From contig NZ_JABXKF010000156.1 of the NCBI RefSeq assembly GCF_017115165.1, forward strand, positions 1-64,000: a stretch of 64,000 bases of DNA, written 5' to 3'. A model generated the notes under the pieces. That model made no database searches and was not told where the DNA came from. It was given only the letters and a program-made list of their open reading frames with translations. Position 1 is the first letter of the stretch; each line of letters begins with the position of its first letter. The DNA comes from Nostoc sp. LPT. GTDB lineage: Bacteria; Cyanobacteriota; Cyanobacteriia; Cyanobacteriales; Nostocaceae. Positions 1 through 64,000 of this stretch are shown here, piece by piece. A program made the position numbers and the translations under genes.

Positions 1-73
1 GGCTTACTTAGCTAATCTAGAGAGTCGTCTTCTCTAGTGAATTTTACCACGCTAGAAATAAATAGGTTATGAT

Positions 74-105
74 GTGCGTAGGCGTAGCCCGTCGTAGACA
101 TCGCA
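74..105 (+). repeat. Dispersed GCGTAGGCGTAGCCC repeat, copy 1
   Basis: A short intergenic repeat with core GCGTAGGCGTAGCCC followed by CGTCGTAGACATCGC. Closely related copies lie at 58638-58667 (opposite strand) and 60106-60135, and a partial one near 57735. This looks like a Nostoc-type dispersed repeat. No coding role is seen. Confidence 0.7.
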
Positions 106-176
106 TCCACCAATGGGAATTCTATACTTAGCAACTATTGCTACTTCACCATTAGAACTCCCAAGGTAAATATACA

Positions 177-653
177 ATGTCCTATCAAAATATTGCAGCC
201 ACCCTTTCGCCACAAGATATCCAAGAAATTAAAGCCGCGCTACAGACAGTCCAAAAAAAGCTGCCCTTTCTGATTACTCTCAGCACTGAAGAACGGCGTA
301 AGTTAGTAAAAATGGGCGATAAAAGCCTAGCTTTTGTGAATAATAGCATTACTGCTGCTCAGTCTAACCGCGAAATTCTTCCAGCCACTTTTGACGTTGA
401 GGAACTGGTTCAAGATTATCAATTAGCAGCTGTGCTTACCGAACTTTTAATCTCCATGCAGCAACTCACCGAACAGGTAGATGATACCCTAATGGCTGTC
501 GGTAGTGAAGCGATGACTGGCAGTTTGACAGTTTATGATTACGTGAAGACTGCATCGAAAAAGACTCCAGGTTTAAAGACTGTCGCTGAACAGTTAGGCG
601 AACGCTTTAAGGCTATCAAAGGTAGACCGACTAAAGCTGCATCTAGTTCTTGA
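177..653 (+). CDS. Conserved hypothetical protein (158 aa)
   Basis: A 158-residue acidic-to-neutral protein, predicted mostly helical, with no signal peptide or membrane segment. The ATG at 177 is the first in frame. A helical middle (residues about 75-115, rich in Leu, Glu and Gln) is followed by a basic Lys/Gly tail ending in Ala-Ser-Ser-Ser. I do not recognise a named family. Codon use and length look like a real gene, and it reads toward the nif segment but is separated from it by a long tandem repeat and more than 600 bp, so co-transcription is unlikely. Function is unknown. Confidence 0.7.
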   Translation: MSYQNIAATLSPQDIQEIKAALQTVQKKLPFLITLSTEERRKLVKMGDKSLAFVNNSITAAQSNREILPATFDVEELVQDYQLAAVLTELLISMQQLTEQVDDTLMAVGSEAMTGSLTVYDYVKTASKKTPGLKTVAEQLGERFKAIKGRPTKAASSS

Positions 654-1195
654 GTCTTTGATACTCATAAATGAGCCTTTGAACTCCATTAATGAACCTT
701 TGGACTCCATTAATGAGCCTTTGATATTCATTAATGAGTCTTGGAACTCCATTAATGAGTCTTTGGACTCCATTAATGAGCCTTTGATACTCGTTAATGA
801 GTCTTTGGACTCCATTAATGAGCCTTTGATACTCGTTAATGAGTCTTTGGACTCCATTAATGAGCCTTTGATACTCGTTAATGAGCCTTTGATACTCGTT
901 AATGAGCCTTTGAACTCCATTAATGAGTCTTTGATACTCATTAATCAGCCTTTGAACTCCATTAATCAGCCTTTGATACTCGTTAATGAGCCTTTGAACT
1001 CCATTAATGAGTCTTTGATACTCATTAATCAGCCTTTGAACTCCATTAATCAGCCTTTGATACTCGTTAATGAGCCTTTGAACTCCATTAATGAGTCTTT
1101 GATACTCGTTAATGAGTCTTTGAACTCCATTAATCAGTCTTTGAACTCCATTAATCAGCCTTTGAACTCCGTTAAAGAGTATTTGAACTTCATTA
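654..1195. repeat. 21-bp tandem repeat array (about 26 units)
   Basis: The array starts directly after the stop codon at 651-653. It consists of 21-bp units alternating between two main types: one with core AACTCCATTAATGAGCCTTTG-like sequence and one with core ATACTCGTTAATGAG. Because 21 is a multiple of three and no unit carries a stop, long frames stay open on both strands (heptapeptides such as NSINEPL on plus and SIKGSLM on minus). The plus frame has only a TTG start inside the repeat. I read it as a non-coding minisatellite of the kind common in Nostoc genomes, not as a gene. Confidence 0.85.
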
Positions 1196-1227
1196 GTAAA
1201 CCTCTACAAGTTTCGTGGCTAAAGTAG

Positions 1228-1830
1228 CATAGCTTTACGCCGCTACAGCAATCAGCAATTATTTAACTGCTATGAGAATATCTACCTATTATGCCGCTCT
1301 AAGATTTTGTGTTGGCTATTCCCACACATCTATATAATAAGAAAACAGACATGATGAGCGATAACTATATTTTGAAACGTATACATACATACAGACAGCA
1401 AATCCTAAAAGAAAATAAAGAAACCTGTCTTTTGTCTTACCCAATAATAAGATACTAATAGTAATAGGATATACAGAAAATAGATTTGTAGCCTTATCAA
1501 ATTCATACTTGAGTACATCTGAGTACAGCTTAATATATTGCAAAATATCTTGATAAAATCTTAGCAAATGCTTACGGGTAAAGTTTCTTGTAGCGTGAAC
1601 ATAAATTCTTAACCCCTGCCCCAAAAATACTAGTACCCCCATCATTAAATACTAGCGCCCCTACCCCAAGACAAATTTTAAGTTTATCTTGAGTCGGGGT
1701 TTCGGCGTTTGAGTACAACCTCAATCAATCCAATAAATCCAATCAGCATTAGGTTTTCTATTGAGTTGGAAGTCACCTGATATAAGCATAAAAATAGCAG
1801 ATGACTCTTTTTACCAGATAGACATTACCG
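1228..1830. other. AT-rich intergenic region upstream of nifP
   Basis: About 600 bp with no convincing gene. A 109-codon minus-strand frame at 1316-1645 is AT-rich, low in complexity and lacks a recognisable domain. The region should contain the promoter of the downstream serine acetyltransferase gene, but I cannot point to a specific NtcA or sigma site with confidence. Confidence 0.5.
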
Positions 1831-2571
1831 ATGCAACAGTCTTTAGACAGTATTAGCGATCGCCAAACTACCAAAACGCAGGATTCTGCCCACACATCCA
1901 TGCTGAAAAATCTCCTCTCTGGCGTTTTTTTTGAGCCATTATTGAGTGATTTTCGCATTATCTTTGAGCGCGATCCCGCAGCAAGGAATTGGCTAGAGGT
2001 AGTATTTTGCTATCCAGGATTGCACGCACTCTGTTTGCATCGTCTTGCTCACTGGTTACATAGTCGAGGAGTCGGTTTTATCCCCCGTTTAATTTCTCAT
2101 TTGGGGCGATTTTTGACCGGAATTGAAATTCATCCAGGTGCAGAAATTGGTCAGGGTGTGTTTATCGACCACGGAATGGGTGTAGTCATTGGTGAAACTG
2201 CGATCGTCGGCGACTATACACTGATTTATCAGGGCGTCACCCTTGGCGGAACTGGTAAAGAAACTGGTAAGCGTCATCCCACAGTTGGCAAAAATGCAGT
2301 GATTGGGGCGGGTGCGAAAGTTTTGGGTAATCTGCAAATTGGCGATCACGTCCGTATTGGTGCTGGTTCCATTGTCTTACGGAATATCCCTAACGACTGC
2401 ACAGTTGTGGGAGTTCCTGGCCGAATTATTTCTCGCAACGAAAGCGCCAGCCTTTCTCCTTTAGAACATGGAAAGCTACCTGATTTAGAAGCAACCGTGA
2501 TTCGTTCTTTGCTCTCACGTATCGAGCAACTCGAAAAACAACTGCAAACTTTAGGCGTTAAGAGTTATTAG
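1831..2571 (+). CDS. nifP: Serine O-acetyltransferase, nif-linked (NifP/CysE type)
   Basis: Makes O-acetylserine from serine and acetyl-CoA, the precursor of cysteine, in the cytoplasm. The N-terminal helical domain (residues about 25-80, with [10 protein letters not shown] and HRLAHWL) is followed by a left-handed beta-helix hexapeptide domain (about 95-200) containing the family signatures [23 protein letters not shown] and HPTVG. The C-terminal helix ([10 protein letters not shown]) is typical. The gene lies 5' of nifVZT, the setting of nifP in other diazotrophs, where it supplies cysteine for nitrogenase Fe-S clusters, so I call it nifP rather than the housekeeping cysE. An alternative start is ATG 1900, closer to the usual family N-terminus; neither start has a good ribosome site. 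Confidence 0.9.
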
Positions 2572-2645
2572 TCATTGGGCATTGGGCATGGGGCATTAGC
2601 AAAGGACAACTGACAAATGACAAATGACAAAGGACAAATGACAAA
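2572..2645. repeat. STRR heptamer tract
   Basis: Short tandemly repeated heptamers (CATTGGG type, then CAAATGA type) run from just after nifP into the apparent 5' end of the next frame. They make the first seven codons of the upstream-most reading frame of the next gene spurious. Confidence 0.8.
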
Positions 2646-2868
2646 TCACATTTTGCAGATTCCTTTGAGCGATCGCTGGCGAATCTATCACCGCTTGCAA
2701 GAGTTAAAAATTAAGAGCTACTGTCCCCCCGATGGTTCTTTGCGAGTGCAAGTGAACAATTTGGTCGAAGCAATTCTGATTCGCAGTACAGTTATGCAAT
2801 TTCTTGCTTCTCGTCACGAATTATTAGAGTGGCTAGAGCGTTGCTGGCATTATAGTGATGAGTCATGA
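2638..2868 (+). CDS. Small conserved cyanobacterial protein between nifP and nifV
   Basis: A 76-residue protein without signal peptide. I use ATG 2638 because the seven codons before it come from the STRR repeat. The sequence IPLSDRWRIYHRLQEL, then SYCPPDGSLRV, and a helical end (HELLEWLERCW) look like a compact folded domain, with two Cys and several Trp. I recognise the general type as a small protein seen in cyanobacterial genomes but not a named family. Its position inside the nif segment suggests a nitrogen-fixation link, which is inference only. Confidence 0.65.
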   Translation: MTNHILQIPLSDRWRIYHRLQELKIKSYCPPDGSLRVQVNNLVEAILIRSTVMQFLASRHELLEWLERCWHYSDES

Positions 2869-3170
2869 TTATTTCAAAAAGACCTAATTCAGAGACGATT
2901 AATCTTGAATTCATGACGCAAGTACTGGACTTCATCCTTTTTGTTCACTGATGCACAAAGCTCAAATAGGTTTAGAGTTTGAAGCTACTGTCCCCTAGGA
3001 GAATTTGTTGCAGACTGAGATGGATTAGATGGGGTTTAGATTTTGTTAGGTCTACTAAATCTGAAACTTCCCTGACATATAGCGACAATTAAAAAGGCGA
3101 AATTCCCAAATATAAATTGGAATTTCTGATTTTTAATCTTTTCCAAAATTAAAAAATTGAAAGTTCGATT

Positions 3171-3368
3171 ATGCCGACTCGGAACAGAGATATAAAACTC
3201 CTCAATTTTTTGCACAATGAACTTGAACTTTCAAATGCCGATATTGCTGTAGCTCTGCGACACCGTGAATCAGAAAATGGCCCACTACCAATGCTCCTCT
3301 GGCAGTACGGTTTCGTTGATTTGGAGCAGCTAGGAAAAATTTATGATTGGCTAGCAGACCAAAGTTAG
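3171..3368 (+). CDS. DUF2949 family small protein
   Basis: A 65-residue cytoplasmic protein matching the cyanobacterial DUF2949 pattern as I remember it: an N-terminal helix (LLNFLHNELELSNADIAVA), the motif ALRHRE, then GPLPMLLWQYG and a closing helix (LEQLGKIYDWLADQ). The length is normal for the family and the start is the only ATG. The function of DUF2949 is not known. It sits between nifP and nifV on the same strand with about 300 bp of AT-rich sequence in front, so it probably has its own promoter. Confidence 0.8.
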   Translation: MPTRNRDIKLLNFLHNELELSNADIAVALRHRESENGPLPMLLWQYGFVDLEQLGKIYDWLADQS

Positions 3369-3444
3369 CAAATTTGTACGCCTTAGCTTTGTAGTACCAT
3401 CACCTGCCTAAATTACACCCAAATGCACTAGAAAAGATGAGGTT

Positions 3445-3567
3445 ATGAAGATGATTACATCCTTAATTGCTGGATTCTGTGTCTTACTTTGTTCGGGATT
3501 TGCTAATAGTTATATTAGTTCATTGCTAATCGAAGACATTTCAAATGACCTCGGTAAAAACGAATAG
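3445..3567 (+). CDS. Possible 40-aa membrane or secreted peptide
   Basis: A short frame with ATG 3445 preceded by a weak purine stretch (GATGAGG). It encodes a 40-residue peptide with a hydrophobic N-terminal half (MITSLIAGFCVLLCSGF) that could be a signal peptide or single membrane segment, followed by an acidic tail. It lies in the 370-bp gap before nifV. No family is recognised and the frame could be chance, so confidence is low. Confidence 0.25.
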   Translation: MKMITSLIAGFCVLLCSGFANSYISSLLIEDISNDLGKNE

Positions 3568-3740
3568 TAAATTATACATTGTTTTAGTTCCCTGCCATAC
3601 AGATGTAATGCTACTAATGGGGCAATAATTAAGGATCATGTATCCTACATTATGAATTGTGATATTTTTAGCATTTGCCATCGCTGGGGATTGTAGAGGG
3701 AAAGGATATTAAGAATACTTCCAAGAGAGGGATATTTGCA

Positions 3741-4874
3741 ATGAATCAAATCATAATTAATGACACTACATTACGTGATGGCGAACAAGCAGCAGGTGTT
3801 GCCTTTACTCTACAGGAAAAAGTAGCGATCGCTAAGTTTCTCGATGCCATTGGTATACCAGAATTAGAAGTAGGTATACCAGCAATGGGTGACGAAGAAA
3901 CGCGGGCGATCGCCGCAATCTCTCACTTGGGTTTACAAGCAAAACTCTTGGGCTGGAACCGTGCTGTGATCTCAGATATCAAGGCTTCCATCGCTTGTGG
4001 TTTGGACAGGGTGCATATTGCTATTCCCGTCTCTGGTATCCAAATTGCCGCTAAGTTTCACGGTCAGTGGCGAGTAAGTTTACAAAAACTCAAAGACTCA
4101 ATCAACTTCGCCCTCGATCAAGGTCTTTGGGTAGCAGTCGGCGGCGAAGATTCTTCCAGGGCTGATGATAATTTCCTCTTAGATGTAGCACTTTATGCCC
4201 AAGAATGGGGTGCGTCCCGGTTCCGCTTCTGCGACACTGTAGGAGTTCTCGACCCCTTCACCACCTACACCAAAGTCCAACGATTGGTTTCAGCGTTGAC
4301 GATTCCCCTAGAAATCCACACGCATAATGATTTTGGTCTGGCAACTGCCAACGCCCTTGCGGGTATCAAAGCCGGAGCCTCATCCGTGAGTACCACAGTT
4401 AACGGATTGGGTGAAAGGGCGGGAAATGCCGCATTAGAAGAAGTTGTCATGGCGATCAAACGCATCTACGGCGTTGATTTGGGCATTGACACACCCAGTT
4501 TGCTGGAACTATCTCAACTAGTTGCAGCCGCATCCGGTGCAGATTTACCACCTTGGAAAGCGATCGTTGGCGAAAATACCTTTGCCCACGAATCTGGCAT
4601 CCATGCTCACGGGGTATTGCAAAATCCCATTACCTACGAACCATTTGCACCCGAAGAAGTGGGTTGGGAACGGCGTTTAGTAGTAGGTAAACATTCTGGA
4701 CGGCATTTAGTTGCTAACTTGCTAGAACAGCATGGAATTTTCTTGAATCCTCAAGAAACCCAATCAGTTTTAGACGCAGTGCGCCATCAATCGGTACAGA
4801 AAAAACGCAGTTTGACGACAGAAGAACTATTGAATTTGGTCAGAGAACAGAGGTACTCTCATGCAACGCGATGA
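3741..4874 (+). CDS. nifV: Homocitrate synthase NifV
   Basis: Condenses acetyl-CoA with 2-oxoglutarate to homocitrate, the organic ligand of the nitrogenase FeMo cofactor. The 377-residue protein opens with INDTTLRDGEQAAGVAF, the DRE-TIM metallolyase signature, has the HTHNDFGLATANALAG metal-binding segment (residues about 193-208) and the GVNT-like GLGERAGNAALEE motif, and ends with HESGIHAHG and VGKHSGR. I choose ATG 3741 because it has an upstream GAGAGGG ribosome site and matches the family start; a longer frame from 3675 adds 22 unlikely residues. Its last 14 bp overlap nifZ, showing translational coupling. Confidence 0.95.
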   Translation: MNQIIINDTTLRDGEQAAGVAFTLQEKVAIAKFLDAIGIPELEVGIPAMGDEETRAIAAISHLGLQAKLLGWNRAVISDIKASIACGLDRVHIAIPVSGIQIAAKFHGQWRVSLQKLKDSINFALDQGLWVAVGGEDSSRADDNFLLDVALYAQEWGASRFRFCDTVGVLDPFTTYTKVQRLVSALTIPLEIHTHNDFGLATANALAGIKAGASSVSTTVNGLGERAGNAALEEVVMAIKRIYGVDLGIDTPSLLELSQLVAAASGADLPPWKAIVGENTFAHESGIHAHGVLQNPITYEPFAPEEVGWERRLVVGKHSGRHLVANLLEQHGIFLNPQETQSVLDAVRHQSVQKKRSLTTEELLNLVREQRYSHATR

Positions 4875-5148
4875 ATTAGAACTAAACTTGCCACCTGCTT
4901 TTGAAATTGGTGAAAAAGTCAGAGTTCGTAAACTGCTGAAAAACGATGGTACCTTTCCTGGTAAGGAAGTCGGCCAAGTTTTAGTAAACAAGGGAGATAT
5001 TGGCTACATAGCAAGTATAGGCACATATTTGCAGACTTCCTATATATATGCTGTGCATTTCTTAGAAACAGGGTTCGTCGTCGGTTGTATGAAAAAAGAA
5101 CTAGAATCTGTTGAGGAATCTCATGAAAGTAATGCTACGGATGAATGA
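4861..5148 (+). CDS. nifZ: Nitrogenase maturation protein NifZ
   Basis: A 95-residue protein of the NifZ family, which helps P-cluster formation in the MoFe protein. The core FEIGEKVRVRKLLKNDG, then GDIGYIASIGTYLQ and IYAVHFLETGFVVGC, is the expected small beta-barrel-like domain. The start codon lies inside the end of nifV (14-bp overlap), and its own end overlaps nifT by 26 bp. The three genes are therefore one operon with coupled translation. Confidence 0.93.
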   Translation: MQRDELELNLPPAFEIGEKVRVRKLLKNDGTFPGKEVGQVLVNKGDIGYIASIGTYLQTSYIYAVHFLETGFVVGCMKKELESVEESHESNATDE

Positions 5149-5326
5149 TGCCGGCATTTTAGTAGTTTACGTTGCTAAAAAAGACCTGGAAGAAGAAGTC
5201 GTCAAACAAACTGATGGAAATGATGGCAAGATTCTCACCCTAGCAAATGGTTGGGAATTAGAATTTCGTGATTTGCCAGACGCAGCGAATTTACCCCAAA
5301 CTGTAGAAGCTAAACGCCTCGCGTAA
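5123..5326 (+). CDS. nifT: NifT/FixU family protein
   Basis: A 67-residue protein with the NifT/FixU pattern: MKVMLRMNDAGILVVYVAKKD at the start, then LTLANGWELEF near the end. Function is not settled; mutants in other diazotrophs usually have a weak phenotype. ATG 5123 is chosen over a TTG 12 bp upstream because it fits the family N-terminus. It overlaps the end of nifZ by 26 bp. Confidence 0.9.
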   Translation: MKVMLRMNDAGILVVYVAKKDLEEEVVKQTDGNDGKILTLANGWELEFRDLPDAANLPQTVEAKRLA

Positions 5327-5500
5327 GGGGACTGGGTACTGGGGGCTGGGGACTAGGGCGTGTTTTCAAAATACTCGTTTTACCCCATAACTTTTTAGAT
5401 CCCCCTAAGCCCCCGATAAATTAGGGGACTAGGTAAGAGTTTTCCCAATCCCCAATCCCCAATCCCCAATCCCCAATTCCCAATCCCCAATAACTTTTTA
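5327..5500. repeat. G-rich and CCCAATC heptamer tracts
   Basis: Intergenic sequence after nifT holds a GGGGACTGGGTACTGGG-like tract (5327-5357) and then about eight copies of the heptamer CCCAATC (about 5443-5492). These are typical STRR sequences. No terminator with a T-run is clear. Confidence 0.75.
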
Positions 5501-5506
5501 TCAATC

Positions 5507-6055
5507 ATGGGTAACAAGTATTTGACGTTATCAGAATTAAACCTTGAAGGACAGTTACTAGGTTTTGTTGGTGGTGAACCAGGAAAATATAAATACTTAC
5601 AATTGGCAGTTCCATCTGGAAATGTAGACATTAAACTGCCTAAAGAGTTGCGTCGTTTACTAAGTTCATCCTTAGTTCCTGGTCAGCAAATTCGCATTTG
5701 TGGTCATAGTAAGGTAGACTCGCGCACAAGTAAAATAAAAATCAAAGCCTATCGAGTGACACCAATTGATGTGTGTCCAAAGCAAGATTTACCACCTGAA
5801 ACCAAAGCGAGGATTATGGTATGTCAAAAGGGCGGTTGCCTGAAACGTGGTGGTAAAGGTTTATTATCAGATTTAGAAAAAACTTTGTGCGAGCGCGGTT
5901 TATTAGACAAAGTTACCATTGAACATACAAGTTGCCAAAAATGTTGTGGCAGCGCTCCCAACTGTGTTTTACAGCTTGGTAACAAGAAATACAAGAATAT
6001 TCATCCTGAAGCGATCGCATCTTTGCTAGAAAGTCACTTAACTTCAGAGCAATAA
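5507..6055 (+). CDS. (2Fe-2S) ferredoxin domain protein, thioredoxin-like fold
   Basis: A 182-residue protein in two parts. Residues 1-95 form a beta-rich domain (LNLEGQLLGFVGGEPGKYKY, OB-like in appearance). Residues about 100-180 form a thioredoxin-like ferredoxin domain with cysteines in CQKGGCLKRGGKG and HTSCQKCCGSAPNC, matching the usual CX4C...CXXCCGXXPNC cluster-binding pattern. It probably carries one 2Fe-2S cluster and works in cytoplasmic electron transfer. Placed just after nifVZT, it may serve nitrogen metabolism, but related proteins occur in non-diazotrophs too. Confidence 0.8.
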   Translation: MGNKYLTLSELNLEGQLLGFVGGEPGKYKYLQLAVPSGNVDIKLPKELRRLLSSSLVPGQQIRICGHSKVDSRTSKIKIKAYRVTPIDVCPKQDLPPETKARIMVCQKGGCLKRGGKGLLSDLEKTLCERGLLDKVTIEHTSCQKCCGSAPNCVLQLGNKKYKNIHPEAIASLLESHLTSEQ

Positions 6056-6092
6056 ACTTCTCTAGCTATTCTTAAAATAATAGATAAATTTG

Positions 6093-6115
6093 TAGGGGTA
6101 AAAATTTTACCCCTA
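6093..6115. terminator. Perfect palindrome, possible terminator
   Basis: TAGGGGTAAAA, one central A, then TTTTACCCCTA: 11-bp perfect arms 38 bp after the ferredoxin gene stop. There is no T-run, so intrinsic termination is uncertain. It could equally be a copy of the GTAGGGG...CCCCTAC repeat seen at 15964 and 31364. Confidence 0.45.
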
Positions 6116-6276
6116 TGGAACAATATTTTGATTTTCCTTGGAAGGGTGTAAGTATAGAAACAGTTACAGAAACTCATAAAGAAGAAGACTTAGACACCTC
6201 ACCATCTTCCATCGCAGAAGTTTAATCAGTTACAGCTATATTAAGATAAAAATAACTTTGCATTCTCGTAGTTGTT

Positions 6277-6511
6277 ATGAGCCTTACTACTGCTAAACGC
6301 TTTACTATCGCTGAATATCACCGTCTAGCTGAACTCGGCTTTTTTGAGGAGAATGAGCGAGTTGAGCTAATTAAGGGTGATAATAATCCAGATGGCAGCA
6401 AAAGGTACACCGCACTCTGTTTGTGAAACACGCCTAGAGCGAGAATTATATAAACTAGTAGGCGATCGCGCAACCCTGCGAGGACAACAACCAATTACTT
6501 TGCAGTCATAA
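6277..6511 (+). pseudogene. Uma2 (DUF820) family endonuclease remnant
   Basis: The frame from ATG 6277 begins like a Uma2 protein (MSLTTAKRFTIAEYHRLAEL, then ENERVELIKG). After about 36 codons the match moves to another frame (MAAKGTPHSVCETRLEREL, then RATLRGQQPI), so one frameshift has occurred near 6390. The C-terminal half with the nuclease core is missing, ending at a TAA at 6509-6511. It is a truncated, frameshifted relic. Intact Uma2 genes are at 9280-9849 and 19182-19754. Confidence 0.8.
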
Positions 6512-6562
6512 AATTATTAGTAAAAAATAACAGCTTAGAATTAAGTTTACAATCTACTCATC

Positions 6563-6817
6563 TCAATAAACATCTCTACGATGCCCGACGCTGACAACTA
6601 TAACTATCAGTACATCATCTTGAATCTCATATAAAACACGATAATTGCCAACACGAATACGATATTTACTCTCGGTATTTTCTAGCTTGACAACGCCGAT
6701 AGTACGCAGATTTTCAGCCATTTCTAAAATTTTCTCGTTAATTCTATCTCGAATATCAGTAGATACTTTTTTTAATTGTTTTACAGCCCTGCTTGAAATT
6801 TCTATTTGATAAGTCAC
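6563..6817 (-). CDS. RelE/ParE-type toxin
   Basis: An 84-residue protein with the RelE/ParE fold pattern: TYQIEISSRAVKQLKKV, then YRIRVGNYRVLYEI and a final VSVGHRRDVY, the typical RelE C-terminus with basic residues used on ribosome-bound mRNA. GTG 6817 is preferred over a longer ATG frame (6847) because it makes a GTGA overlap with the antitoxin stop and matches the family start. It is expected to act as an mRNA endonuclease held inactive by the upstream antitoxin. Confidence 0.85.
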   Translation of the reverse strand: MTYQIEISSRAVKQLKKVSTDIRDRINEKILEMAENLRTIGVVKLENTESKYRIRVGNYRVLYEIQDDVLIVIVVSVGHRRDVY

Positions 6818-7017
6818 GATTCTAATTCTTGTTTGTACTGTTCCCAAGTAATAGTAGGTTCATTTTTAGCTTCTTCAAAGGCTTTAATGTCCTCTTTATC
6901 CTCTGCTTTCCTAATATCTAACAGTTCTATAACATCTTCTAAAGTATCTTCATAAGCTTGTTCTAATCTTTGATTTATTGCTTTTAACAACTCTTGTATT
7001 TTAGTTGTAGTTTCCAT
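6814..7017 (-). CDS. Antitoxin of the RelE-type module
   Basis: A 67-residue acidic, helical protein (LLKAINQRLEQAYEDTLEDVIELLDI, ending ITWEQYKQELES). The acidic C-terminal segment probably wraps the toxin. ATG 7017 is chosen over an upstream ATG (7038) because it follows a GAGAGG ribosome site. The stop codon overlaps the toxin GTG by four bases, a standard arrangement. No clear DNA-binding domain is seen, so autoregulation cannot be assumed. Confidence 0.8.
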   Translation of the reverse strand: METTTKIQELLKAINQRLEQAYEDTLEDVIELLDIRKAEDKEDIKAFEEAKNEPTITWEQYKQELES

Positions 7018-7043
7018 AATTAACCTCTCCAACTGCAAACTTG

Positions 7044-7178
7044 TTAATTAATTTCTGCTTGAGTGATTGTTGTGTTAAACACACTTATTAACGATTGTTG
7101 AACAGCCCAACTACGAACTATTTCAGACTTTTTAAGTTTTATTAATTCTGACAAAACGTTTGTATCAAAAATAATCAT
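7044..7178 (-). pseudogene. PIN-domain (VapC/FitB-type) toxin remnant
   Basis: The frame from ATG 7178 reads MIIFDTNVLSELIK, the first acidic-site segment of a PIN nuclease, then FNTTITQAEI, and stops after 44 residues. A full protein would be about 140 residues, so the last two-thirds are lost, with the RelE antitoxin region joined in its place. Just upstream another minus-strand frame ends FEE with its TGA overlapping this ATG (ATGA), as an antitoxin would, but it is cut by a palindromic repeat at 7340-7363 and has no clear start. Confidence 0.75.
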
Positions 7179-7618
7179 TCTTCAAATGTTGATACGGTAC
7201 GAATAGGTTCTCTAAGAATTTCCGGTAATTCCAAGTCCCCCAAATTCGCAAAAGGTTCCTCAAGTATATTACCTAAGTTTAAGGAATAGTCGTGATTTTC
7301 TGTTAGAGCCGATAAAAAATTAAAGTAACCAGATTGAGCAAAGACGCGATTAATCGCGTCTTTACTTTTTACATTATTTGTTTCTAGATTTATCTAAAGT
7401 GTTTTGCTTACTACTACTTACACTGTTACCATTATTTTTCTTTGGGATGACCTTTTTTCAAGGTTTGAGTGATAAAGATGCATCCAAGATACAGTTCTGA
7501 AGCATTTACCACGGCCTTTTCTGTAATTATAAAGAACTACAGACTCAAATTGCAATTAACAGTTCAAGAAATTTTATAGACTGCAATAGTGAAAAAGAGA
7601 AAGATCCTCACCATCCAA
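7179..7618. other. Intergenic region with antitoxin debris
   Basis: The part up to about 7340 holds the 3' end of a minus-strand frame that probably encoded the antitoxin of the PIN remnant (it reads NLGNILEEPFANLGDLELPE near its end). The rest is AT-rich with no gene that I can support. Confidence 0.5.
7340..7363. repeat. 24-bp perfect palindrome (AGACGCGAT family)
   Basis: AAAGACGCGATT followed by its exact complement AATCGCGTCTTT. Related palindromes are at 57487-57514 and about 57606-57630. This is a dispersed palindromic repeat family. Confidence 0.8.
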
Positions 7619-9001
7619 TCAAATTAAAACTTCCAAGGCGTGTTGCAAATCATTTGTCACATCAGCAACAGCTTGTCTAGCACCTAAACGATTTTCCTTA
7701 TACGCTGGGTAACGCTCAGAAATAGATATGGGTTCACCCACAGTAATTTTGACTTTTTGCTTACCCAATTGTGGACGCTGCACAGTTTTATTGCCTTTGA
7801 TTTTAGCAATCATCTGCCATAAAATTAAAGTCGTCTCAGCAAACCTTTCTGCTGTTGGATTTTCACGAATATAATTACCAGAAACTGCCACAAAACTTTC
7901 TACCAAACGCATGTGCCACATCCGCGCATTCGCTTCCTCAGCAACGCGATCGCCTAAAGCTCTTTCAACAGCAGATACCCCTTTTACATCCTTAAAATCT
8001 TCTCTAAATATATAATTCCATCCAGCTTGTTCTACCCGCCGACATCGGTCGCTCAAAGTACCTTTTGACTGCAAATCAAAATACTGTTCTGAGATTAGTA
8101 GCGCTGCATTCAATAAAGCTTGCAAACGAACTGCTAACGCTTCATTTATATCTTCAATTTCTCCTACTACTGTTTTGATATCTGGCAGCTTTAGATGATA
8201 AAACCGCGTGTAAAATTTTTCCATCAACGAAAGTAAATGTTCTGCCAAAGTCAACAATCGGGGATAAAGCGACTCCACAGAAGCATTTTCTGCTGGATTC
8301 ACAGGTAAACCACTAGCCGCTTCCAATTCACTTAAAAGATTAGCGATCGCATCCCAAGGAGCATCAACGTAACTATATTTAATCCCAACTGGTACAATTA
8401 GAACCTGTTGGTCGCTTCCCGCTTTGTGCAAATCTTCAGCACACCAAAAGCCTAATTGGGCGATCCCAGGTTCTAGCGGGCTAATATTCTCTGATAAACC
8501 ATTGGTTGCACCTTCTGGCGCAGCCGCCATCGGGAATTTTCCATTGGCGAACAACTCACGCGCCGAACGTAACCCCGTCCAGTCAGCTTTACCTCGCTGA
8601 ATCGGAGTCCCACCTAAATGAGAAGCAATCCAGCCAACGTGGTCACCTGCCCAGAGAGGAATGCCGCGATCGTAGATAAAATGAGCGTGAATCGGAAGTT
8701 GTAGTGCTGTGCCTTGCGATCGTGCTACCTTTGGCACGAGTTGAGACAGCAAGTAACCCAAACAAAACGGATCGTCTGTTTTCGGATGGCGAAATGCCAG
8801 CATAAAACGGATCTTACCCTCCTGAAACTGGCGATAGAGATCCACCAGAACCTCTACGTTGTCTGCTTCAATTTGAGTAATAGGTGTTTGCCATTTTATC
8901 CAACTGGGTAGCAACAGATGGACAACTCGTAGCAATAAAGGGTTAAACGCGGGAGGAATAAATTCTAAGGGTGGCTGTGCTTGATAAATTACATTTGCCA
9001 A
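7619..9001 (-). CDS. Glycerol-phosphate acyltransferase (PlsC-like) family protein
   Basis: A 460-residue protein with a PlsC-type acyltransferase domain. The usual HX4D catalytic motif appears as HPKTDDP (residues about 92-98), and the substrate-binding block is PEGATNG (about 162-168), with GGTPIQRGK between them. The enzyme should transfer a fatty acyl group to a glycerophospholipid precursor at the membrane. The C-terminal 230 residues are a helical extension not found in minimal PlsC enzymes and have the usual length for cyanobacterial homologues. It reads alone on the minus strand. The exact acceptor cannot be told from the sequence. Confidence 0.8.
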   Translation of the reverse strand: MANVIYQAQPPLEFIPPAFNPLLLRVVHLLLPSWIKWQTPITQIEADNVEVLVDLYRQFQEGKIRFMLAFRHPKTDDPFCLGYLLSQLVPKVARSQGTALQLPIHAHFIYDRGIPLWAGDHVGWIASHLGGTPIQRGKADWTGLRSARELFANGKFPMAAAPEGATNGLSENISPLEPGIAQLGFWCAEDLHKAGSDQQVLIVPVGIKYSYVDAPWDAIANLLSELEAASGLPVNPAENASVESLYPRLLTLAEHLLSLMEKFYTRFYHLKLPDIKTVVGEIEDINEALAVRLQALLNAALLISEQYFDLQSKGTLSDRCRRVEQAGWNYIFREDFKDVKGVSAVERALGDRVAEEANARMWHMRLVESFVAVSGNYIRENPTAERFAETTLILWQMIAKIKGNKTVQRPQLGKQKVKITVGEPISISERYPAYKENRLGARQAVADVTNDLQHALEVLI

Positions 9002-9146
9002 AGTAGTTTCTCCTAAAGATGCCCTGATTCTAAACGCCTGATGGTTATTTCTTTTAAGATATCCTAACGGCTGTAATATGCCCTGAGTAATGAAGTTGAG
9101 GTAAAACCTGCCTATTGCGCTGTGCTTGGCACATTACTCAGGTTAG

Positions 9147-9172
9147 AAAACTAGGATACCTTCTTAGTCCGC
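9147..9172. repeat. Direct repeat AACTAGGATNCCTTCTTAGT, copy 1
   Basis: A 26-bp sequence, AAAACTAGGATACCTTCTTA and onward, repeated in the same orientation with two differences at 9939-9964. The two copies bracket the Uma2 gene at 9280-9849. Confidence 0.7.
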
Positions 9173-9279
9173 CTACGTAGATTATTTTAATGAAGCGTAC
9201 TTACGCAGACTTATAAAGTATTTTCTACTGCAATGGAAAGTGTTGGCAGATAGTGGAGGTTTACCAGCACTTGCAAATC

Positions 9280-9849
9280 TTAATAACAAGAAAGACTCAA
9301 GCTAAATCCTGGCAATACATCTTCACCCGATAATTGTGTGGGTAGATTTCGCACTTCCGTATCTTGTTTTTGGCGATAAATTTCTACTTGCTGCTGTTGG
9401 GGGTTAATTAACCATGCCAATTGCACCCCTGCATCTATATATTCTTGCATTTTGGAACGTAACATTTCCAAATCATCTGTTGCTGACCTTAATTCAATGA
9501 CAAAATCGGGTGCAATGGGGGGAAATTTGCGTCTTTGTTCAGGTGTAAGTGCTTGCCAACGTTCTCGTTGAATCCAAGCAGCATCTGGAGAACGGTCAGC
9601 ACCATTGGGTAATTTGAATATAGTAGAAGAACTGAAAGTGTAACCAAGGCCAGTTTGCCGATTCCAGATTCCCAGATCAATAATTAAATCTGCTTCTCGA
9701 TTGCCGCTTTCACCTCCAACGGGGGACATGATGATTAATTCTCCCTTGGCAGTGCGTTCAAATTTCAATTCGCGGTTATTTTGACATAAGTGATAAAATT
9801 GTTCGTCACTCAGGTGAACGGTGTCTAGTTTTAATGTCAAAGGACTCAT
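9280..9849 (-). CDS. Uma2 family (DUF820) putative PD-(D/E)XK endonuclease
   Basis: A 189-residue protein of the Uma2 family, which is greatly expanded in cyanobacteria and has a restriction-endonuclease-like fold. The segments IIMSPVGGESGNREADLI, then RSPDAAWI and PDFVIELRSATDD hold the expected Asp and Glu residues, and the end has YIDAGVQLAWLINPQQQQVEIY. The role in the cell is unsettled. It is flanked by 26-bp direct repeats at 9147 and 9939, which hints at movement or duplication of the segment. Confidence 0.85.
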   Translation of the reverse strand: MSPLTLKLDTVHLSDEQFYHLCQNNRELKFERTAKGELIIMSPVGGESGNREADLIIDLGIWNRQTGLGYTFSSSTIFKLPNGADRSPDAAWIQRERWQALTPEQRRKFPPIAPDFVIELRSATDDLEMLRSKMQEYIDAGVQLAWLINPQQQQVEIYRQKQDTEVRNLPTQLSGEDVLPGFSLSLSCY

Positions 9850-9938
9850 AACCTAGACCTAGATTAAATAGTTGCAAAGATTATATCATGCCATATCTTA
9901 ATGAATGTAAGATGCCGATCGCACACCACACAAGTTCA

Positions 9939-10066
9939 AAAACTAGGATGCCTTCTTAGTCTGCACAGGCAAAGAGAGTTTGTGTAGCCAAGCCAGTGCG
10001 TTGGGGAGCCAGCGCCGTGGGCGGGTTTCCCGACTTGAGGCGACTGGCGCGCGATTTCTAATCGCC
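9939..10066. repeat. Direct repeat copy 2 and GGGCGGGTTTCCCGACTTGAG repeat
   Basis: The second AACTAGGATGCC repeat (9939-9964) is followed by a GC-rich dispersed repeat containing TTGGGGAGCCAGCGCCGTGG and GGGCGGGTTTCCCGACTTGA. Relatives of the second element lie at 20737-20855 (opposite strand) and 60195-60275. Confidence 0.7.
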
Positions 10067-10110
10067 AGGTGGTTTATAAACAAATTAGAGATTCTGGAAA
10101 GGGAATAAAG

Positions 10111-11925
10111 ATGCGACTTTCACAAATGTTATTTGTTACACTGCGGGATGATCCGGCTGATGCTGAGATTCCCAGTCATAAATTATTACTCCGTGCAGGC
10201 TACATTCGTCGCATCGGTAGCGGTATCTATGCTTATTTACCTCTGATGTGGCGGGTACTGCAAAAAATTTCTCAGATTGTGCAGGAAGAAATGAACGCTA
10301 CAGGCGCACAAGAATGTCTTTTGCCGCAATTGCAACCTGCTGATTTATGGAAGGAATCGGGACGCTGGGATACTTACACCAAAGCTGAAGGCATTATGTT
10401 TTCGCTGATTGACCGCCGGGAGCAACAATTAGGATTAGGCCCAACTCATGAGGAAGTCATCACAGCGATCGCTCGTGATATGATTCGCTCTTATCGCCAA
10501 CTACCACTGCATCTCTACCAAATTCAAACCAAATTCCGCGATGAAATTCGTCCCCGTTTTGGTTTAATGCGCGGACGGGAATTTATCATGAAGGACGGCT
10601 ACTCCTTCCACGCCGATGAAGCCAGCCTCAAAGAAACTTACCAGGATATGTATAAAGCCTACAGCAATATCCTACGGCGTTCTGGTTTAGCTTTTCGGGC
10701 AGTAGAGGCTGATTCGGGTGCAATTGGTGGTTCTGGTTCTACAGAATTTATGATTTTGGCGGAAGCTGGCGAAGATGAAGTTCTCTACACTGAGGATGGT
10801 AAATACGCCGCTAACGTAGAAAAGGCTGTTTCTTTACCAATTGACGCGGAAACCTCACGGTTTACAACCTATGAAAAACGCGATACACCTGGAACAGAAA
10901 CCATTGAAAAGGTCTGTCAACTCCTCAACTCTTCTCCCACTCAATTAGTGAAAAATGTCCTTTATCAGACAGTTTATGATAATGGTATAACGGTGTTAGT
11001 TTTGGTGAGCATCCGAGGCGATCAGGAAGTTAATGAAGTCAAGTTGCAAAATGAATTGACCAAATTAGCTTCTGAGTATGGCGCTAAAACTATTATTAGT
11101 TTGGATGTACCAAATGTAGAAGCCCAGCAAGCATGGACAGCTAAATCTCTACCTTTAGGCTACATTGCACCAGATATCGCAGATGAGTATATTACGGCTA
11201 ATAAACAGATTCATCCCAAGTTTTTGCGCTTGGTAGATCAAACAGCCGTTGATTTAAAAAACTTTGTTACAGGCGCGAATGAAGCTGGCTATCACGTAGT
11301 TGGTGCTAATTGGGGTAAGCAATTTAAGTTACCAAGTGGTGTAGTAGATATACGAAAGGCAAGACCAGGCGATCGCGCTATCCATAACCCAGAACAAACT
11401 CTCTTCAGCGCCCGTGGAATTGAAGCAGGTCATATCTTCCAATTAGGCACTAAATACTCCCAAGCGATGGGAGCAACTTATACCAATGAACAGGGTGAAG
11501 AAAAGCTGTTATTTATGGGTTGTTTCGGTGTCGGTGTATCACGATTAGCACAAGCTGCCGTAGAGCAATCTTATGACAAAGATGGGATTATTTGGCCAGT
11601 TGCGATCGCACCCTACCACGTGATCGTCACAATTCCTAACATTAAAGATGCTCAACAAATCGAAATCGCCCAAAAACTTTACACAGAACTCAATTCCAGG
11701 GGAATTGAAACCCTACTAGATGACCGCGATGAACGTGCGGGAGTGAAATTTAAAGATGCTGACTTGATAGGCATACCTTATAGAATTGTAACCGGACGAG
11801 CGATCGCTAATGGCAAAGTCGAAGTTGTAGAAAGAGCAACCCGCAAATCTCAAGAAATAGTCATTGAGGAAGTTACAACAACACTTAAACAGTGGATTAC
11901 CGCCGCCATTCAGGTAAAAAATTAA
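10111..11925 (+). CDS. proS: Prolyl-tRNA synthetase
   Basis: Charges tRNA-Pro with proline. The 604-residue protein is the bacterial class II type: motif 1 region ([17 protein letters not shown]), motif 2 ([19 protein letters not shown]), an inserted editing domain of the YbaK type (residues about 230-400), motif 3 ([11 protein letters not shown]) and a C-terminal anticodon-binding domain ([20 protein letters not shown]). ATG 10111 fits the family start and has a GGAAAGGGA ribosome site; the frame open from 10069 adds 14 residues without support. It is an essential gene that looks intact. Confidence 0.96.
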
Positions 11926-12017
11926 ACAGTAATACTTACGCAGAGGAATAAATACTTTACTCTGCGTTCCTCTGCGTTTACCTCAACGTTCCTACCCTGC
12001 AAGAAGGCGAAGCGCCT

Positions 12018-12194
12018 ATGCGTTGTAAATTTAATCATCTCCAAAAAGAACGAGATTTACATAATTTGGCAGGTGACGGACTAGAAGTAAAAATTCTAGA
12101 ATTGAATCAGGGACTCACGGGACTAATGCATTTTGAGGCACCAAAGTCTCCTCTCGGTTATGGGAAACTCTTCACTTACAAGTATCGTCGTTAA
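12018..12194 (+). CDS. Possible 58-aa hypothetical protein
   Basis: A short frame from ATG 12018 to TAA 12194 encodes a basic peptide ending with HFEAPKSPLGYGKLFTYKYRR. It has no signal peptide or membrane segment. It lies between proS and the GerMN gene, after a CGCAGAGG-type repeat. No family is recognised, and it could be the remnant of a larger gene. Support is only the sensible codon use. Confidence 0.3.
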   Translation: MRCKFNHLQKERDLHNLAGDGLEVKILELNQGLTGLMHFEAPKSPLGYGKLFTYKYRR

Positions 12195-12250
12195 CCAGGC
12201 TGCTCCTCACATAACTACCATATCAGCCCTCAGTTAGGAAGGTTTTGAAC

Positions 12251-12862
12251 ATGAAAGACCAACAAGGATCTAATCGTATTTCTTCAGGCGTAATTGCAGC
12301 TGTATCAGCAGCGGTTGTAGCGGTGGGTGGCGGTGTAGCTTGGTTTACCACACAATCTGGCAATACTCCCACACCGTCAAACCCCTCTGGGCGCATTGAA
12401 CAATCAGCACAGCCATCAACTAGGCAGCCAGCTAATGAGCAAACCCCTAATGTTTATTGGCTCAGACCAAAAGACAAAAATGTTGCTTTGGTTCCCCAAC
12501 CTGTTAAAGTCGCTTCTATTCGACCTAACCAGCCTTTAGAAGCAGCTTTCCAGAGTTTGTTAGCAGGCCCAACAGAAGGGACAGATTCGACAACTATCCC
12601 TAAAGGAACCAAGCTATTGGGACTGAAGGCGGAAAATAATGAGGTTCACGTTAATTTATCTGAAGATTTTACCAGTGGTGGTGGTAGCACCTCAATGATG
12701 GGCCGCGTCGGACAAGTTGTTTATACTGCGACAAGTTTAAATCCCAAAGCCAAGGTGTACATTGACGTGAACGGCAAACCGTTGGATGTTTTAGGCGGCG
12801 AGGGTGTAGAGTTACAACAACCCCTAACTCGTGAACAGTTCCAGAAAGATTATCCACTTTAG
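12251..12862 (+). CDS. GerMN domain lipoprotein-like/exported protein
   Basis: A 203-residue protein with an N-terminal membrane anchor (VIAAVSAAVVAVGGGVAWF, residues about 16-34), a Ser/Pro/Thr-rich linker and a GerMN domain (about 70-195) containing PLEAAFQSLLAGPTEG, then LGLKAENNEVHVNLSEDF and VVYTATSLNP. GerMN domains occur in spore germination protein GerM and in many non-sporulating bacteria as periplasmic domains of unknown ligand. ATG 12251 has a good AGGAAGG ribosome site eight bases upstream. A TTG six bases earlier is less likely. Confidence 0.85.
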   Translation: MKDQQGSNRISSGVIAAVSAAVVAVGGGVAWFTTQSGNTPTPSNPSGRIEQSAQPSTRQPANEQTPNVYWLRPKDKNVALVPQPVKVASIRPNQPLEAAFQSLLAGPTEGTDSTTIPKGTKLLGLKAENNEVHVNLSEDFTSGGGSTSMMGRVGQVVYTATSLNPKAKVYIDVNGKPLDVLGGEGVELQQPLTREQFQKDYPL

Positions 12863-12926
12863 TCAATGGTCATCGGTCATTGGTCATTAGTCATTCACAA
12901 ATGACAAAGGACAAATGACAACTGAC
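12863..12926. repeat. STRR heptamer tract
   Basis: Tandem GTCATTGGTCATTAG-like heptamers between the convergent GerMN and arsR-type genes. Confidence 0.8.
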
Positions 12927-13274
12927 TTACCGTTTGCTATTTAACACGCGAAAATTACGGGCTTGCTGCTCTAACCTTGTGGCGAGACGATCGCAAACCC
13001 GATTACACAAATCAAAAATCATTTGATCTTCCACCCGGTAATAGGCGCAAGTTCCTTCACTGCGGCGGCTAAGAATACCTGCTTGCCACATTACCTTCAG
13101 GTGTTTTGACACATTTGCCTGAGAAGTCTGTGTTGCCTCTACCAACTCTTGCACGCATTTTTCTTCATCCCGTAATAAGTGTAGCAGCCGTAGGCGCATT
13201 GGCTCACTTAACAGGCTGAAGTATTCAGCTACTTGTTGCACCACCTCTGGTGGTAAAGGCAACGTTTGTTTCAT
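12927..13274 (-). CDS. ArsR family transcriptional regulator
   Basis: A 115-residue winged-helix regulator. The helix-turn-helix is LVEATQTSQANVSKHLKVMW (residues about 43-62), preceded by the usual LSEPMRLRLLHLL and followed by the wing (RRSEGTCAYYRVED). There are Cys residues at CVQEL and at CNRVCD near the C-terminus, but the classic ELCVCDL metal motif is replaced, so the inducer is unknown. It is a single gene and its target is not evident from neighbours. Confidence 0.88.
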   Translation of the reverse strand: MKQTLPLPPEVVQQVAEYFSLLSEPMRLRLLHLLRDEEKCVQELVEATQTSQANVSKHLKVMWQAGILSRRSEGTCAYYRVEDQMIFDLCNRVCDRLATRLEQQARNFRVLNSKR

Positions 13275-13336
13275 CAGGGTTAACCCGCAAGAACAGAAAA
13301 TTTTAACAATGACTCACTTCATATATACATTAATAC

Positions 13337-13894
13337 TTAATCAGGGTTAATTCGCATCAAAGGTTGACCATATTCTACAGCGTCGCCATTTTGGAGAAGA
13401 ATTTCCATCACCTGTCCAGAGACTTCGGCTTCGATTTCATTCATCAGCTTCATGGCTTCAATGATACAGACTGTTTGACCCTTGCGGACGCGATCGCCCA
13501 CTTCCACAAATGCCGTTTCCCCAGGTGCAGGAGCGCGATAAAACGTTCCTACCATTGGGGAAGGCACTTCTACTAATCTCTGGTCAATGGTTGAGGGAGG
13601 ATTTACTGATAACTGCATTTGTGTGCTAGTTCCAGTATTCTCAAATCCACGAGATGTGGACACCTCTGTTAGCTGACTTCCGCTCATCTGGTTTCCCCCA
13701 GATGAACTCGATGTCAAGCCTGAACCTACCACACCGCCTAAAGTCCCTTGACCTACCGACAACATCTGATTGCTAACGCTCACAGCCTTACGGACTGTTA
13801 GCTCAAAATCATCGCTTTTGAGCGTGACTTCTGCAATATCTGTTTGTGCGATAGTTGCCAGAAGTTGGCGGATTTCATTAAAGTCCAATGGCAC
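13337..13894 (-). CDS. accB: Biotin carboxyl carrier protein of acetyl-CoA carboxylase
   Basis: Carries biotin for acetyl-CoA carboxylase, the first step of fatty acid synthesis. The 185-residue protein has a helical N-terminus, a Ser/Gly/Thr-rich flexible linker (residues about 45-100) and a biotinyl domain with EAMKLMNEIEAE, whose Lys (about 149) is the biotin site, and VPSPMVGTFYRAPAPG. It follows efp on the minus strand, an order conserved in cyanobacteria and other bacteria; the 109-bp gap holds two hairpins. Confidence 0.95.
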   Translation of the reverse strand: MPLDFNEIRQLLATIAQTDIAEVTLKSDDFELTVRKAVSVSNQMLSVGQGTLGGVVGSGLTSSSSGGNQMSGSQLTEVSTSRGFENTGTSTQMQLSVNPPSTIDQRLVEVPSPMVGTFYRAPAPGETAFVEVGDRVRKGQTVCIIEAMKLMNEIEAEVSGQVMEILLQNGDAVEYGQPLMRINPD

Positions 13895-13950
13895 AGTTTT
13901 TATTACCTCGACCTATCCGTAAATTAGCATTTTAAGTGCGGCAGGGAATT

Positions 13951-13999
13951 AATCCCTATGTAGGGATTTCAATCGGGAGCAAGCATCTCCGTAGAGATG
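13951..13999 (-). promoter_or_regulatory. Two hairpins in the efp-accB gap
   Basis: AATCCCTA-TG-TAGGGATT (13951-13968) and CATCTC-CGTA-GAGATG (13984-13999) are perfect inverted repeats directly after the efp stop. With no T-run, they may stabilise or process the mRNA between efp and accB rather than end it. Confidence 0.5.
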
Positions 14000-14003
14000 A
14001 AAG

Positions 14004-14561
14004 TTATTCCCTGCTGATATATTTATCTTCCTGGGTATCAACTTTGATGCGTTCTCCTTGGGAAATAAACAAAGGAACCATCACAACTGCACCAGTTTCC
14101 AGAGTTGCTGGTTTTGAGCCACCTGTGGCGGTATCACCTTTTAAACCTGGATCTGTTTGTACAATTTCCAAAACCACAGACTTAGGTAACTCTACTCCTA
14201 GCACCTGTTCGCCCCACCAAATAACTTCGGCTTCCATACCTTCCTTGAGGTACTTGACGCGATCGCCAATTTGTTCGCGAGTCAATCTGCCTTCTTCGTA
14301 GGTTTCCATATCCATAAAGACAAACTCATCGCCTTCTTTATAGGTATGCTGCATCGTACTTTTTTCTAGAGTGGCTTGCGGCACTGTTTCCCCGGCTCGG
14401 AACGTTTTTTCCATCACGCTCCCACTCTGGACATTTTTTAGCTTAGTTCGTACAAAGGCGGAACCTTTGCCTGGTTTGACGTGCAAGAATTCAAGCACTC
14501 GCCATACAGACCCATCCAATACAATTGAAACACCGGGTCGAAAGTCGTTACTGGAGATCAT
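14004..14561 (-). CDS. efp: Translation elongation factor P
   Basis: Helps ribosomes that stall on polyproline stretches. The 185-residue length and three-domain layout are standard: KOW-like domain I with the tip loop [10 protein letters not shown] carrying Lys32 (modification site), an OB domain with [17 protein letters not shown], and the third domain ending [17 protein letters not shown] and GERIKVDT. It is the first gene of the efp-accB pair. Confidence 0.96.
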
Positions 14562-14613
14562 GAAACTTTCAAATTTTGGAAGACAATCGGCATTTATTGT
14601 ACCCTTCTAGGGT

Positions 14614-14675
14614 CGTCATTGGGCATTTGTCATTAGTTAGTTGTCATTTGTCATTAGTCATTTGTCATTTATCCT
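14614..14675. repeat. STRR heptamer tract
   Basis: Tandem TCATTTG/TCATTAG heptamers between divergent efp and the cyclophilin gene. Confidence 0.75.
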
Positions 14676-14748
14676 CCGCCCTTAACGTGGGAAGATTATT
14701 TATGGGTTACATCCAGTCAACAATTCACTGCTGCATTTGAGTTATCCC

Positions 14749-15855
14749 ATGCTTAACTTATTAAAATCCTGGCTGAAGAAGAGCCTAATGGCAATACTGC
14801 TGATAACAATATTTTTAGGCATAACTACAGCTGGGTGGACTCCCTCCAGTAGCGCCGCACTCCCAGCCGGCAATGCAATTACCGACGGTAAGGCTTTGTT
14901 GCGGTATGCACTCCCGATAGATAACAAACCTGTACGGCAACTACAAGGCAGCTTAGAGGACATCTCTGCCCAACTGCGGGCGAATCGACGTTGGGGTGCT
15001 ATTTCCAAAGACATCAGCCAAGCATCCCGCATTCTCGATAAACCTTCCCAAATCTTAACAAGCGTTCCCGCAGAACGCCAACCCCAAGCTGAAGCTTGGA
15101 TTACCGAGTTGAAAGCTGGGGTTGGTAAATTGGAAGAATTGGCGAACAGCAAAGATAAAGAACAAATTCTGCAAGAGAGAAGTAAACTACTAAATCTCGT
15201 TACTCAGCTAGAAGATTCAATGGTGAAACAATTTCCCTTTAAAGTGCCTGCTGAATATAGCAACCTGCCGCAACTTAAAGGTCGTGCCACTGTAGAAGTT
15301 AAAACCAACAAAGGCGATTTAGCTCTTGTCGTAGACGGTTACAGCGCTCCTGTGACTGCTGGTAATTTTGTCGATTTGGTACAGAGGGGTTTTTATAATG
15401 GCTTAGAATTTACCCGTTCTGAAGAATCTTACTTTCTCCAAACTGGAGATCCTGCTGGGAAAGATGTAGGCTTCATTGATCCCAAAACGGGAAAATATCG
15501 TGCTATTCCCTTAGAAATCTTAGTTCAAGGCGATAAAGCACCTACTTATGGCATTACTTTAGAAGAAGCTGGTCGTTACGTTGATATGCCAGTTCTACCC
15601 TTCTCTGCCTTTGGTGCAGTAGTGATGGCTCGTCCTGAAAGTGAAGTAAATGGTGGTTCATCACAATTTTTCTTCTTTTTGTTTGAACCAGAACTCACCC
15701 CCGCCGGACGCAATCTATTGGATGGTCGCTATACCGTTTTTGGCTATCTCACCGAAGGTAAAGAAGTTTTGGATAAGCTAAAGGCGGGTGACAAAATAGA
15801 ATCGGCAACAGTCGTTCAAGGAATAGAAAATTTAGTTGAGCCGCAAGCTGCCTAA
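14749..15855 (+). CDS. Lumenal cyclophilin-type peptidyl-prolyl isomerase (TLP40/CYP38-like)
   Basis: A 368-residue exported protein. The N-terminus is basic then hydrophobic (LMAILLITIFLGITTAGW), a signal peptide for export. Residues about 45-170 form a helical bundle like that of plant CYP38/TLP40 (RQLQGSLEDISAQLRANRRW). The C-terminal cyclophilin domain has KGDLALVVDGYSAPVTAGNF and VNGGSSQFFFF. The plant relatives assist photosystem II assembly in the thylakoid lumen, so a similar role is likely here. ATG 14749 is chosen over an upstream TTG (14737). Confidence 0.85.
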   Translation: MLNLLKSWLKKSLMAILLITIFLGITTAGWTPSSSAALPAGNAITDGKALLRYALPIDNKPVRQLQGSLEDISAQLRANRRWGAISKDISQASRILDKPSQILTSVPAERQPQAEAWITELKAGVGKLEELANSKDKEQILQERSKLLNLVTQLEDSMVKQFPFKVPAEYSNLPQLKGRATVEVKTNKGDLALVVDGYSAPVTAGNFVDLVQRGFYNGLEFTRSEESYFLQTGDPAGKDVGFIDPKTGKYRAIPLEILVQGDKAPTYGITLEEAGRYVDMPVLPFSAFGAVVMARPESEVNGGSSQFFFFLFEPELTPAGRNLLDGRYTVFGYLTEGKEVLDKLKAGDKIESATVVQGIENLVEPQAA

Positions 15856-15861
15856 TAGATT

Positions 15862-16055
15862 TAGGACTTACGCACTGTACAAAAGAATCATGTTGTGTAT
15901 CAACGTAAATACATCGTTTCAGGTTTTTATTAATCATTCTTTGATGGTAAATAAACCCGCGCTGTAGGAGCAATTCATGAATTGCCCCTACGATAGATGT
16001 GGTTTTTCAAATCATCGATACATATTTGGTCTTTCCTGTCAATGCGTAAGTCCTA
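15862..16055. mobile_element. MITE with 13-bp inverted repeats and 4-bp duplication
   Basis: A 194-bp non-coding segment bounded by perfect inverted repeats TAGGACTTACGCA (15862-15874) and TGCGTAAGTCCTA (16043-16055), flanked on both sides by GATT (15858-15861 and 16056-16059), a likely target duplication. Inside is a palindrome around GCAATTCATGAATTGC (15964-15992). There is no transposase. Single or partial ends with the same sequence occur near 17127, 31318, 31458 and 39195. Confidence 0.75.
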
Positions 16056-16180
16056 GATTTCAGCCTTTTCAAGGTGGGAAATTTGGAACGAATCAATACT
16101 CCATAAATTTGGCATAGCCATGTTCCTATTAAAAACAGCCATATTCCTATTATAAATTGGAGTCATTACTAACAGATTCA

Positions 16181-17023
16181 TCACATACAGCCGGCACAAC
16201 TATTGCAATTATTATTATTGTCACCGCCATTACTGTTACCGCCACGGCTCAAGAAACAAAAAATTAATATAGGCAACCACAAAAGCCACCACCAAGACCA
16301 CTCTGAAGCTTTGTCCGAGGTAGTGTGATTATTCTCAAAGGTAGATGTTGGTCTATTGCCAGGACGTGGAGTATTTTCAGCCACCTGAGACATCATAAGT
16401 TCAGAGCTATTCAAATTATTTGAATAGTTATGAGTATTAGCAATCAGTGGGAAAAGGCTACTCATTGCTAGAACTAGCATAAATGATAACAGCGCAATTA
16501 GCATCGATTTCAACGCAGGCAATCGAAGAAAAGTAAAGGATGGTTTGGGTACAATCCAGTAGCAACGAGTGTTTACTCGTGTGAACTGAACATTATTATC
16601 GAATTGGATATTTGATGACTGCCAAATATCAATCGGTGGGCGCTCATTAAATATTTTTTCATAGCTAATCAGCGTTTCGTTATACCACCTGCGATGTTTT
16701 TCCTGCTCGCTATAACCGCCACTACTAGGATGATGATGCAATGATTTATGTAAGATTTTACCACAAAACTCATCCCAGTATGAGTGAGTGTAGGTTAAGT
16801 GCAAATGCCAAACTTGATCCACTTGAGCAGAAGGACTAACAGGATGCCCAGCGATAACGGCAAGAAAGGCAAACTTTTTGTACTCGTTAATAACACGTTG
16901 GGTGTATTTAGTTGTCCAACCGTTGTCTTTTGCTAATCGATAAGTAAATGATAAAACTGCATCAGCATCATCTAGAGAAAATTTTTGAATATTTTGATAA
17001 AGCTCTGTCTGTTGAGTGTTCAT
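16181..17023 (-). CDS. Glycine-rich-domain-protein-like membrane protein
   Basis: A 280-residue protein. The N-terminal 130 residues carry the pattern of plant GRDP-like proteins and relatives: YKKFAFLAVIAGHPVSPSAQ followed by VDQVWHLHLTYTHSYWDEFC and HHHPSSGG. Two hydrophobic segments (about 170-190, LIALLSFMLVLAMSSLFPLI; and about 243-262, WWLLWLPILIFCFL) suggest membrane anchoring. The end is Asn/Gly-rich and closes with four clustered Cys (CNSCAGC). Its function is unknown. The gene stands alone on the minus strand between a MITE and the aspartoacylase gene. Confidence 0.7.
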   Translation of the reverse strand: MNTQQTELYQNIQKFSLDDADAVLSFTYRLAKDNGWTTKYTQRVINEYKKFAFLAVIAGHPVSPSAQVDQVWHLHLTYTHSYWDEFCGKILHKSLHHHPSSGGYSEQEKHRRWYNETLISYEKIFNERPPIDIWQSSNIQFDNNVQFTRVNTRCYWIVPKPSFTFLRLPALKSMLIALLSFMLVLAMSSLFPLIANTHNYSNNLNSSELMMSQVAENTPRPGNRPTSTFENNHTTSDKASEWSWWWLLWLPILIFCFLSRGGNSNGGDNNNNCNSCAGCM

Positions 17024-17143
17024 TAGTAACTCCTTTAAAGTGTTAAAAGTTAAATTGTCAAGACTAACATACAGGTAATAGAATGAACGACAGAGGAAGT
17101 GGATGAGTGTTTGAAAGTTGTTTGCGTAAGTCCTAATTTTGGC

Positions 17144-18094
17144 TTACTCAACAGTAATTATTTGTTTTTCGGTAAAACACATGGCAATACCTTTCTCGTA
17201 ATAAGCTGCTTCATTGATAAAAACAGGATAGGTAGTTGAGTTGGCTTCGTAGGGAATTGTTTGACCGTCAAATGTTAAGAACATAGGATCGCCAGGATTT
17301 AAAGCCTCATAATCTTTAAACTGAAGCTGAGGATGGATCATGGCTTGAATTTCTCCGTGTTCGTTTCTGGGATAATCAATTGCTTCTATATATCTGTAGA
17401 AGATAAGAGTATTTGAGAACGCTGGTACTTTTCCCTGGTTGTACAGTTCTAAATAATCTAAAATTGTGTAAATTATGGCTTCAGTTTTCAGAAAAATATC
17501 TGGATTCAAAACACCTTGAGGAACAGAGCCAACCTCAATAGCAACGCTAAATTTGCCAAGCGATCGCAGCGAATTATCACCTCGACCAGAGTTTCCAGAA
17601 CTATAAACCTTGACTGAAGGATTAACATAACTGAGATAGGCGGCTAATTGCAGATTGAAGGGTTGATGATTATCGACAATAATGGTTACACCCATGTTGG
17701 CGGTTGTACTATGTAAATCCAAAATAAAATCAACAGGAGTTTTACCATTTTGACCAAACAGATGGTCAATTTCTTGAGCTAGTAAATCTTCATAATCAGA
17801 AAGTGTTGAATCCTCTAAATTTTGACGCAAGAAGCACCGATTTAAATCTTTGTCAATGTATCGTGTTCCTGCTGCAAATGCTTTAGGATTAGCCAACAAT
17901 GTCAGTGTTTCAAAATTGGATTTACGAATTAGCTCAGGAAATTGCTCAAAAAGTTTGATCAAGTATGCTCCAGTAAACTCGTTCCCATGAGTTCCACCTC
18001 CAATCAATACTCGATTGATTTGGCTCTTAAATTTCATTTCTGGTTCCCTAATTGCAAGTGGTTGTATTGCTCTGAAGATATCTTGGGAAACCAT
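17144..18094 (-). CDS. Aspartoacylase / succinylglutamate desuccinylase family protein
   Basis: A 316-residue zinc carboxypeptidase-like enzyme. [14 protein letters not shown] supplies the first zinc His and Glu, [10 protein letters not shown] the second His, and [10 protein letters not shown] the catalytic Glu, as in aspartoacylase, which splits N-acetylaspartate to aspartate and acetate. [20 protein letters not shown] matches the substrate-binding region. I use ATG 18094 because it has AAGGTG eight bases upstream; the frame is open to 18121. It is transcribed away from a LysR gene only 47 bp off, so that regulator probably controls it. Confidence 0.88.
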
Positions 18095-18124
18095 GATATA
18101 ATCACCTTGTTTATGCAACATTCC

Positions 18125-18140
18125 ATGACTAAAACGTCAT
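18125..18140. promoter_or_regulatory. Inverted repeat ATGAC-N6-GTCAT in divergent promoter
   Basis: A 5-bp inverted repeat with a 6-bp spacer lies between the divergent aspartoacylase and LysR starts, ending just before the LysR ATG. It is a candidate operator for autoregulation. Confidence 0.4.
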
Positions 18141-18141
18141 A

Positions 18142-19095
18142 ATGCTGAAAAAACAAGAATCTTTAGCCTCTCACAAATGGTCAAATTGGGATGAACTAGA
18201 ACTGCGTCACCTGAAGTATGCGATCGCTGTAACCCAAAAGCAAGGATTTACCAACGCTGCTGCATATCTGGAAATCGATCAGGGATTTCTGAGTAGACAA
18301 ATCAAGCGGCTGGAGAAAAAAATTGGATTTCAACTATTTGATCGCAACCAGCGCCCGTTAAAATTAACAGATGCGGGAAATGAGTTTTTGCAAGAAGCCT
18401 GTCAAATTCTCAGTCAGGTTGAACGAGCAATTGAATCAGGTCAACAGTTAAGTCGTGGTGAGAAAGGACGATTAACTATAGGAATCAATACATCCATCGC
18501 CAACAGCAAACTACCCGATATCCTCCGAGCATTTCATGAGAAGTTTCCAGAAGTAAAATTGGTGTTACAGGAAATAGCTTCCTATGACCAAATTGAGAAG
18601 TTGCGAAACCAACAACTGGATTTAGGTTTCTTTCATCTGCATAATTTACAAAATATCAAAAGCAATAATGATGATGTTTTGACTTCTATGCCTATTCTTC
18701 AAGAATCGCTAGTCATTGTTTTACCGGAAAACCATCGTTTCGTAAGGCTAACTAGCATTTCACTTGCAACACTGGCAAATGAGCAATTTATCTTACCACC
18801 ACATAACTTGTTATATAACTTACGCGATCAAATTAATAGGCTTTGCGTGGATGCAGGTTTTCAGCCAAAAGTCAGACAAGAAGCAGCATGGATATCAACT
18901 GTTCTGAGTTTAGTTGCAGGTGGAATGGGGATTTCACTACTTCCGGCAAACGTACAAAATCTTCAACGAAGTGGTGTAGTCTATCGTTCTATACAAGGAC
19001 AATCACCAGTATTAGAAATCGTTGCTGTTTGGCGAAGTGATCATGTACCTATAATTTTGAAAAATTTCCTTGAAGTGATTGGGAATTTAGCATGA
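18142..19095 (+). CDS. LysR family transcriptional regulator
   Basis: A 317-residue regulator. The winged HTH spans residues about 18-80 (ELRHLKYAIAVTQKQGFTNA, then LEIDQGFLSRQIKRLEKKIG), followed by a periplasmic-binding-protein-like effector domain (RLTIGINTSIAN onward). The N-terminus is about 17 residues longer than usual, and the ATG has no clear ribosome site, so a later start is possible. It is divergent from the aspartoacylase gene, the classic LysR arrangement with its target. Confidence 0.9.
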   Translation: MLKKQESLASHKWSNWDELELRHLKYAIAVTQKQGFTNAAAYLEIDQGFLSRQIKRLEKKIGFQLFDRNQRPLKLTDAGNEFLQEACQILSQVERAIESGQQLSRGEKGRLTIGINTSIANSKLPDILRAFHEKFPEVKLVLQEIASYDQIEKLRNQQLDLGFFHLHNLQNIKSNNDDVLTSMPILQESLVIVLPENHRFVRLTSISLATLANEQFILPPHNLLYNLRDQINRLCVDAGFQPKVRQEAAWISTVLSLVAGGMGISLLPANVQNLQRSGVVYRSIQGQSPVLEIVAVWRSDHVPIILKNFLEVIGNLA

Positions 19096-19181
19096 ATTTA
19101 TCTTCAATATTTTTCAACTCAGCATCGCTGAAGAGTTTTTAATCTAATCACGATTAAAAGACGACTACTATCTATGGTCTA

Positions 19182-19754
19182 CTAGCCCAGATAACCTGCA
19201 TTCAACACCTCTTCAACTGCAATATTAAATTCTGAAAAAATCCGTGATCCAATTTGCTGATTAGCTGTAAAAACTGTTTCTTCGTAAAATCCATCTTCCA
19301 GTAGTAACACTGAAATTTTTGTTTCTAGTGGGTCTACAATCCAATATTCAGGAACTTCTAACGCCGCATATTCCGAGCGTTTATAACGATAGTCCCGTTT
19401 AACAGACTCTGGACTGACCACTTCGACAATTAGTAACGGTGGTGATTCAAATACTGCTGAAGCATTCAACAATTCTCTGGCTTGTTCCACTGTCACTACA
19501 CACAAATCGGTCAACCTAGATTTATTTCTACCCGTTCTCACCCCACTTTCCCGAAAAGTCAGCCAATTAGAGTTACAACGTTTGATTTCTGCTTTCAAGG
19601 CAGTATCCAAAAAATCGACAATCAGAAAATGTTCAATAGTAGGTGGATTCATTAACTCTAGCTTCCCATCCACCAGTTCATAATGGAAACCGTTGCCATC
19701 ATCATAGGTTAAGTACTCCTCAAACGTAATGCTGGTTACTGGTGTTGTTACCAT
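19182..19754 (-). CDS. Uma2 family (DUF820) putative endonuclease
   Basis: A 190-residue Uma2 protein with the standard order: SITFEEYLTYDDG, then FHYELVDGKLELMNPP, SRLTDLCVV, PPLLIVEVVSPESVKRDYRYK (PD-(D/E)XK-like core) and YAALEVPEYWIVDP. It differs from the copy at 9280 and is not a recent duplicate. It is probably intact, and its cell role is unknown. Confidence 0.87.
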   Translation of the reverse strand: MVTTPVTSITFEEYLTYDDGNGFHYELVDGKLELMNPPTIEHFLIVDFLDTALKAEIKRCNSNWLTFRESGVRTGRNKSRLTDLCVVTVEQARELLNASAVFESPPLLIVEVVSPESVKRDYRYKRSEYAALEVPEYWIVDPLETKISVLLLEDGFYEETVFTANQQIGSRIFSEFNIAVEEVLNAGYLG

Positions 19755-19804
19755 TCCAACTGACTCCTAGACGATATCTTTATCTTAAACAGTAAAATAA
19801 ATCA

Positions 19805-19990
19805 TCAGTTTTCTTCGTAGTTTTGCAACACCTCCTTTCAACTGCTCTCCCACCAAAAACCTATCCGAAGTCGTAAGCACAATCCGTCCGTAGTTTTGCT
19901 GTTTCATAATTGGAAAGGCGGCTTGAGCCAGCCATGTTGGTGCTTATAAATTAATGCTGATGGTATGAGTCAAAAATGGCGTTTCGTTGG
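19805..19990 (-). pseudogene. Short-chain dehydrogenase fragment
   Basis: On the minus strand one frame reads LAQAAFPIMKQQNYGRIVLT followed by TSD, which is the core strand and catalytic-Ser region of an SDR enzyme. The Rossmann N-terminus and the YxxxK motif are missing, and upstream codons contain a stop. It is a relic of an SDR gene distinct from the intact one at 20888. Confidence 0.55.
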
Positions 19991-20060
19991 TTGCTCCCCT
20001 ATCTTGCTTGGAATGGATTTACGACGTTCATCAAAATCTGGAGGTTACTTTTATAACGTG

Positions 20061-20163
20061 AGCTAACGGATCAAAGCTGAGCGACGCTTCAAGGCGCCTG
20101 TTGGTGTGAAGAACGGAACCGGGGTGGCCGCCCTGAAGCGTTCGCTCGAGCGCCGTGTTAGGC
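20061..20163 (-). other. Integron attC (59-base-element-like) recombination site
   Basis: Read on the minus strand, the site begins GCCTAAC (a full RYYYAAC match, 20163-20157) and ends GTTAGCT (20067-20061; one mismatch to GTTRRRY). Between them are imperfect arms, GCTCGAGCGAACGCTTCA against a complement GCTGAGCGACGCTTCA, which pair except for two unpaired bases, the hallmark extrahelical bases of attC. The length, 103 bp, is within the known range. The TAA of the NTF2-like gene lies inside the first core, as in typical cassettes. GC content is about 60 per cent, well above the flanks. Confidence 0.75.
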
Positions 20164-20541
20164 TGTGTGGGCGGACGATGGAAGCGGACAGACTTGCATG
20201 GCTTGAATCAAGCCCTGCGCAATGGTGAAACGATGACCGACGTGCTCATCGGCAAGAACAACTCCAGCCAGGTCGCGCACGACCTGATGCACTTCGACCA
20301 AGATACGCCCGGCCTCCTCCGGGTGAAAAGTCACCGGCTCCACGTGCGGGTTGATCTCGCTCCATTGCTCCGTCCAGTAAGCACGGACTTCTTCAGATCC
20401 ACGGACAAAACCGCCTTTGAATGCTCTCGGCCAGGTCACATCCGGAGTCATGAGGGCGAGGGCGGCGTCAATGTCCCGCGCGTTAAAGGCCGCGTAGGCC
20501 GCGCAAAGCAGTTCGATTAGGAGTGCAGGTTGATCTGGCAT
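20158..20541 (-). CDS. NTF2-like/SnoaL-like protein in a gene cassette
   Basis: A 127-residue protein of the NTF2-like (SnoaL/limonene-epoxide-hydrolase-like) fold: LCAAYAAFNARDIDAALALM, then TPDVTWPRAFKGGFVRG and VRAYWTEQW, with a beta-rich second half (GRILVEVHQVVRDLAGVVLA, then HRFTIAQGLI). Such small domains bind hydrophobic ligands or act as isomerases; the ligand is unknown. ATG 20541 fits the domain start, and a longer frame to 20613 crosses the likely cassette edge. The stop codon overlaps the attC core, and GTTAGTC at 20577-20571 could be the other boundary. GC near 60 per cent marks transfer from outside. Confidence 0.85.
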   Translation of the reverse strand: MPDQPALLIELLCAAYAAFNARDIDAALALMTPDVTWPRAFKGGFVRGSEEVRAYWTEQWSEINPHVEPVTFHPEEAGRILVEVHQVVRDLAGVVLADEHVGHRFTIAQGLIQAMQVCPLPSSAHTA

Positions 20542-20582
20542 AAGCGGTGTGGTGAAGGATACGCAGTAGGGACTAACAATTG

Positions 20583-20695
20583 ATAGACAGAAAATTTCTG
20601 TATAATACTCCAAAGCCGCTGTTTAAGCCGAATCTTTGCGCATAATACGCTCATTTGGGTGGATAGGTCGAAAGTTTCTGCATAACATCCTAAAG
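20583..20695. repeat. Pair of 33-bp direct repeats beside the cassette
   Basis: ATAGACAGAAAATTTCTGTA and onward (20583-20615) and ATAGGTCGAAAGTTTCTGCA and onward (20663-20695) agree at most positions and share the orientation. They adjoin the putative outer cassette boundary at 20571-20577. Confidence 0.55.
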
Positions 20696-20729
20696 GGTAG
20701 AGGGTAGACTGGCTCTATCTATCTTCCGA

Positions 20730-20870
20730 ACCGTTGGGTTTCACGCCGTTCAAACGCCACTTTGACGCCAGTTGCTACAACGGAGGGAACCTCCGCAACG
20801 CACTGGCTCCTCAAGTAGGGAAACCCGCCCATGCAAGTGGCTCCCCAACCTACGATTCTGTGCGCCTTCA
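20730..20870 (-). repeat. Dispersed GGGCGGGTTTCCC-type repeat
   Basis: GC-rich repeat on the minus strand with TTGGGGAGCCACTTGCATGG and GGGCGGGTTTCCCTACTTGA, related to 9965-10066 and 60195-60275. No gene is present. Confidence 0.7.
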
Positions 20871-20887
20871 AAGAGAACTGGTATTAG

Positions 20888-21769
20888 CTACCCAACTATT
20901 ACCTCACTGTTACTATCTACATAATCCGTACTTACAGTCACCTGCTGCCAAGCATCCAAATCCGTTTTGACCCCTGACAGTTTTTCCTGAATCAGGCTCA
21001 TGGCATCGGTGCCTAATGCCAGTCGCATCGGTGGATGAGGACTTTCCACAGCTTGAATGATGGCTTGTGCCGCTTTAAGTGGATTGCCAGGTTGCTTACC
21101 ATCCATCTGTTTGAACCACTGCAATGAAGCACCGCTCACGGTCGCATAGGCATCAATGGAAAGTTCTGCTGCTGCCAGAGAGCGTCCGTTAAAATCTGTG
21201 CGAAATGCCCCAGGTTCAATTAAAGTGACCTTAACTCCAAAGGATTCAACCTCCTTAGCTAGGGCTTCAGACGTACCTTCCAGAGCAAATTTAGCGCCAC
21301 AATAGAGGCTGCTTCCACCAAATCCCACTAATCCTGCTGTGGATGACATATTGACAATGTGACCGCTGCCTTGCTGACGCATCACAGACAAGACTGTTTG
21401 CATCAGACGGAGCGCCCCAAAGAAGTTGGTTTCAAAAAATCGGTGAATATCAACATCACTGACTTCTTCGAGTGCGGCAATGAGTCCATGTCCAGCATTG
21501 TTGACCAGCACATCAATTCGACCAAATGTAGCGATCGCTGTATCAACGGCTGCTTGTATGTCTTGGGATAACGTGACATCCAGACGTACAGCCTTTGCGG
21601 TCTCTGGATAATGCTCAATCAAAGTGCGAAGTTGCTCTGGTTTGCGAGCAGTAGCAAGCAGGTAGTCGCCCTTCTTCAACACAGCTTCTGCTAGGGCCCG
21701 TCCGAACCCTGTTGAACATCCTGTAATCAACCAAACTTTAGGAGCGACACGATTTTTGTCTGAGTTCAT
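20888..21769 (-). CDS. SDR family oxidoreductase
   Basis: A 293-residue classical short-chain dehydrogenase: cofactor motif TGCSTGFGRALAEA (residues about 14-27), NNAG (about 91), catalytic Ser in NMSSTAG and YCGAK (YxxxK). The Asp/Arg pattern after the second strand (LLATARKP) suggests NADP(H) preference, and PGAFRTDF is the usual loop. The substrate is unknown. ATG 21769 has GGAGAA upstream. It is divergent from the LysR gene at 21956 with a symmetric operator between, so it is probably that regulator's target. Confidence 0.9.
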   Translation of the reverse strand: MNSDKNRVAPKVWLITGCSTGFGRALAEAVLKKGDYLLATARKPEQLRTLIEHYPETAKAVRLDVTLSQDIQAAVDTAIATFGRIDVLVNNAGHGLIAALEEVSDVDIHRFFETNFFGALRLMQTVLSVMRQQGSGHIVNMSSTAGLVGFGGSSLYCGAKFALEGTSEALAKEVESFGVKVTLIEPGAFRTDFNGRSLAAAELSIDAYATVSGASLQWFKQMDGKQPGNPLKAAQAIIQAVESPHPPMRLALGTDAMSLIQEKLSGVKTDLDAWQQVTVSTDYVDSNSEVIVG

Positions 21770-21920
21770 TTGTTTTCTCCAATACAAAAACGATGAGAGC
21801 AAGCTGGTGTATCTCTCGGTCGAAGCGAAAAGTACAGCAATTCGCTAAAAGCGCAACTGCAATTCTGTAACTTACTTTCCACATTAAGCAACCTGAATAA
21901 ATATGTCCAATATGATTTTT

Positions 21921-21935
21921 GTCTTAGACTAAGAC
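21921..21935. promoter_or_regulatory. 15-bp LysR-type operator palindrome
   Basis: GTCTTAGACTAAGAC is a perfect palindrome around a central A and contains the T-N11-A LysR box. It lies 21 bp before the LysR ATG (21956) and in the divergent promoter of the SDR gene. Confidence 0.65.
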
Positions 21936-21955
21936 TTAAAACGTATTAATTGACA

Positions 21956-22855
21956 ATGGAACTTCGACACTTGCGTTACTTTGTGACTGTAGCTGAGGAA
22001 CTTCATTTTGGTCGCGCCGCGCAACGACTACAAATCGCTCAACCGCCACTCAGTCAACAAATCCGTCAACTCGAACAAGAACTCGGTGTCGAGTTGCTGT
22101 ATCGGACAAAGCGAACAGTCCGACTTACTGAAGCAGGACTTGCCTTTTTACAGCAGGCACGACAAATTCTCGTGCAATCTGAGCAAGCGATTGAGGTAGC
22201 CCAACGTGCAAGTCGAGGCGAAGTGGGTCGTTTAGCGATTGGATTTGTTGGATCTGCCACGTGTAGCCTGCTGCCTGCTGCCGTGCGGTCATTTCGCCGT
22301 CAGTTTCCTGATGTCCGTTTGATGCTGCATGAAATGACCACGAGCGAGCAAATTGAAGCACTGCATGACGATCGCATTCAGCTTGGCTTTATTTGTCCGC
22401 CCATCAGCGATGACGAACTCAGCGTGGAAACGGTTTTACAAGAATCGTTCGTCGCTGTATTGCCAGAAGCACACCCGCTTGCGACGCAAACACAACTGTC
22501 ATTAGCATCACTCGCCGAGGAGTCCTTCATTTTATCTCCACGTCATCTAGGAAGCGGCTTTTACGATCAGATTATCCGTTTGTGTCAACAAGCAGGATTT
22601 ATTCCCCGAGTAACTCAGGAAGCAATTCAGATGCAAACTATTGTCAGCTTAGTGGCAGCGGAATTAGGGGTTGCGCTTGTCCCAGCTTCACTCCAGAATT
22701 TGCAACGAGCAGGGGTTGTCTACAAACCACTCGAAGACCAAACGCTCTATGTCAAGTTAGCAATTGTTTGGCGAAGTGCAAACACCTCGCCCGTGCTACA
22801 CCAATTTCTAGCGCAATCAAGAGCCGTTACACGATTTAGTGCAGCGTTTCATTAA
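21956..22855 (+). CDS. LysR family transcriptional regulator
   Basis: A 299-residue LysR regulator with standard start MELRHLRYFVTVAEELHFGR, HTH with IAQPPLSQQIRQLEQELG, and an effector-binding domain (LAIGFVGSATCSLLPAAVR, ending near FLAQSRA). It resembles the other LysR protein at 18142 only at family level. ATG 21956 is preferred over a TTG six bases upstream. Both this gene and the SDR have a somewhat higher GC content than the core genes nearby. Confidence 0.92.
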   Translation: MELRHLRYFVTVAEELHFGRAAQRLQIAQPPLSQQIRQLEQELGVELLYRTKRTVRLTEAGLAFLQQARQILVQSEQAIEVAQRASRGEVGRLAIGFVGSATCSLLPAAVRSFRRQFPDVRLMLHEMTTSEQIEALHDDRIQLGFICPPISDDELSVETVLQESFVAVLPEAHPLATQTQLSLASLAEESFILSPRHLGSGFYDQIIRLCQQAGFIPRVTQEAIQMQTIVSLVAAELGVALVPASLQNLQRAGVVYKPLEDQTLYVKLAIVWRSANTSPVLHQFLAQSRAVTRFSAAFH

Positions 22856-23035
22856 GCAATGCTGTTGAGGTTTGCCAAACATACCCATTTTTCCCAGCAG
22901 GCTTTGTACAATTTCCATATAGCTATCGTAAGGAGTGCTTGTTTCTTCTAATCAGCACCCTAATGGATCGATAGCTTTCTTGTCTAATTGCTCAACTTAA
23001 AACTGTCTGGAGTATTGCAACACGGAAAACCGATT

Positions 23036-24058
23036 GTGAACAGTGAGTTATCTTCTCAACAAGTAAAAGATATTGGCGAACAAGGTCTTTTGGAAAGATT
23101 ACAGCGCTTCTGTCCTCCAGAAATTATCGGCGATGATGCCGCAGTACTTGAGACTGTACCAGGGCAATCTTTGGTAGTGACTACAGATGTACTGGTTGAT
23201 GGCGTGCATTTTAGTAATCTCACCACTTCCCCAGAAGATGCTGGTTGGCGAGCTGCGGCTGCCAATTTATCAGATTTAGCAGCAATGGGCGCTTCTCCAT
23301 TGGGAATCACTGTCGGGTTGGGACTACCTGGTGAACTTAGGGTGAGTTGGGTAGAACGCTTGTACCAGGGAATGACAGAATGCCTGCAAAAATACAATAC
23401 CCTGATTGTTGGGGGTGATGTGGTGCGATCGCCTGTAACGACTTTGGCAATTACCGCTTTTGGTCAAGTGAACCCTAGCCAAATTATTCGCCGTTCTGCT
23501 GCTGTTGTGGGGGATACGATCGTCGTTACAGGCGTTCATGGAGCCTCAAAAGCTGGCTTAGAACTGCTCTTGCATCCCGAATTAGTACAGAACCTCAAAG
23601 ATGCAGAATGCACAGCTCTAATCCTCGCACACCAACGCCCACAGCCACGATTAGATGTCTTACCAATCCTCTGGAAAATCTTAACTCCTAACTCTCAACT
23701 TTCCATTGCTGGTATGGATAGCAGCGATGGTTTGGCAGATGCGATAATCCAAATTTGCCGCGCGAGTGGCGTTGGCGCTGTCTTAGAACACAGACAAATT
23801 CCCATACCAAAAACTTTTAACCATTGGCTGACACCAGACCAAGCGCTAAAATATGCTTTATATGGTGGTGAAGACTTTGAATTAGTGCTGTGTTTACCAC
23901 AAGAATTAGCATCAGCCTTAGTGCAACATCTTGGAGAAGGTGCTGCGATCGCAGGCAGGATTACAGCCGGATCGACAGTAATATTGCACGACGAGCAAAA
24001 AAAATTCCCCGACCAAGTTCTCAATCTTAGCCAGGGATTTCAACATTTTGGTCAATAG
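23036..24058 (+). CDS. thiL: Thiamine-monophosphate kinase
   Basis: Phosphorylates thiamine monophosphate to the diphosphate cofactor using ATP. The 340-residue protein has the ThiL pattern: IGDDAAVLE, then TTDVLVDGVHF, GWRAAAANLSDLAAMGASP and GMDSSDGLADA, with YGGEDFELVL near the end. I pick GTG 23036, which gives the normal family start (SELSSQQVKDIGEQGLLERL); a TTG at 22988 in the same frame would add 16 residues. No TPP riboswitch is seen upstream. Confidence 0.93.
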   Translation: MNSELSSQQVKDIGEQGLLERLQRFCPPEIIGDDAAVLETVPGQSLVVTTDVLVDGVHFSNLTTSPEDAGWRAAAANLSDLAAMGASPLGITVGLGLPGELRVSWVERLYQGMTECLQKYNTLIVGGDVVRSPVTTLAITAFGQVNPSQIIRRSAAVVGDTIVVTGVHGASKAGLELLLHPELVQNLKDAECTALILAHQRPQPRLDVLPILWKILTPNSQLSIAGMDSSDGLADAIIQICRASGVGAVLEHRQIPIPKTFNHWLTPDQALKYALYGGEDFELVLCLPQELASALVQHLGEGAAIAGRITAGSTVILHDEQKKFPDQVLNLSQGFQHFGQ

Positions 24059-24125
24059 TGCTTTGTCATTTGTCCTTTGTCCTTTTTCTAATGACCAATG
24101 ACTAATCACTAATGACTAATGACAA
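24059..24125. repeat. STRR heptamer tract
   Basis: Tandem TCATTTG/TCCTTTG then ACTAATG heptamers between convergent thiL and gap2. Confidence 0.8.
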
Positions 24126-24130
24126 ATTAA

Positions 24131-25144
24131 TTATTGCCACTTCTCGGCTACCAATTCTGCCAAATCCAAGACTCGTTGGCTGTAACCCCACTCGTTGTCA
24201 TACCACGCCATAACTTTTACTAGGTCATTGCCCATAACCAAAGTCAAGCTAGAATCGACAATCGAAGAAGCATCACTACCTTGATAATCGGAAGATACTA
24301 GTTCTAGTTGGCTGTAGTCCAAAATCCCTTTAAGTGGGCCTTCGGCAGCATCTTTGAGAGCTTGGTTAACTTCTTCAGTAATAGTACGCTTCTCAACCTG
24401 AACTACGAAATCTACCATTGAGACGTTCGGGGTTGGTACGCGCAAGGCAACGCCATTTAGCTTGCCTTTGAGGTCTGGGATAACCAGCGCCACTGCTTTT
24501 GCTGCGCCAGTAGAAGTAGGTACAATGTTTATCGCTGCGGCCCTCGCCCGTCGCAAATCCCGGTGAGAAGCGTCTAGCAAGCGCTGATCGCCTGTATAGC
24601 TGTGGGTGGTGGTCATCGTGCCTTTGATGATGCCGAACTTATCGTTCAACACCTTGGCAATTGGTGCCAAGCAGTTGGTAGTACAGCTAGCGTTACTGAT
24701 AATGTGGTGTTTGTTGTGGTCATAGTCATGATGATTCACACCAACCACAAAAGTACCATCCTCGTTTTTACCAGGAGCGGTAATCAGAACTTTCTTGGCT
24801 CCAGCATTTACGTGCCTGAGCGCTCCTTCTTTGCTAGTAAATACCCCGGTTGCTTCGATAATTAGGTCAATTCCCCAATCTTTCCAGGGCAAGTTTTCTG
24901 GGTTGCGATCGGATACGCACTTGATGGTCTTACCGTTGACGATGATAGAGTTATCGTCAGCACTAATCTCAGCACCTTTGATCTTGCCTAACATTGAGTC
25001 ATACTTCAGCAGGTGAGCATTGGTTCTAGGGTCTGAAGTGTCATTAATAGCGACAAGTTCGATTTTACTATTCTCTCTACCCACCCAACAACGCGCAAAG
25101 TTACGTCCAATCCGCCCGAAACCGTTGATTGCAACTCTAATCAC
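24131..25144 (-). CDS. gap2: Glyceraldehyde-3-phosphate dehydrogenase, Gap2 type
   Basis: A 337-residue GAPDH of the cyanobacterial Gap2 class, which uses NADP(H) or NAD(H) in the Calvin cycle. [19 protein letters not shown] is the cofactor-binding start, [10 protein letters not shown] holds the catalytic Cys, and [20 protein letters not shown] binds substrate phosphate. GTG 25144 gives the standard Gap2 length; the ATG-initiated frame to 25195 would add 17 residues. A run of nine G bases at 25207-25216 lies upstream. The sequence looks intact. Confidence 0.94.
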
Positions 25145-25260
25145 AGTGTCTTGCCCTCTGTATTTATGCTTATATGTTGATATCGTTGACCCCAATCATA
25201 TCGCAAAGGGGGGGGGCACTTTTAACCATAAAGTGTTAGATCAATAAAAAAACACATAAT

Positions 25261-25911
25261 TTATTCAGATTTGTAAGAGTAGAGATTGTTGTTAGTGATA
25301 TATGATCTGACCGATTCCGGGACTAAATAACGAATTGACTGGCGTTCGCCCTTGGCGTTGACGAAGTTATCGCGGCAAAATTTGCGAATTAGACTTGACG
25401 AAACTCCTACTAAAGGTATATTCAAGAGTTGCCAGTGAATGTTATATGACTGCTCTCTAAGTTGTTGCTCCACTTGCTTGCAGATTAATTTGCTTTGAGT
25501 TATAGTCTCACCACCTAGCTGTCGGGGTGCGATTAACCAATCACACATTTGTGCTAATTCGTGTCCCCGATACCAACCGGGTAAGGTTTGGAAAGTATCC
25601 AAGCCCACAATCCAGTACCAGTGAGTATTTGGGTAACAAGCAGATAAGTCAATCAGGGTGTTAATGGCATAAGAAGTCCCAGAGCGATTAGTCTCCACTA
25701 GTGAGACAGTAAATGCTGGGTTATCTTTGATGGCTAATTGCAGCATTTGCACGCGATGTTCAAACAATGCTGCTTCTTTGTGAGGAGGATTTAGGGATGG
25801 CACCCAAATTACCTTTTCAAGGGATACTTGATGCAAAGCTGTCTCGGCTACGAGCAGGTGTCCCCAATGAATTGGATCGAATGTGCCACCAAAAATTGCT
25901 AGTTGCTGCAT
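25261..25911 (-). CDS. nadD: Nicotinate-nucleotide adenylyltransferase
   Basis: Forms deamido-NAD from nicotinate mononucleotide and ATP. The 216-residue protein has the nucleotidyltransferase motif GGTFDPIHWGHL (HxGH-type), VPSLNPPHK, GLDTFQTLPGWYR and the ISSS-like VGVSSSLIRKF motif. It lies just upstream of gap2 on the same strand with a 116-bp gap. Cyanobacterial homologues have this length. Confidence 0.9.
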   Translation of the reverse strand: MQQLAIFGGTFDPIHWGHLLVAETALHQVSLEKVIWVPSLNPPHKEAALFEHRVQMLQLAIKDNPAFTVSLVETNRSGTSYAINTLIDLSACYPNTHWYWIVGLDTFQTLPGWYRGHELAQMCDWLIAPRQLGGETITQSKLICKQVEQQLREQSYNIHWQLLNIPLVGVSSSLIRKFCRDNFVNAKGERQSIRYLVPESVRSYITNNNLYSYKSE

Positions 25912-25930
25912 CCAGATAAGCCTGGTTTAT

Positions 25931-26032
25931 ATGCAATTGAAAAATAGTTTCATTACCAATGTACTATTGTACTCAATTCACGCCTAAACTTAATGCAATT
26001 TCAAATTAGTTTCACTAAACAATGTATTATGT
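25931..26032. repeat. Pair of imperfect 38-bp direct repeats
   Basis: ATGCAATTGAAAAATAGTTT and onward (from 25931) and ATGCAATTTCAAATTAGTTT and onward (from 25993) match over about 38 bp, both ending in AATGTA(C/T)TAT. They lie between nadD and the murC side. They may be regulatory or a decayed duplication. Confidence 0.5.
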
Positions 26033-26234
26033 AGCCAATTCCAGTAAGGTAGCCAAAAATATGTATTTGACATTACAAGAATTTCTTTCCCGATGCAGCC
26101 AAAATTTTCAGAATAATCTTAAGAACAGTTCAGAAATAGCAAAAACTTCCAACCAAGGTAAAATCATTCTCAACCAGGAAAACCAGAGCAGAAACATCAT
26201 TTGGGCATCAAACATGAACATGATACAGGAGTAG
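26022..26234 (+). CDS. Doubtful 70-aa frame before murC
   Basis: A 70-codon frame rich in Asn, Ser, Gln and Lys, with no recognisable domain and no ribosome site, starting inside the second 38-bp repeat. It could be a small unknown protein or chance. Listed so that the 400-bp gap between nadD and murC is described. Confidence 0.2.
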   Translation: MYYVANSSKVAKNMYLTLQEFLSRCSQNFQNNLKNSSEIAKTSNQGKIILNQENQSRNIIWASNMNMIQE

Positions 26235-26314
26235 TTACGGTAAAAATCAAATTCCTGTTATGATACGCGTGTCATTTGTGATTATGGTGTGGTGTGGTGT
26301 AAGAGGAGCAATAA

Positions 26315-27778
26315 ATGACTAATTCTGTAGATTTTAGTGGTAGACCATTTCATTTTATTGGCATCGGTGGCATAGGTATGTCTGCTCTGGCGTACGTTCT
26401 TGCGAAGCGTCAATTTCCAGTATCAGGTTCGGATCTTCGTCCTAATCACATTACACACAAGTTGGAATCTATCGGTGCTCATATTTTTGGTAAACAAGAG
26501 GCAAGCAATCTCGAATTCTTTCACCCTCAGGTATTGGCTAATTCAGTAGTATTAAATTCACAAGAACAATTACCTGCTGATAGTAAGTCAAAACTGCCTC
26601 AAGTCATTTGTTCAACAGCAATTAACACTAATAATTTAGAATACAAAGCAGCGCTGGAATTAGGTTGTCCAGTTTTACATCGTTCAGATGTACTAGCAGC
26701 TTTAATTGCCGATTACTACAGTATTGCAGTGGCAGGAACACACGGCAAAACTACAACCAGTAGTATGATTGGCTATATGCTTCTGGAAGCAGGTCTAGAC
26801 CCAACGATTTTAGTCGGTGGCGAAGTGAATGCTTGGGAAGGTAATGCTCGATTGGGACAAAGTCAATATTTGGTAGCCGAAGCAGATGAATCAGATGGTT
26901 CTTTAGTAAAACACGCTCCTGAAATTGGTATTATCACCAATATTGAACTCGATCACCCTGACCACTACGATACATTAGAAGAAGTCATTGACACCTTCCA
27001 GACATTTGCTAAGGGTTGTAAAACGTTAATATGTAGTATTGACTGTGCTACAGTGCGCGATCGCTTGCAACCCACAATCAGCTACAGCTTACACTCAGAT
27101 ACCGACGCCGATTACACCGTCACTAATATTGATTATCGTGCTGATGGTACCACGGCTTTGGTTTGGGAAAGAGGCAAAGCTTTGGGCGTATTGACGTTGC
27201 GGTTGCTCAGTCGGCACAATCTCAGCAATGCCCTAGCCGCAGTAGCTGTTGGTCGTGCTTTGGGCTTAGAATTTGGAGCAATTGCCAAAGGTATCGCCAC
27301 CTTTCAAGGAGCAAGACGACGCTTTGAGTTCCGAGGTGAAGTCAATGGCATTACCTTCATCGATGACTATGCTCACCATCCCAGCGAGATTCGCGTTACT
27401 CTTGCCGCAGCACGTTTACAGGCAAGACCAGGGCAAAGAGTGGTTGCCATCTTCCAACCTCATCGCTATAGCCGTACACTGACCTTTTTAGAAGAATTTG
27501 CCGAGTCCTTTACCCATGCTGATTTGGTTGTGCTGACTGATATTTACAGTGCAGGCGAACCTAATTTAGGGCAAATTAGTGGTGAATGTCTAACGGCGGA
27601 AATTGCTAAACAGCATTCGCAGGTAGTTTATCAACCAACTTTACCCGCAGTGTGTGAGTACTTGCTACAAACACTACGCCCAGGAGACTTGGCGCTGTTT
27701 TTGGGAGCGGGAAATTTGAACCAGGTGATTCCTGAAATAATTACGACACTCTGTGAACCGGCTAAAGCCACATCCTAA
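26315..27778 (+). CDS. murC: UDP-N-acetylmuramate--L-alanine ligase
   Basis: Adds L-alanine to UDP-MurNAc in peptidoglycan synthesis. The 487-residue protein has FHFIGIGGIGMSALAYVLA at the start, the ATP-binding GTHGKTTTSSM (residues about 142-152), DESDGS and HPSEIR, and a C-terminal ligase domain. ATG 26315 has AGAGGAG upstream. It is longer than the average MurC by an internal insertion around residues 65-105 (NSVVLNSQEQLPADSKSKLP). murB follows 124 bp downstream. Confidence 0.95.
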   Translation: MTNSVDFSGRPFHFIGIGGIGMSALAYVLAKRQFPVSGSDLRPNHITHKLESIGAHIFGKQEASNLEFFHPQVLANSVVLNSQEQLPADSKSKLPQVICSTAINTNNLEYKAALELGCPVLHRSDVLAALIADYYSIAVAGTHGKTTTSSMIGYMLLEAGLDPTILVGGEVNAWEGNARLGQSQYLVAEADESDGSLVKHAPEIGIITNIELDHPDHYDTLEEVIDTFQTFAKGCKTLICSIDCATVRDRLQPTISYSLHSDTDADYTVTNIDYRADGTTALVWERGKALGVLTLRLLSRHNLSNALAAVAVGRALGLEFGAIAKGIATFQGARRRFEFRGEVNGITFIDDYAHHPSEIRVTLAAARLQARPGQRVVAIFQPHRYSRTLTFLEEFAESFTHADLVVLTDIYSAGEPNLGQISGECLTAEIAKQHSQVVYQPTLPAVCEYLLQTLRPGDLALFLGAGNLNQVIPEIITTLCEPAKATS

Positions 27779-27902
27779 GTGGAAACTTTGCGAAGTTTTA
27801 TTTCCAAACAAAGTGCCCCTCTAGCAACGGTTTCATCTGTGAATTCGATTACCGTGTCTTTGCGGTAAATTAATGTAAAAATTTTACCAAAACAAAGTAA
27901 AG

Positions 27903-28901
27903 ATGACCATTTCCCAGGCAGCTGGAAACGTCTGCACAGTTCCTGCTTTGAATACAAAGAAACATCAAACAGCTAATTCAGTGGAGAGCGAAGTAATTTA
28001 CTTACCCAGTACTGATTGTGCGATCAAGTCCCAGGCTTCTTTGTCAGCGTTTACTTCCTATAGAGTTGGGGGAGCCGCTGATTTATACGTTGCCCCCCGA
28101 AACTTAGAAGCACTGCAAGCAAGTCTTAAATACGCAAAAGAACGTAATTTAAAGGTGACAACACTGGGAGCAGGTTCTAACTTGCTGGTGAGCGATGGTG
28201 GTATATCAGGCTTAGTCATTGCTACTCGTCATCTCCGCTTCAGCAACTTTGACCCCCAAACCGGTCAATTAACCGTTGCTGCTGGAGAATCAATTCCCAG
28301 CCTGGCATTGGCGGCAGCAGAATTAGGGTGGCAAGGATTGGAGTGGGCTGTTGGTATCCCTGGAACAGCCGGAGGTGCAGTGGTAATGAACGCGGGGGCA
28401 CATAATAGCTGTATCGCAGATATGTTAGTTAGTGCCCAGGTACTTTCACCAGATGGTACGTTGGAAACTCTTACCCCGGAACAGTTAGGTTATAGCTACC
28501 GAACTTCATTATTGCAAGGTGGCGATCGCATAGTCACTCAAGCCACCTTACAACTCGCGCCAGGTGCAGACCCCGCAAAAGTTGTGGCAATCACCAAAGA
28601 ACACAAAAAGCATCGGTTAAGCACCCAACCATACAACTTCCCCAGTTGTGGCAGTGTTTTCCGCAATCCCAAACCTTACAGTGCTGGCTGGTTAATTGAA
28701 CAAACTGGTCTGAAAGGCTACCAAATTGGTGGAGCACAAGTAGCGCTACTCCATGCTAATTTTATCGTTAATCGTGGTGGAGCAAAAGCTAGTGACATTT
28801 TCTGTCTCATTCGCTACATCCAACATCAAGTACAAGAACGTTGGTCTATTAATTTAGAGCCAGAAGTTAAAATGCTCGGAGAGTTTCAAGGTGCTTGTTG
28901 A
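27903..28901 (+). CDS. murB: UDP-N-acetylenolpyruvoylglucosamine reductase
   Basis: Reduces the enolpyruvyl group to lactyl to form UDP-MurNAc, using FAD and NADPH. The FAD-binding part has [15 protein letters not shown], then [14 protein letters not shown], and the second part has [20 protein letters not shown] and [10 protein letters not shown] (Ser proton donor), ending in NRGGAKASD. The 332-residue length includes an N-terminal extension of about 45 residues, common in cyanobacteria. It forms a pair with murC. Confidence 0.95.
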
Positions 28902-29278
28902 AACTTTCAATTCAATGAGTAGGGGAAGCAGAGGATCAGTTGCAGTAAGTCTTTCCCCTCCGTACCTCTGCCTCTTGTGCCCAATGCCCAATACAATTCT
29001 TGGAGAAGGCTGCGCCAACGGCAACTCTTAGAGACGCTAAACGCTCAGTACAAGTGCCCCATGACGGCAGTTGCTCCACTTGGGGAAACTCCAGACGCTC
29101 GATGACTCGCTACCGCTTCGCTATCGCCCTTGGCGTCTCCCCTTGGGAGAAGACCGCACTGCCTCCCCCATGCCCCATTCTATGAAGCATTAATTATTGG
29201 TAAAAAAAGAGGCAAATTACTTACCGCATCTATAATTGAATTTGATTTGTTATTCAACGCACAGGCGTACAAATAATT
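28902..29278. other. Intergenic region with dispersed repeats
   Basis: GC-rich Nostoc repeat sequence (29001-29165, with AGAGACGCTAAACGCT and CTTGGCGTCTCCCCTTGGGA) followed by an AT-rich stretch that should carry the ybaB promoter. A 61-codon frame through the repeat is not considered a gene. Confidence 0.6.
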
Positions 29279-29626
29279 ATGATAGGAAAAGGACAGGGAT
29301 TCGGCTTTGGCTTAGGAAAAATGAAGGAACTGGCCGAAGCTTTTAAGAAAGCACAGCAAGTTCAAGAAGGCGCAAAGCGACTCCAAGAAGAATTGGAGCA
29401 AATGGAGATTCAAGGAGAATCTGGCGGTGGTCTGGTGAAGGTGATTGTCAGTGGGAACCAAGAACCAAAACGAGTAGAAATTTCTCCAGATGCTTTAGCA
29501 GAAGGTGCAGAAGTACTTTCTGATCTTGTAACAGTGGCAATGAAAGAAGCCTACAACAAGTCCACAGCAACAATGCGGGAACGTATGGAAGAATTAACCA
29601 GTGGGTTGGAGTTACCTGGATTTTAG
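29279..29626 (+). CDS. YbaB/EbfC family nucleoid-associated protein
   Basis: A 115-residue DNA-binding protein of the YbaB/EbfC family. A Gly-rich start ([16 protein letters not shown]) leads into a helix ([20 protein letters not shown]) and the beta-sheet/helix dimer domain with [20 protein letters not shown] and [13 protein letters not shown]. Family members bind DNA as tweezers-shaped dimers. The length is normal. Confidence 0.92.
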
Positions 29627-29800
29627 TCATTGGTCATTAGTCATTGGTCATTAGTCATTAATTATTGGTCATTGGTCATTGGTCATTGGTCATTGGTCAT
29701 TAGTCATTGGTTATTGGTCATTGATCATTAGTCATTGGTCATTTGCAAAGGATAAATGACTATTGACTATTGACAAAAGACTATTGACTATTGACAAAGA
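29627..29800. repeat. Long STRR heptamer array
   Basis: About 20 consecutive heptamers of the GTCATTG/GTCATTA type, then ACTATTG units, fill the gap between ybaB and the phosphatase gene. It is the longest uninterrupted STRR tract in the window. Confidence 0.9.
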
Positions 29801-29806
29801 AAATCT

Positions 29807-30310
29807 ATGCCTTACAAGTTGCTGTTTGTCTGCTTAGGTAACATCTGCCGATCGCCATCGGCAGAAAATATCATGAATCATCTAATTGAGCAGGCTGGTT
29901 TAAGCGATGGCTCCGCCAACCCCAAAGGCATACGCATCCTCTGTGATTCTGCTGGTACATCTAGCTATCACGTTGGTAGCCCACCTGACAGACGCATGAG
30001 TGCTGCGGCCGCTACTAAGTTGGGAATTAAACTGCGTGGTCGAGCACGCCAGTTTCAAAAGTCAGACTTTCAAGACTTTGATTTGATTTTGGCTATGGAT
30101 CGAGAAAATTATGAGAACATCCTCAGTCTTGATCGAACTAAGCAATATCAGCATAAAGTGCGTTTGATATGCGAGTTTTGCTCTCGATACACTCTAAAGG
30201 AAGTTCCAGATCCCTATTACGGTGGTCAAGAGGGATTTAATCAGGTTATTGATTTACTGATCGATGCTTGTGAAGGCCTGCTCACAAAAGTTAAAAGTCA
30301 AGAGTTATGA
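29807..30310 (+). CDS. Low-molecular-weight protein-tyrosine phosphatase
   Basis: A 167-residue cysteine phosphatase. The P-loop is CLGNICRS (CX5R, Cys9 and Arg15) at the N-terminus, and the general acid is in VPDPYYGG near residue 140. It removes phosphate from protein tyrosine or arginine residues. Bacterial homologues often act on exopolysaccharide tyrosine kinases; one such candidate (41808-43982) is in this window but not adjacent, so the link is only inference. Confidence 0.9.
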   Translation: MPYKLLFVCLGNICRSPSAENIMNHLIEQAGLSDGSANPKGIRILCDSAGTSSYHVGSPPDRRMSAAAATKLGIKLRGRARQFQKSDFQDFDLILAMDRENYENILSLDRTKQYQHKVRLICEFCSRYTLKEVPDPYYGGQEGFNQVIDLLIDACEGLLTKVKSQEL

Positions 30311-30362
30311 GTTAGGAGTTAGGAGTTTTAATTCCTCACTCCTCACTTTGAACTCCTAACTT

Positions 30363-31046
30363 TTATTCCACTAAACCATGCTTCATCGCAAAACGGACTA
30401 ATTCCGCGCGGTTGCTGGTTGAGGTTTTTCTCAATAAACTGCTAACGTACTTTTCCACGGTTCTAGGACTCAGGTGTAGCTGATGACCCATTTCGGCATT
30501 AGAAAGACCATGAGTCAATAACTCTAAGACTTCCTGTTCTCTATGAGTTAGGGCTGAGTGCAGATGGGATTTCTGAATTTGAGTGGATAGAGAATTATGG
30601 GCATCCTCCGCTTTTATCAAGCCGGAAATGCCCAAACTGTCTTTATGAGAAAAACGATATTCTGATTGGATAATTTGCGATCGCTCTAAAAGATTGCGGA
30701 TTGCTGCTGCTAACTCTTCCAGTTCAAAAGGCTTGGGTAAATATAAATCGCACCCCGACTGGTAGCCCAGAATTCTTTCTTGGGTCTTAATGCGTGCCGT
30801 TAATAAAATTACAGGCAATAAACGAAACACTGGTTGTTGACGCACCCGGCGCACCAGTTCATAACCATTCATCCGTGGCATAACAATATCCGTGACAATC
30901 AAATCAGGATGATACTCATCCACCATAAACAAAGCCTCTTGACCGTCATTAGCCGTGATCACTGAGTAGCCAGACAGTTCAAGATAGTCGCTAACAGACA
31001 GACGAGTGCCCAAATCATCATCCACTACAAGGATCGTCAAGGGCAT
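30363..31046 (-). CDS. NarL/LuxR-type response regulator (Ycf29-like)
   Basis: A 227-residue two-domain regulator. The receiver domain (residues 1-120) has the acidic pair VVDDD, the phospho-acceptor in LIVTDIVMPRMNGYE and the conserved Lys in PKPFELEEL. The C-terminal LuxR HTH (about 160-222) has LTHREQEVLELLTHGLSNAE and LSPRTVEKYVSSL. It resembles the Ycf29 protein of algal plastids and cyanobacteria. No kinase gene adjoins it, so the partner is unknown. Confidence 0.88.
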   Translation of the reverse strand: MPLTILVVDDDLGTRLSVSDYLELSGYSVITANDGQEALFMVDEYHPDLIVTDIVMPRMNGYELVRRVRQQPVFRLLPVILLTARIKTQERILGYQSGCDLYLPKPFELEELAAAIRNLLERSQIIQSEYRFSHKDSLGISGLIKAEDAHNSLSTQIQKSHLHSALTHREQEVLELLTHGLSNAEMGHQLHLSPRTVEKYVSSLLRKTSTSNRAELVRFAMKHGLVE

Positions 31047-31702
31047 GGATTATACACCCCTAGCATTTTTTTACTCAGAATATTTGCTTTTATCTACTCC
31101 GTTAGTGAACACAGACAATAATAGTGTTCTTATGTTTCATACTATGACAGGATTACCGGTTAATGACTGCTCTCAGGGTTTATTTATAAGGAAAATCTTA
31201 AATCATTAGGAAGGTTAACGAAGTGTAATTACCTTAGACTCCCTGTGCTTAGGAGGCATAGAGAGCTTTGTAATTTGTAACAACTCATCATCATTAGCGT
31301 CATACCAATTCTTTGTCAGGACTTATGCCAAAAGGGAGTAAAAATCTTGATTTTCTGTAGGGGCAATTCATGTAAACGCAAAGAAGCAAGTTACGCGGAG
31401 TCTTTTCTAGAGAAGCGGCTTCCCACAGGGTATTGCCCCTACTTGATGTGTAAGTCCTATTTGTGAAACTGCACAAAATCAGGCTTGGTCAGACAAGTTG
31501 TTCAAGCAACTTGTTCTATGAAACCTCAGAGGTAATTGGTATCAGCTAACTTAAAGTTGCCAGAAAACCTTAATTTTGAACTTAAAAAAGCTAAATTAGT
31601 AATATACAGTTCACCATTTATAGCGGTTCTAAGATACACTCTATAATTTACAAGCCAATCAAAATAATTTTTTAGGTACATTTAAAGCACACAAAATTAT
31701 CA
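31047..31702. other. 650-bp intergenic region with MITE-like segment
   Basis: Between the divergent response regulator and smpB. A segment at about 31318-31460 starts AGGACTTATGC and ends GTGTAAGTCCTA, and inside has GTAGGGGCAATTCATG paired with ATTGCCCCTAC. It is a diverged relative of the MITE at 15862. The rest is AT-rich and should hold both promoters. No gene is seen. Confidence 0.55.
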
Positions 31703-32170
31703 ATGAGCGACAAGAACGAAGGTTACAAAGTTATTTGCGACAACCGTCAAGCCCGTTATTTGTATGAAATTCTAGAAACTTACGAAGCTGGAATTGAGTT
31801 GACAGGAACAGAGGTGAAGTCGATTCGTGCGGGTAAAGTCAATCTCCAAGATGGCTATGCTTTGCTTCGCAATGGCGAAGCATGGTTGATCAATGTGCAT
31901 GTCTCGCCTTACAACGCTAGTGGACAATATTTTAATCACGAACCACGGCGTACACGCAAGCTTCTATTACATCGTCAAGAACTCCGTAAGCTAATTGGCA
32001 AAGTCGAACAGCAGGGTTTAACTTTAATCCCTTTGAAAATGTATCTTAAACGAGGCTGGCTAAAAGTGAGTATAGCCCTTGGCAAGGGTAAAAAGCTCCA
32101 CGATAAACGAGAAGACCTGAAACGACGCCAAGACCAGCGTGATATTCAACGGGCAATGAAAAGTTATTGA
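31703..32170 (+). CDS. smpB: SsrA-binding protein SmpB
   Basis: Binds tmRNA and is needed for rescue of stalled ribosomes. The 155-residue protein has the family core: ARYLYEILETYEAGIELTGT, then EVKSIRAGKVNLQDGYA, HEPRRTRKLLLHRQEL and a basic tail (KLHDKREDLKRRQDQRDIQR). Length and motifs are normal. The tmRNA gene itself is not in this window. Confidence 0.95.
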   Translation: MSDKNEGYKVICDNRQARYLYEILETYEAGIELTGTEVKSIRAGKVNLQDGYALLRNGEAWLINVHVSPYNASGQYFNHEPRRTRKLLLHRQELRKLIGKVEQQGLTLIPLKMYLKRGWLKVSIALGKGKKLHDKREDLKRRQDQRDIQRAMKSY

Positions 32171-32353
32171 GGATCGGTGTTACTAAACTACCACAGCAAG
32201 AGTAAGAAACAGGATTGCTGTGAAAACCATGTTGTATGTCTACAGCGTGAGTTATTAAAATGCCTAGTTTATAGCCGCAGATTGATTTTGTTAAGGTTGA
32301 GACCCGATATAGTGGTGAGTAACTTCGGATAGCATCAGGAACTTTCACAACTT

Positions 32354-32641
32354 ATGAAAAGTAATTTCATTACCGCTGTTGGCGCTGGCGTTCTCAGCTT
32401 GAGTATGGGAATTTTACCTTTAACTCTATCTGCACAAGCTCAGACAACTAATGACTCCGGAGCCACTACTAGTACTACTGCTCCAACAACGACCACTGAC
32501 GATCGCAATGATTTTGATTGGGGTTGGCTAGGATTAATTGGTCTATTTGGTCTAGCTGGGTTGGCTGGTAAAAAGCGCGCTAACGAACCTGTAGCTTATC
32601 GTGATCCTAATGCCCCAAGTACCACTACCTACAGAGATTAG
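32354..32641 (+). CDS. WGxxGxxG family small exported protein
   Basis: A 95-residue protein with a signal peptide (ITAVGAGVLSLSMGILPLTL, cleavage near AQAQ), a Thr/Ser/Asp-rich linker and a C-terminal hydrophobic segment that opens with the signature WGWLGLIG (WGxxGxxG) and ends in basic KKR, followed by a short polar tail. The layout looks like a C-terminal membrane-anchoring or sorting signal. Its function and processing enzyme are unknown. Confidence 0.8.
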   Translation: MKSNFITAVGAGVLSLSMGILPLTLSAQAQTTNDSGATTSTTAPTTTTDDRNDFDWGWLGLIGLFGLAGLAGKKRANEPVAYRDPNAPSTTTYRD

Positions 32642-32705
32642 ACTATTTAAAATTCATTCATTTGTCAGTTGTTCGGTAAGAAAACAACTGACAACTTAAT
32701 TTATA

Positions 32706-34124
32706 TTAGTTTGTTGCTGGTTCTAAGTTAGTTGAATTTGTCTGGTTTTGAGCTAAAGGTGTCCAGTAACTAGCAATTAAGGCAACGATGAGCCACCAGA
32801 GGGTATTGACTTCAGGACGATACCAGACAGTATCTACGGTGCCGTGAGCTAGCATACCCAACAAAATAGCGATCGCTCCTATTAACCAAAATCCCTCTAC
32901 ACTTCTGATTTGTCGCAACCGTCGCACTTGCAAAAGTGCCGTATTAAATGTGACAATTATTAGCCAGAGAAAGCAGGCTAAACCAACAAAGCCAGTTTCT
33001 ACAGTCACTTCAAACAATATCGAATAGGCGCTCAAAGCAGTGTAACGAGGGCGTTGGTAGAGGGGATAAACTTTATTAAAAGAGTTGTGACCAGGCCCAA
33101 TGCCGAAAATCGGGCGATCGCGAATCATTTCAAAAACAGCATCCCACACATTGCGGCGAAAATTATTACTGCTATCTTTACGGTCAGCAAAAATACTGAA
33201 TACTCGCAGCCGCACTGGCTCTACAAATATCACTGCTAGCACCAATACGCCAATCAAACCTCCTAAAACAATCGGTAGTGACCAAGTACGCCAAAAACGA
33301 GGCATTTCCACGCTTTTCCAATAAACTAGCAAAGCCATCACAGCTAAAACTGCCACCACTAGTCCAATCCAACCACCACGACTAAAAGTCAGAATTAGGC
33401 AAGAACTATTGACAATTAGCATCGTTAATGCAAGGGCTTTCTTAGGCCAGCTTTGCCATGCAAAAATTGCCACTAAGCTAAAAATTACTGCTGGTAAGAG
33501 ATATCCAGCCAATAAGTTGGGATTGCCTAAATAACTGTAGACTCTTGTAGTCTTAGAAAGAGGAGATTCTGGATCGACCCAAGTTGCCAGTGCTGTGGCT
33601 CCAAAAAACCATTGGCGCAACCCGTATACACTAACAATTAACGATACGTGCAGATAAAGGATGATAATCCAAGAACGGAGGCGAGGCGACCTTAATACCC
33701 TGGCACAAAGGGTAAATAGTAGCAAATACAAGGTCAAAGTTCCCAAGTCGTTAAGTGCCGCCTTTTTCACTGGTGATAATGCTGTTGCGACTGCGGCAAC
33801 TCCCCAGTAGAGCAATACCAGCAAGTGAATCGGAGTGACTGACGAGACATTTGCTGGTGTTACTTCATCAGATAAAGTCAACAACAGCCAAAATCCGACA
33901 CAAGCCACCAGCAAAAAAGCCACTAATGTACTCGAAGCAAAAGGTGCTAGAGCATATATTAAGCTGAGTAAAGCTGCTGCGATCGCATCTCCCCATTGGA
34001 GCAAGACGCTAGTTTGCCGCCAAGAACTTAGCAGCCCCACCAGAGAGCGGTGTACATAACTGGTAGCAAGATATTCTTTGAGCGGTAAAGTTGATAGAGT
34101 AAATCGTTGCCAGACTAAATTCAT
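32706..34124 (-). CDS. IctB-family putative bicarbonate transporter / O-antigen ligase-like membrane protein
   Basis: A 472-residue protein with about ten to twelve membrane segments and the large Wzy_C (O-antigen ligase-like) loop, including DRKDSSNNFRRNVWDAVFEM and FGIGPGHNSFNKVYP. The sequence follows cyanobacterial IctB, which was first proposed to move inorganic carbon; that role is disputed and the fold is that of O-antigen ligases. ATG 34124 (NLVWQRFTLSTLPLKEYL follows) is chosen from memory of family starts; ATG 34142 is possible. Confidence 0.85.
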   Translation of the reverse strand: MNLVWQRFTLSTLPLKEYLATSYVHRSLVGLLSSWRQTSVLLQWGDAIAAALLSLIYALAPFASSTLVAFLLVACVGFWLLLTLSDEVTPANVSSVTPIHLLVLLYWGVAAVATALSPVKKAALNDLGTLTLYLLLFTLCARVLRSPRLRSWIIILYLHVSLIVSVYGLRQWFFGATALATWVDPESPLSKTTRVYSYLGNPNLLAGYLLPAVIFSLVAIFAWQSWPKKALALTMLIVNSSCLILTFSRGGWIGLVVAVLAVMALLVYWKSVEMPRFWRTWSLPIVLGGLIGVLVLAVIFVEPVRLRVFSIFADRKDSSNNFRRNVWDAVFEMIRDRPIFGIGPGHNSFNKVYPLYQRPRYTALSAYSILFEVTVETGFVGLACFLWLIIVTFNTALLQVRRLRQIRSVEGFWLIGAIAILLGMLAHGTVDTVWYRPEVNTLWWLIVALIASYWTPLAQNQTNSTNLEPATN

Positions 34125-34142
34125 AAAAAACATTGCGATCAA

Positions 34143-34466
34143 TTAGCCTGCCGACGCAGAACTTGGAATCGATCATAATGCCTATAGCTATAAAAAGGTA
34201 ATAACAGAGATTGCAGATCGCGTAATGGCGCTCTTATTCTTAGCCATCAGCCAATACGAAGTTAAGATAGTTCTTCATATACTTAGTACAGCTTGACGTA
34301 AAATGGTGGCGAATTGAGGGTTGAAATTTAAAGGCATAGGTAAGCGCAGAAGCACACAGAGAATTCGCTACGAATTAATGAAATATAGATAGAAAATACG
34401 TCTTTCCCAATTTCCATTACCCCTTATCCCCAGAGGAGACCCCACCTTCCCCAATCCCCACGATCA
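34143..34466. other. Intergenic region, no gene
   Basis: About 320 bp between two minus-strand genes with short repeat-like stretches (AAGCGCAGAAGCACACAGAG; CCCCAATCCCC) and nothing else that I can support. Confidence 0.5.
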
Positions 34467-36065
34467 TCAGACATTGCTAATTGCTGGTGAGGAAGTCGCC
34501 AGTTGGAGCGGCAAAGAAAGCACATAACGATATCCTGACTCTGGTGAACCTTGAATCAAAATATGTCCGCCATGCAATTCTGCCAGTTGACAACTTAGTA
34601 ATAAACCCAAGCTTTCACGAGAAAGACTTCCATGTGATTTAGCTAAATTTATACCTGAACTAGTAGCAAAGAAATTTGAGTGGGAATCACTCAGGTTTTT
34701 GGAATTCTCCACTGCTACTGATGAAGTATTTAGTTGCTCTTGTCTTTCTGTATAAGTATTGTAAGTTGCAACCTCACCTGTAAGCTCCAGCAGCGACAAA
34801 GAATTGAGACGGAAGTAAGGATCTACCTCTGTTATGCCATCCCCTAACCAGGGATGGGAAACCCAAATAGTAATGTTGAGCGTATCTTCTTTGTAAGAAA
34901 CATGAATGCGAACAATGCTACCTGTAGCCGAAAGTTGAATCACACTGAAAATTAGATGATAAAGCATTTGCCGCACCTTGTCTTTATCTAAAGGCCAAAT
35001 GCGACTGCGTCCCGGTTCTATAGACAGGCGAATATCTTGCTCGCGGCGATTAGCTACTTCTTCGAGGGTATTGATAGCTTGTTGGCATAGCATTTCAATA
35101 TCCACGGGAGCTAAATTTAGCACAGTTGAGTTTTCATTCATAGCTCCAAGTTCGGTAATTTCGTTTACTAGGGAAAGTAAGTACCGACCACTATGTTGGA
35201 TAATTTCCAAATATTCTCTCTGCTTAGTCGTCAAAGGCCCATAAATCTCACGTCCTAAAACACTAGCCATACCGAGTACAGATGTTAAAGGTGTGCGTAA
35301 CTCTTGAGTTAGCTGACTCAAAAGTTCTAGCTTCAGTTGCTTAGTAGAAACAGAGTCGCTATCTTGAGTGGATGCAGTGATTTTAATCTCAGTGTTACGT
35401 TCCTCATTTAGTGAAAATATCGGAACGTTCTTGGAAGCGTTTGATTCGAGTTTCCCTTGCAGGAGTCGGTTACGTTCAAATTCACTCATGCTCCAACGAG
35501 CGATGATTTGTAAAAACTCAATGTCTTGGGGTTTAAAATTGCGCGGCACTAAATCCATCACCGCCAATGCACCCAAACAATTTCCCTCAGCATCAATCAG
35601 TGGCGCTCCTAAGTAAGCACGAATACCATAATCTTGTACCAACTTGCTACTAGCAAGTATTGGGTCGGTAAGTTTATGTGTATCATTAATTTCAAATATT
35701 TGAAAACTCTCTACTACCTGAGTGCAAAAGGATTCCCGGCGTGGTAGTTGGCGGCTTTGTGCCAAATGATTCATTAGTCCCAGCCTAGATAAGCCTACCG
35801 CCGACTTGAACCAATGGCGTTCTTGATCCACAAATCCCAATATGGAAATTGGTGCTTCCAAAAAGCGGGCGGCAGTCTGTGTGGCTTCTTCAAAAACCGG
35901 AATCGTTTCTGACTGCCGCAAACCTAAATCCGACAAAGCTTTGAGGCGTTGCTGTTCTCTTGATTCATGAGAATCCCAACCATCCTTTAGGGCAAATAAT
36001 TTGTTTTCAGGCTCTATCATTGCCACTGTTACCTTAATAATTTCTCGATTCTGTAATTGATCCAA
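34467..36065 (-). CDS. GAF domain protein with degenerate histidine kinase module
   Basis: A 532-residue cytoplasmic protein. Residues about 55-210 form a GAF domain (FLEAPISILGFVDQERHWFK, then YLGAPLIDAEGNCLGALAVM). A HisKA-like helix pair follows with LTQELRTPLTSVLG, where the phospho-accepting His of the usual SHELRTPL is Gln. The ATPase-like domain is also poor: the N-box Asn is not evident (YHLIFSVIQLS) and the DxGxG box is not seen, although a late G-box-like GGHILIQGSPESG remains. It is thus probably a non-catalytic sensor or scaffold. It could also be mis-scored if the His lies elsewhere, but no other candidate is visible. Confidence 0.8.
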   Translation of the reverse strand: MDQLQNREIIKVTVAMIEPENKLFALKDGWDSHESREQQRLKALSDLGLRQSETIPVFEEATQTAARFLEAPISILGFVDQERHWFKSAVGLSRLGLMNHLAQSRQLPRRESFCTQVVESFQIFEINDTHKLTDPILASSKLVQDYGIRAYLGAPLIDAEGNCLGALAVMDLVPRNFKPQDIEFLQIIARWSMSEFERNRLLQGKLESNASKNVPIFSLNEERNTEIKITASTQDSDSVSTKQLKLELLSQLTQELRTPLTSVLGMASVLGREIYGPLTTKQREYLEIIQHSGRYLLSLVNEITELGAMNENSTVLNLAPVDIEMLCQQAINTLEEVANRREQDIRLSIEPGRSRIWPLDKDKVRQMLYHLIFSVIQLSATGSIVRIHVSYKEDTLNITIWVSHPWLGDGITEVDPYFRLNSLSLLELTGEVATYNTYTERQEQLNTSSVAVENSKNLSDSHSNFFATSSGINLAKSHGSLSRESLGLLLSCQLAELHGGHILIQGSPESGYRYVLSLPLQLATSSPAISNV

Positions 36066-36760
36066 GTCCTATTTCTAGGTTATCAATTGCTATTTTTAAG
36101 CATTCCCTAATTTTGCCTCTGACAAACAAATTTAGGGCAAAAATTTTTTCTCCCTTCCATTAAGCCAAGATGTGGTGTCTGCTAGTTACTAGTTACTGGT
36201 GCTGAATGTTGTTTATTTAGCACTGGTGTAGTCTTTATTGCTTGATATTTTGCAATCAGACTGCGTTAGATTTGGATTCAGCCAGGGTAAGCTAATGCTA
36301 AGGATACAATACAAAGGGGCTGTCATTATTTATGTATATAAAGGAAAATTTTTACTGGAACATTCAAAGTAAATTTACTTAAAAAAATAGATGTTAGTGT
36401 AATTAAATATAGACATTTTACTGATAACAGCTAGCACCCAGAGATGATAATCCTAGTGCAGAATGACCTAAATAGGCCAATCATATCCCTACGGATTAGC
36501 AAGCTACTAAATTATTGAAAAGCCCAGTTTCTAAACTTTTTGAATTTTGAGAGAAGTTGGAGTGGCGGCTTCAGAGAACTCTGATGGCAATTTCGGGCGC
36601 TCACATTAAGAGGGCGTGATTTTGAATTAACCATAACCGACTAAATAGTTGATCTAAGCTTTTATCCAATAGATTAAATCTATTACAGTTTCATGCCGAA
36701 AATTGTACAAGGTTTTCTATTTTTTCCATGTGAGGAAACATTTTTTGAGGACGACTGGTA
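36066..36760. other. 695-bp AT-rich intergenic region
   Basis: The longest gene-free stretch in the left two-thirds. It lies between the divergent GAF protein and the DegT aminotransferase and should hold both promoters. I see no tRNA, repeat array or conserved small gene. Confidence 0.5.
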
Positions 36761-37954
36761 ATGAATAAAATGACTATTAGAGTTCCTTTTGTAGATTTAA
36801 AGTTACAACATGAACCAATTCAAACGCAATTGCAAGATGCAATCCAATCTGTATTGGAACAGGGAGATTTTATTTTAGGGCAAGCACTTTCAGATTTTGA
36901 AGCAGCATTTGCGGCAGTATCTGGTACAGCTTATGGAGTTGGTGTGGCATCAGGAACAGATGCGATCGCTCTGGGATTACAAGCGTGTAATATTGGTGCT
37001 GGCGATGAAGTCATTTTACCCGCAAATACTTTTATCGCCACCTTAATTGGGGTATTACGTGCTGGCGCCAAACCAATTTTGGTAGATTGCGATCACCAAA
37101 CAGCTTTAATTGACTTAGAAGCCGCAGCAAAGGCAATTACGCCTCAAACCAAAGCAATTATCCCTGTGCATCTCTATGGTCAGATGGTATCACCACGCGA
37201 TCTAATAAACTTTGCCGATACCTACAAACTACTAATTTTTGAAGATGCCGCCCAAGCACATCTGGCCCAAAGAGACGGATATTACGCTGGTTCAGTAGGA
37301 ATAGCAGCAGCTTTTAGTTTCTATCCCAGCAAAAATTTGGGAGCATTTGGGGATGGGGGAATGCTGCTGACACGAGATTCAGATGTAGCCCAGAAGATGG
37401 TGCGCTTGCGAAATTATGGTGCATCACAAAAGTATTTTCATACTGAACCAGGTACAAATAGCCGCTTGGATACTTTACAAGCAGCTATTTTGCACAAAAA
37501 ACTCCCATATTTGCCCCAGTGGAATCGCGATCGCCTGACTATTGCCCAGCAGTATGATAGTGAGCTAGCACGCTTGGCAACTGCTGGGATTATCCCTATA
37601 GAAAATCAAAGTGGTACAGGACACGTTTATCATCTCTATGTGATTAAAGTTGATGATTCTTGCCCAATAGAACGCCAGCAACTCCAGGAAAAACTCACAG
37701 CAGCAGGAATTCAAACTGGTATTCACTACCCAATTCCTTGTCATCTCCAGCCAGCATTCACCAACTTAGGCTATCAACCGGGAGATTTTCCCCAAGCAGA
37801 AAAGTTGTCAAAGCAAATATTATCATTACCGATGTATCCTGGTTTGAGTAGTAGCCAAGTTAAAGAAGTTGTAGCAGCGATCGCCAATGCAGTCTCAACA
37901 AGTTATCAGGCAGATAATCTATCTCCTGCTGACCTTGGCAGCGTGGTAGCCTGA
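36761..37954 (+). CDS. DegT/DnrJ/EryC1/StrS family sugar aminotransferase
   Basis: A 397-residue PLP-dependent enzyme that aminates keto-sugar nucleotides for polysaccharides. RVPFVDLKLQHEPIQTQL is the family start, FIATLIGVLRAGAKPILVD is typical, and the PLP Lys is in FYPSKNLGAFGDGG (residue about 190). The end has GIHYPIPCHLQPAF. An alternative start is the Met four residues in. It opens the exopolysaccharide/exosortase cluster on the plus strand, suggesting a role in making an amino sugar for the exported polymer. Confidence 0.9.
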   Translation: MNKMTIRVPFVDLKLQHEPIQTQLQDAIQSVLEQGDFILGQALSDFEAAFAAVSGTAYGVGVASGTDAIALGLQACNIGAGDEVILPANTFIATLIGVLRAGAKPILVDCDHQTALIDLEAAAKAITPQTKAIIPVHLYGQMVSPRDLINFADTYKLLIFEDAAQAHLAQRDGYYAGSVGIAAAFSFYPSKNLGAFGDGGMLLTRDSDVAQKMVRLRNYGASQKYFHTEPGTNSRLDTLQAAILHKKLPYLPQWNRDRLTIAQQYDSELARLATAGIIPIENQSGTGHVYHLYVIKVDDSCPIERQQLQEKLTAAGIQTGIHYPIPCHLQPAFTNLGYQPGDFPQAEKLSKQILSLPMYPGLSSSQVKEVVAAIANAVSTSYQADNLSPADLGSVVA

Positions 37955-37974
37955 AGTTAATTCATACTTAATGT

Positions 37975-38155
37975 GCATCTAACAATTAGACATTTGTCCT
38001 TTGTGCTTTGTCATTTGTCATTTGTCATTTGTCCTTTGTCCTTTGCAAATGACCAATGACTAATAGACCAATAACCAATAACTAATGACTAATGACCAAT
38101 AACTAATGACCAATGACTAATGACTAATGACTAATGACCAATGACTAATACTGAA
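37975..38155. repeat. STRR heptamer array
   Basis: Tandem TCATTTG/TCCTTTG and then ACTAATG/ACCAATG heptamers between the aminotransferase and exosortase genes. Confidence 0.85.
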
Positions 38156-38159
38156 AATC

Positions 38160-39053
38160 ATGGCACTCCAGCAACAGGTTAAAAATATAAAAGCATCAGG
38201 CTTGTTAAATATAGCTATTTTAGGCGTTTTGCTGCTGCTTTATGCCCCGATATTGCTACACTGGTTGGATGGTTGGCTGCACAAAAATATTAGTACAGAA
38301 CACGAATATTTCAGCCACGGGATTATTGGTCTACCATTTGCGGCTTATCTGGGCTGGATGAACCGGAAAAAGTGGAGACGTTTGCCAGATACCATCAATC
38401 CTTTGGGCGCTGTTTTATTGTTATTAGGGGCAGTTTTTTATCTTAGCGGTGTTACAGAGTGGGTTAACCTTTCCTTGCCCGTTATATTAGTCGGATTATG
38501 CTTGTGGTTTAAGGGAATAGCAGGTTTGCGATTACAAGGATTCCCCCTACTACTAGTATTTTTAGCTACGCCAACAGCATTACCCTATCTCATTGCTCCC
38601 TATACCATGCCTCTGCAAAGCTTCATCGCTGGCACAGCAGGCTTCATACTGAATCAATTTGGTATGGAAGTAACCGTAGATGAGATCAATCTTTACGTGG
38701 GAGGACGGATTGTAGAAGTTGCTCCCTATTGTGCAGGGCTGAAAATGTTGTTTACGACTCTCTACGTTGGTTTGATGCTGCTTTATTGGACAGATGCTTT
38801 ATCTTCACGGCGGACAATTATATCGTTTTTATCTCTTGCTGCGATCGTTAGTATTAGTGCCAATATCATTCGTAATACTTTACTGACTTTCTTTCACGGC
38901 ACAGGTCAAGAAGCGGCTTTTAAATGGCTGCATGAGGGTTGGGGTGGCGATCTCTACTCTGCTTGTATGCTGGTGTCACTAGTGCCCTTACTGAATTGGA
39001 TTAACACCTATTTTTCAGCATCTCTAGAAACTGAGCAAGAAGTAGAAAGTTAG
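38160..39053 (+). CDS. crtB: Cyanoexosortase B
   Basis: A 297-residue integral membrane protein of the exosortase family, thought to cut and transfer proteins bearing PEP-CTERM-type tails to an acceptor during export. About eight membrane segments are visible. The catalytic residues expected for the family are present: Cys in APYCAGLKM (residue about 193), Arg in NIIRNTLL and His in TFFHGTGQ. The next gene is its usual accessory partner, which supports the B type. No PEP-CTERM substrate was found in the window. Confidence 0.87.
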   Translation: MALQQQVKNIKASGLLNIAILGVLLLLYAPILLHWLDGWLHKNISTEHEYFSHGIIGLPFAAYLGWMNRKKWRRLPDTINPLGAVLLLLGAVFYLSGVTEWVNLSLPVILVGLCLWFKGIAGLRLQGFPLLLVFLATPTALPYLIAPYTMPLQSFIAGTAGFILNQFGMEVTVDEINLYVGGRIVEVAPYCAGLKMLFTTLYVGLMLLYWTDALSSRRTIISFLSLAAIVSISANIIRNTLLTFFHGTGQEAAFKWLHEGWGGDLYSACMLVSLVPLLNWINTYFSASLETEQEVES

Positions 39054-39055
39054 AG

Positions 39056-39180
39056 GCATTGGGCATTGGGCATTGGGCATTGGGCATTGGGCATTGGTTA
39101 TTAATTCTTTTCCCTCACTCTTCCATCTCCCCTTGCCCGCTGCTCCCTCATCTCCTCTACTCCCCACTCCCAACTCCCTT
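39056..39180. repeat. GGGCATT heptamer tract and CT-rich stretch
   Basis: Five GGGCATT heptamers (39056-39098) followed by a pyrimidine-rich CTCCCC sequence, between crtB and its accessory gene. A TACGTAAGTCCTA end like that of the MITE lies at about 39197-39209. Confidence 0.75.
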
Positions 39181-39276
39181 CATCTTTCATCATTTATACG
39201 TAAGTCCTAAATATTACTGAACTCACAATGTGATTTTATAAAGTAAAATTTTGCCTAAGTATTGCAAATTTTACTG

Positions 39277-39999
39277 ATGATTTCCTTATCTAAATTTTTC
39301 AAGGAAAACCAATTGACTCAGGTAGCAGCACTTTTGTTATTGCTACTGCTGCTAGCAATGGCAGGGGTTCCCGGATATCTGACAGGACACTGGCAATGGA
39401 AACAGCCGCCCCCTGTTACTACCCTCCACGAATTAAAACAGATCCGCAAGACTGGGTTAACCCTTCCTGGTTGGCAAACCATTGAACAAGCTGAACAGCA
39501 AATTGGCGAACATAATTGGTCTTTGCAGGTAATTAAAAAAGAAGGTTCCGAATCCCAAGCAATCCTGCTTTTGTTGCCGCAAAATGGGCCTATGGATCAA
39601 CCAGAGGTAGAGTGGACAGACGTTAACGGCTGGGGAAGATCACGCTGGGGAAAGTGGGATGTAGCTCAATCTCGTTCTGCGGAATTTACTGTCAAACCAT
39701 CTGCAAAGTTGGCTTCTAATGTCGAAACTAAAGTAGAAGCTAGGTTTTTTCGCGCCTCCACACCACAGCAAACCTTCGCTGTTTTGCAATGGTATGCTAT
39801 GCCAGACGGCGGAAATCCATCACCTTTTTACTGGTTCTTGGCGGATCAACTGGCACAGTGGCGCAAGCAACGCACTCCTTGGGTTGGCGTGAGCATTCTG
39901 ATTCCAATGGAACCTTTGGGGCAAGTAGAAACATCTTGGTCTTTAGCTCAGTCTATTGGGGAAACAGTGCAAGCTGCATTAATGGCAGGTCCTTTGTAG
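39277..39999 (+). CDS. Cyanoexosortase B system-associated protein
   Basis: A 240-residue protein with one N-terminal membrane segment (VAALLLLLLLLAMAGVPGYL, residues about 16-35) and an extracytoplasmic domain rich in Trp (LTLPGWQTIEQAEQQIGEHN; RFFRASTPQQTFAVLQWYAM). It matches the accessory protein that accompanies cyanoexosortase B, in the same way that EpsI-like domains accompany other exosortases. I use ATG 39277; a TTG at 39262 is in frame. The direct 5' neighbour is crtB. Confidence 0.82.
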   Translation: MISLSKFFKENQLTQVAALLLLLLLLAMAGVPGYLTGHWQWKQPPPVTTLHELKQIRKTGLTLPGWQTIEQAEQQIGEHNWSLQVIKKEGSESQAILLLLPQNGPMDQPEVEWTDVNGWGRSRWGKWDVAQSRSAEFTVKPSAKLASNVETKVEARFFRASTPQQTFAVLQWYAMPDGGNPSPFYWFLADQLAQWRKQRTPWVGVSILIPMEPLGQVETSWSLAQSIGETVQAALMAGPL

Positions 40000-40232
40000 A
40001 GCTTGTTATAGATGCCCTTGTGCAGAAATTTATCAAGAGTATGTCTATAAATTATGTTCAAGCTGAAACTCACCTAAAATGATGTTAACAACATGAAGTT
40101 AGAAATTAAATTTAGCAAAATTATTCTCTTTCTCTTGGTAAATACTTGTAGATAAAAGAGACATTGAAGGCATTTTTAGAGTAAAATAACCACTCGGTGC
40201 GACTAATTTCTATATCAATATTTTCTGCACCA

Positions 40233-41588
40233 ATGTTCATAGATCCCAGTTCTTGTATGCGTGGATTCAGCGCCTTGTGTTTTGTCAGTCTTCAAGTAGG
40301 AGTTTTCTTAACAACACCTATCCAACTTGTTGTTGCCCAGCCTTTTCCATCTCAAAGACAATCACCAGGGCTATTCCCTTCGCCTTTGCCAGGTACTGAG
40401 GTTATACCTCCAGGTACGAATGAAGAAATTTCTCCGCAACTCAGTCGCTACCTCTTGGGGCCAGGAGATGCAATTGGTGTTGTGCTTCAGCGTCCTCCAG
40501 GTCCATACCGCTTAGGCATAGGAGATGGAATTAGCGTTTCGGTTCAGCGCTTTCCAGATTTGAGCTTTCAAGCTTTAATCAACCCAGAAGGTAATATTGC
40601 GGTGCCGTTATTGGGAACAGTTTCTTTACAAGGTTTAACTTTGGAAGAAGCTCAAGAAAAAATTCGCTTAGGTTTAAATCGTTATGTCGTCGATCCAATA
40701 ATAGTTTTAGCCTTAGTAACCCAGCGTCAAGACCTCAGTTTTCAAGCTGTAATTAGTCCAGAAGGCAACATCATCGTGCCGCAAGTGGGAACGGTGTCAT
40801 TAAAAGGTTTAACCTTGGAAGAAGCTCAAGAAAAAATTCGCTTGGGCTTGAGTCGCTTTTTCCCAGATCCAATCGTGGTAGTATCCTTAGCAGGAACGCG
40901 ACCAGTTCAAGTTACCATTAGCGGGGAAATATTTCGACCAGGAATTTATCCAATTAATTCACCAACACCCCGCGTTGCTGATGCTTTGCTAATATCTGGT
41001 GGTTCAACGTTGAATGCAGACCTGCGACAGGTGCAAGTACGCCGGAAGTTAATCGATGGTTCTGTGATTTCACAAACTATTGACTTATATGCAGCACTGC
41101 AAAATGGCGGTTCAATCCCGAATTTACGCTTACAAGACGGAGATGCGATACTCGTGCCCCGTCGCGAAGTCGGTAATGAGGACGGTTATGACCGCAATTT
41201 AGTAGCACGTTCATCCTTGGCCACACCACAGATTAGAGTCCGAGTTTTAAACTACGCTGCGGGAGGTCTTTCCATTCAAGCACTGCCTAACGGCAGTACA
41301 TTTGTAGATGCTTTGGGAGGAGTAAATCTAGACACTGCTAATTTGAGAGATATCGCTCTGGTTCGTTTTGATTCGGAACGAGGCAAAGCTGTTACCCAAA
41401 AACTTGATGCTAAAAAAGCTTTAAGCGGTGATGCATCTCAAAATGTGGCACTTCAAGATAACGATGTTATTGTTGTTGGTCGGAACCTCATTGGTAGAAT
41501 TACTAACTTCCTGACCACTATTACCCAGCCTTTCTTCAATGTTCAATCCTTTCTCCGGTTTTTTGACAACGTCGGTGGTAGATATTAG
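40233..41588 (+). CDS. Wza-like polysaccharide export protein with duplicated domain
   Basis: A 451-residue outer-membrane or periplasmic export protein. After a signal peptide (cleavage near VVAQ), the polysaccharide export domain is present twice in tandem: DLSFQALINPEGNIAVPLLG and DLSFQAVISPEGNIIVPQVG, exactly 58 residues apart, followed by SLBB-type domains (VQVTISGEIFRPGIYPINSP; IRVRVLNYAAGG). ATG 40233 is the likely start; GTG 40197 and ATG 40257 are alternatives. It is placed just before the Wzc-like gene, forming the export half of the cluster. Confidence 0.87.
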   Translation: MFIDPSSCMRGFSALCFVSLQVGVFLTTPIQLVVAQPFPSQRQSPGLFPSPLPGTEVIPPGTNEEISPQLSRYLLGPGDAIGVVLQRPPGPYRLGIGDGISVSVQRFPDLSFQALINPEGNIAVPLLGTVSLQGLTLEEAQEKIRLGLNRYVVDPIIVLALVTQRQDLSFQAVISPEGNIIVPQVGTVSLKGLTLEEAQEKIRLGLSRFFPDPIVVVSLAGTRPVQVTISGEIFRPGIYPINSPTPRVADALLISGGSTLNADLRQVQVRRKLIDGSVISQTIDLYAALQNGGSIPNLRLQDGDAILVPRREVGNEDGYDRNLVARSSLATPQIRVRVLNYAAGGLSIQALPNGSTFVDALGGVNLDTANLRDIALVRFDSERGKAVTQKLDAKKALSGDASQNVALQDNDVIVVGRNLIGRITNFLTTITQPFFNVQSFLRFFDNVGGRY

Positions 41589-41807
41589 TAACATTAAAAG
41601 AAGTATACAAGCTGGAAATATTTTGGAGTATAGGAAGCCATATCTTTAACTTATCTTTGAATTCATTAATGGAAAAATCTTAAAGATATCAACCGATATA
41701 TACAATAGGAAGTTGATAGCGTCCTTGTATCAAAGCCACTATCTTTGTTTGGTACTTCCTAAATTTGGAATTTTGTATTTTAAATTTTGAATTGGAGCGA
41801 AGCGACC

Positions 41808-43982
41808 ATGACCCCACCAATTGTTAAGCGCTATCTGATTGCTTTTGATAAATATAAATGGATTGGACTAGCTAGTTTTGCTTTAGTTATTGCAGGGTCA
41901 ACTGTGGTGGCTATGCAACCAGAGCCACCTACTAGCTATATAGCATCTGGTGCACTTAGTTATAATGGCCCACCAGTTTCTTTCTCTACAACTGGTAATG
42001 AAATCCAACAGCAAGGAAAGGAACTGAATGAGGATGTTTTACTATCAAACCAGATAATTGCAGGCGTCGCAGAGAAAGTCGGTGTCAAACCGAAACAACT
42101 CGGCGCAAGTCTTGCCCTTTCTCTACCTAAAAAAAATGCTAAAAGTGGAGAATTAGAATCTCCTCTCTTTGAACTGAAATATGTAGATACTGACGCCAAA
42201 CGATCTGTACAGGTCTTGACGGAATTGATGCAAGCAATGATCAAGTTGAGTAGTGACATCAATACTGGGCGATTACAAGCAATTATTCAAAAGATTAACG
42301 ATCGCACCCCACAAACTAAACGGGAATTGCAAATTGCTGAAAAGAAGCTGGAACAGTACGATCGCATAGAGCGAACAGCAATATTAGCAGCAGAGAATGG
42401 TAGCTTGTTAAGCGCCATTACTGCCAGCCAAAATCTACAACGGCAAATTCAATTAACTATTTCTGGGGTTGATGGTCAAGTTCGCAGTTTACAAAATAAG
42501 TTAGGCTTAACAGTCGGACAGGCTTATGTTTCTTCTGCTTTGAGTGCCGATCCAATTATTGGTAACTTACGATCGCAAATTTATCAAAGTGAATCGCAAA
42601 TCGCTGTACTCAGAAAAGATTTGCGGCCGGAACATCCAACGATGGTGCAGTTAATGCGTCAGAAACAAGCTGCTGAGGAATTACTACAACAACGTGCGGC
42701 TGAAGTTTTAGGTGGTGGTGGGACGGCGGCTCCGCTTCAGGGTAGCGTTGCAGGTATTCGCACTCAAAGCAGCTTAGATCCAACACGCCAGCAATTGGCA
42801 AACCAAATGGTGGCTTTACAAACCCAAAGGGAGACACTGCAACAACAACTAGCTCAAGAAATTCAACAAGAAGCGCGACTACGGCGAGAGTATTCTCTGA
42901 TACCCAATAAGCAATTAGAGCGATCGCGTTTAGAACAGGAGGTTGGACTCAAAAAAGCCATCTATGACCAAATGCAGGTGAAGCTAACCGATGCGAAAAC
43001 CGCAGAGGCAGAAACTACTAGCAGCCTCAGCATTGCCAGACGCCCCGCAGTCATTATCGATCCCAAATCTCCGAAGAGTGTGCCTATTACCCTTGCTGTC
43101 GGCGGTTTCTTAGGTGTATTGGTTGGTGGCGGGGTGATATTTTTGTTAGGAGCATTGGAAGGGACTTTCAAAACCAGGGAGGATATCCGCGAGAGCCTCA
43201 AGCAACGAGAAGTGGCACTGTTGGGAGAATTACCTTTAATGCCAGTTGATGATTTGGGGCCAGATGCTGTGCCGGTGGTATTTTCTCAAGATTCTCCTTA
43301 TTTAGAATTTTATGAGAAATTCCGTAGTAATATGCGCCGGATTGGTGGTAAAAACTTAAAGGTAGTATTGATTACTAGCACCGGTAGCCTAGAGGGTAAA
43401 ACGGCAAGTGCTTATAATTTGGGTATCGCTTCCGCCCGTGCTGGTAAAAGAACCTTGATTATCGAAACAGATTTGCGATCGCCTTCCCGTTGTACATCCT
43501 TGAAAGTAATTCCTGACCCTGAAGCCACTATTGAACCCCTACGTTATTACGCTAATTTGAGTGAATGTATTCGTTTAGTTCCTGATGTGGCAAATTTATA
43601 CATTCTTCCCAGTCCTGGCCCAGTGCGGCAATCCGCTGCTATTCTTGAATCCAGCGAAATGCGGCGGCTGATAGAAGATGTCCGCGAACGGTTTGACCTA
43701 GTTATTTTAGATACTAGTCCTCTCAGCACATCCAATGACCCTTTATTAATTCAACCCTACAGCGATGGGATCGTACTAGTGGCGCGACCAAACTATACGC
43801 AAGAGAATATGCTAGCTGAAGCTATCGATCAATTGGTTGAATCTGAACTGGGGTTATTGGGAGCAATTATCAATGGTGCTGATATCATCGTTTCTGTACC
43901 TGAAGAAGTTGCAAAATCATCAACATTTACATCTGAAGTAGAAGAATCTGAAGAAGTTTCAGCGAGTGCTAACAAAAACTAA
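41808..43982 (+). CDS. Wzc-like polysaccharide co-polymerase with CpsD-type ATPase domain
   Basis: A 724-residue inner-membrane protein. A Wzz domain with an N-terminal membrane segment (WIGLASFALVIAGSTVVAM) leads into a long coiled coil (residues about 160-400), a second membrane segment (VGGFLGVLVGGGVIFLLGAL) and a cytoplasmic BY-kinase-like domain: Walker A STGSLEGKTASA, Walker A' LIIETDLRSPS and Walker B DLVILDTSPL. The C-terminal tail (after ADIIVSVPEE) has no tyrosine cluster, so autophosphorylation of the Wzc type may be absent. ATG 41808 fits the family start. Confidence 0.87.
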   Translation: MTPPIVKRYLIAFDKYKWIGLASFALVIAGSTVVAMQPEPPTSYIASGALSYNGPPVSFSTTGNEIQQQGKELNEDVLLSNQIIAGVAEKVGVKPKQLGASLALSLPKKNAKSGELESPLFELKYVDTDAKRSVQVLTELMQAMIKLSSDINTGRLQAIIQKINDRTPQTKRELQIAEKKLEQYDRIERTAILAAENGSLLSAITASQNLQRQIQLTISGVDGQVRSLQNKLGLTVGQAYVSSALSADPIIGNLRSQIYQSESQIAVLRKDLRPEHPTMVQLMRQKQAAEELLQQRAAEVLGGGGTAAPLQGSVAGIRTQSSLDPTRQQLANQMVALQTQRETLQQQLAQEIQQEARLRREYSLIPNKQLERSRLEQEVGLKKAIYDQMQVKLTDAKTAEAETTSSLSIARRPAVIIDPKSPKSVPITLAVGGFLGVLVGGGVIFLLGALEGTFKTREDIRESLKQREVALLGELPLMPVDDLGPDAVPVVFSQDSPYLEFYEKFRSNMRRIGGKNLKVVLITSTGSLEGKTASAYNLGIASARAGKRTLIIETDLRSPSRCTSLKVIPDPEATIEPLRYYANLSECIRLVPDVANLYILPSPGPVRQSAAILESSEMRRLIEDVRERFDLVILDTSPLSTSNDPLLIQPYSDGIVLVARPNYTQENMLAEAIDQLVESELGLLGAIINGADIIVSVPEEVAKSSTFTSEVEESEEVSASANKN

Positions 43983-44073
43983 TAGTTTTCAAATGTGGAA
44001 ATTCTAACCCAGAGGATACGCAGAGGATTGAAAGGTAGCAATTTTTTGCTACAAGTTTCAGGAAATGCTGTAT

Positions 44074-44745
44074 TTAGTCGCGCCGAAACAAGCCAAACAG
44101 GGGAGCAAGAATTACCCCAAATACAAAACCACCGATGTGGGCCCAATATGCAACTCCACCAGTTTGCACGGTCATATTAGCAGCTGTTTGTAGAGTAGTA
44201 AGACCGGATATCACATTTTGCACAACGAAAAGTCCAATTATGACTAGTGCTGGAACTCTGATTGTGGTGATGAAAATCCCCAAAAATATTAAAGTCATGA
44301 CTTGAGCGTGGGGAAAGCGGATAATGTACGCACCCAAAACTCCAGAAATTGCACCACTTGCTCCCAAGGAAGGAATCTCAGAATTCATCCCAATAAACCA
44401 TTGGCACAAAGCAGCTAAAGCACCACACGCTAAATAAAAAATCAGATATTTGGCATGACCTAATCGATCTTCAATATTGTTGCCAAAAACCCAGAGAAAC
44501 ACCATATTCGAGATTAAGTGCCACCAACCGCCGTGTAAGAATTGTGACGTAAATAACGTTATCCACTCTCCACTCAAATTGGTAGTTAACTGTTGAGGCA
44601 CTACCGCATACTCACCTAAAAACTGACTCAATTGTGCATGTGACAGGCTCACCTCGTGAATAAAAACTAAAATATTCATGCCAATTAACCCGTAGGTGAA
44701 ATACGGGGTGATTCGCGTCGGATTTTCGTCGTAGAGGGGAAACAC
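44074..44745 (-). CDS. Rhomboid family intramembrane serine protease, paralogue A
   Basis: A 223-residue six-helix membrane protease. The catalytic Ser is in GASGAISGVLG and the His in AHIGGFVFG; the oxyanion Asn is in HLISNMVFLWVFGNNIEDRL. I choose GTG 44745 (FPLYDENPTRITPYFTYG follows) because it aligns with the start of the paralogue at 47379; an ATG at 44847 would add 34 unlikely residues. It lies on the minus strand with its paralogue upstream, separated by the tnpB/IS5 insertion. Confidence 0.9.
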   Translation of the reverse strand: MFPLYDENPTRITPYFTYGLIGMNILVFIHEVSLSHAQLSQFLGEYAVVPQQLTTNLSGEWITLFTSQFLHGGWWHLISNMVFLWVFGNNIEDRLGHAKYLIFYLACGALAALCQWFIGMNSEIPSLGASGAISGVLGAYIIRFPHAQVMTLIFLGIFITTIRVPALVIIGLFVVQNVISGLTTLQTAANMTVQTGGVAYWAHIGGFVFGVILAPLFGLFRRD

Positions 44746-45120
44746 AGGTGTTTTTCCTAAATTATAGAAACACTCGGTAAGCGTAAAACTCAGTCTCTTT
44801 AGGGCTGAGATATAAGCGACTCGTGGGACTTTAGTCCTACAGTTCAATTGTCAGTGCCCTTTGGGCTGGGTGTAAGGGGGTAAGGGTGTAGGGGTGTAAG
44901 GGAACCCCATCAATAAATTGAGGGGCTTGATGCAAGGACGCCGTATTTCTCGTACTACGTATCTCGAAATACATCTTTAACTTTATTCCATGTTTAAAAA
45001 CTCTTTCTTGTACCCTCCATAAGGGGCTAATTACCCTACACCCCTATACCCGCCCCGAAGGGGCTTAGTCAGGTTTATTGGCTTTTATGATGAATATGCT
45101 ATCATAAGAGGGGGTATGCT
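44746..45120. other. Intergenic, left flank of the tnpB element
   Basis: Holds G/T-rich runs (GTAAGGGGGTAAGGGTGTAG) and a GCCCC-GAA-GGGGC hairpin at 45051-45063, about 60 bp before tnpB. The left end of the IS200/IS605-type element is probably here but cannot be placed exactly. No gene. Confidence 0.45.
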
Positions 45121-45702
45121 ATGTTAGTTTTTGAGTTTAAAGCATACGGCAAAGCTACCCAGTTCAACGCCATTGATGAAGCAATCCGAACCACACAATT
45201 TATTCGGAATAAATGCTTACGTTTTTGGATAGATGGGAATGCAAAGTCTTGCTTTGATCTCAATAAATACACCAAAGTTTTAGCAGATGAATTTGATTTT
45301 GCTGACTCGCTAAACTCAATGGCGAGGCAAGCTGCTGCTGAAAGAGCATGGGCTGCCATCTCTCGTTTTTACGACAACTGCAAGAAAAAGATTCCGGGGA
45401 AAAAAGGCTACCCCCAATTCCAGAAAAATTGTAGGAGTGTAGAATACAAATCGTCTGGATGGAAGTTGAGAGATGATCGTAAGGCAATAACCTTTACCGA
45501 CAAGAATCGTATCGGTCAGCTGAAGCTTAAAGGCACTCGTGACTTGCATTTCTATCAGCCTAACTAAATTAAGCGAGTGAGGTTGGTGAAACGTGCGGAT
45601 GGTTACTATGTGCAATTTTGCGTATCTGTTGACCGAAAGGAGGTAATTGAACCAACGCATCAAACCATCGGATTGGATGCTGGTACGACGAGCTTCTACA
45701 CT

Positions 45703-46623
45703 AGACCTCTTGCAAAAGTCCCAGATGCGTGAGACAAGTAGGTTAAAGTTGGGTAGTATTTATGACCTATGACCAGGTAAAGAGCCTAAAGCCAGAAGAG
45801 TTTAAACGCTTGTGTGGTGTACGCCCGGAGACTTTTAACCAGATGCTAGAGGACGGGCTTTCGCAACAGGGAACAAAACAAAAAACAGGACGGCCAGGTA
45901 AACTCAGTTTGGAAGACCAATTGTTAATGACATTGGAATATTGGAGAGAATACCGCACATACTTTCATATTGGTCAATCGTGGAGAGTAAACGAGTCTAC
46001 AGCTTACCGAATTATCCAAAAAATAGAAGACACACTGACTAAATCTAGGACTTTCACTCTTCCAGGCTAGAAAAGACTGACAAATTCTGATTATCAGTTA
46101 CAGGTAGTGATAGTTGACGTTACTGAAAGCCCGATTGAACGTCCTAAAAAAAACAAAAAAAGTTCTACAGTGGGAAAAAGAAACAGCATACATTGAAGTC
46201 TCAGGTAGTGGTAGACCAGGCGAATGGTAAAATCATCTGTACCGCTCATGGCAAGGGTAGAGAGCATGATTTTCGTATATTTAAAAGTAGTAAACTTAGG
46301 TTCAGAGAAGACATAGAGTGCTTAGGAGATAAAGGTTATCAAGGGATTCAGAAACTGCATAACAATAGTTGGATTCCTAAAAAAAAGCCCAGAGGAGGTA
46401 AGTTAAATTATGAAGATAAAAAGAGGAATCAAGAATTAGCCACAATCAGAGTTTTAGGTGAGCATATAAATCGGAAACTCAAGGTTTTTAAAATTTTGTC
46501 CCTGACTTATAGAAATCGTCGAAAAAGATTTAGTTTAAGGTTTAATCTGATTGCTGCTCTCTACAATTACGAGCTTTGTCTCCCCAAAATCAAATCTTCC
46601 TGAGTGACTTTTGCAAGAGGTCT
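45703..46623. mobile_element. IS5-family insertion sequence inside tnpB
   Basis: A 921-bp element with perfect 18-bp terminal inverted repeats, AGACCTCTTGCAAAAGTC at the left (45703-45720) and its complement at the right (46606-46623). It is flanked by ACT on both sides (45700-45702 and 46624-46626), a 3-bp target duplication; a 2-bp TA reading is also possible. Removing it and one ACT restores the tnpB frame ...GLDAGTTSFYTDSLGLKVE. Confidence 0.9.
45762..46603 (+). pseudogene. IS5-family DDE transposase, two-frame with added nonsense codon
   Basis: The N-terminal part (MTYDQVKSLKPEEFKRLCGV) has the helix-turn-helix and runs to a TAG at 46068-46070; past it the same frame continues to VVIVDVTESPIERPKKNKK, the first DDE Asp block. 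At the run AAAAAAAG (about 46150-46160) a -1 shift is needed to reach YSGKKKQHTLKSQVVVDQAN, CLGDKGYQGI and the closing YRNRRKRFSLRFNLIAALYN. The -1 shift at A7G could be programmed, as in many IS5 relatives; the TAG is a true lesion unless suppressed. Confidence 0.85.
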
Positions 46624-47378
46624 ACTGATTCACTTGGGTTAAAAGTTGAAAATCCTCGGTTCTACAGAACTGGGGAAAAGAAGATGAAACGGTCGCAGCG
46701 ACTTGTTTCTCGCAAGGTTAAAGGTTCTAGCAACAGACGTAAAGCTAGAACCAAGTTAAGTAGAGTTCACCTCAAAATAAGTAGACAATCGTATTGCACC
46801 ATGCTGTGAAATTGGCACGGTGCGTAATCACATCTAACGATGTAGTCGTCTATGAAGATTTGAGGATCAAGAACATGGTTAAAAATCACTGTCTAGCAAA
46901 GTCAATCAATGATGCTGGATGGTATCAATTTAGAGTTTGGTTAGAGTATTTCGGGAAGGTTTTTAGGAGGGTTACTATCGCGGTGAATCCTGCCTATACC
47001 TCTGCTGAATGCTCTAGCTGTGGCGTAATTGTGAAGAAAAGTCTATCTACTCGCACCCACGTTTGTCAATGCGGATGCAAGTTGGATAGAGATCACAATG
47101 CTGGTATAAACATCCTTAACTTAGGATTGGGTACGGTAGGGCATATCGGAACCTTTGCGCTTGACGCAAGTAACGCTTGTGGAGAAGACACCTCTACTCT
47201 TGCTGGAGTAATCCTGTATGAGCAAGTGACTTCGTTGAATCAAGAATCTCAGTCACTTTAGTGATAAGAGTGTCAATGACTAACTGCAATATAGCTTGTA
47301 AGGCTAGCAGTTGCGAAGTTTAGACAATTTCACCTATTAAATCAAACAGTATAATTGAGGATACAATAGCATTAAGAA

Positions 47379-48098
47379 TTACTTGTACCAAGATTCTTCC
47401 TGGGATTTATCGCTAAATAAACCTAACAATGGGCCGAGAATTGCCCCAAAAATAAACCCGCCTGCATGGGCCCAGTAGGCAATACCGCCACTTTCCATAC
47501 CGATATTGGTACGTGCTTCGAGGCTGGCAAGCCCGTAGAAAGCTTGTTCGAGAAACCAGAATCCTAAAAAGAAATATGCCGGGACACGGAAAGTTGGGAA
47601 GAAAAATCCTAGAGGCACTACGCCGAGAACTTCAGCGTTGGGAAAGCGGAGAATGTATGCACCGAGAATGCCTGCGATCGCACCACTTGCACCCAAAGAA
47701 GGAATGCTAGAATCTTGAGCGAAGAACCACTGGGTCAAGGATGCCAAAACTCCACAAGATAAATAAAACAGTAAATATTTGGCATGACCTAACTTATCTT
47801 CAACGTTGTTACCAAAAATCCAGAGAAACAACATATTACCTGCTAAGTGCAAGAAACCACCATGTAAAAATTGTGAGGTAATTAAAGTTGCCCACTCTGG
47901 CACTGGTTGATGTAAAGAGACACCACCAAAGCTTAAAGTTAGTTCTCGTGGAACTACAGCCGCAAGGTGTAGAAACCCATTTAATGCTTGGGGGGGAAGA
48001 TTTGCTTCATAAAGAAAAGCGAGGACATTAGCAGCAATCAGTCCATAGGTTACATAAGGCGTAATTTTTGTCGGATTATTATCTCTAATGGGAACCAC
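47379..48098 (-). CDS. Rhomboid family intramembrane serine protease, paralogue B
   Basis: A 239-residue six-helix protease with Ser in GASGAIAGILG, His in AHAGGFIFG and Asn in HLAGNMLFLWIFGNNVEDKL. It starts MVPIRDNNPTKITPYVTYGL. It is the closer match to the ancestral start, and it is clearly paralogous to the copy at 44074 in sequence and orientation, so the two arose by tandem duplication before or apart from the tnpB insertion between them. Substrates are unknown. Confidence 0.92.
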   Translation of the reverse strand: MVPIRDNNPTKITPYVTYGLIAANVLAFLYEANLPPQALNGFLHLAAVVPRELTLSFGGVSLHQPVPEWATLITSQFLHGGFLHLAGNMLFLWIFGNNVEDKLGHAKYLLFYLSCGVLASLTQWFFAQDSSIPSLGASGAIAGILGAYILRFPNAEVLGVVPLGFFFPTFRVPAYFFLGFWFLEQAFYGLASLEARTNIGMESGGIAYWAHAGGFIFGAILGPLLGLFSDKSQEESWYK

Positions 48099-48310
48099 GG
48101 GCGTTTTTTCCTGAATTTTAAGATAGTAGTATCACAATACTGAATTCTACAAGTAGTTTCTTCTACCCCGTGGATGGATCTCGCTTTAAGATTTGAGATT
48201 TATAGTAAGACTTAGGCAAAGGAAACTGCACTCTTTAAATAGCGCTATCAAGATTGGTTAACAAAATTGCAAGCAAGAGCAATTAATTCAAAAAGTCTGT
48301 GATGCAGTAG

Positions 48311-48790
48311 TTATGTAAGAAATTTCCACGTAGAGAAGAAAGCAGCTTGACCGTAGTACTGATTTTGCTCATCTAAAACGTTCCATAGGATAGTATCTTC
48401 TATGTAAAAACGTTTACCATTGCTAGAAGTGCGGATACCGGAATAGTTGGTGATAAAGCCTTTAGTTGTTGCTTCTGATAATAAGCGATCGCGTTCTTCC
48501 TGCACTACTTCTTCAGCCGATTTCCGCGAAGGCATTCTGGTAAATTCCTCCCAAGAAAGCTCCCATAGTTCCAACGCTTTGCGATTACCATAGTTAAAAA
48601 TTGGGTCTGAATCCGTGCCGTGAGAAACTAAGGCAAATGGTGCTTCAAATAGCGCTTGTGCTGTTTCAAGTGGTGAACCATTGGCATCCAGCAAAGAATT
48701 TCTCGTCCAATGCTGAAAACTATTTATTAGATATTGACTGTGGAGAATAATTGCCTCTTGCTGCCAAGGAAACTCAATCACGCTGGTCAT
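48311..48790 (-). CDS. MEKHLA domain protein (PAS-like)
   Basis: A 159-residue cytoplasmic protein with the MEKHLA/PAS-like fold: HSQYLINSFQHWTRNSLLD, then ALFEAPFALVSHGTDSDPIFNYG, RKALELWELSWEEFTRMPSR and a beta-rich end (GIRTSSNGKRFYIEDTILWN). The family is found in cyanobacteria and plants and may sense a small ligand; it has no output domain here. ATG 48790 is chosen over 48814 because it matches the family start. Confidence 0.85.
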   Translation of the reverse strand: MTSVIEFPWQQEAIILHSQYLINSFQHWTRNSLLDANGSPLETAQALFEAPFALVSHGTDSDPIFNYGNRKALELWELSWEEFTRMPSRKSAEEVVQEERDRLLSEATTKGFITNYSGIRTSSNGKRFYIEDTILWNVLDEQNQYYGQAAFFSTWKFLT

Positions 48791-48911
48791 GGAAAAGTGG
48801 AAATATAACACCAAGAATTTAGTATGACAAAACTTGACTCATTTTAGGGATTGACGAGTTCTCCTTAAGCCTGAAAATATTCTATTGAATGCATATTAGC
48901 TAGGCAAACTC

Positions 48912-49532
48912 ATGTTTTTTTCAAATTCTCTAGAAAATCAACTCCAGCGCTGGAACGAAACCATCCGCAATCAGCCGAAAAACCCTAATGCTTACATTCG
49001 CCGAGGCATGGTTAACTTTTAACTGGCCAAAATTGATGAATCTATTCAAGATTTTGACATGGCAGAGCAATTGGATGCCCGTATCAAACCCTACCTCTGG
49101 CAACGTGGATTATCGTATTATTATGCAGAAAGATTTGCTGAGGGCGCTGAACAATTTGAAATAGATTTGACTGTAAACGCCCAACATGTAGAAGAAACAG
49201 TATGGCGATATCTCTGCATAGCTCGTTCGTTAGGTGTTGAAGAGGCGCGTCATTCTTTACTAACTGTGAAAAATGACCCTCGACGTGTTATGCAACGCGT
49301 ATATGATTTGTATGCGGGAGATTGTAGACCAGATGATGTTTTAACTGTTGGTCAATCAGAAGAGATAAAGGGAAATTTTTACAGTCATCTTTACTTGGGA
49401 TTATATTACGAAGCTGAAAATAATCTTGATTTAGCTCAAGAGTATATAGTTAAAGCTGCTGATAATTACAAAATTGATGATTATATGTGGTATTTGGCGC
49501 AGGTACATAAAAAATTGCGAGGATGGGTTTGA
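48912..49532 (+). pseudogene. Tetratricopeptide-like protein with one in-frame TAA
   Basis: From ATG 48912 the frame reads MFFSNSLENQLQRWNETIRN and YIRRGMVNF, meets TAA at 49020-49022, and continues in the same frame with LAKIDESIQDFDMAEQLDAR, then LWQRGLSYYYAERFAEGAEQ (TPR repeat), YLGLYYEAENNLDLAQEYIV and a normal stop. Restoring one codon (AAA to TAA is a single change) gives a complete 206-residue protein. Translation from the internal ATG 49059 would yield 157 residues lacking one TPR. It is a recent pseudogene or a truncated gene. Confidence 0.8.
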
Positions 49533-49842
49533 TTTGCTCAATAGTAAATAATTAAACTTTCTAGAAAGGGAAAGGTACAAAACCTTTAAGCTGTTACGCA
49601 TTAAAATTGCACATTAACTAGTGAGGGTTGTCCTTTGTCATTTGTTCTTTGTCCTTAGAAACACAAATGACAAATGACAAATGATTAATGACCATCTATA
49701 CAGAGTTTGTGCAATATATAGGCGCATTAGCTTAGTACAAAGGTTGTTTATCTAATTAGGAACTTACTTTGAGTGTATCCAAATTTACTGGTTTTTTAGA
49801 GGAGGCGTTTGCACCTCTTCCGATAAATACTGAACCACATAT
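49533..49842. other. Intergenic region with STRR tract
   Basis: An STRR tract (GTCCTTTGTCATTTG, then ACAAATG heptamers) lies at 49628-49690. The rest is AT-rich between convergent genes; nothing else is seen. Confidence 0.6.
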
Positions 49843-50916
49843 TTAATTTTGCAGATTCAGTACTGCTTTCAGAACTTCTTCATTTGTAAAATAGTGATCG
49901 TGAGATTCACCAGTAAGCTGCTTCCACAGAGAGAAGGGTGTTCGGGTTTCTCTCTGCTGTATTTTTTGATAACTAGATTTTTTGGGAATAGGTGTTTTTG
50001 TACACAGCCAATCTTGATCTGAATAAAAATCAATCCAAGCTTCTATCTTTTCGTTGTCAAGACATTTGCTAATTTCCTTTTCCTATTGTCTGGATTTACA
50101 TGATAGAAATTTTAGACAACCCCCCATAGATATATATCTAACTCTATGATCCTCTTGATAATCTGCAAGTACATCAGTTGCGATAACAACACCGAAACTA
50201 TGGGCTAAAATAGTTACTTTATCGTAAAGCCCTGTCTCTATAACAGCATTTAATTTATCTGCAACCTGCTTTCGGATCTTTGCCTTCAATATCTTACCTT
50301 CAGAGTTCTCTTCCAAATATCGTGTAGAAAAATCTGCAACATCAGCAATTAGGTTGATTGGCACAAAGCTGAAGATGCCACTTACAATTAACCAGACCGA
50401 CCAATTAGTCATCTGCTTTCCAAAAGAACTGATTGGCTTTGACCAATCTTCAGGAATGGGAAATCCTAAAAAGCTTGGCTCTTGTCCCAGTGCTACAAAT
50501 GCAAGTCCAACAATTCCATAAAACCAAAAAATCCACAATACTAAGGATGTTCCCAAACCTATTAGTAGAGGAGGAGAGTTTCTCAGTGCAAGTAGGTTTT
50601 TTGTAAAGAACCAATAGAACAATATATATATCCCACGAAACACTTGGGTTTTTAAGTTGCTACCACTTAGCGGTTTACTAAATAAGTCATTCCAATAAGC
50701 ATCATAAACATCAATTTCTCTAGAGATATTTTTACCGAAATATAACTTGAATTTCTTTCCAATGTGTCCTGTTATCTTTTCCTCTCCTATTTCCTGAATT
50801 CTGGGGAACTCTAAAACCTCTGTAAGACCAACGGATAAACAATCAATAAAGTGATTTCTATCTCTGCCAAGATAAAAACCATGAACAAAAATAATAGCTT
50901 CTCGTTGGGATGCCAT
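49843..50916 (-). pseudogene. Alpha/beta hydrolase-like membrane protein with in-frame TAG
   Basis: The frame from ATG 50916 reads EAIIFVHGFYLGRDRNHF (oxyanion-hole HG), has two hydrophobic segments (residues about 90-145 and 175-195), a nucleophile elbow ILAHSFGVVIATDVLADYQE, and stops at TAG (50085-50083) after residue 277. The same frame then runs on without stops for 80 codons to TAA at 49843-49845 (KIEAWIDFYSDQDWLCTKTP; HDHYFTNEEVLKAVL). That extension looks protein-like and includes acidic residues and a His, so the catalytic His may be lost by the nonsense codon. Full length would be 357 residues. Confidence 0.75.
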
Positions 50917-51469
50917 CTGCTATGCAACTCATAGTAACAAAAGACTCTATTCTATGATAAAAAAGCGCCTTTTGTAGTTAAGTACACTACTGATAGTATT
51001 TTTACGAACTAACGTTATATTGTAACTTTCGACATTCACTGAATTTCTACCCTTACCAAGCACTAAGCTAATCAGCATTTTATCTCGCCAATGGTTTCTG
51101 GCGATCGCCTCTCATAGAGAACTTTCCGGTTGTTAACCCACGTTCGCTCTTGGCATTCCGTTCGTTCGCGCAGCGTTTCGTAGGAAAGGTGGGTAAAGTC
51201 TTGTGTAGGCGCAACTTCTAGTAGGTCAGCGAGTAATAAATTAGACTTTACGAACATCCTCCGAACTATCTGATTTTGAATCTGAAACTGTTACTTCGAT
51301 AGGTTTTTGGGGAAGTCTACAAATATGGCTCTTGAGATTTATCAGTCAAATTAGGAGGAGGGAGATAGAAGAAACTGGAGAGATAAAAAAGGTGAGAGAG
51401 ATATGCGATCGCATATCTTAGTAGAGCAGGTAAATAACGCACTTTAAGCAAAACATCGCAAATTACATC
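50917..51469. other. Intergenic region, 550 bp
   Basis: A 61-codon minus-strand frame at 51072-51257 starts MFVKSNLLLADLLEVAPTQD but runs into a dispersed-repeat sequence (GTTCGCGCAGCGTTTCGTAG) and shows no domain; I do not call it. No other feature is seen. Confidence 0.4.
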
Positions 51470-51919
51470 ATGCAAATTCTTACAAACTTTCCCAGTTTAA
51501 TCGACCGATGGCTTCGCGATCAATTCCAAATAATCCTAGTTGTATGTTTTTTAGTTTAGACACCGCTTCTAGTCATAGAAACTTTGCAGATTCAACATTC
51601 TTGCCATCCCATGATTCACTAGTCTGGTACACTTCCAAAAGAGTGCCAACCTAAAGCGCTGCAACTTAATTCTAGTTCATCTAAAAAACCTGAAACTCAG
51701 CGCGATCGCTCTCAAGAACAAAAACAAATAGCAAAGAGCGATCGTAGTCCATCACCTAAACCCTCGCCTACTCCTCAACCTCAAACACCTAGCATATCTC
51801 CACCACCTCAATCGCCAGAGATAGAAGATGTTCTCAAGATAGTAAAAGAGCATCCAGACATCACAGGCGGTGTTATTGGAATTGGAGTTGCAAGTCTTGT
51901 GGCTGTTAGGGACTTCTAG
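51470..51919 (+). pseudogene. Pro-rich membrane-type protein with two in-frame TAG codons
   Basis: From ATG 51470 one frame stays open for 150 codons except for two TAGs (51557-51559 and 51632-51634). It reads FPSLIDRWLRDQFQIILVVC (membrane segment), then PKALQLNSSSSKKPETQRDR, a Pro/Ser/Gln-rich linker (SPSPKPSPTPQPQTPSISPP) and VLKIVKEHPDITGGVIGIGV near the end. The stop at 51917 is 24 bp before the ISAzo13-type element. The layout (anchor, linker, small end domain) suggests an old membrane protein gene in decay. Confidence 0.55.
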
Positions 51920-51959
51920 AAAATAAACTATTCCCTAAAAAAGAATGATAATCATTTTA

Positions 51960-52004
51960 AAGGGGAATGAAGGGGCTGCCGACGGCAGCCCCTTCATTCC
52001 CCTT
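51960..52004. repeat. 21-bp-stem hairpin at left end of the ISAzo13 element
   Basis: AAGGGGAATGAAGGGGCTGC plus C, loop GAC, then the exact complement to 52004, followed by TTTGTAG. It may block read-through transcription into the transposase gene. Confidence 0.85.
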
Positions 52005-52050
52005 TTGTAGTAATTTGAATAATGATGCTTGTTTTTGAGTGTGGTAACAG

Positions 52051-53289
52051 ATGTCCATAGTATTAACTGATTCTCTCAAAAAGTTGTTGATTGAAACTGC
52101 ATCTCAGTTAAAAGGTGCAGCAAAGCGCAAATTCATGGCACAGACAGTTCAGGGCTTAGGTTTAGGAGGGCAAAGGCTTGCACAATCAGAATTAGGATGG
52201 AATAGAGACACAATTCGCAAAGGAGTAAGAGAATTAAAAAGTGGTATTACTTGTGTTGATAACATGAGTGGTAAAGGACGTTATAAAGCAGAAGAACACC
52301 TGCCAAATCTTTTAGAAGATATAAAAAATTTAGTTGACTTCTATAGTCAAACCGATCCGAGTTTTAAAAGTCAAAGACTATATACTAGACTCAGTGCAGC
52401 CGAAGTCAGAAAGCAATTAATCGAAAAGTATGGTTACAGTGATGAAAAGTTACATACATCAGAAACAATTCGAGTTAAATTAAATAATTTAGGTTACAAG
52501 CTCAGAAGAGTCAAGAAAGTTCAACCTCAAAAAAAATCCCACAAACTGATGCAATCTTTGAGCAACTAGACATAGTTAATATTGATGCTTCGGAAGATAA
52601 AAGTGTTTTACGTCTAAGCATGGATGGAAAAGCCCGTGTAAAGATTGGCTCATTTGACAGAGGAGGTAAAAGCCGCGATGGGGCGAAAGCTGATGACCAT
52701 GATTATAATCCGAAAACAACTGTAACTCCCTATGGTATATTTCTTCCAGAGCAAGACATCGCTATTTTTATACTTTACAGAATCGAAAGTTACAAGCGAT
52801 TTTATTGTTGATATTTTAGAAGATTTTTGGTTAGAACAAAAGCATCGTTTTTCCGATATTCAAACCCTACTTCTCAATCAAGATAATGGGCCACAGAACA
52901 GTTCACGGTGTACCCAATTTATGAAACGTATAGTAGAATTCGCCCAAAAACATCAAGTAAATATACGTTTAGCTTACTATCCGCCCTATCATAGTAAATA
53001 TAATCCGATAGAAAGGACATGGGCAATATTAGAGAACCATTGGAATGGCAGCATTTTAGATGAAGTGGAGACGGCTTTAAAGTTTGCTAGTACTATGAAA
53101 TGGAAAGGTTCTCATCCAGTAGTTAAACTAGTACACAAAACTTATGAGAATGGGATAAAGCTTACAAAAAAAGCGATGGCTCAAATTGAAAAACAGATTG
53201 AGCGGCTAACCGATTCTACTAATGAAGTTTTCCCAAATTTAGGTAATTGGTTTATTGATATTTGTTGTAGTAAAACAAAAGTTATTTGA
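52051..53289 (+). pseudogene. ISAzo13-family transposase with two frameshifts
   Basis: The N-terminal part (52051 onward; MSIVLTDSLKKLLIETASQL, then GWNRDTIRKGVRELKSGITC, SQTDPSFKSQRLYTRLSAAE) runs to an A8 tract near 52531. There the frame must shift to continue IPQTDAIFEQLDIVNIDASE, VLRLSMDGKARVKIGSFDRG and TVTPYGIFLPEQDI. Near 52768 a second shift leads to LYFTESKVTSDFIVDILEDF, LLLNQDNGPQNSSRCTQFMK (DDE Asp), RLAYYPPYHSKYNPIERTWA (Glu) and the end. Motif order is that of cyanobacterial ISAzo13-type transposases. Two indels make it inactive unless one is programmed. Confidence 0.82.
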
Positions 53290-53390
53290 TTTTAATAACA
53301 GCATTTATTTAGCTACAAAACATATTAATTTTACACTGTTTAACTTCAAAGCAGACGACAAGTGTATAGATTCTTCATGCACAGATGAGA

Positions 53391-53429
53391 GGGAGAAAAG
53401 GGGTTGCCCTCGGCAACCCCTTTTCTCCC
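53391..53429. repeat. 18-bp-stem hairpin at right end of the ISAzo13 element
   Basis: GGGAGAAAAGGGGTTGCC, loop CTC, then the exact complement to 53429. Its sequence is unrelated to the left-end hairpin apart from the GGGG core, but its place and size correspond. Confidence 0.85.
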
Positions 53430-53489
53430 CCCTTAAAATGATTATCATTATTGAAAAATCCTGTCTCTTGTTTTTCTTGGAATAATTTA

Positions 53490-53681
53490 TTCTTTGGAAG
53501 TCCCTTATGTCCTGTCACGAATCAGGCGATCGCTAATCAGTCATTTGATTCCTTAGATGAGCTAGAGTCCGTTTTATTTCAACGTTGCAAGCTACTATCT
53601 AACGAGCGTGATTTAATTCGTGGTCTAACTTATTACCACTGGTGGCCAGAAACAAACAACAATTTAACTGTGTGCATTTAA
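53490..53681 (+). pseudogene. IS630-family transposase, 3' fragment
   Basis: The frame reads NQAIANQSFDSLDELESVLF, then QRCKLLSNERDLIRGLTYYHWW before its stop, which matches the C-terminal end of IS630-type transposases seen in cyanobacteria. The DDE core is missing; the left side is cut by the ISAzo13-type element. Its right edge touches the truncated toxin gene. Confidence 0.7.
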
Positions 53682-53761
53682 CCGGATTTGATATGACTGG
53701 CGATCGCACCAAAGAAAATTAGGGCATAACCTTTGAGATTGTGATCAATCAAAAAAATCAT
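53678..53761 (-). pseudogene. DUF5615-like (PIN-like) toxin remnant
   Basis: A 27-codon frame beginning MIFLIDHNLKGYALIFFGAI, the N-terminal strand and helix of a PIN-like toxin with its first Asp, then ended by unrelated sequence where the IS630 relic begins. Its ATG overlaps the TGA of the preceding antitoxin gene by ATGA. Confidence 0.55.
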
Positions 53762-53994
53762 ATCTTAGACTCGCGCTTTGCTTTAGCTGTCCGAAGTTTT
53801 TCCCACGCGGCTTCAGTTCCAGGTTTCGGCGGTTGTGCTGCAATTCGGGCAACTAGCTCACGATTTTGCTCTTGGTAGTATTGCTGGAGTTCTTCGGCTT
53901 CTTTGAGAATTTGCTGATACTCAGCTTCCACCTCTGCACGATTGGTTTCAATGTAAGCCAGAGCAACGTTAATTTGTTCCTCTGTTAGATCCAC
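53758..53994 (-). CDS. DUF433-type antitoxin C-terminal part or small antitoxin
   Basis: A 78-residue acidic helical protein (LTEEQINVALAYIETNRAEV, then EAEYQQILKEAEELQQYYQE). It resembles the C-terminal part of DUF433-family antitoxins that pair with PIN-like toxins. The only start is GTG 53994, so it may be a 5'-truncated gene. It overlaps the toxin remnant downstream (ATGA), so the module once worked as a pair but is now broken. Confidence 0.5.
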   Translation of the reverse strand: MDLTEEQINVALAYIETNRAEVEAEYQQILKEAEELQQYYQEQNRELVARIAAQPPKPGTEAAWEKLRTAKAKRESKI

Positions 53995-54092
53995 AATTCA
54001 TCAAGTTGGGCATCGCCGTGATATTTACAATTAACAATCGGTCATCAGTGTTCCCTCAATTACACTCCAATTGAAGACTCAGTAGATTCACG

Positions 54093-56090
54093 TTAACGCC
54101 CCAACATTTTATCCCGTAGATGTTTAATGCGATCGCGCAATTTACCCGCCTCTTCAAATTCCAGTTTCTTCGCTGCCTCTTTCATCTGCGCTTCTAACAG
54201 AGTAATCAATTGGGGAATCTGTTCTAATGGCAGTTCATCTAGATGTTCATCTACTACTTTCAAGTCAGTTGCATTTAACCGCCGAGATACATCTAAAAAA
54301 GCCAAAATCGCATTACTCGATTTTTTCACAATTGGTTGCGGTGTAATCCCATGCAGTCGATTATGTGCTGTTTGAATACCACGCCGCCTGTCTGTTTCAT
54401 CAATGGCTTTAATCATGCTACCTGTCAGATTATCAGCATACAAAATTGCTTGTCCCTGAATGTGACGCGCGGCTCTACCAATAGTTTGAATTAATGAACG
54501 CTCGGTTCGCAAGAAACCTTCTTTATCTGCATCCATAATTGCCACTAAGGAAACTTCGGGTAAATCCAAACCTTCCCGCAGCAAATTCACACCAACCAAA
54601 ACATCAAATTTACCCTCGCGCAAGTTCTGCAAAATCTCAATGCGCTCAATAGAAGTAATCTCGGAATGTAAATACCTTACCCTTATACCGTGGTCTTGCA
54701 AATATTCGGTTAAATCTTCCGCCATCCGCTTAGTTAGTGTGGTAATTAACACTCGTTCATGGCGGTCGGCTCTATCTTTAATTTCTCCCAACAAATCATC
54801 AATTTGTCCTTCTGTGGGACGCACGGAAATTTCTGGATCGATCACCCCAGTTGGCCGAATTACTTGTTCAACTACATGGTCTTCAGAAACTTCTAATTCC
54901 CAATTTCCAGGAGTTGCCGAAACAAAAATACACTGATTTACTTTTTGCCAAAATTCCTCGGCTTTCAAAGGCCGATTATCAGCAGCGCTAGGAAGACGAA
55001 ATCCATGATCGATTAAAACTTTTTTTCTCGCTTGGTCGCCGTTATACATGCCGCGAATTTGAGGCACGGTAACATGAGATTCATCGATAACTAACAGCCA
55101 ATCTTTAGGAAAATAATCAATTAAACATTCTGGTGGATCTCCAGCTTGTCTTCCTGCTAAGTGACGGGAATAGTTCTCAACGCCGTTGCAGTAACCTACT
55201 TCCCGCAGCATTTCTAGGTCATAGCGTGTACGTTGATCTATACGTTGCGCTTCTAATAATTTCCCTGCTTCTTCTAAGTCTAATTTTTGCTGTTTTAACT
55301 CGGCTGCAATGTCATGACAAGCTAATTCTAAGCGTTCTTCTGGAGTGACAAAGTGACGTGCAGGGTAGACATTTACCGCTTCTAAACTTTTGATAATTTC
55401 ACCTGTCACTGGGTCAATGTAGCGAATCGCATCTATTTCATCACCAAAGAATTCGACACGAATAATTCGGTCTTCATAAGCTGGGCCAATTTCTAAGACA
55501 TCACCCCGGACGCGAAATTTTCCCCGACCCATTTCTATGTCGTTGCGGCTATATTGAACATTTGCCAAATCGCGTAAAATTTGGCGTTGATTAACTTCCA
55601 TACCTATCTGAAGGGGGATGGCAGCTTTCAGATATTCTGCTGGCATTCCTAAACCGTAGATACAGCTGATGGAAGCAACGACAATCACATCACGGCGTTC
55701 AAAAAGCGATCGCGTCGCTGAGTGCCGCAACATATCTATTTCATCATTAATCGCCGCCGTTTTTTCAATATAAGTATCGGTGACGGGAATATACGCTTCT
55801 GGCTGATAATAATCGTAGTAGCTGACAAAATACTCGACTGCGTTATTGGGGAAGAAATCCCGCAACTCGTTACAAAGCTGTGCAGCCAGGGTTTTGTTAT
55901 GCGCTAGTACTAAAGTCGGCTTGCCAATTTTCTCAATCACTGCTGCTACCGAAAATGTCTTACCAGTTCCAGTGGCTCCGAGTAAAGTTTGGTAACGATT
56001 GCCTGATTGGATGCTAGCAGCTAGTTGTGCGATCGCTTGTGGTTGATCGCCTGTGGGACTAAAGGGAGCTTGAAGACAAAATTCTGTCAT
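54093..56090 (-). CDS. uvrB: Excinuclease ABC subunit B
   Basis: Damage-verification helicase of nucleotide excision repair. The 665-residue protein has Walker A GATGTGKT (residues about 39-46), the beta-hairpin region [20 protein letters not shown] that inserts into DNA, DESH-type motif II ([19 protein letters not shown]), motif VI (QTIGRAARH) and the C-terminal UVR domain ([20 protein letters not shown]) that contacts UvrC. It appears intact despite the decayed neighbourhood. Confidence 0.97.
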
Positions 56091-56343
56091 ACAATTTTGC
56101 TGTAAATACCCTATCTCATGGTGACGATTCCGCCCTGTATCTATTGTAGCTGGCTTATTAGATCAAATAAATAGTAATAATTATTTACAAAAGTTCTTGC
56201 TTTAAATTTACTTATGTATTAGTTTTAAAGATTCTTATATCTATATGAGGTTTTTTAAGGTTAAACTCTAAAGTATATGGGAAAAAATTTCATCTTTCCT
56301 TAATTATTGTAAAATTCAGTTAACAAACTAGAGGTGTTCGTTT

Positions 56344-56796
56344 ATGACTATTAGCAACACTGGCAAAGCAACCAGTTCTCGGCAGAAGTATGCCAAGTCT
56401 ACAGAGCAAGTTGAAAATCAACAAGACCAGAGCTTGAATGCAGATAAAGTCGAGGAAGTCAATGAACTGCCTGTAGGAGCTTCTGGAACACTCGCCATTT
56501 CTGGAATTCGTCCCATAGGCGCTAGCGACTTAGAAGTTGCTGAACACCTCTCAATGGCTGGGGTGCGTCCCGTTAGCACCAGTAGTTTGGAAGTAGTTGA
56601 AACCTATAACTCAATGGGTATCCGTCCAATTGGTGCTAACACATTCCAAGTCGTTGAAAGTATGAATCTCTCTGGGATTCGTCCAATTGGCTCAAGTTTA
56701 TTGGTAATTGATGAAAGCTATTCAACATTTGGGAACCGTCCGATAGCATCAAATGAGGTTGACAATTCTGAAAGCCTAATGGGTTTTCTAGATTAA
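56344..56796 (+). CDS. GIRPI-repeat protein of unknown function
   Basis: A 150-residue soluble protein. Residues 1-45 are polar and Gln/Lys-rich. From about residue 50 there are five tandem units of about 20-22 residues with consensus SG-I-RPIG-ASxLEVVExxxx (SGIRPIGASDLEVAEHLSMA; AGVRPVSTSSLEVVETYNSM; MGIRPIGANTFQVVESMNLS; SGIRPIGSSLLVIDESYSTF; GNRPIASNEV). There is no signal peptide, Cys or His. The ATG has GAGGTG upstream and a good intrinsic terminator follows, so it is a single-gene unit. I recognise no named family; a beta-solenoid-like or ligand-binding repeat is possible. Confidence 0.8.
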   Translation: MTISNTGKATSSRQKYAKSTEQVENQQDQSLNADKVEEVNELPVGASGTLAISGIRPIGASDLEVAEHLSMAGVRPVSTSSLEVVETYNSMGIRPIGANTFQVVESMNLSGIRPIGSSLLVIDESYSTFGNRPIASNEVDNSESLMGFLD

Positions 56797-56822
56797 ACAA
56801 AAAACATCCCCATAAATTTATT

Positions 56823-56854
56823 AACCCATTTTCTATACGAAACTGGGTTTTTTT
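56823..56854 (+). terminator. Intrinsic terminator of the GIRPI gene
   Basis: AACCCA stem pairs with TGGGTT (with further TTT/AAA pairing inside) and is followed by a T7 run, 27 bp after the stop codon. Confidence 0.75.
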
Positions 56855-57141
56855 ATTTAACAAAGTAAAAATCACCATCTGTGACATTTGTTCTATGTCT
56901 TTTAGCATAGGTAACTAAACTATTCTCACTTTATTTTATATTCAACCAACAGCCAGAACGCTTACTACAACTAACTTTCTTAATTACAAATTACCAATTA
57001 CGAATTCCGAATTATTGAATCTGCCTTATGGTGGAAGGCTTTAGCAAAAACTTTAAGTTACTGTGTAAAGGTAATAACAAAGAATTTCAAAGTTAGTTTA
57101 TAGCTTTGAAATTAATTTTTAATTTAATCAGGAGTATCAAA

Positions 57142-57324
57142 ATGAGCATAGAAGATCGCACAAAGGCTGCTGCTAAAAATGTTGAAGGTAAAGCTCAAGA
57201 AGCATTAGGAAATGTGACTGGAGATCCAGAAGATAAAGCCGAAGGTAAAGCAAAGCAAGCCGAAAGCGAAGTACGTCACGGCATTGAAGATGTGAAAGAC
57301 AATGTCAAGAAAAAGATTGACTAA
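57142..57324 (+). CDS. CsbD family stress-response protein
   Basis: A 60-residue very hydrophilic, helical protein: MSIEDRTKAAAKNVEGKAQE, then ALGNVTGDPEDKAEGKAKQA and EVRHGIEDVKDNVKKKID. This is the CsbD pattern, found in small bacterial proteins induced by general stress; molecular role unknown. ATG 57142 has CAGGAG upstream. The frame open from 57106 adds residues not in the family. Confidence 0.92.
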   Translation: MSIEDRTKAAAKNVEGKAQEALGNVTGDPEDKAEGKAKQAESEVRHGIEDVKDNVKKKID

Positions 57325-57882
57325 CAATTTATAGTTTTTTTTGCAGAAACTTTAGGGATATAAATGGGGTGGATTCCATTTTTGCAAGAAAAAATTATGA
57401 AACGTTAAAGATTCAATGCTATATACCTTTATTCTTTTCTTAGCAAACTTTGAAAGTAAAGGACTAGCTTGATTGACAGAAATTTTATAGAGACGTAATT
57501 AATTACGTCTCTATGTTTGTTTATGCTTAATTTATTCTTAATTTATTTTTATAATTATTATAACTATAAAGCAATAGAGTTCAGAATGAGCAACAAAAAC
57601 CTGATGTAGAGACGCGATTTATCGCTTCTTGAAAGACCAATCACTTTAAACTAAACCGTATCATATTCTAAAGTTAAAACTTACACACTCAAATACCCCA
57701 ACTTCCTTTAAAGTAATTTTCCGTTGCAAATCTGTCTACGACGAGCGTAGCTATGACAACTTTGCTCAATCTGAAACTCATTTCAAATATCAAAAATTGT
57801 AGTAATATACCACAGGCATTAACTATTTTCAGCTACATCTGATTGTTAGCGCTCTTAAATTCACAATCGATGAGAACGTACC
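57325..57882. other. Intergenic region with palindromic repeats
   Basis: Holds a perfect 28-bp palindrome at 57487-57514 (ATAGAGACGTAATT and its complement), a diverged one at about 57606-57630 (AGACGCGATTTATCGCTTCT), and a repeat fragment GTCTACGACGAGCGTAGC near 57735. No gene is seen. Confidence 0.7.
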
Positions 57883-58521
57883 GTGAATCTAACTCTTTAT
57901 TTCCTCCGTCACGGACAGACAGAATGCAGCCGCAATAATTCTTTTTGCGGTTCTATAAACTCAGAACTCACTCCAGAAGGCTTGGAGATGGCAAAGGCTT
58001 TTGCAGACACATATAGTTCTATGGATTGGACAGCAATATTTTGTAGTCCAATGCAGCGAACTGTATTGACAGCAAAACCTTTGTATGAAGCAATAGGGAT
58101 AGAACCACAACTTAGGGATGGTTTGAAGGAAATCAACTATGGCTTGTGGGAAGGAAAAACCCCAGAAGTAATTAGTCGTGAATATCACGATGATTATATT
58201 CGCTGGTCAGCAGATCCCGCTTGGAATGCACCAAATGGTGGAGAAATGGCAGTTACAATTGCTTATCGTGCCTTGCAGGTAATTGAAGAAATCAAGCAAA
58301 ATTACAGTAGTGGCAATGTTTTAGTTGTTTCCCACAAGGCAACTATCAGAATTATTCTGTGTAGTTTACTAGGGATTGATGTCGGACGCTTCCGTTTTCG
58401 TTTGGGATGTCCTGTTGCTTCGATCAGTATTGTAGAATTTAGTTCACATGGCCCGCTGTTAAAGGTTTTGGCAGACCGTACTCATTTGGATGAGCGGTTG
58501 CGAAATTTACCGGGGACATGA
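57883..58521 (+). CDS. Histidine phosphatase (phosphoglycerate mutase-like) family protein
   Basis: A 212-residue enzyme with the catalytic LYFLRHGQTECSRN motif at the start, second Arg in FCSPMQRTVLTA, acid in REYHDDYIRW-adjacent LKEINYGLWEGK and the second His in VLVVSHKATIRI. Broad-specificity sugar-phosphate phosphatases of this type are common in cyanobacteria; the exact substrate cannot be told. The start is GTG 57883, the only one that keeps the first strand. Confidence 0.9.
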   Translation: MNLTLYFLRHGQTECSRNNSFCGSINSELTPEGLEMAKAFADTYSSMDWTAIFCSPMQRTVLTAKPLYEAIGIEPQLRDGLKEINYGLWEGKTPEVISREYHDDYIRWSADPAWNAPNGGEMAVTIAYRALQVIEEIKQNYSSGNVLVVSHKATIRIILCSLLGIDVGRFRFRLGCPVASISIVEFSSHGPLLKVLADRTHLDERLRNLPGT

Positions 58522-58659
58522 AGAAGTCGGGAGTTAGGAGTTATTCTTTTTCCTTTGCTTTCCTTCACTCTCTGGCTCAGTATATTTGCATAAAACGTTT
58601 ATCCCAATTTCCAAAATATATAACACGACAATTGTGTCGATGTCTACGACGGGCTACGC

Positions 58660-59013
58660 CTACGCACCATCAATCGGTATTCCGTGTACTGCTGCAACGG
58701 CAACCAGAGAGCCAATGATGCTGTTGAACAAAGAAGCACTACCAGGGTTATTAGTGTATTCTTTGATTTTGCCCCGTAAACCATCATCACCACAGATTTC
58801 CGCGCGGATTTCGTCGAGGGTCAGCTGCAAAATAGATTTTTTGCCCTTACTATAATCTGTTGTGCCTACTTTCTCCTGCCAAAGTGCATCAAAACTCGCT
58901 TCTAGATTGCCGTTGTGGTGCTGTAGGGTAGTAAGTGCTTTTTGCGCTGGGGTGTCGTTTTGGAGAAGTTGCCGAAGTTCTTAGATTTCGACAGAGGTTA
59001 ATTGGGCATTCAT
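58660..59013 (-). pseudogene. Hypothetical protein gene with early in-frame TAA
   Basis: From ATG 59013 the frame reads MNAQLTSVEI, then TAA at codon 11 (58983-58981), and continues without break for 106 codons: ELRQLLQNDTPAQKALTTLQ, NGNLEASFDALWQEKVGTTD, SILQLTLDEIRAEICGDDGL and a membrane-like end (SLFNSIIGSLVAVAAVHGIP). No start codon is available just after the stop, so it is probably a nonsense pseudogene. I do not recognise the family. Its 3' end runs into the dispersed repeat at 58638-58667. Confidence 0.65.
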
Positions 59014-59032
59014 ATATATTTGACTTAATTAT

Positions 59033-59452
59033 TTATGGAGTATTTGTTAGTTCCTGAATTAACTCTTCAGGTCTGATAATTCTGGGAGTAGCAACTGGAA
59101 AATCTCTAGGGTTGCGAGTAATAATAGCATCTAAGTGATTGAGTACCGCACTGCTGTATTGAATAGCGTCTTCAAAATCTCTAAAGTTAGCAGTTAATGC
59201 CATGTTGATTGTGGTACTTTCTACTGTTGCAACTTAACAGAAGGTTACAATTCTATTTAAAAGGGATAGAGCAGATGCTCGACCTTTATCTTTCCGAATG
59301 ATGTAGTAGAGGTCACTAAAAGTAGAAGCAGAAAGATAACCTTCTATTTGTTTTTGATAAATAAATGAGAATACTTGTATAGTATTGCTGTAAAAGGGAT
59401 GGCGTTCAAGAGCAAAATCCAAAATTATATTAGTGTCTAGTAATACTCTCAC
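59033..59452 (-). pseudogene. PIN-domain toxin with in-frame TAA
   Basis: From ATG 59452: MRVLLDTNIILDFALERHPF (first PIN Asp), GYLSASTFSDLYYIIRKDKG, then TAA at 59236-59234, and in the same frame MALTANFRDFEDAIQYSSAV, LDAIITRNPRDFPVATPRII (the later PIN acidic cluster) to a stop at 59033. Only one base change (CAA to TAA) would explain the break; 72 of 139 residues precede it, so the nuclease site is incomplete. It follows its antitoxin with an ATGA overlap. Confidence 0.8.
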
Positions 59453-59739
59453 AGATTATGTTTCTCCCTCAAATATTCCCATTGGGCTTGGTCAGGGTCA
59501 AAATCTGAAGGAGTCGGCTCTGTACTTTCCAACCACTCTTTCAAAATGGGTATAGAGCATTCCACTATTCTTTTTTGCTTTTCAGGCTGGGACTGAATTT
59601 GATTTTCTCTAGAACTTTCCAAGGATGGAACTGGTTGCAAAATAATCACTTCTACCGTCCCTGGAGCAATATTTAGAGGTTCGTCAATAATTAAATTACC
59701 GGATTCATCAATTGTTGCGTTTAGCTTGTAGGCTTGCAT
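59449..59739 (-). CDS. Antitoxin of the PIN module, copy 1
   Basis: A 96-residue protein: MQAYKLNATIDESGNLIIDE, PLNIAPGTVEVIILQPVPSL and an acidic tail (PTPSDFDPDQAQWEYLREKH). The N-terminal strand pair looks like a small DNA-binding (AbrB/MazE-like) domain, and the tail should bind the toxin. ATG 59739 is chosen over 59754 by alignment to copy 2. Its stop overlaps the PIN gene start. Confidence 0.8.
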   Translation of the reverse strand: MQAYKLNATIDESGNLIIDEPLNIAPGTVEVIILQPVPSLESSRENQIQSQPEKQKRIVECSIPILKEWLESTEPTPSDFDPDQAQWEYLREKHNL

Positions 59740-59786
59740 ATTGGTTTTCCTCATCTATATATAATTAAATAATATTTCAGGCAATT

Positions 59787-60056
59787 TCACAGATTATGTT
59801 TCTCTTTTAGGGCTTCCCATCGAGCTTGGTCTGGGTCAAAATCAGAAGGCGTAGGTTGTGTTTTTTCAAACCAGCCTTGCAAAGCTTTGATTTTTATTTG
59901 TCTCTTCGGCTTATCTGGCTGTGACTCAGTAAAATTTTCCAAGGATGGAACTGGCTGCAAAATAATCACTTCTACTTTTCCAGGAGCAATATTCAGAGGT
60001 TCGTCAATAATTAAATGACCTGATTCATCAATTGTGGCGTTGAGCTTGTAGGCTTG
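59787..60056 (-). CDS. Antitoxin-like paralogue, copy 2 (toxin-less)
   Basis: An 89-residue paralogue of the neighbour: MQAYKLNATIDESGHLIIDE, the same PLNIAPG(K/T)VEVIILQPVPS, a diverged middle, and the same tail TPSDFDPDQARWEALKEKHN. It ends 48 bp before copy 1 and has no toxin gene of its own, so it came from tandem duplication with loss of one toxin. It probably shares the promoter region to its right. Confidence 0.75.
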   Translation of the reverse strand, partial: QAYKLNATIDESGHLIIDEPLNIAPGKVEVIILQPVPSLENFTESQPDKPKRQIKIKALQGWFEKTQPTPSDFDPDQARWEALKEKHNL

Positions 60057-60105
60057 CATTCTTCTGCTCCTTTTTGTTTCTAGGATAGAACACTGCGTAA
60101 ATATT

Positions 60106-60275
60106 GCGTAGGCGTAGCCCGCCGTAGATATCGCACTTCTGAATAACTACCTTGTTGTGATTAATACCAATTCCAGAAAAAAATAAAACAGATGCGTAGG
60201 TTGGGGAGCCACTCATGTGGGCGGGTTTCCCGACTTGAGTGAAGTGGCGTTTGAACGGAGCGAAACCCAACCTAC
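60106..60275. repeat. Two dispersed repeats (GCGTAGGCGTAGCCC and GGGCGGGTTTCCC types)
   Basis: The first (60106-60135) matches 74-105; the second (about 60195-60275, with TTGGGGAGCCACTCATGTGG and GGGCGGGTTTCCCGACTTGA) matches 9965-10066 and 20730-20870. Confidence 0.75.
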
Positions 60276-60380
60276 ATTCTATTTACCAGAATCGATATCT
60301 TCTAGAAAATTACCTAGAGAGAATTTATTAGTTCTTGAATCAACGATCGCAGTTATAAGTGAATGTCTTGTCGTCACCAA

Positions 60381-60538
60381 CATTACAACATTAAGCCTTA
60401 ACGTTACGAGATTAAGGCTTAACGCTATAATGTTAAGCCTTAAGGTTACGACATTAAGCCTTAACAATTACAACATTAATCATCAGCATCATAAGATTAA
60501 GGCTTAAGGTTACGACATTAAGCCTTAACATTACAACT
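60381..60538. repeat. 21-bp tandem repeat with alternating TTAAGCCTTAA cores
   Basis: About seven units of 21-22 bp, each with the 11-bp core TTAAGCCTTAA or its reverse complement TTAAGGCTTAA, joined by CGTTACGA/AACATTAC spacers. One unit is degenerate (TTAATCATCAGCATC). As with the array at 654, frames stay open because of the 21-bp period (minus-strand LRLNVVT heptapeptides); I do not call a gene. Confidence 0.85.
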
Positions 60539-60539
60539 T

Positions 60540-60900
60540 TTTGACAAAAGCTTATGCGATCGCTCTTTAGGGTAGTGCGCTGCGTCCGATCGCTAGCAAT
60601 GCTTAAACAAAACTTATAAATGATTCGATGTTGGCAATAAATCTTGCACCTAGCGACTTGGAAATTGTATCTTCGCAAAACAGCCCAACAGAAAGAAAAC
60701 GCTTTCTCCCAATTACAAATTACTGTCTTCTCACCGAGACGCTCCGCGAACGCAGCGGTAGCGAGTCCGCGTACTCCTACGGAGAAGCAAGCTACGCGCA
60801 GCGCAAGGTAGAGAGCGTCATTACGAATTATTCTCTCGTGCTGCCCAAATTGCCTCGCCCACCTCTCCAGCGCACTCCTCACCCGTCGCCTCGTGCTAAA
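60540..60900. other. Repeat-rich region replacing the 5' end of the TpsA gene
   Basis: Includes a GC-rich dispersed repeat (GAGACGCTCCGCGAACGCAG and CGGAGAAGCAAGCTACGCGC, about 60737-60810). No signal peptide or TPS-domain start that belongs to the downstream gene is found in any frame here. Confidence 0.6.
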
Positions 60901-63805
60901 GTGCCAATTGTACAACAGCCGAGTTACGGGTGGGTCAGCTTCTAAGATTGATGGGTTAATTCGCACGTTGGGTACAGCTAATCTGTTTCTGATTAATCCA
61001 AATGGGATTATTTTTGGCCAGGGTGCGAGGCTGGATGTTAAAGGTTCTTTTGTGGCGAGTACAGCGAATGCACTGCAATTTGGAAATATCGGATTTTTTA
61101 GCGCTACTGCGAAAAATATCCCTTCACCGTTGTTGACTATTAATCCTTCAGCATTGCTGTTTAATCAGATTAATCAAAACGGAGATATTCAAAATAACTC
61201 AGTTGCACTCGCAGGAAAAGATCCAGCAGGCTTTAATACATTTGGTTTACAAGTACCAGATGGTAAGAGCTTACTGCTAGTAGGTGGTAATGTCAGCATG
61301 GATGGGGGACGATTAAATGCTTATGGTGGGCAAGTTGAGTTAGGAGGATTGGCGGAACCTGGTAGTGTAGCGCTGGGTGTAGATGGTGATAATCTCAGCT
61401 TGAAATTTCCTGATAATGTGACGCGAGCAGATATATCTTTTACTAATAGCGCTGGTGTTTTTGTAGAAGCTGCTGGTGGGGGTGATATTGCAGTCAATGC
61501 CAGGAATCTAGAGATTTTAGGAGGAAGTGTCCTAAGTGCTGGTATTGGGCAAGGTTTGGGGACACCTGAAACTGTTGCGGGAGATATTACGCTTAATGCT
61601 ACCGGGGAAATCAAAGTTGCTGGTGAGAGCAGGGTTCGTAATCTTGTGCGTTTCGGTTCACAAGGCAATGGGGGTAACATTACTATCGATTCTGGTTCAT
61701 TCTCGTTACGCGATCGCGCTCAACTTCAAGCCTTAACCCGTGGACTTGGGAATGCGGGGAATATGACAGTGCGGGCAACAGATGCTGTTTCTCTTGCAGA
61801 TAATGCTTACATCTTCAGCACGGTGGAAGCAGGAGGTGTAGGTAAAGGTGGCAATATCAATATCTCCGCTGCAACACTATCACTAATTGATGGCGCTCAA
61901 CTGTTAACCATTACTCGTGGTGCATCTGCAACAGCGCCAGCAGGACGGGGAGATGCGGGAAATGTCAATATTAATGTTACTGGGAAAATTGATATTGCTG
62001 GGGAGAAAAACGGTTCTGTTAGTGCGATTGGCAGCTTTGTGGATACGGGGACAGTTGGCAATGGGGGTAATATTACTATCGATTCTGGTTCATTCTCATT
62101 ACGCGATCGCGCTCAACTTGCTGCCTCAACTTCTGGACAAGGGAATGCAGGGAATGTGACTGTGCAGACACTTGATGCTGTTTCACTGGAATATGCTGGT
62201 ATCCTCACCACAGTGGAAACAGGGGGTGTAGGTAAAGGTGGCAATATCGATATCTTTGCTGCAACACTATCACTAATTGATGGCGGTCAACTGGCAACCA
62301 TTACTCGTCGTGCATCTGCAACAGTGCCACCAGGACAGGGAGATGCGGGGAATGTGAATGTGAATGTTACTGGCGCTGTTAATATTGCTGGGCAGAAAAA
62401 CGGTTTTATTAGTGGGATTGGCAGCTTTGTGGAAACGGGGACAGTTGGCAATGGGGGTAACATTACTATCGATTCTGGTTCATTCTCGTTACGCGATCGC
62501 GCTCAACTTCAAGCCTTAACCCGTGGACTTGGGAATGCGGGGAATATGACAGTGCGGGCAACAGATGCTGTTTCTCTTGCAGATAATGCTTACATCTTCA
62601 GCACGGTGGAAGCAGGAGGTGTAGGTAAAGGTGGCAATATCAATATCTCCGCTGCAACACTATCACTAATTGATGGCGCTCAACTGTTAACCATTACTCG
62701 TGGTGCATCTGCAACAGCGCCAGCAGGACGGGGAGATGCGGGAAATGTCAATATTAATGTTACTGGGAAAATTGATATTGCTGGGGAGAAAAACGGTTTT
62801 TTTAGTGAGATTGGCAGCTTTGTGGATACGGGGACAGTTGGCAATGGGGGTAACATTACTATCGATTCTGGTTCTTTCTCGTTACGAGATGGCGCTTTTC
62901 TTTCTACCTCAACATCTGGACAAGGGAATGCAGGCACAATTAAACTTAATACTACTGATTTTTTCACTATTTCTGGTAGCAGTTCAAACTTTATCACTGG
63001 CTTGCTCGTTAACTCCCAAAGTACGACGGGTACTGCTGGAGATATTATCGTCACCTCACCTAGAGTTACCCTAGATAACAGTGGCACACTTCAAGCCCAA
63101 TCTGCATCAGGTAATGGTGGCGACATCAACTTACACACTGATTTACTCCTTCTGCGTCGTGGCGCTTCCATTTCCACCACCGCAGGCACAGCACAAGCTG
63201 GGGGTAATGGTGGCAACATTAATATTGATGCCCGATCAGGCTTCATCCTCGCTGTGCCTAGTGAAAATAGTGACATCACTGCCAATGCTTTTACAGGTAG
63301 TGGTGGGAGAGTGGATATCAAAACCTTAGGCATTTATGGTATTGAGTTCCGTGAAAGTCCAACTGTGTTGAGTGACATCACTGCTAGTTCAGAATTTGGT
63401 ACACAAGGCACTGTAGAACTAAACACACCTGAGATTAACCCCAACAGTGGCTTAGTTGAATTGCCAACAATACCAGTTGACACCAAGGTTGCACAAGGTT
63501 GCTATAGTCCTACTTACGCCCAAAACCGATTTGTGATCGCTGGACGCGGCGGTTTACCACCCAATCCGAAAGACATTCTCACTCCAGATACGCCACAAAT
63601 AGATTGGGTATCTCTTAAACCCAGCAACAACACCCGTTCCTTACCACCTGTTACCAATAAAACAACTACCTCTATCCCCAAACCCATTGTTGAAGCAACA
63701 GGTGCGACGCTAAACGCTTTTGGACAAATCGTCCTCAGTGCTAATTCATCCACCGCTACTCTTAATACTTCCAGACAGAACCCAATTCAATGTCATGGTA
63801 GCTAA
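60893..63805 (+). pseudogene. Filamentous haemagglutinin-type TpsA protein, 5'-truncated
   Basis: A 970-codon frame whose similarity to the two-partner secretion domain begins only at RVTGGSASKIDGLIRTLGTA (about 60920), followed by NLFLINPNGIIFGQGARLDV and SFVASTANALQFGN. The signal peptide and the first 80-100 residues of the TPS domain are absent, so secretion is unlikely. The passenger holds three beta-helical units of about 130 residues starting at 61673, 62066 and 62456, and a partial fourth at 62849; units 1 and 3 are almost identical in DNA. The C-terminus (CYSPTYAQNRFVIAGRGGLP) is that of cyanobacterial TpsA proteins. Confidence 0.8.
61673..62900 (+). repeat. About 390-bp tandem repeats within the TpsA gene
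   Basis: Units begin with GGTAACATTACTATCGATTC (or GGTAATATT) at 61673, 62066, 62456 and 62849, giving spacings of 393, 390 and 393 bp. The third unit copies the first with only a few changes (GSVSAIGSF against GFFSEIGSF near the end), while the second differs more, which points to gene conversion or a recent two-unit duplication. Confidence 0.85.
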
Positions 63806-64000
63806 AGTTATTCAGACTTTTACTGCATCCTGCCTGCTTATGTTGTTCAACAGCTTGACAACTACATCCAGCAGGGCGCAGACAGTAGTCAGCGTACAAC
63901 TACCCCAAAACAATTCTCCTTCGCTTCTGCAACTCCCGCCACTGCTGTCCAACCACCTTCACCCAAAATACCACTAACACCTTCTCCACCACCGCAATTT
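63795..64000 (+). CDS. Probable TpsB (ShlB/FhaC-type) translocator, 5' end only
   Basis: ATG 63795 overlaps the TpsA stop by 11 bp and encodes a signal-peptide-like start (MVAKVIQTFTASCLLMLFNS, then LTTTSSRAQT). In that frame a stop occurs at 63975-63977, but another frame continues with PSPKIPLTPSPPPQF, the Pro-rich start usual for cyanobacterial ShlB-type proteins. So either there is a frameshift near 63885 or the call is wrong. The rest lies beyond the window. Order TpsA-TpsB is typical. Confidence 0.4.

Follow-up and report, generated by a model that had tools for sequence, protein, structure and literature searches.

Layout of the locus

The DNA analysed here, a 64-kb stretch from the heterocyst-forming genus Nostoc hereafter referred to as the window, carries on its minus strand a GC-rich integron gene cassette, which is preceded by attI-like palindromic repeats and lies between two short-chain dehydrogenase (SDR) genes, one of them fragmentary. 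The features comprise:

19861..19963, minus strand: short-chain dehydrogenase gene fragment (SDR1), longer in relatives, with matches to L034, L035, L036, L039 and L040
19964..20060, minus strand: stretch downstream of the cassette, common to Scytonema hyalinum and (to 19951) S. tolypothrichoides
20061..20163, minus strand: attC site, R'' GCCTAAC at 20163-20157, R' GTTAGCT at 20067-20061
20067..20576, minus strand: integron gene cassette, 510 bp, with the G/TT crossover as its 5' edge and the G of the attC R' box as its other end
20158..20541, minus strand: cassette gene encoding a 127-aa SnoaL_2/NTF2-like protein (Pfam PF12680, 2e-11), its stop codon within the attC R'' box
20573..20700, minus strand: attI relic, palindromic repeats up to the GTTAG crossover, with a 112-bp match to L233 and attI-profile matches
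about 20583-20605, 20630-20650 and 20660-20690, minus strand: repeat units of the attI relic (by eye)
20765..20815, no strand assigned: short dispersed Nostoc-genome repeat that separates the attI relic from the upstream SDR gene, with many 90-100% matches in relatives and in the genome itself
20888..21802, minus strand: upstream SDR gene (SDR2), Pfam adh_short 3e-50

Along the minus strand, the palindromic repeats (about 20700-20578) are followed by the GTTAG crossover with its G at 20577, the NTF2-like gene (20541-20158) and the attC site. The stop codon of the open reading frame is located inside GCCTAAC (20163-20157), and the 103-bp attC site ends with GTTAGCT (20067-20061). At the other end, GTTAGTC at 20577-20571, 29 nt upstream of the ATG at 20541, occupies the place where the G/TT 5' edge of a cassette is expected. 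The original prediction, which proposed a GC-rich integron cassette made up of an NTF2-like gene, an attC site and a GTT edge, was correct in its coordinates and letters upon re-reading of the sequence, and is borne out by gene, covariance model match and edge alike. GC content likewise agrees with it, amounting to 59.5% in the cassette versus 41.8% in the window and constituting the maximum among all 511-bp slices of the window. Such a difference could also point to an assembly chimera or to contamination with GC-rich bacterial DNA, an explanation that is exceedingly improbable given that the block of attI and cassette, together with its flanking repeats, recurs at 89-94% identity in four other records.

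The surroundings bear the marks of rearrangement. In G011 (L034) the two SDR genes are adjacent, with neither the block nor any attI, while in the window 103 bp of SDR1 remain, 920 bp away from SDR2. Moreover, the stretch that Nostoc sp. B(2019) has between two upstream CCCAACG repeats seems, by eye, to be missing from the window. The truncated SDR1 together with the missing upstream stretch makes the locus look eroded by deletions. A comparison with relatives for an empty site had been proposed along with the original prediction; no empty attI that is a precise counterpart of the window locus was found in the relatives. The stretch at 19964..20060 is perhaps a remnant of the next cassette, and the SDR neighbourhood of the window itself may be an old cassette array. 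Outside the genus, L035 (G051:C145) contains a broken intI, an attI-like site, an attC and, further on, an SDR gene, a tautomerase-like gene (by eye) and another SDR gene in the same orientation.

The attC site and the family of the cassette gene

The attC site was assessed by means of a covariance model, R1, for which 16 attC sites adjoining TIGR02249 integrases of other cyanobacteria served as seeds, the window being excluded. The seeds were picked by eye: 16 of 21 compared sites were used, those of the window, L155, L149 and L141 and the second one of L150 being omitted, and the structural scan had listed further sites in the loci L139-L168 beyond those used. In R1, 20 pairs covary, 13 of them with changes on both sides, and covariation amounts to 0.374 versus 0.119 in shuffles. 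Searched against the 64-kb window, the model yielded a single match at E up to 10, namely the predicted site at 20061-20163 on the minus strand (20.3 bits, E 0.016, the E-values of this search being approximate and off by about a factor of five), which extends over the full length of the model (positions 1-87 of 87). The covariance check that had been suggested for the locus, here performed with a cyanobacterial model of our own, gave its match at precisely the site foreseen. In the structural scan, an equally good site arose in two of 2000 local dinucleotide shuffles. With the core R-box pairs forced, the site folds at -22.1 kcal/mol with two single extrahelical bases in the arm, as had been predicted; in the unconstrained minimum-energy structure the arms are paired and the R boxes are left open. 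Measured against the attC box consensus, RYYYAAC for R'' and GTTRRRY for R', the R' box GTTAGCT deviates at one position.

The score of 20.3 bits is modest compared with other cyanobacterial attC sites, which reach up to 67 bits, and would not stand out alone across the 8.6-Mb genome (190 contigs); 20061-20163 is absent from the five sites listed by a genome-wide attC scan in which 150 of 934 candidates were scored. A search of 19000-21600 against Rfam gave no match. Two structural scanners were set aside in favour of the covariance model: a first, structure-only version was unspecific, with 19 window matches versus 24, 24 and 12 in three shuffles, and a constrained version returned 26 window matches and similar numbers in four shuffles.

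The protein encoded by the cassette matches Pfam SnoaL_2 (PF12680) of the NTF2-like family above the cut-off. Members of this group are often small-molecule isomerases or cyclases. Its likeness to known SnoaL_2/NTF2-like proteins lies in this Pfam match, while it differs in having just one weak match in the PDB, to TerC, over 37 residues (E 0.0055). At E<=1e-3 there are 4599 protein homologues, and at E 1e-30 the protein is present in 44 of the 388 genomes of a class sample (Cyanobacteriia). For comparison of the loci, 132 pattern matches in GTDB contigs were reduced to the 105 that encode relatives and then to the 80 that were kept. Among these 80 homologous loci, R1 (E up to 1) identified attC sites in 23, namely 43 sites that all lie on the gene strand, and none in the other 57; an attC ends 30-49 nt before the gene in seven loci and lies at the gene end in eight, 13 loci combined. 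Edge motifs are enriched as well: RYYYAAC marks the gene end in 40 of the 80 loci, compared with a background of 3%, and GTTA is found 28-45 nt upstream of the gene in 21, compared with 5%.

Besides the seven loci with an upstream attC, the cassette gene occurs in another context in Cyanomargarita (L061), where the cassette is present at 92.7% identity behind the attC of another gene (SDR) and the flanks differ from those of the window. The similarity between window and L061 spans 20062-20569, so that neither of its ends is more than about 8 bp from the predicted cassette edge; in L061, a copy of the SDR2 end is followed by an attC at 2886-2971 and then by the NTF2 cassette. According to the original prediction, the cassette interpretation would be contradicted if the same 520 bp were present in related cyanobacteria with vertical phylogeny and host-like composition. 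Part of this is indeed observed, in that the stretch is present in relatives and the composition is partly host-like (gene and flank GC correlate across the homologous loci, rho 0.55), but the cassette is found in more than one context and gene GC exceeds flank GC in 75 of the 80 loci.

In the gene tree, the window and L059-L062 form a supported clade, and rows from Verrucomicrobiota, Planctomycetota, Gemmatimonadota, Myxococcota, Pseudomonadota and Fibrobacterota stand among or beside the cyanobacterial ones. Built from few columns and with 14 of 78 inner branches well supported, the tree is limited in resolution and, as far as such an alignment can tell, supports a mixing of phyla rather than any dated transfer. 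The ratio dN/dS is 0.14-0.37 against eight more distant copies and 0.54-0.95 against the four closest, the latter based on few changes and counted codon by codon without gaps; constraint on the window copy may be relaxed. Two promoter-like matches, one per strand, fall within 20000-20900 versus 0.5 expected, which proves nothing on expression.

A vertically inherited chromosomal gene, with GTT and hairpin motifs arising by chance and no integron involved, would be in keeping with the related genes in many Nostoc genomes, many of which share recurring upstream sequence. This explanation is opposed by the attC model match, the attC-flanked arrays in relatives, the strand and edge statistics, the Cyanomargarita context and, albeit with few well-supported branches, the mixing of phyla in the gene tree. 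Taken together, the attC match, the attC sites of the homologous loci, the L061 context and the attI match to L233 described below refute it, and its probability is very small.

The recipient site and the decay of integrase genes

On the upstream side of the cassette, window positions 20573-20684 align with an attI of G045 (L233) that adjoins an intI remnant, over 112 bp at 69.6% identity (E 8e-9), colinear through GTTAG, while the next-best window match of this query has E 1.1. In L233, the attI is followed by a different gene and then by an attC (46.1 bits), and the attI in turn resembles, at 70.7% over 144 bp, the stretch next to intI in the complete integron L161. A direct comparison of the window attI with L161 gives a weak match (61 bp at 70%, E 0.023, 40 loci searched), so that the link between the two runs through L233. 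Shorter matches of the window attI lie beside intI fragments of L033, L047, L052 and L200 (E 4e-6 to 5e-4, 40 loci searched). A profile from seven Nostoc-type attI cores has its three best window matches at the cassette edge, the best being weak (9.9 bits, E 0.061). An attI at the 5' edge of the cassette, as in a chromosomal integron, is indicated foremost by the L233 match, the profile and L161 matches being weak. By eye, the cyanobacterial attI sites of L161, L233, L043, L047 and L052 are apparently made up of several palindromic repeats that separate the start of intI from the GTTAG crossover, and two related attI types can be seen.

These results bear on the suggestion that the cassette was captured at a secondary site, i.e., that an integrase encoded elsewhere inserted a circular cassette at a non-attI (attG-type or secondary) chromosomal position. 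Off-target capture would agree with a single cassette, with the lack of any intI found in the window and with gene contexts that differ among relatives, and passages of PMC8618304 describe it as a published route to clusters without intI. It is improbable and largely refuted nonetheless, since 112 bp of the recipient match an attI adjoining an intI remnant and similar palindromes adjoin the intI fragments of the genome itself.

The locus is not the sole relic of this kind. While the original prediction regarded the cassette as isolated, the genome-wide search that was run uncovered further copies of attI as well as attC sites and fragments of intI. The palindrome TTATAC.GAAA.TTTC.GTATAA occurs (up to 3 mismatches) at 13 places versus one for a reversed control; it is grouped on C6, C17 and C142, and by eye the C6 and C142 sites are beside intI fragments, while sites on C142, C17, C112 and C60 are in front of genes. 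A 44-bp repeat shared with C6 was considered as a common dispersed element, a notion that was abandoned, as the palindrome is present at just 13 places, near intI fragments or genes. A DNA query with the attI core matched 15 of 39 genomes (own included), all of one genus, with five further attI copies in the genome itself, four of them with other genes behind and three of these with an attC match. On C142 (L200:4873-6656), a full attI with several palindromes stands beside an N-terminal intI remnant (residues 7-98) and precedes a GC-rich luciferase-like monooxygenase cassette with an attC of 32.5 bits. On C112 (L202:6600-8600), two TIR-domain genes and an attC of 48.5 bits come after a shortened attI; C17 (L201:6271-6970) has an attI followed by a GNAT acetyltransferase gene that ends inside a weak attC match (18.1 bits, E 0.17); and C60 an attI followed by a gene for a 255-aa protein. 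On C6 the attI is beside a C-terminal intI piece, and C156 has kept the end of an attI together with about 15 residues of intI (by eye). In addition, the attC scan listed sites on C22 (62.9 bits) and C71 (28.7 bits) and two more near chance. The attI-core query that finds the five copies misses the window attI, which is, judged by these searches, of a different and more diverged type than the others; its nearest counterpart is in G502 (94%, all but 2 of 158 query bases covered), and it is also close to those of S. hyalinum, Nostoc sp. B(2019) and S. tolypothrichoides.

The C112 neighbourhood was compared in relatives. In G025 (C282, L243), it comprises a longer attI with different sequence behind and no intI in the stretch read, and G005, G003 and G033 have no attI there. 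An exact G/TT insertion of an attI unit on C112 was rejected, as the host gene continues past the point in G005, G025, G003 and G033; because of this continuation, and of the longer attI further on in G025, C112 looks like a deletion derivative.

A tblastn search of the 64-kb window at E 1e-3 found no intI, in agreement with the original prediction; its 29 queries were stop-to-stop ORFs of cyanobacterial integron loci, and at least three of them (from L139, L150 and L166) are, judging by their first residues, no integrases. Nor were intI traces found next to the window-type attI in the window, L060, L062 (tblastn) or L230. The genome as a whole has fragments on C6 (105.7 bits) and C142 (two pieces, 80% and 60% identity). 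None of 35 genus genomes (own included) has an intI over the NCBIfam TIGR02249 cut-off, while pieces at E 1e-20 or better exist in nine of the 35, a search in which 31 of up to 69 candidates were scored in some genomes; G051, outside the genus, is the sole genome of 59 with an intI over the cut-off. In the class sample, an integrase exceeds the cut-off in 123 of 388 genomes and E 1e-20 is reached in 181 of 388, versus none and four, respectively, among 14 control genomes. With 123 of 388 in the class versus 0 of 35 in the genus, integrons are common in the class sample and broken in the genus sample.

Origin of the block and comparison with known systems

In all likelihood, a resident chromosomal integron of cyanobacterial type has decayed at this locus, and the feature is the genuine cassette of its first position. 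Following the known mechanism, the folded bottom strand of the cassette attC would have been joined by IntI to the double-stranded attI between G and TT, giving rise to the order attI repeats, G/TTAG, gene and attC. The integrase gene beside this attI would have been lost later, loss being presumed rather than original absence. Neighbouring genes were partly deleted, and a short dispersed repeat has come to lie upstream. The stranded cassette retains its gene, presumably expressed, as an open frame of a family under purifying selection, and would probably be remobilised only by an integrase supplied in trans.

With a sedentary chromosomal integron of this type the locus has in common an attI with GTT crossover, the orientation of the cassette, and attC R and L boxes with extrahelical bases; it differs in that no intI was found at the locus, the genome having only fragments of it elsewhere, on C6 and C142, that one cassette with attC is present and that the neighbours are truncated. 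A cassette with an attC and no nearby intI is reminiscent of a CALIN, i.e., a cluster of attC sites without integron integrase, for which published origins include intI loss (passages of PMC8618304). The IntegronFinder default for a CALIN is two or more attC (according to parts of PMC12444791), whereas the window has one attC match and has kept its attI. Insertion of cassettes into genomes at attG, as cited from Loot et al. 2024 in a passage of PMC12444791, resembles the locus in the single cassette away from any intI, but here the recipient is attI-like and no arbitrary consensus site. Delta-attI cassettes of class 1 and 2 integrons (described in parts of PMC12901181) are similar in that attI pieces are linked to cassettes off the intI-attI junction, yet in these the attI piece replaces the downstream attC, while in the window the attI is upstream and the attC is present.

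A different origin is suggested by the distribution of the block. Together, attI and cassette are 89-94% identical in L059, L060, L062 and L230, and the block with its flanking repeats recurs in Scytonema hyalinum, Nostoc sp. B(2019), S. tolypothrichoides and G502. In S. hyalinum (L059), the order of attI, NTF2 cassette, spacer and SDR piece is common with the window at 89.7% over 19861-20738, and a 50-bit attC lies beyond the SDR piece. Hypothetically, the block itself might be a dispersing unit that spread without intI and was filled or exchanged by an integrase in trans, a rather unlikely alternative which draws on the lack of any intI found beside the L060, L062 and L230 copies, on two attC matches upstream of the L062 attI, and on C112 and G025, where different genes stand behind attI in the same neighbourhood with no intI in the stretch read. 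Cassettes that contain attI pieces are, moreover, known in mobile integrons (passages of PMC12901181). On the contrary, repeated intI loss from several separate integrons would give the same scatter, and the outer ends of the block vary by deletion, so neither unit ends nor a target site can be defined.

Somewhat more speculatively, the decayed integron of the window might be one station of a "distributed integron" of the Nostocales, with scattered orphan attI sites that would each hold one or two cassette genes without an intI of their own, loaded and exchanged by an integrase in trans and now stranded because intI is dead genus-wide, and with the attI-plus-first-cassette blocks themselves dispersed; this broader picture is a tentative one that we consider possible rather than probable. 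If trans-loading were true, one genome could have several capture points for foreign genes.

Integrons in Cyanobacteria have already been published (parts of PMC8618304, PMC9668308 and PMC2426708), as has a Cyanobacteria attC model (parts of PMC8352920 and PMC9176274), and the statement that cassettes are little known in heterocystous cyanobacteria needs to be narrowed. It holds insofar as the literature search, outside which most subscription papers fall, found no paper joining all four terms integron, cyanobacteria, attC and Nostoc, and no title on Nostoc attI relics among the best-ranked matches. What is unusual is that relics made up of attI plus cassette lie scattered without intI. By sequence, Nostoc keeps cassettes at attI relics while its integrase genes are broken in the genomes searched, and the attI pattern, palindromic repeats ending in GTTAG, can reveal orphan sites that would be missed by searches based on intI or on two or more attC sites. 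Furthermore, one NTF2-like cassette gene spans cyanobacteria and several other phyla.

The cyanobacterial plasmids AP018182.1, NZ_CP064880.1, NZ_CP063786.1, AP018234.1 and NZ_CP083583.1 also carry homologues of the cassette gene (81-83% DNA identity), and 7 of the 14 matched plasmid records are predicted to be conjugative. In Nostoc sp. S13 (L138:3379-3510), the attC of the cassette (29 bits) is immediately followed by what appears, by eye, to be the 5' edge of another, similar cassette.
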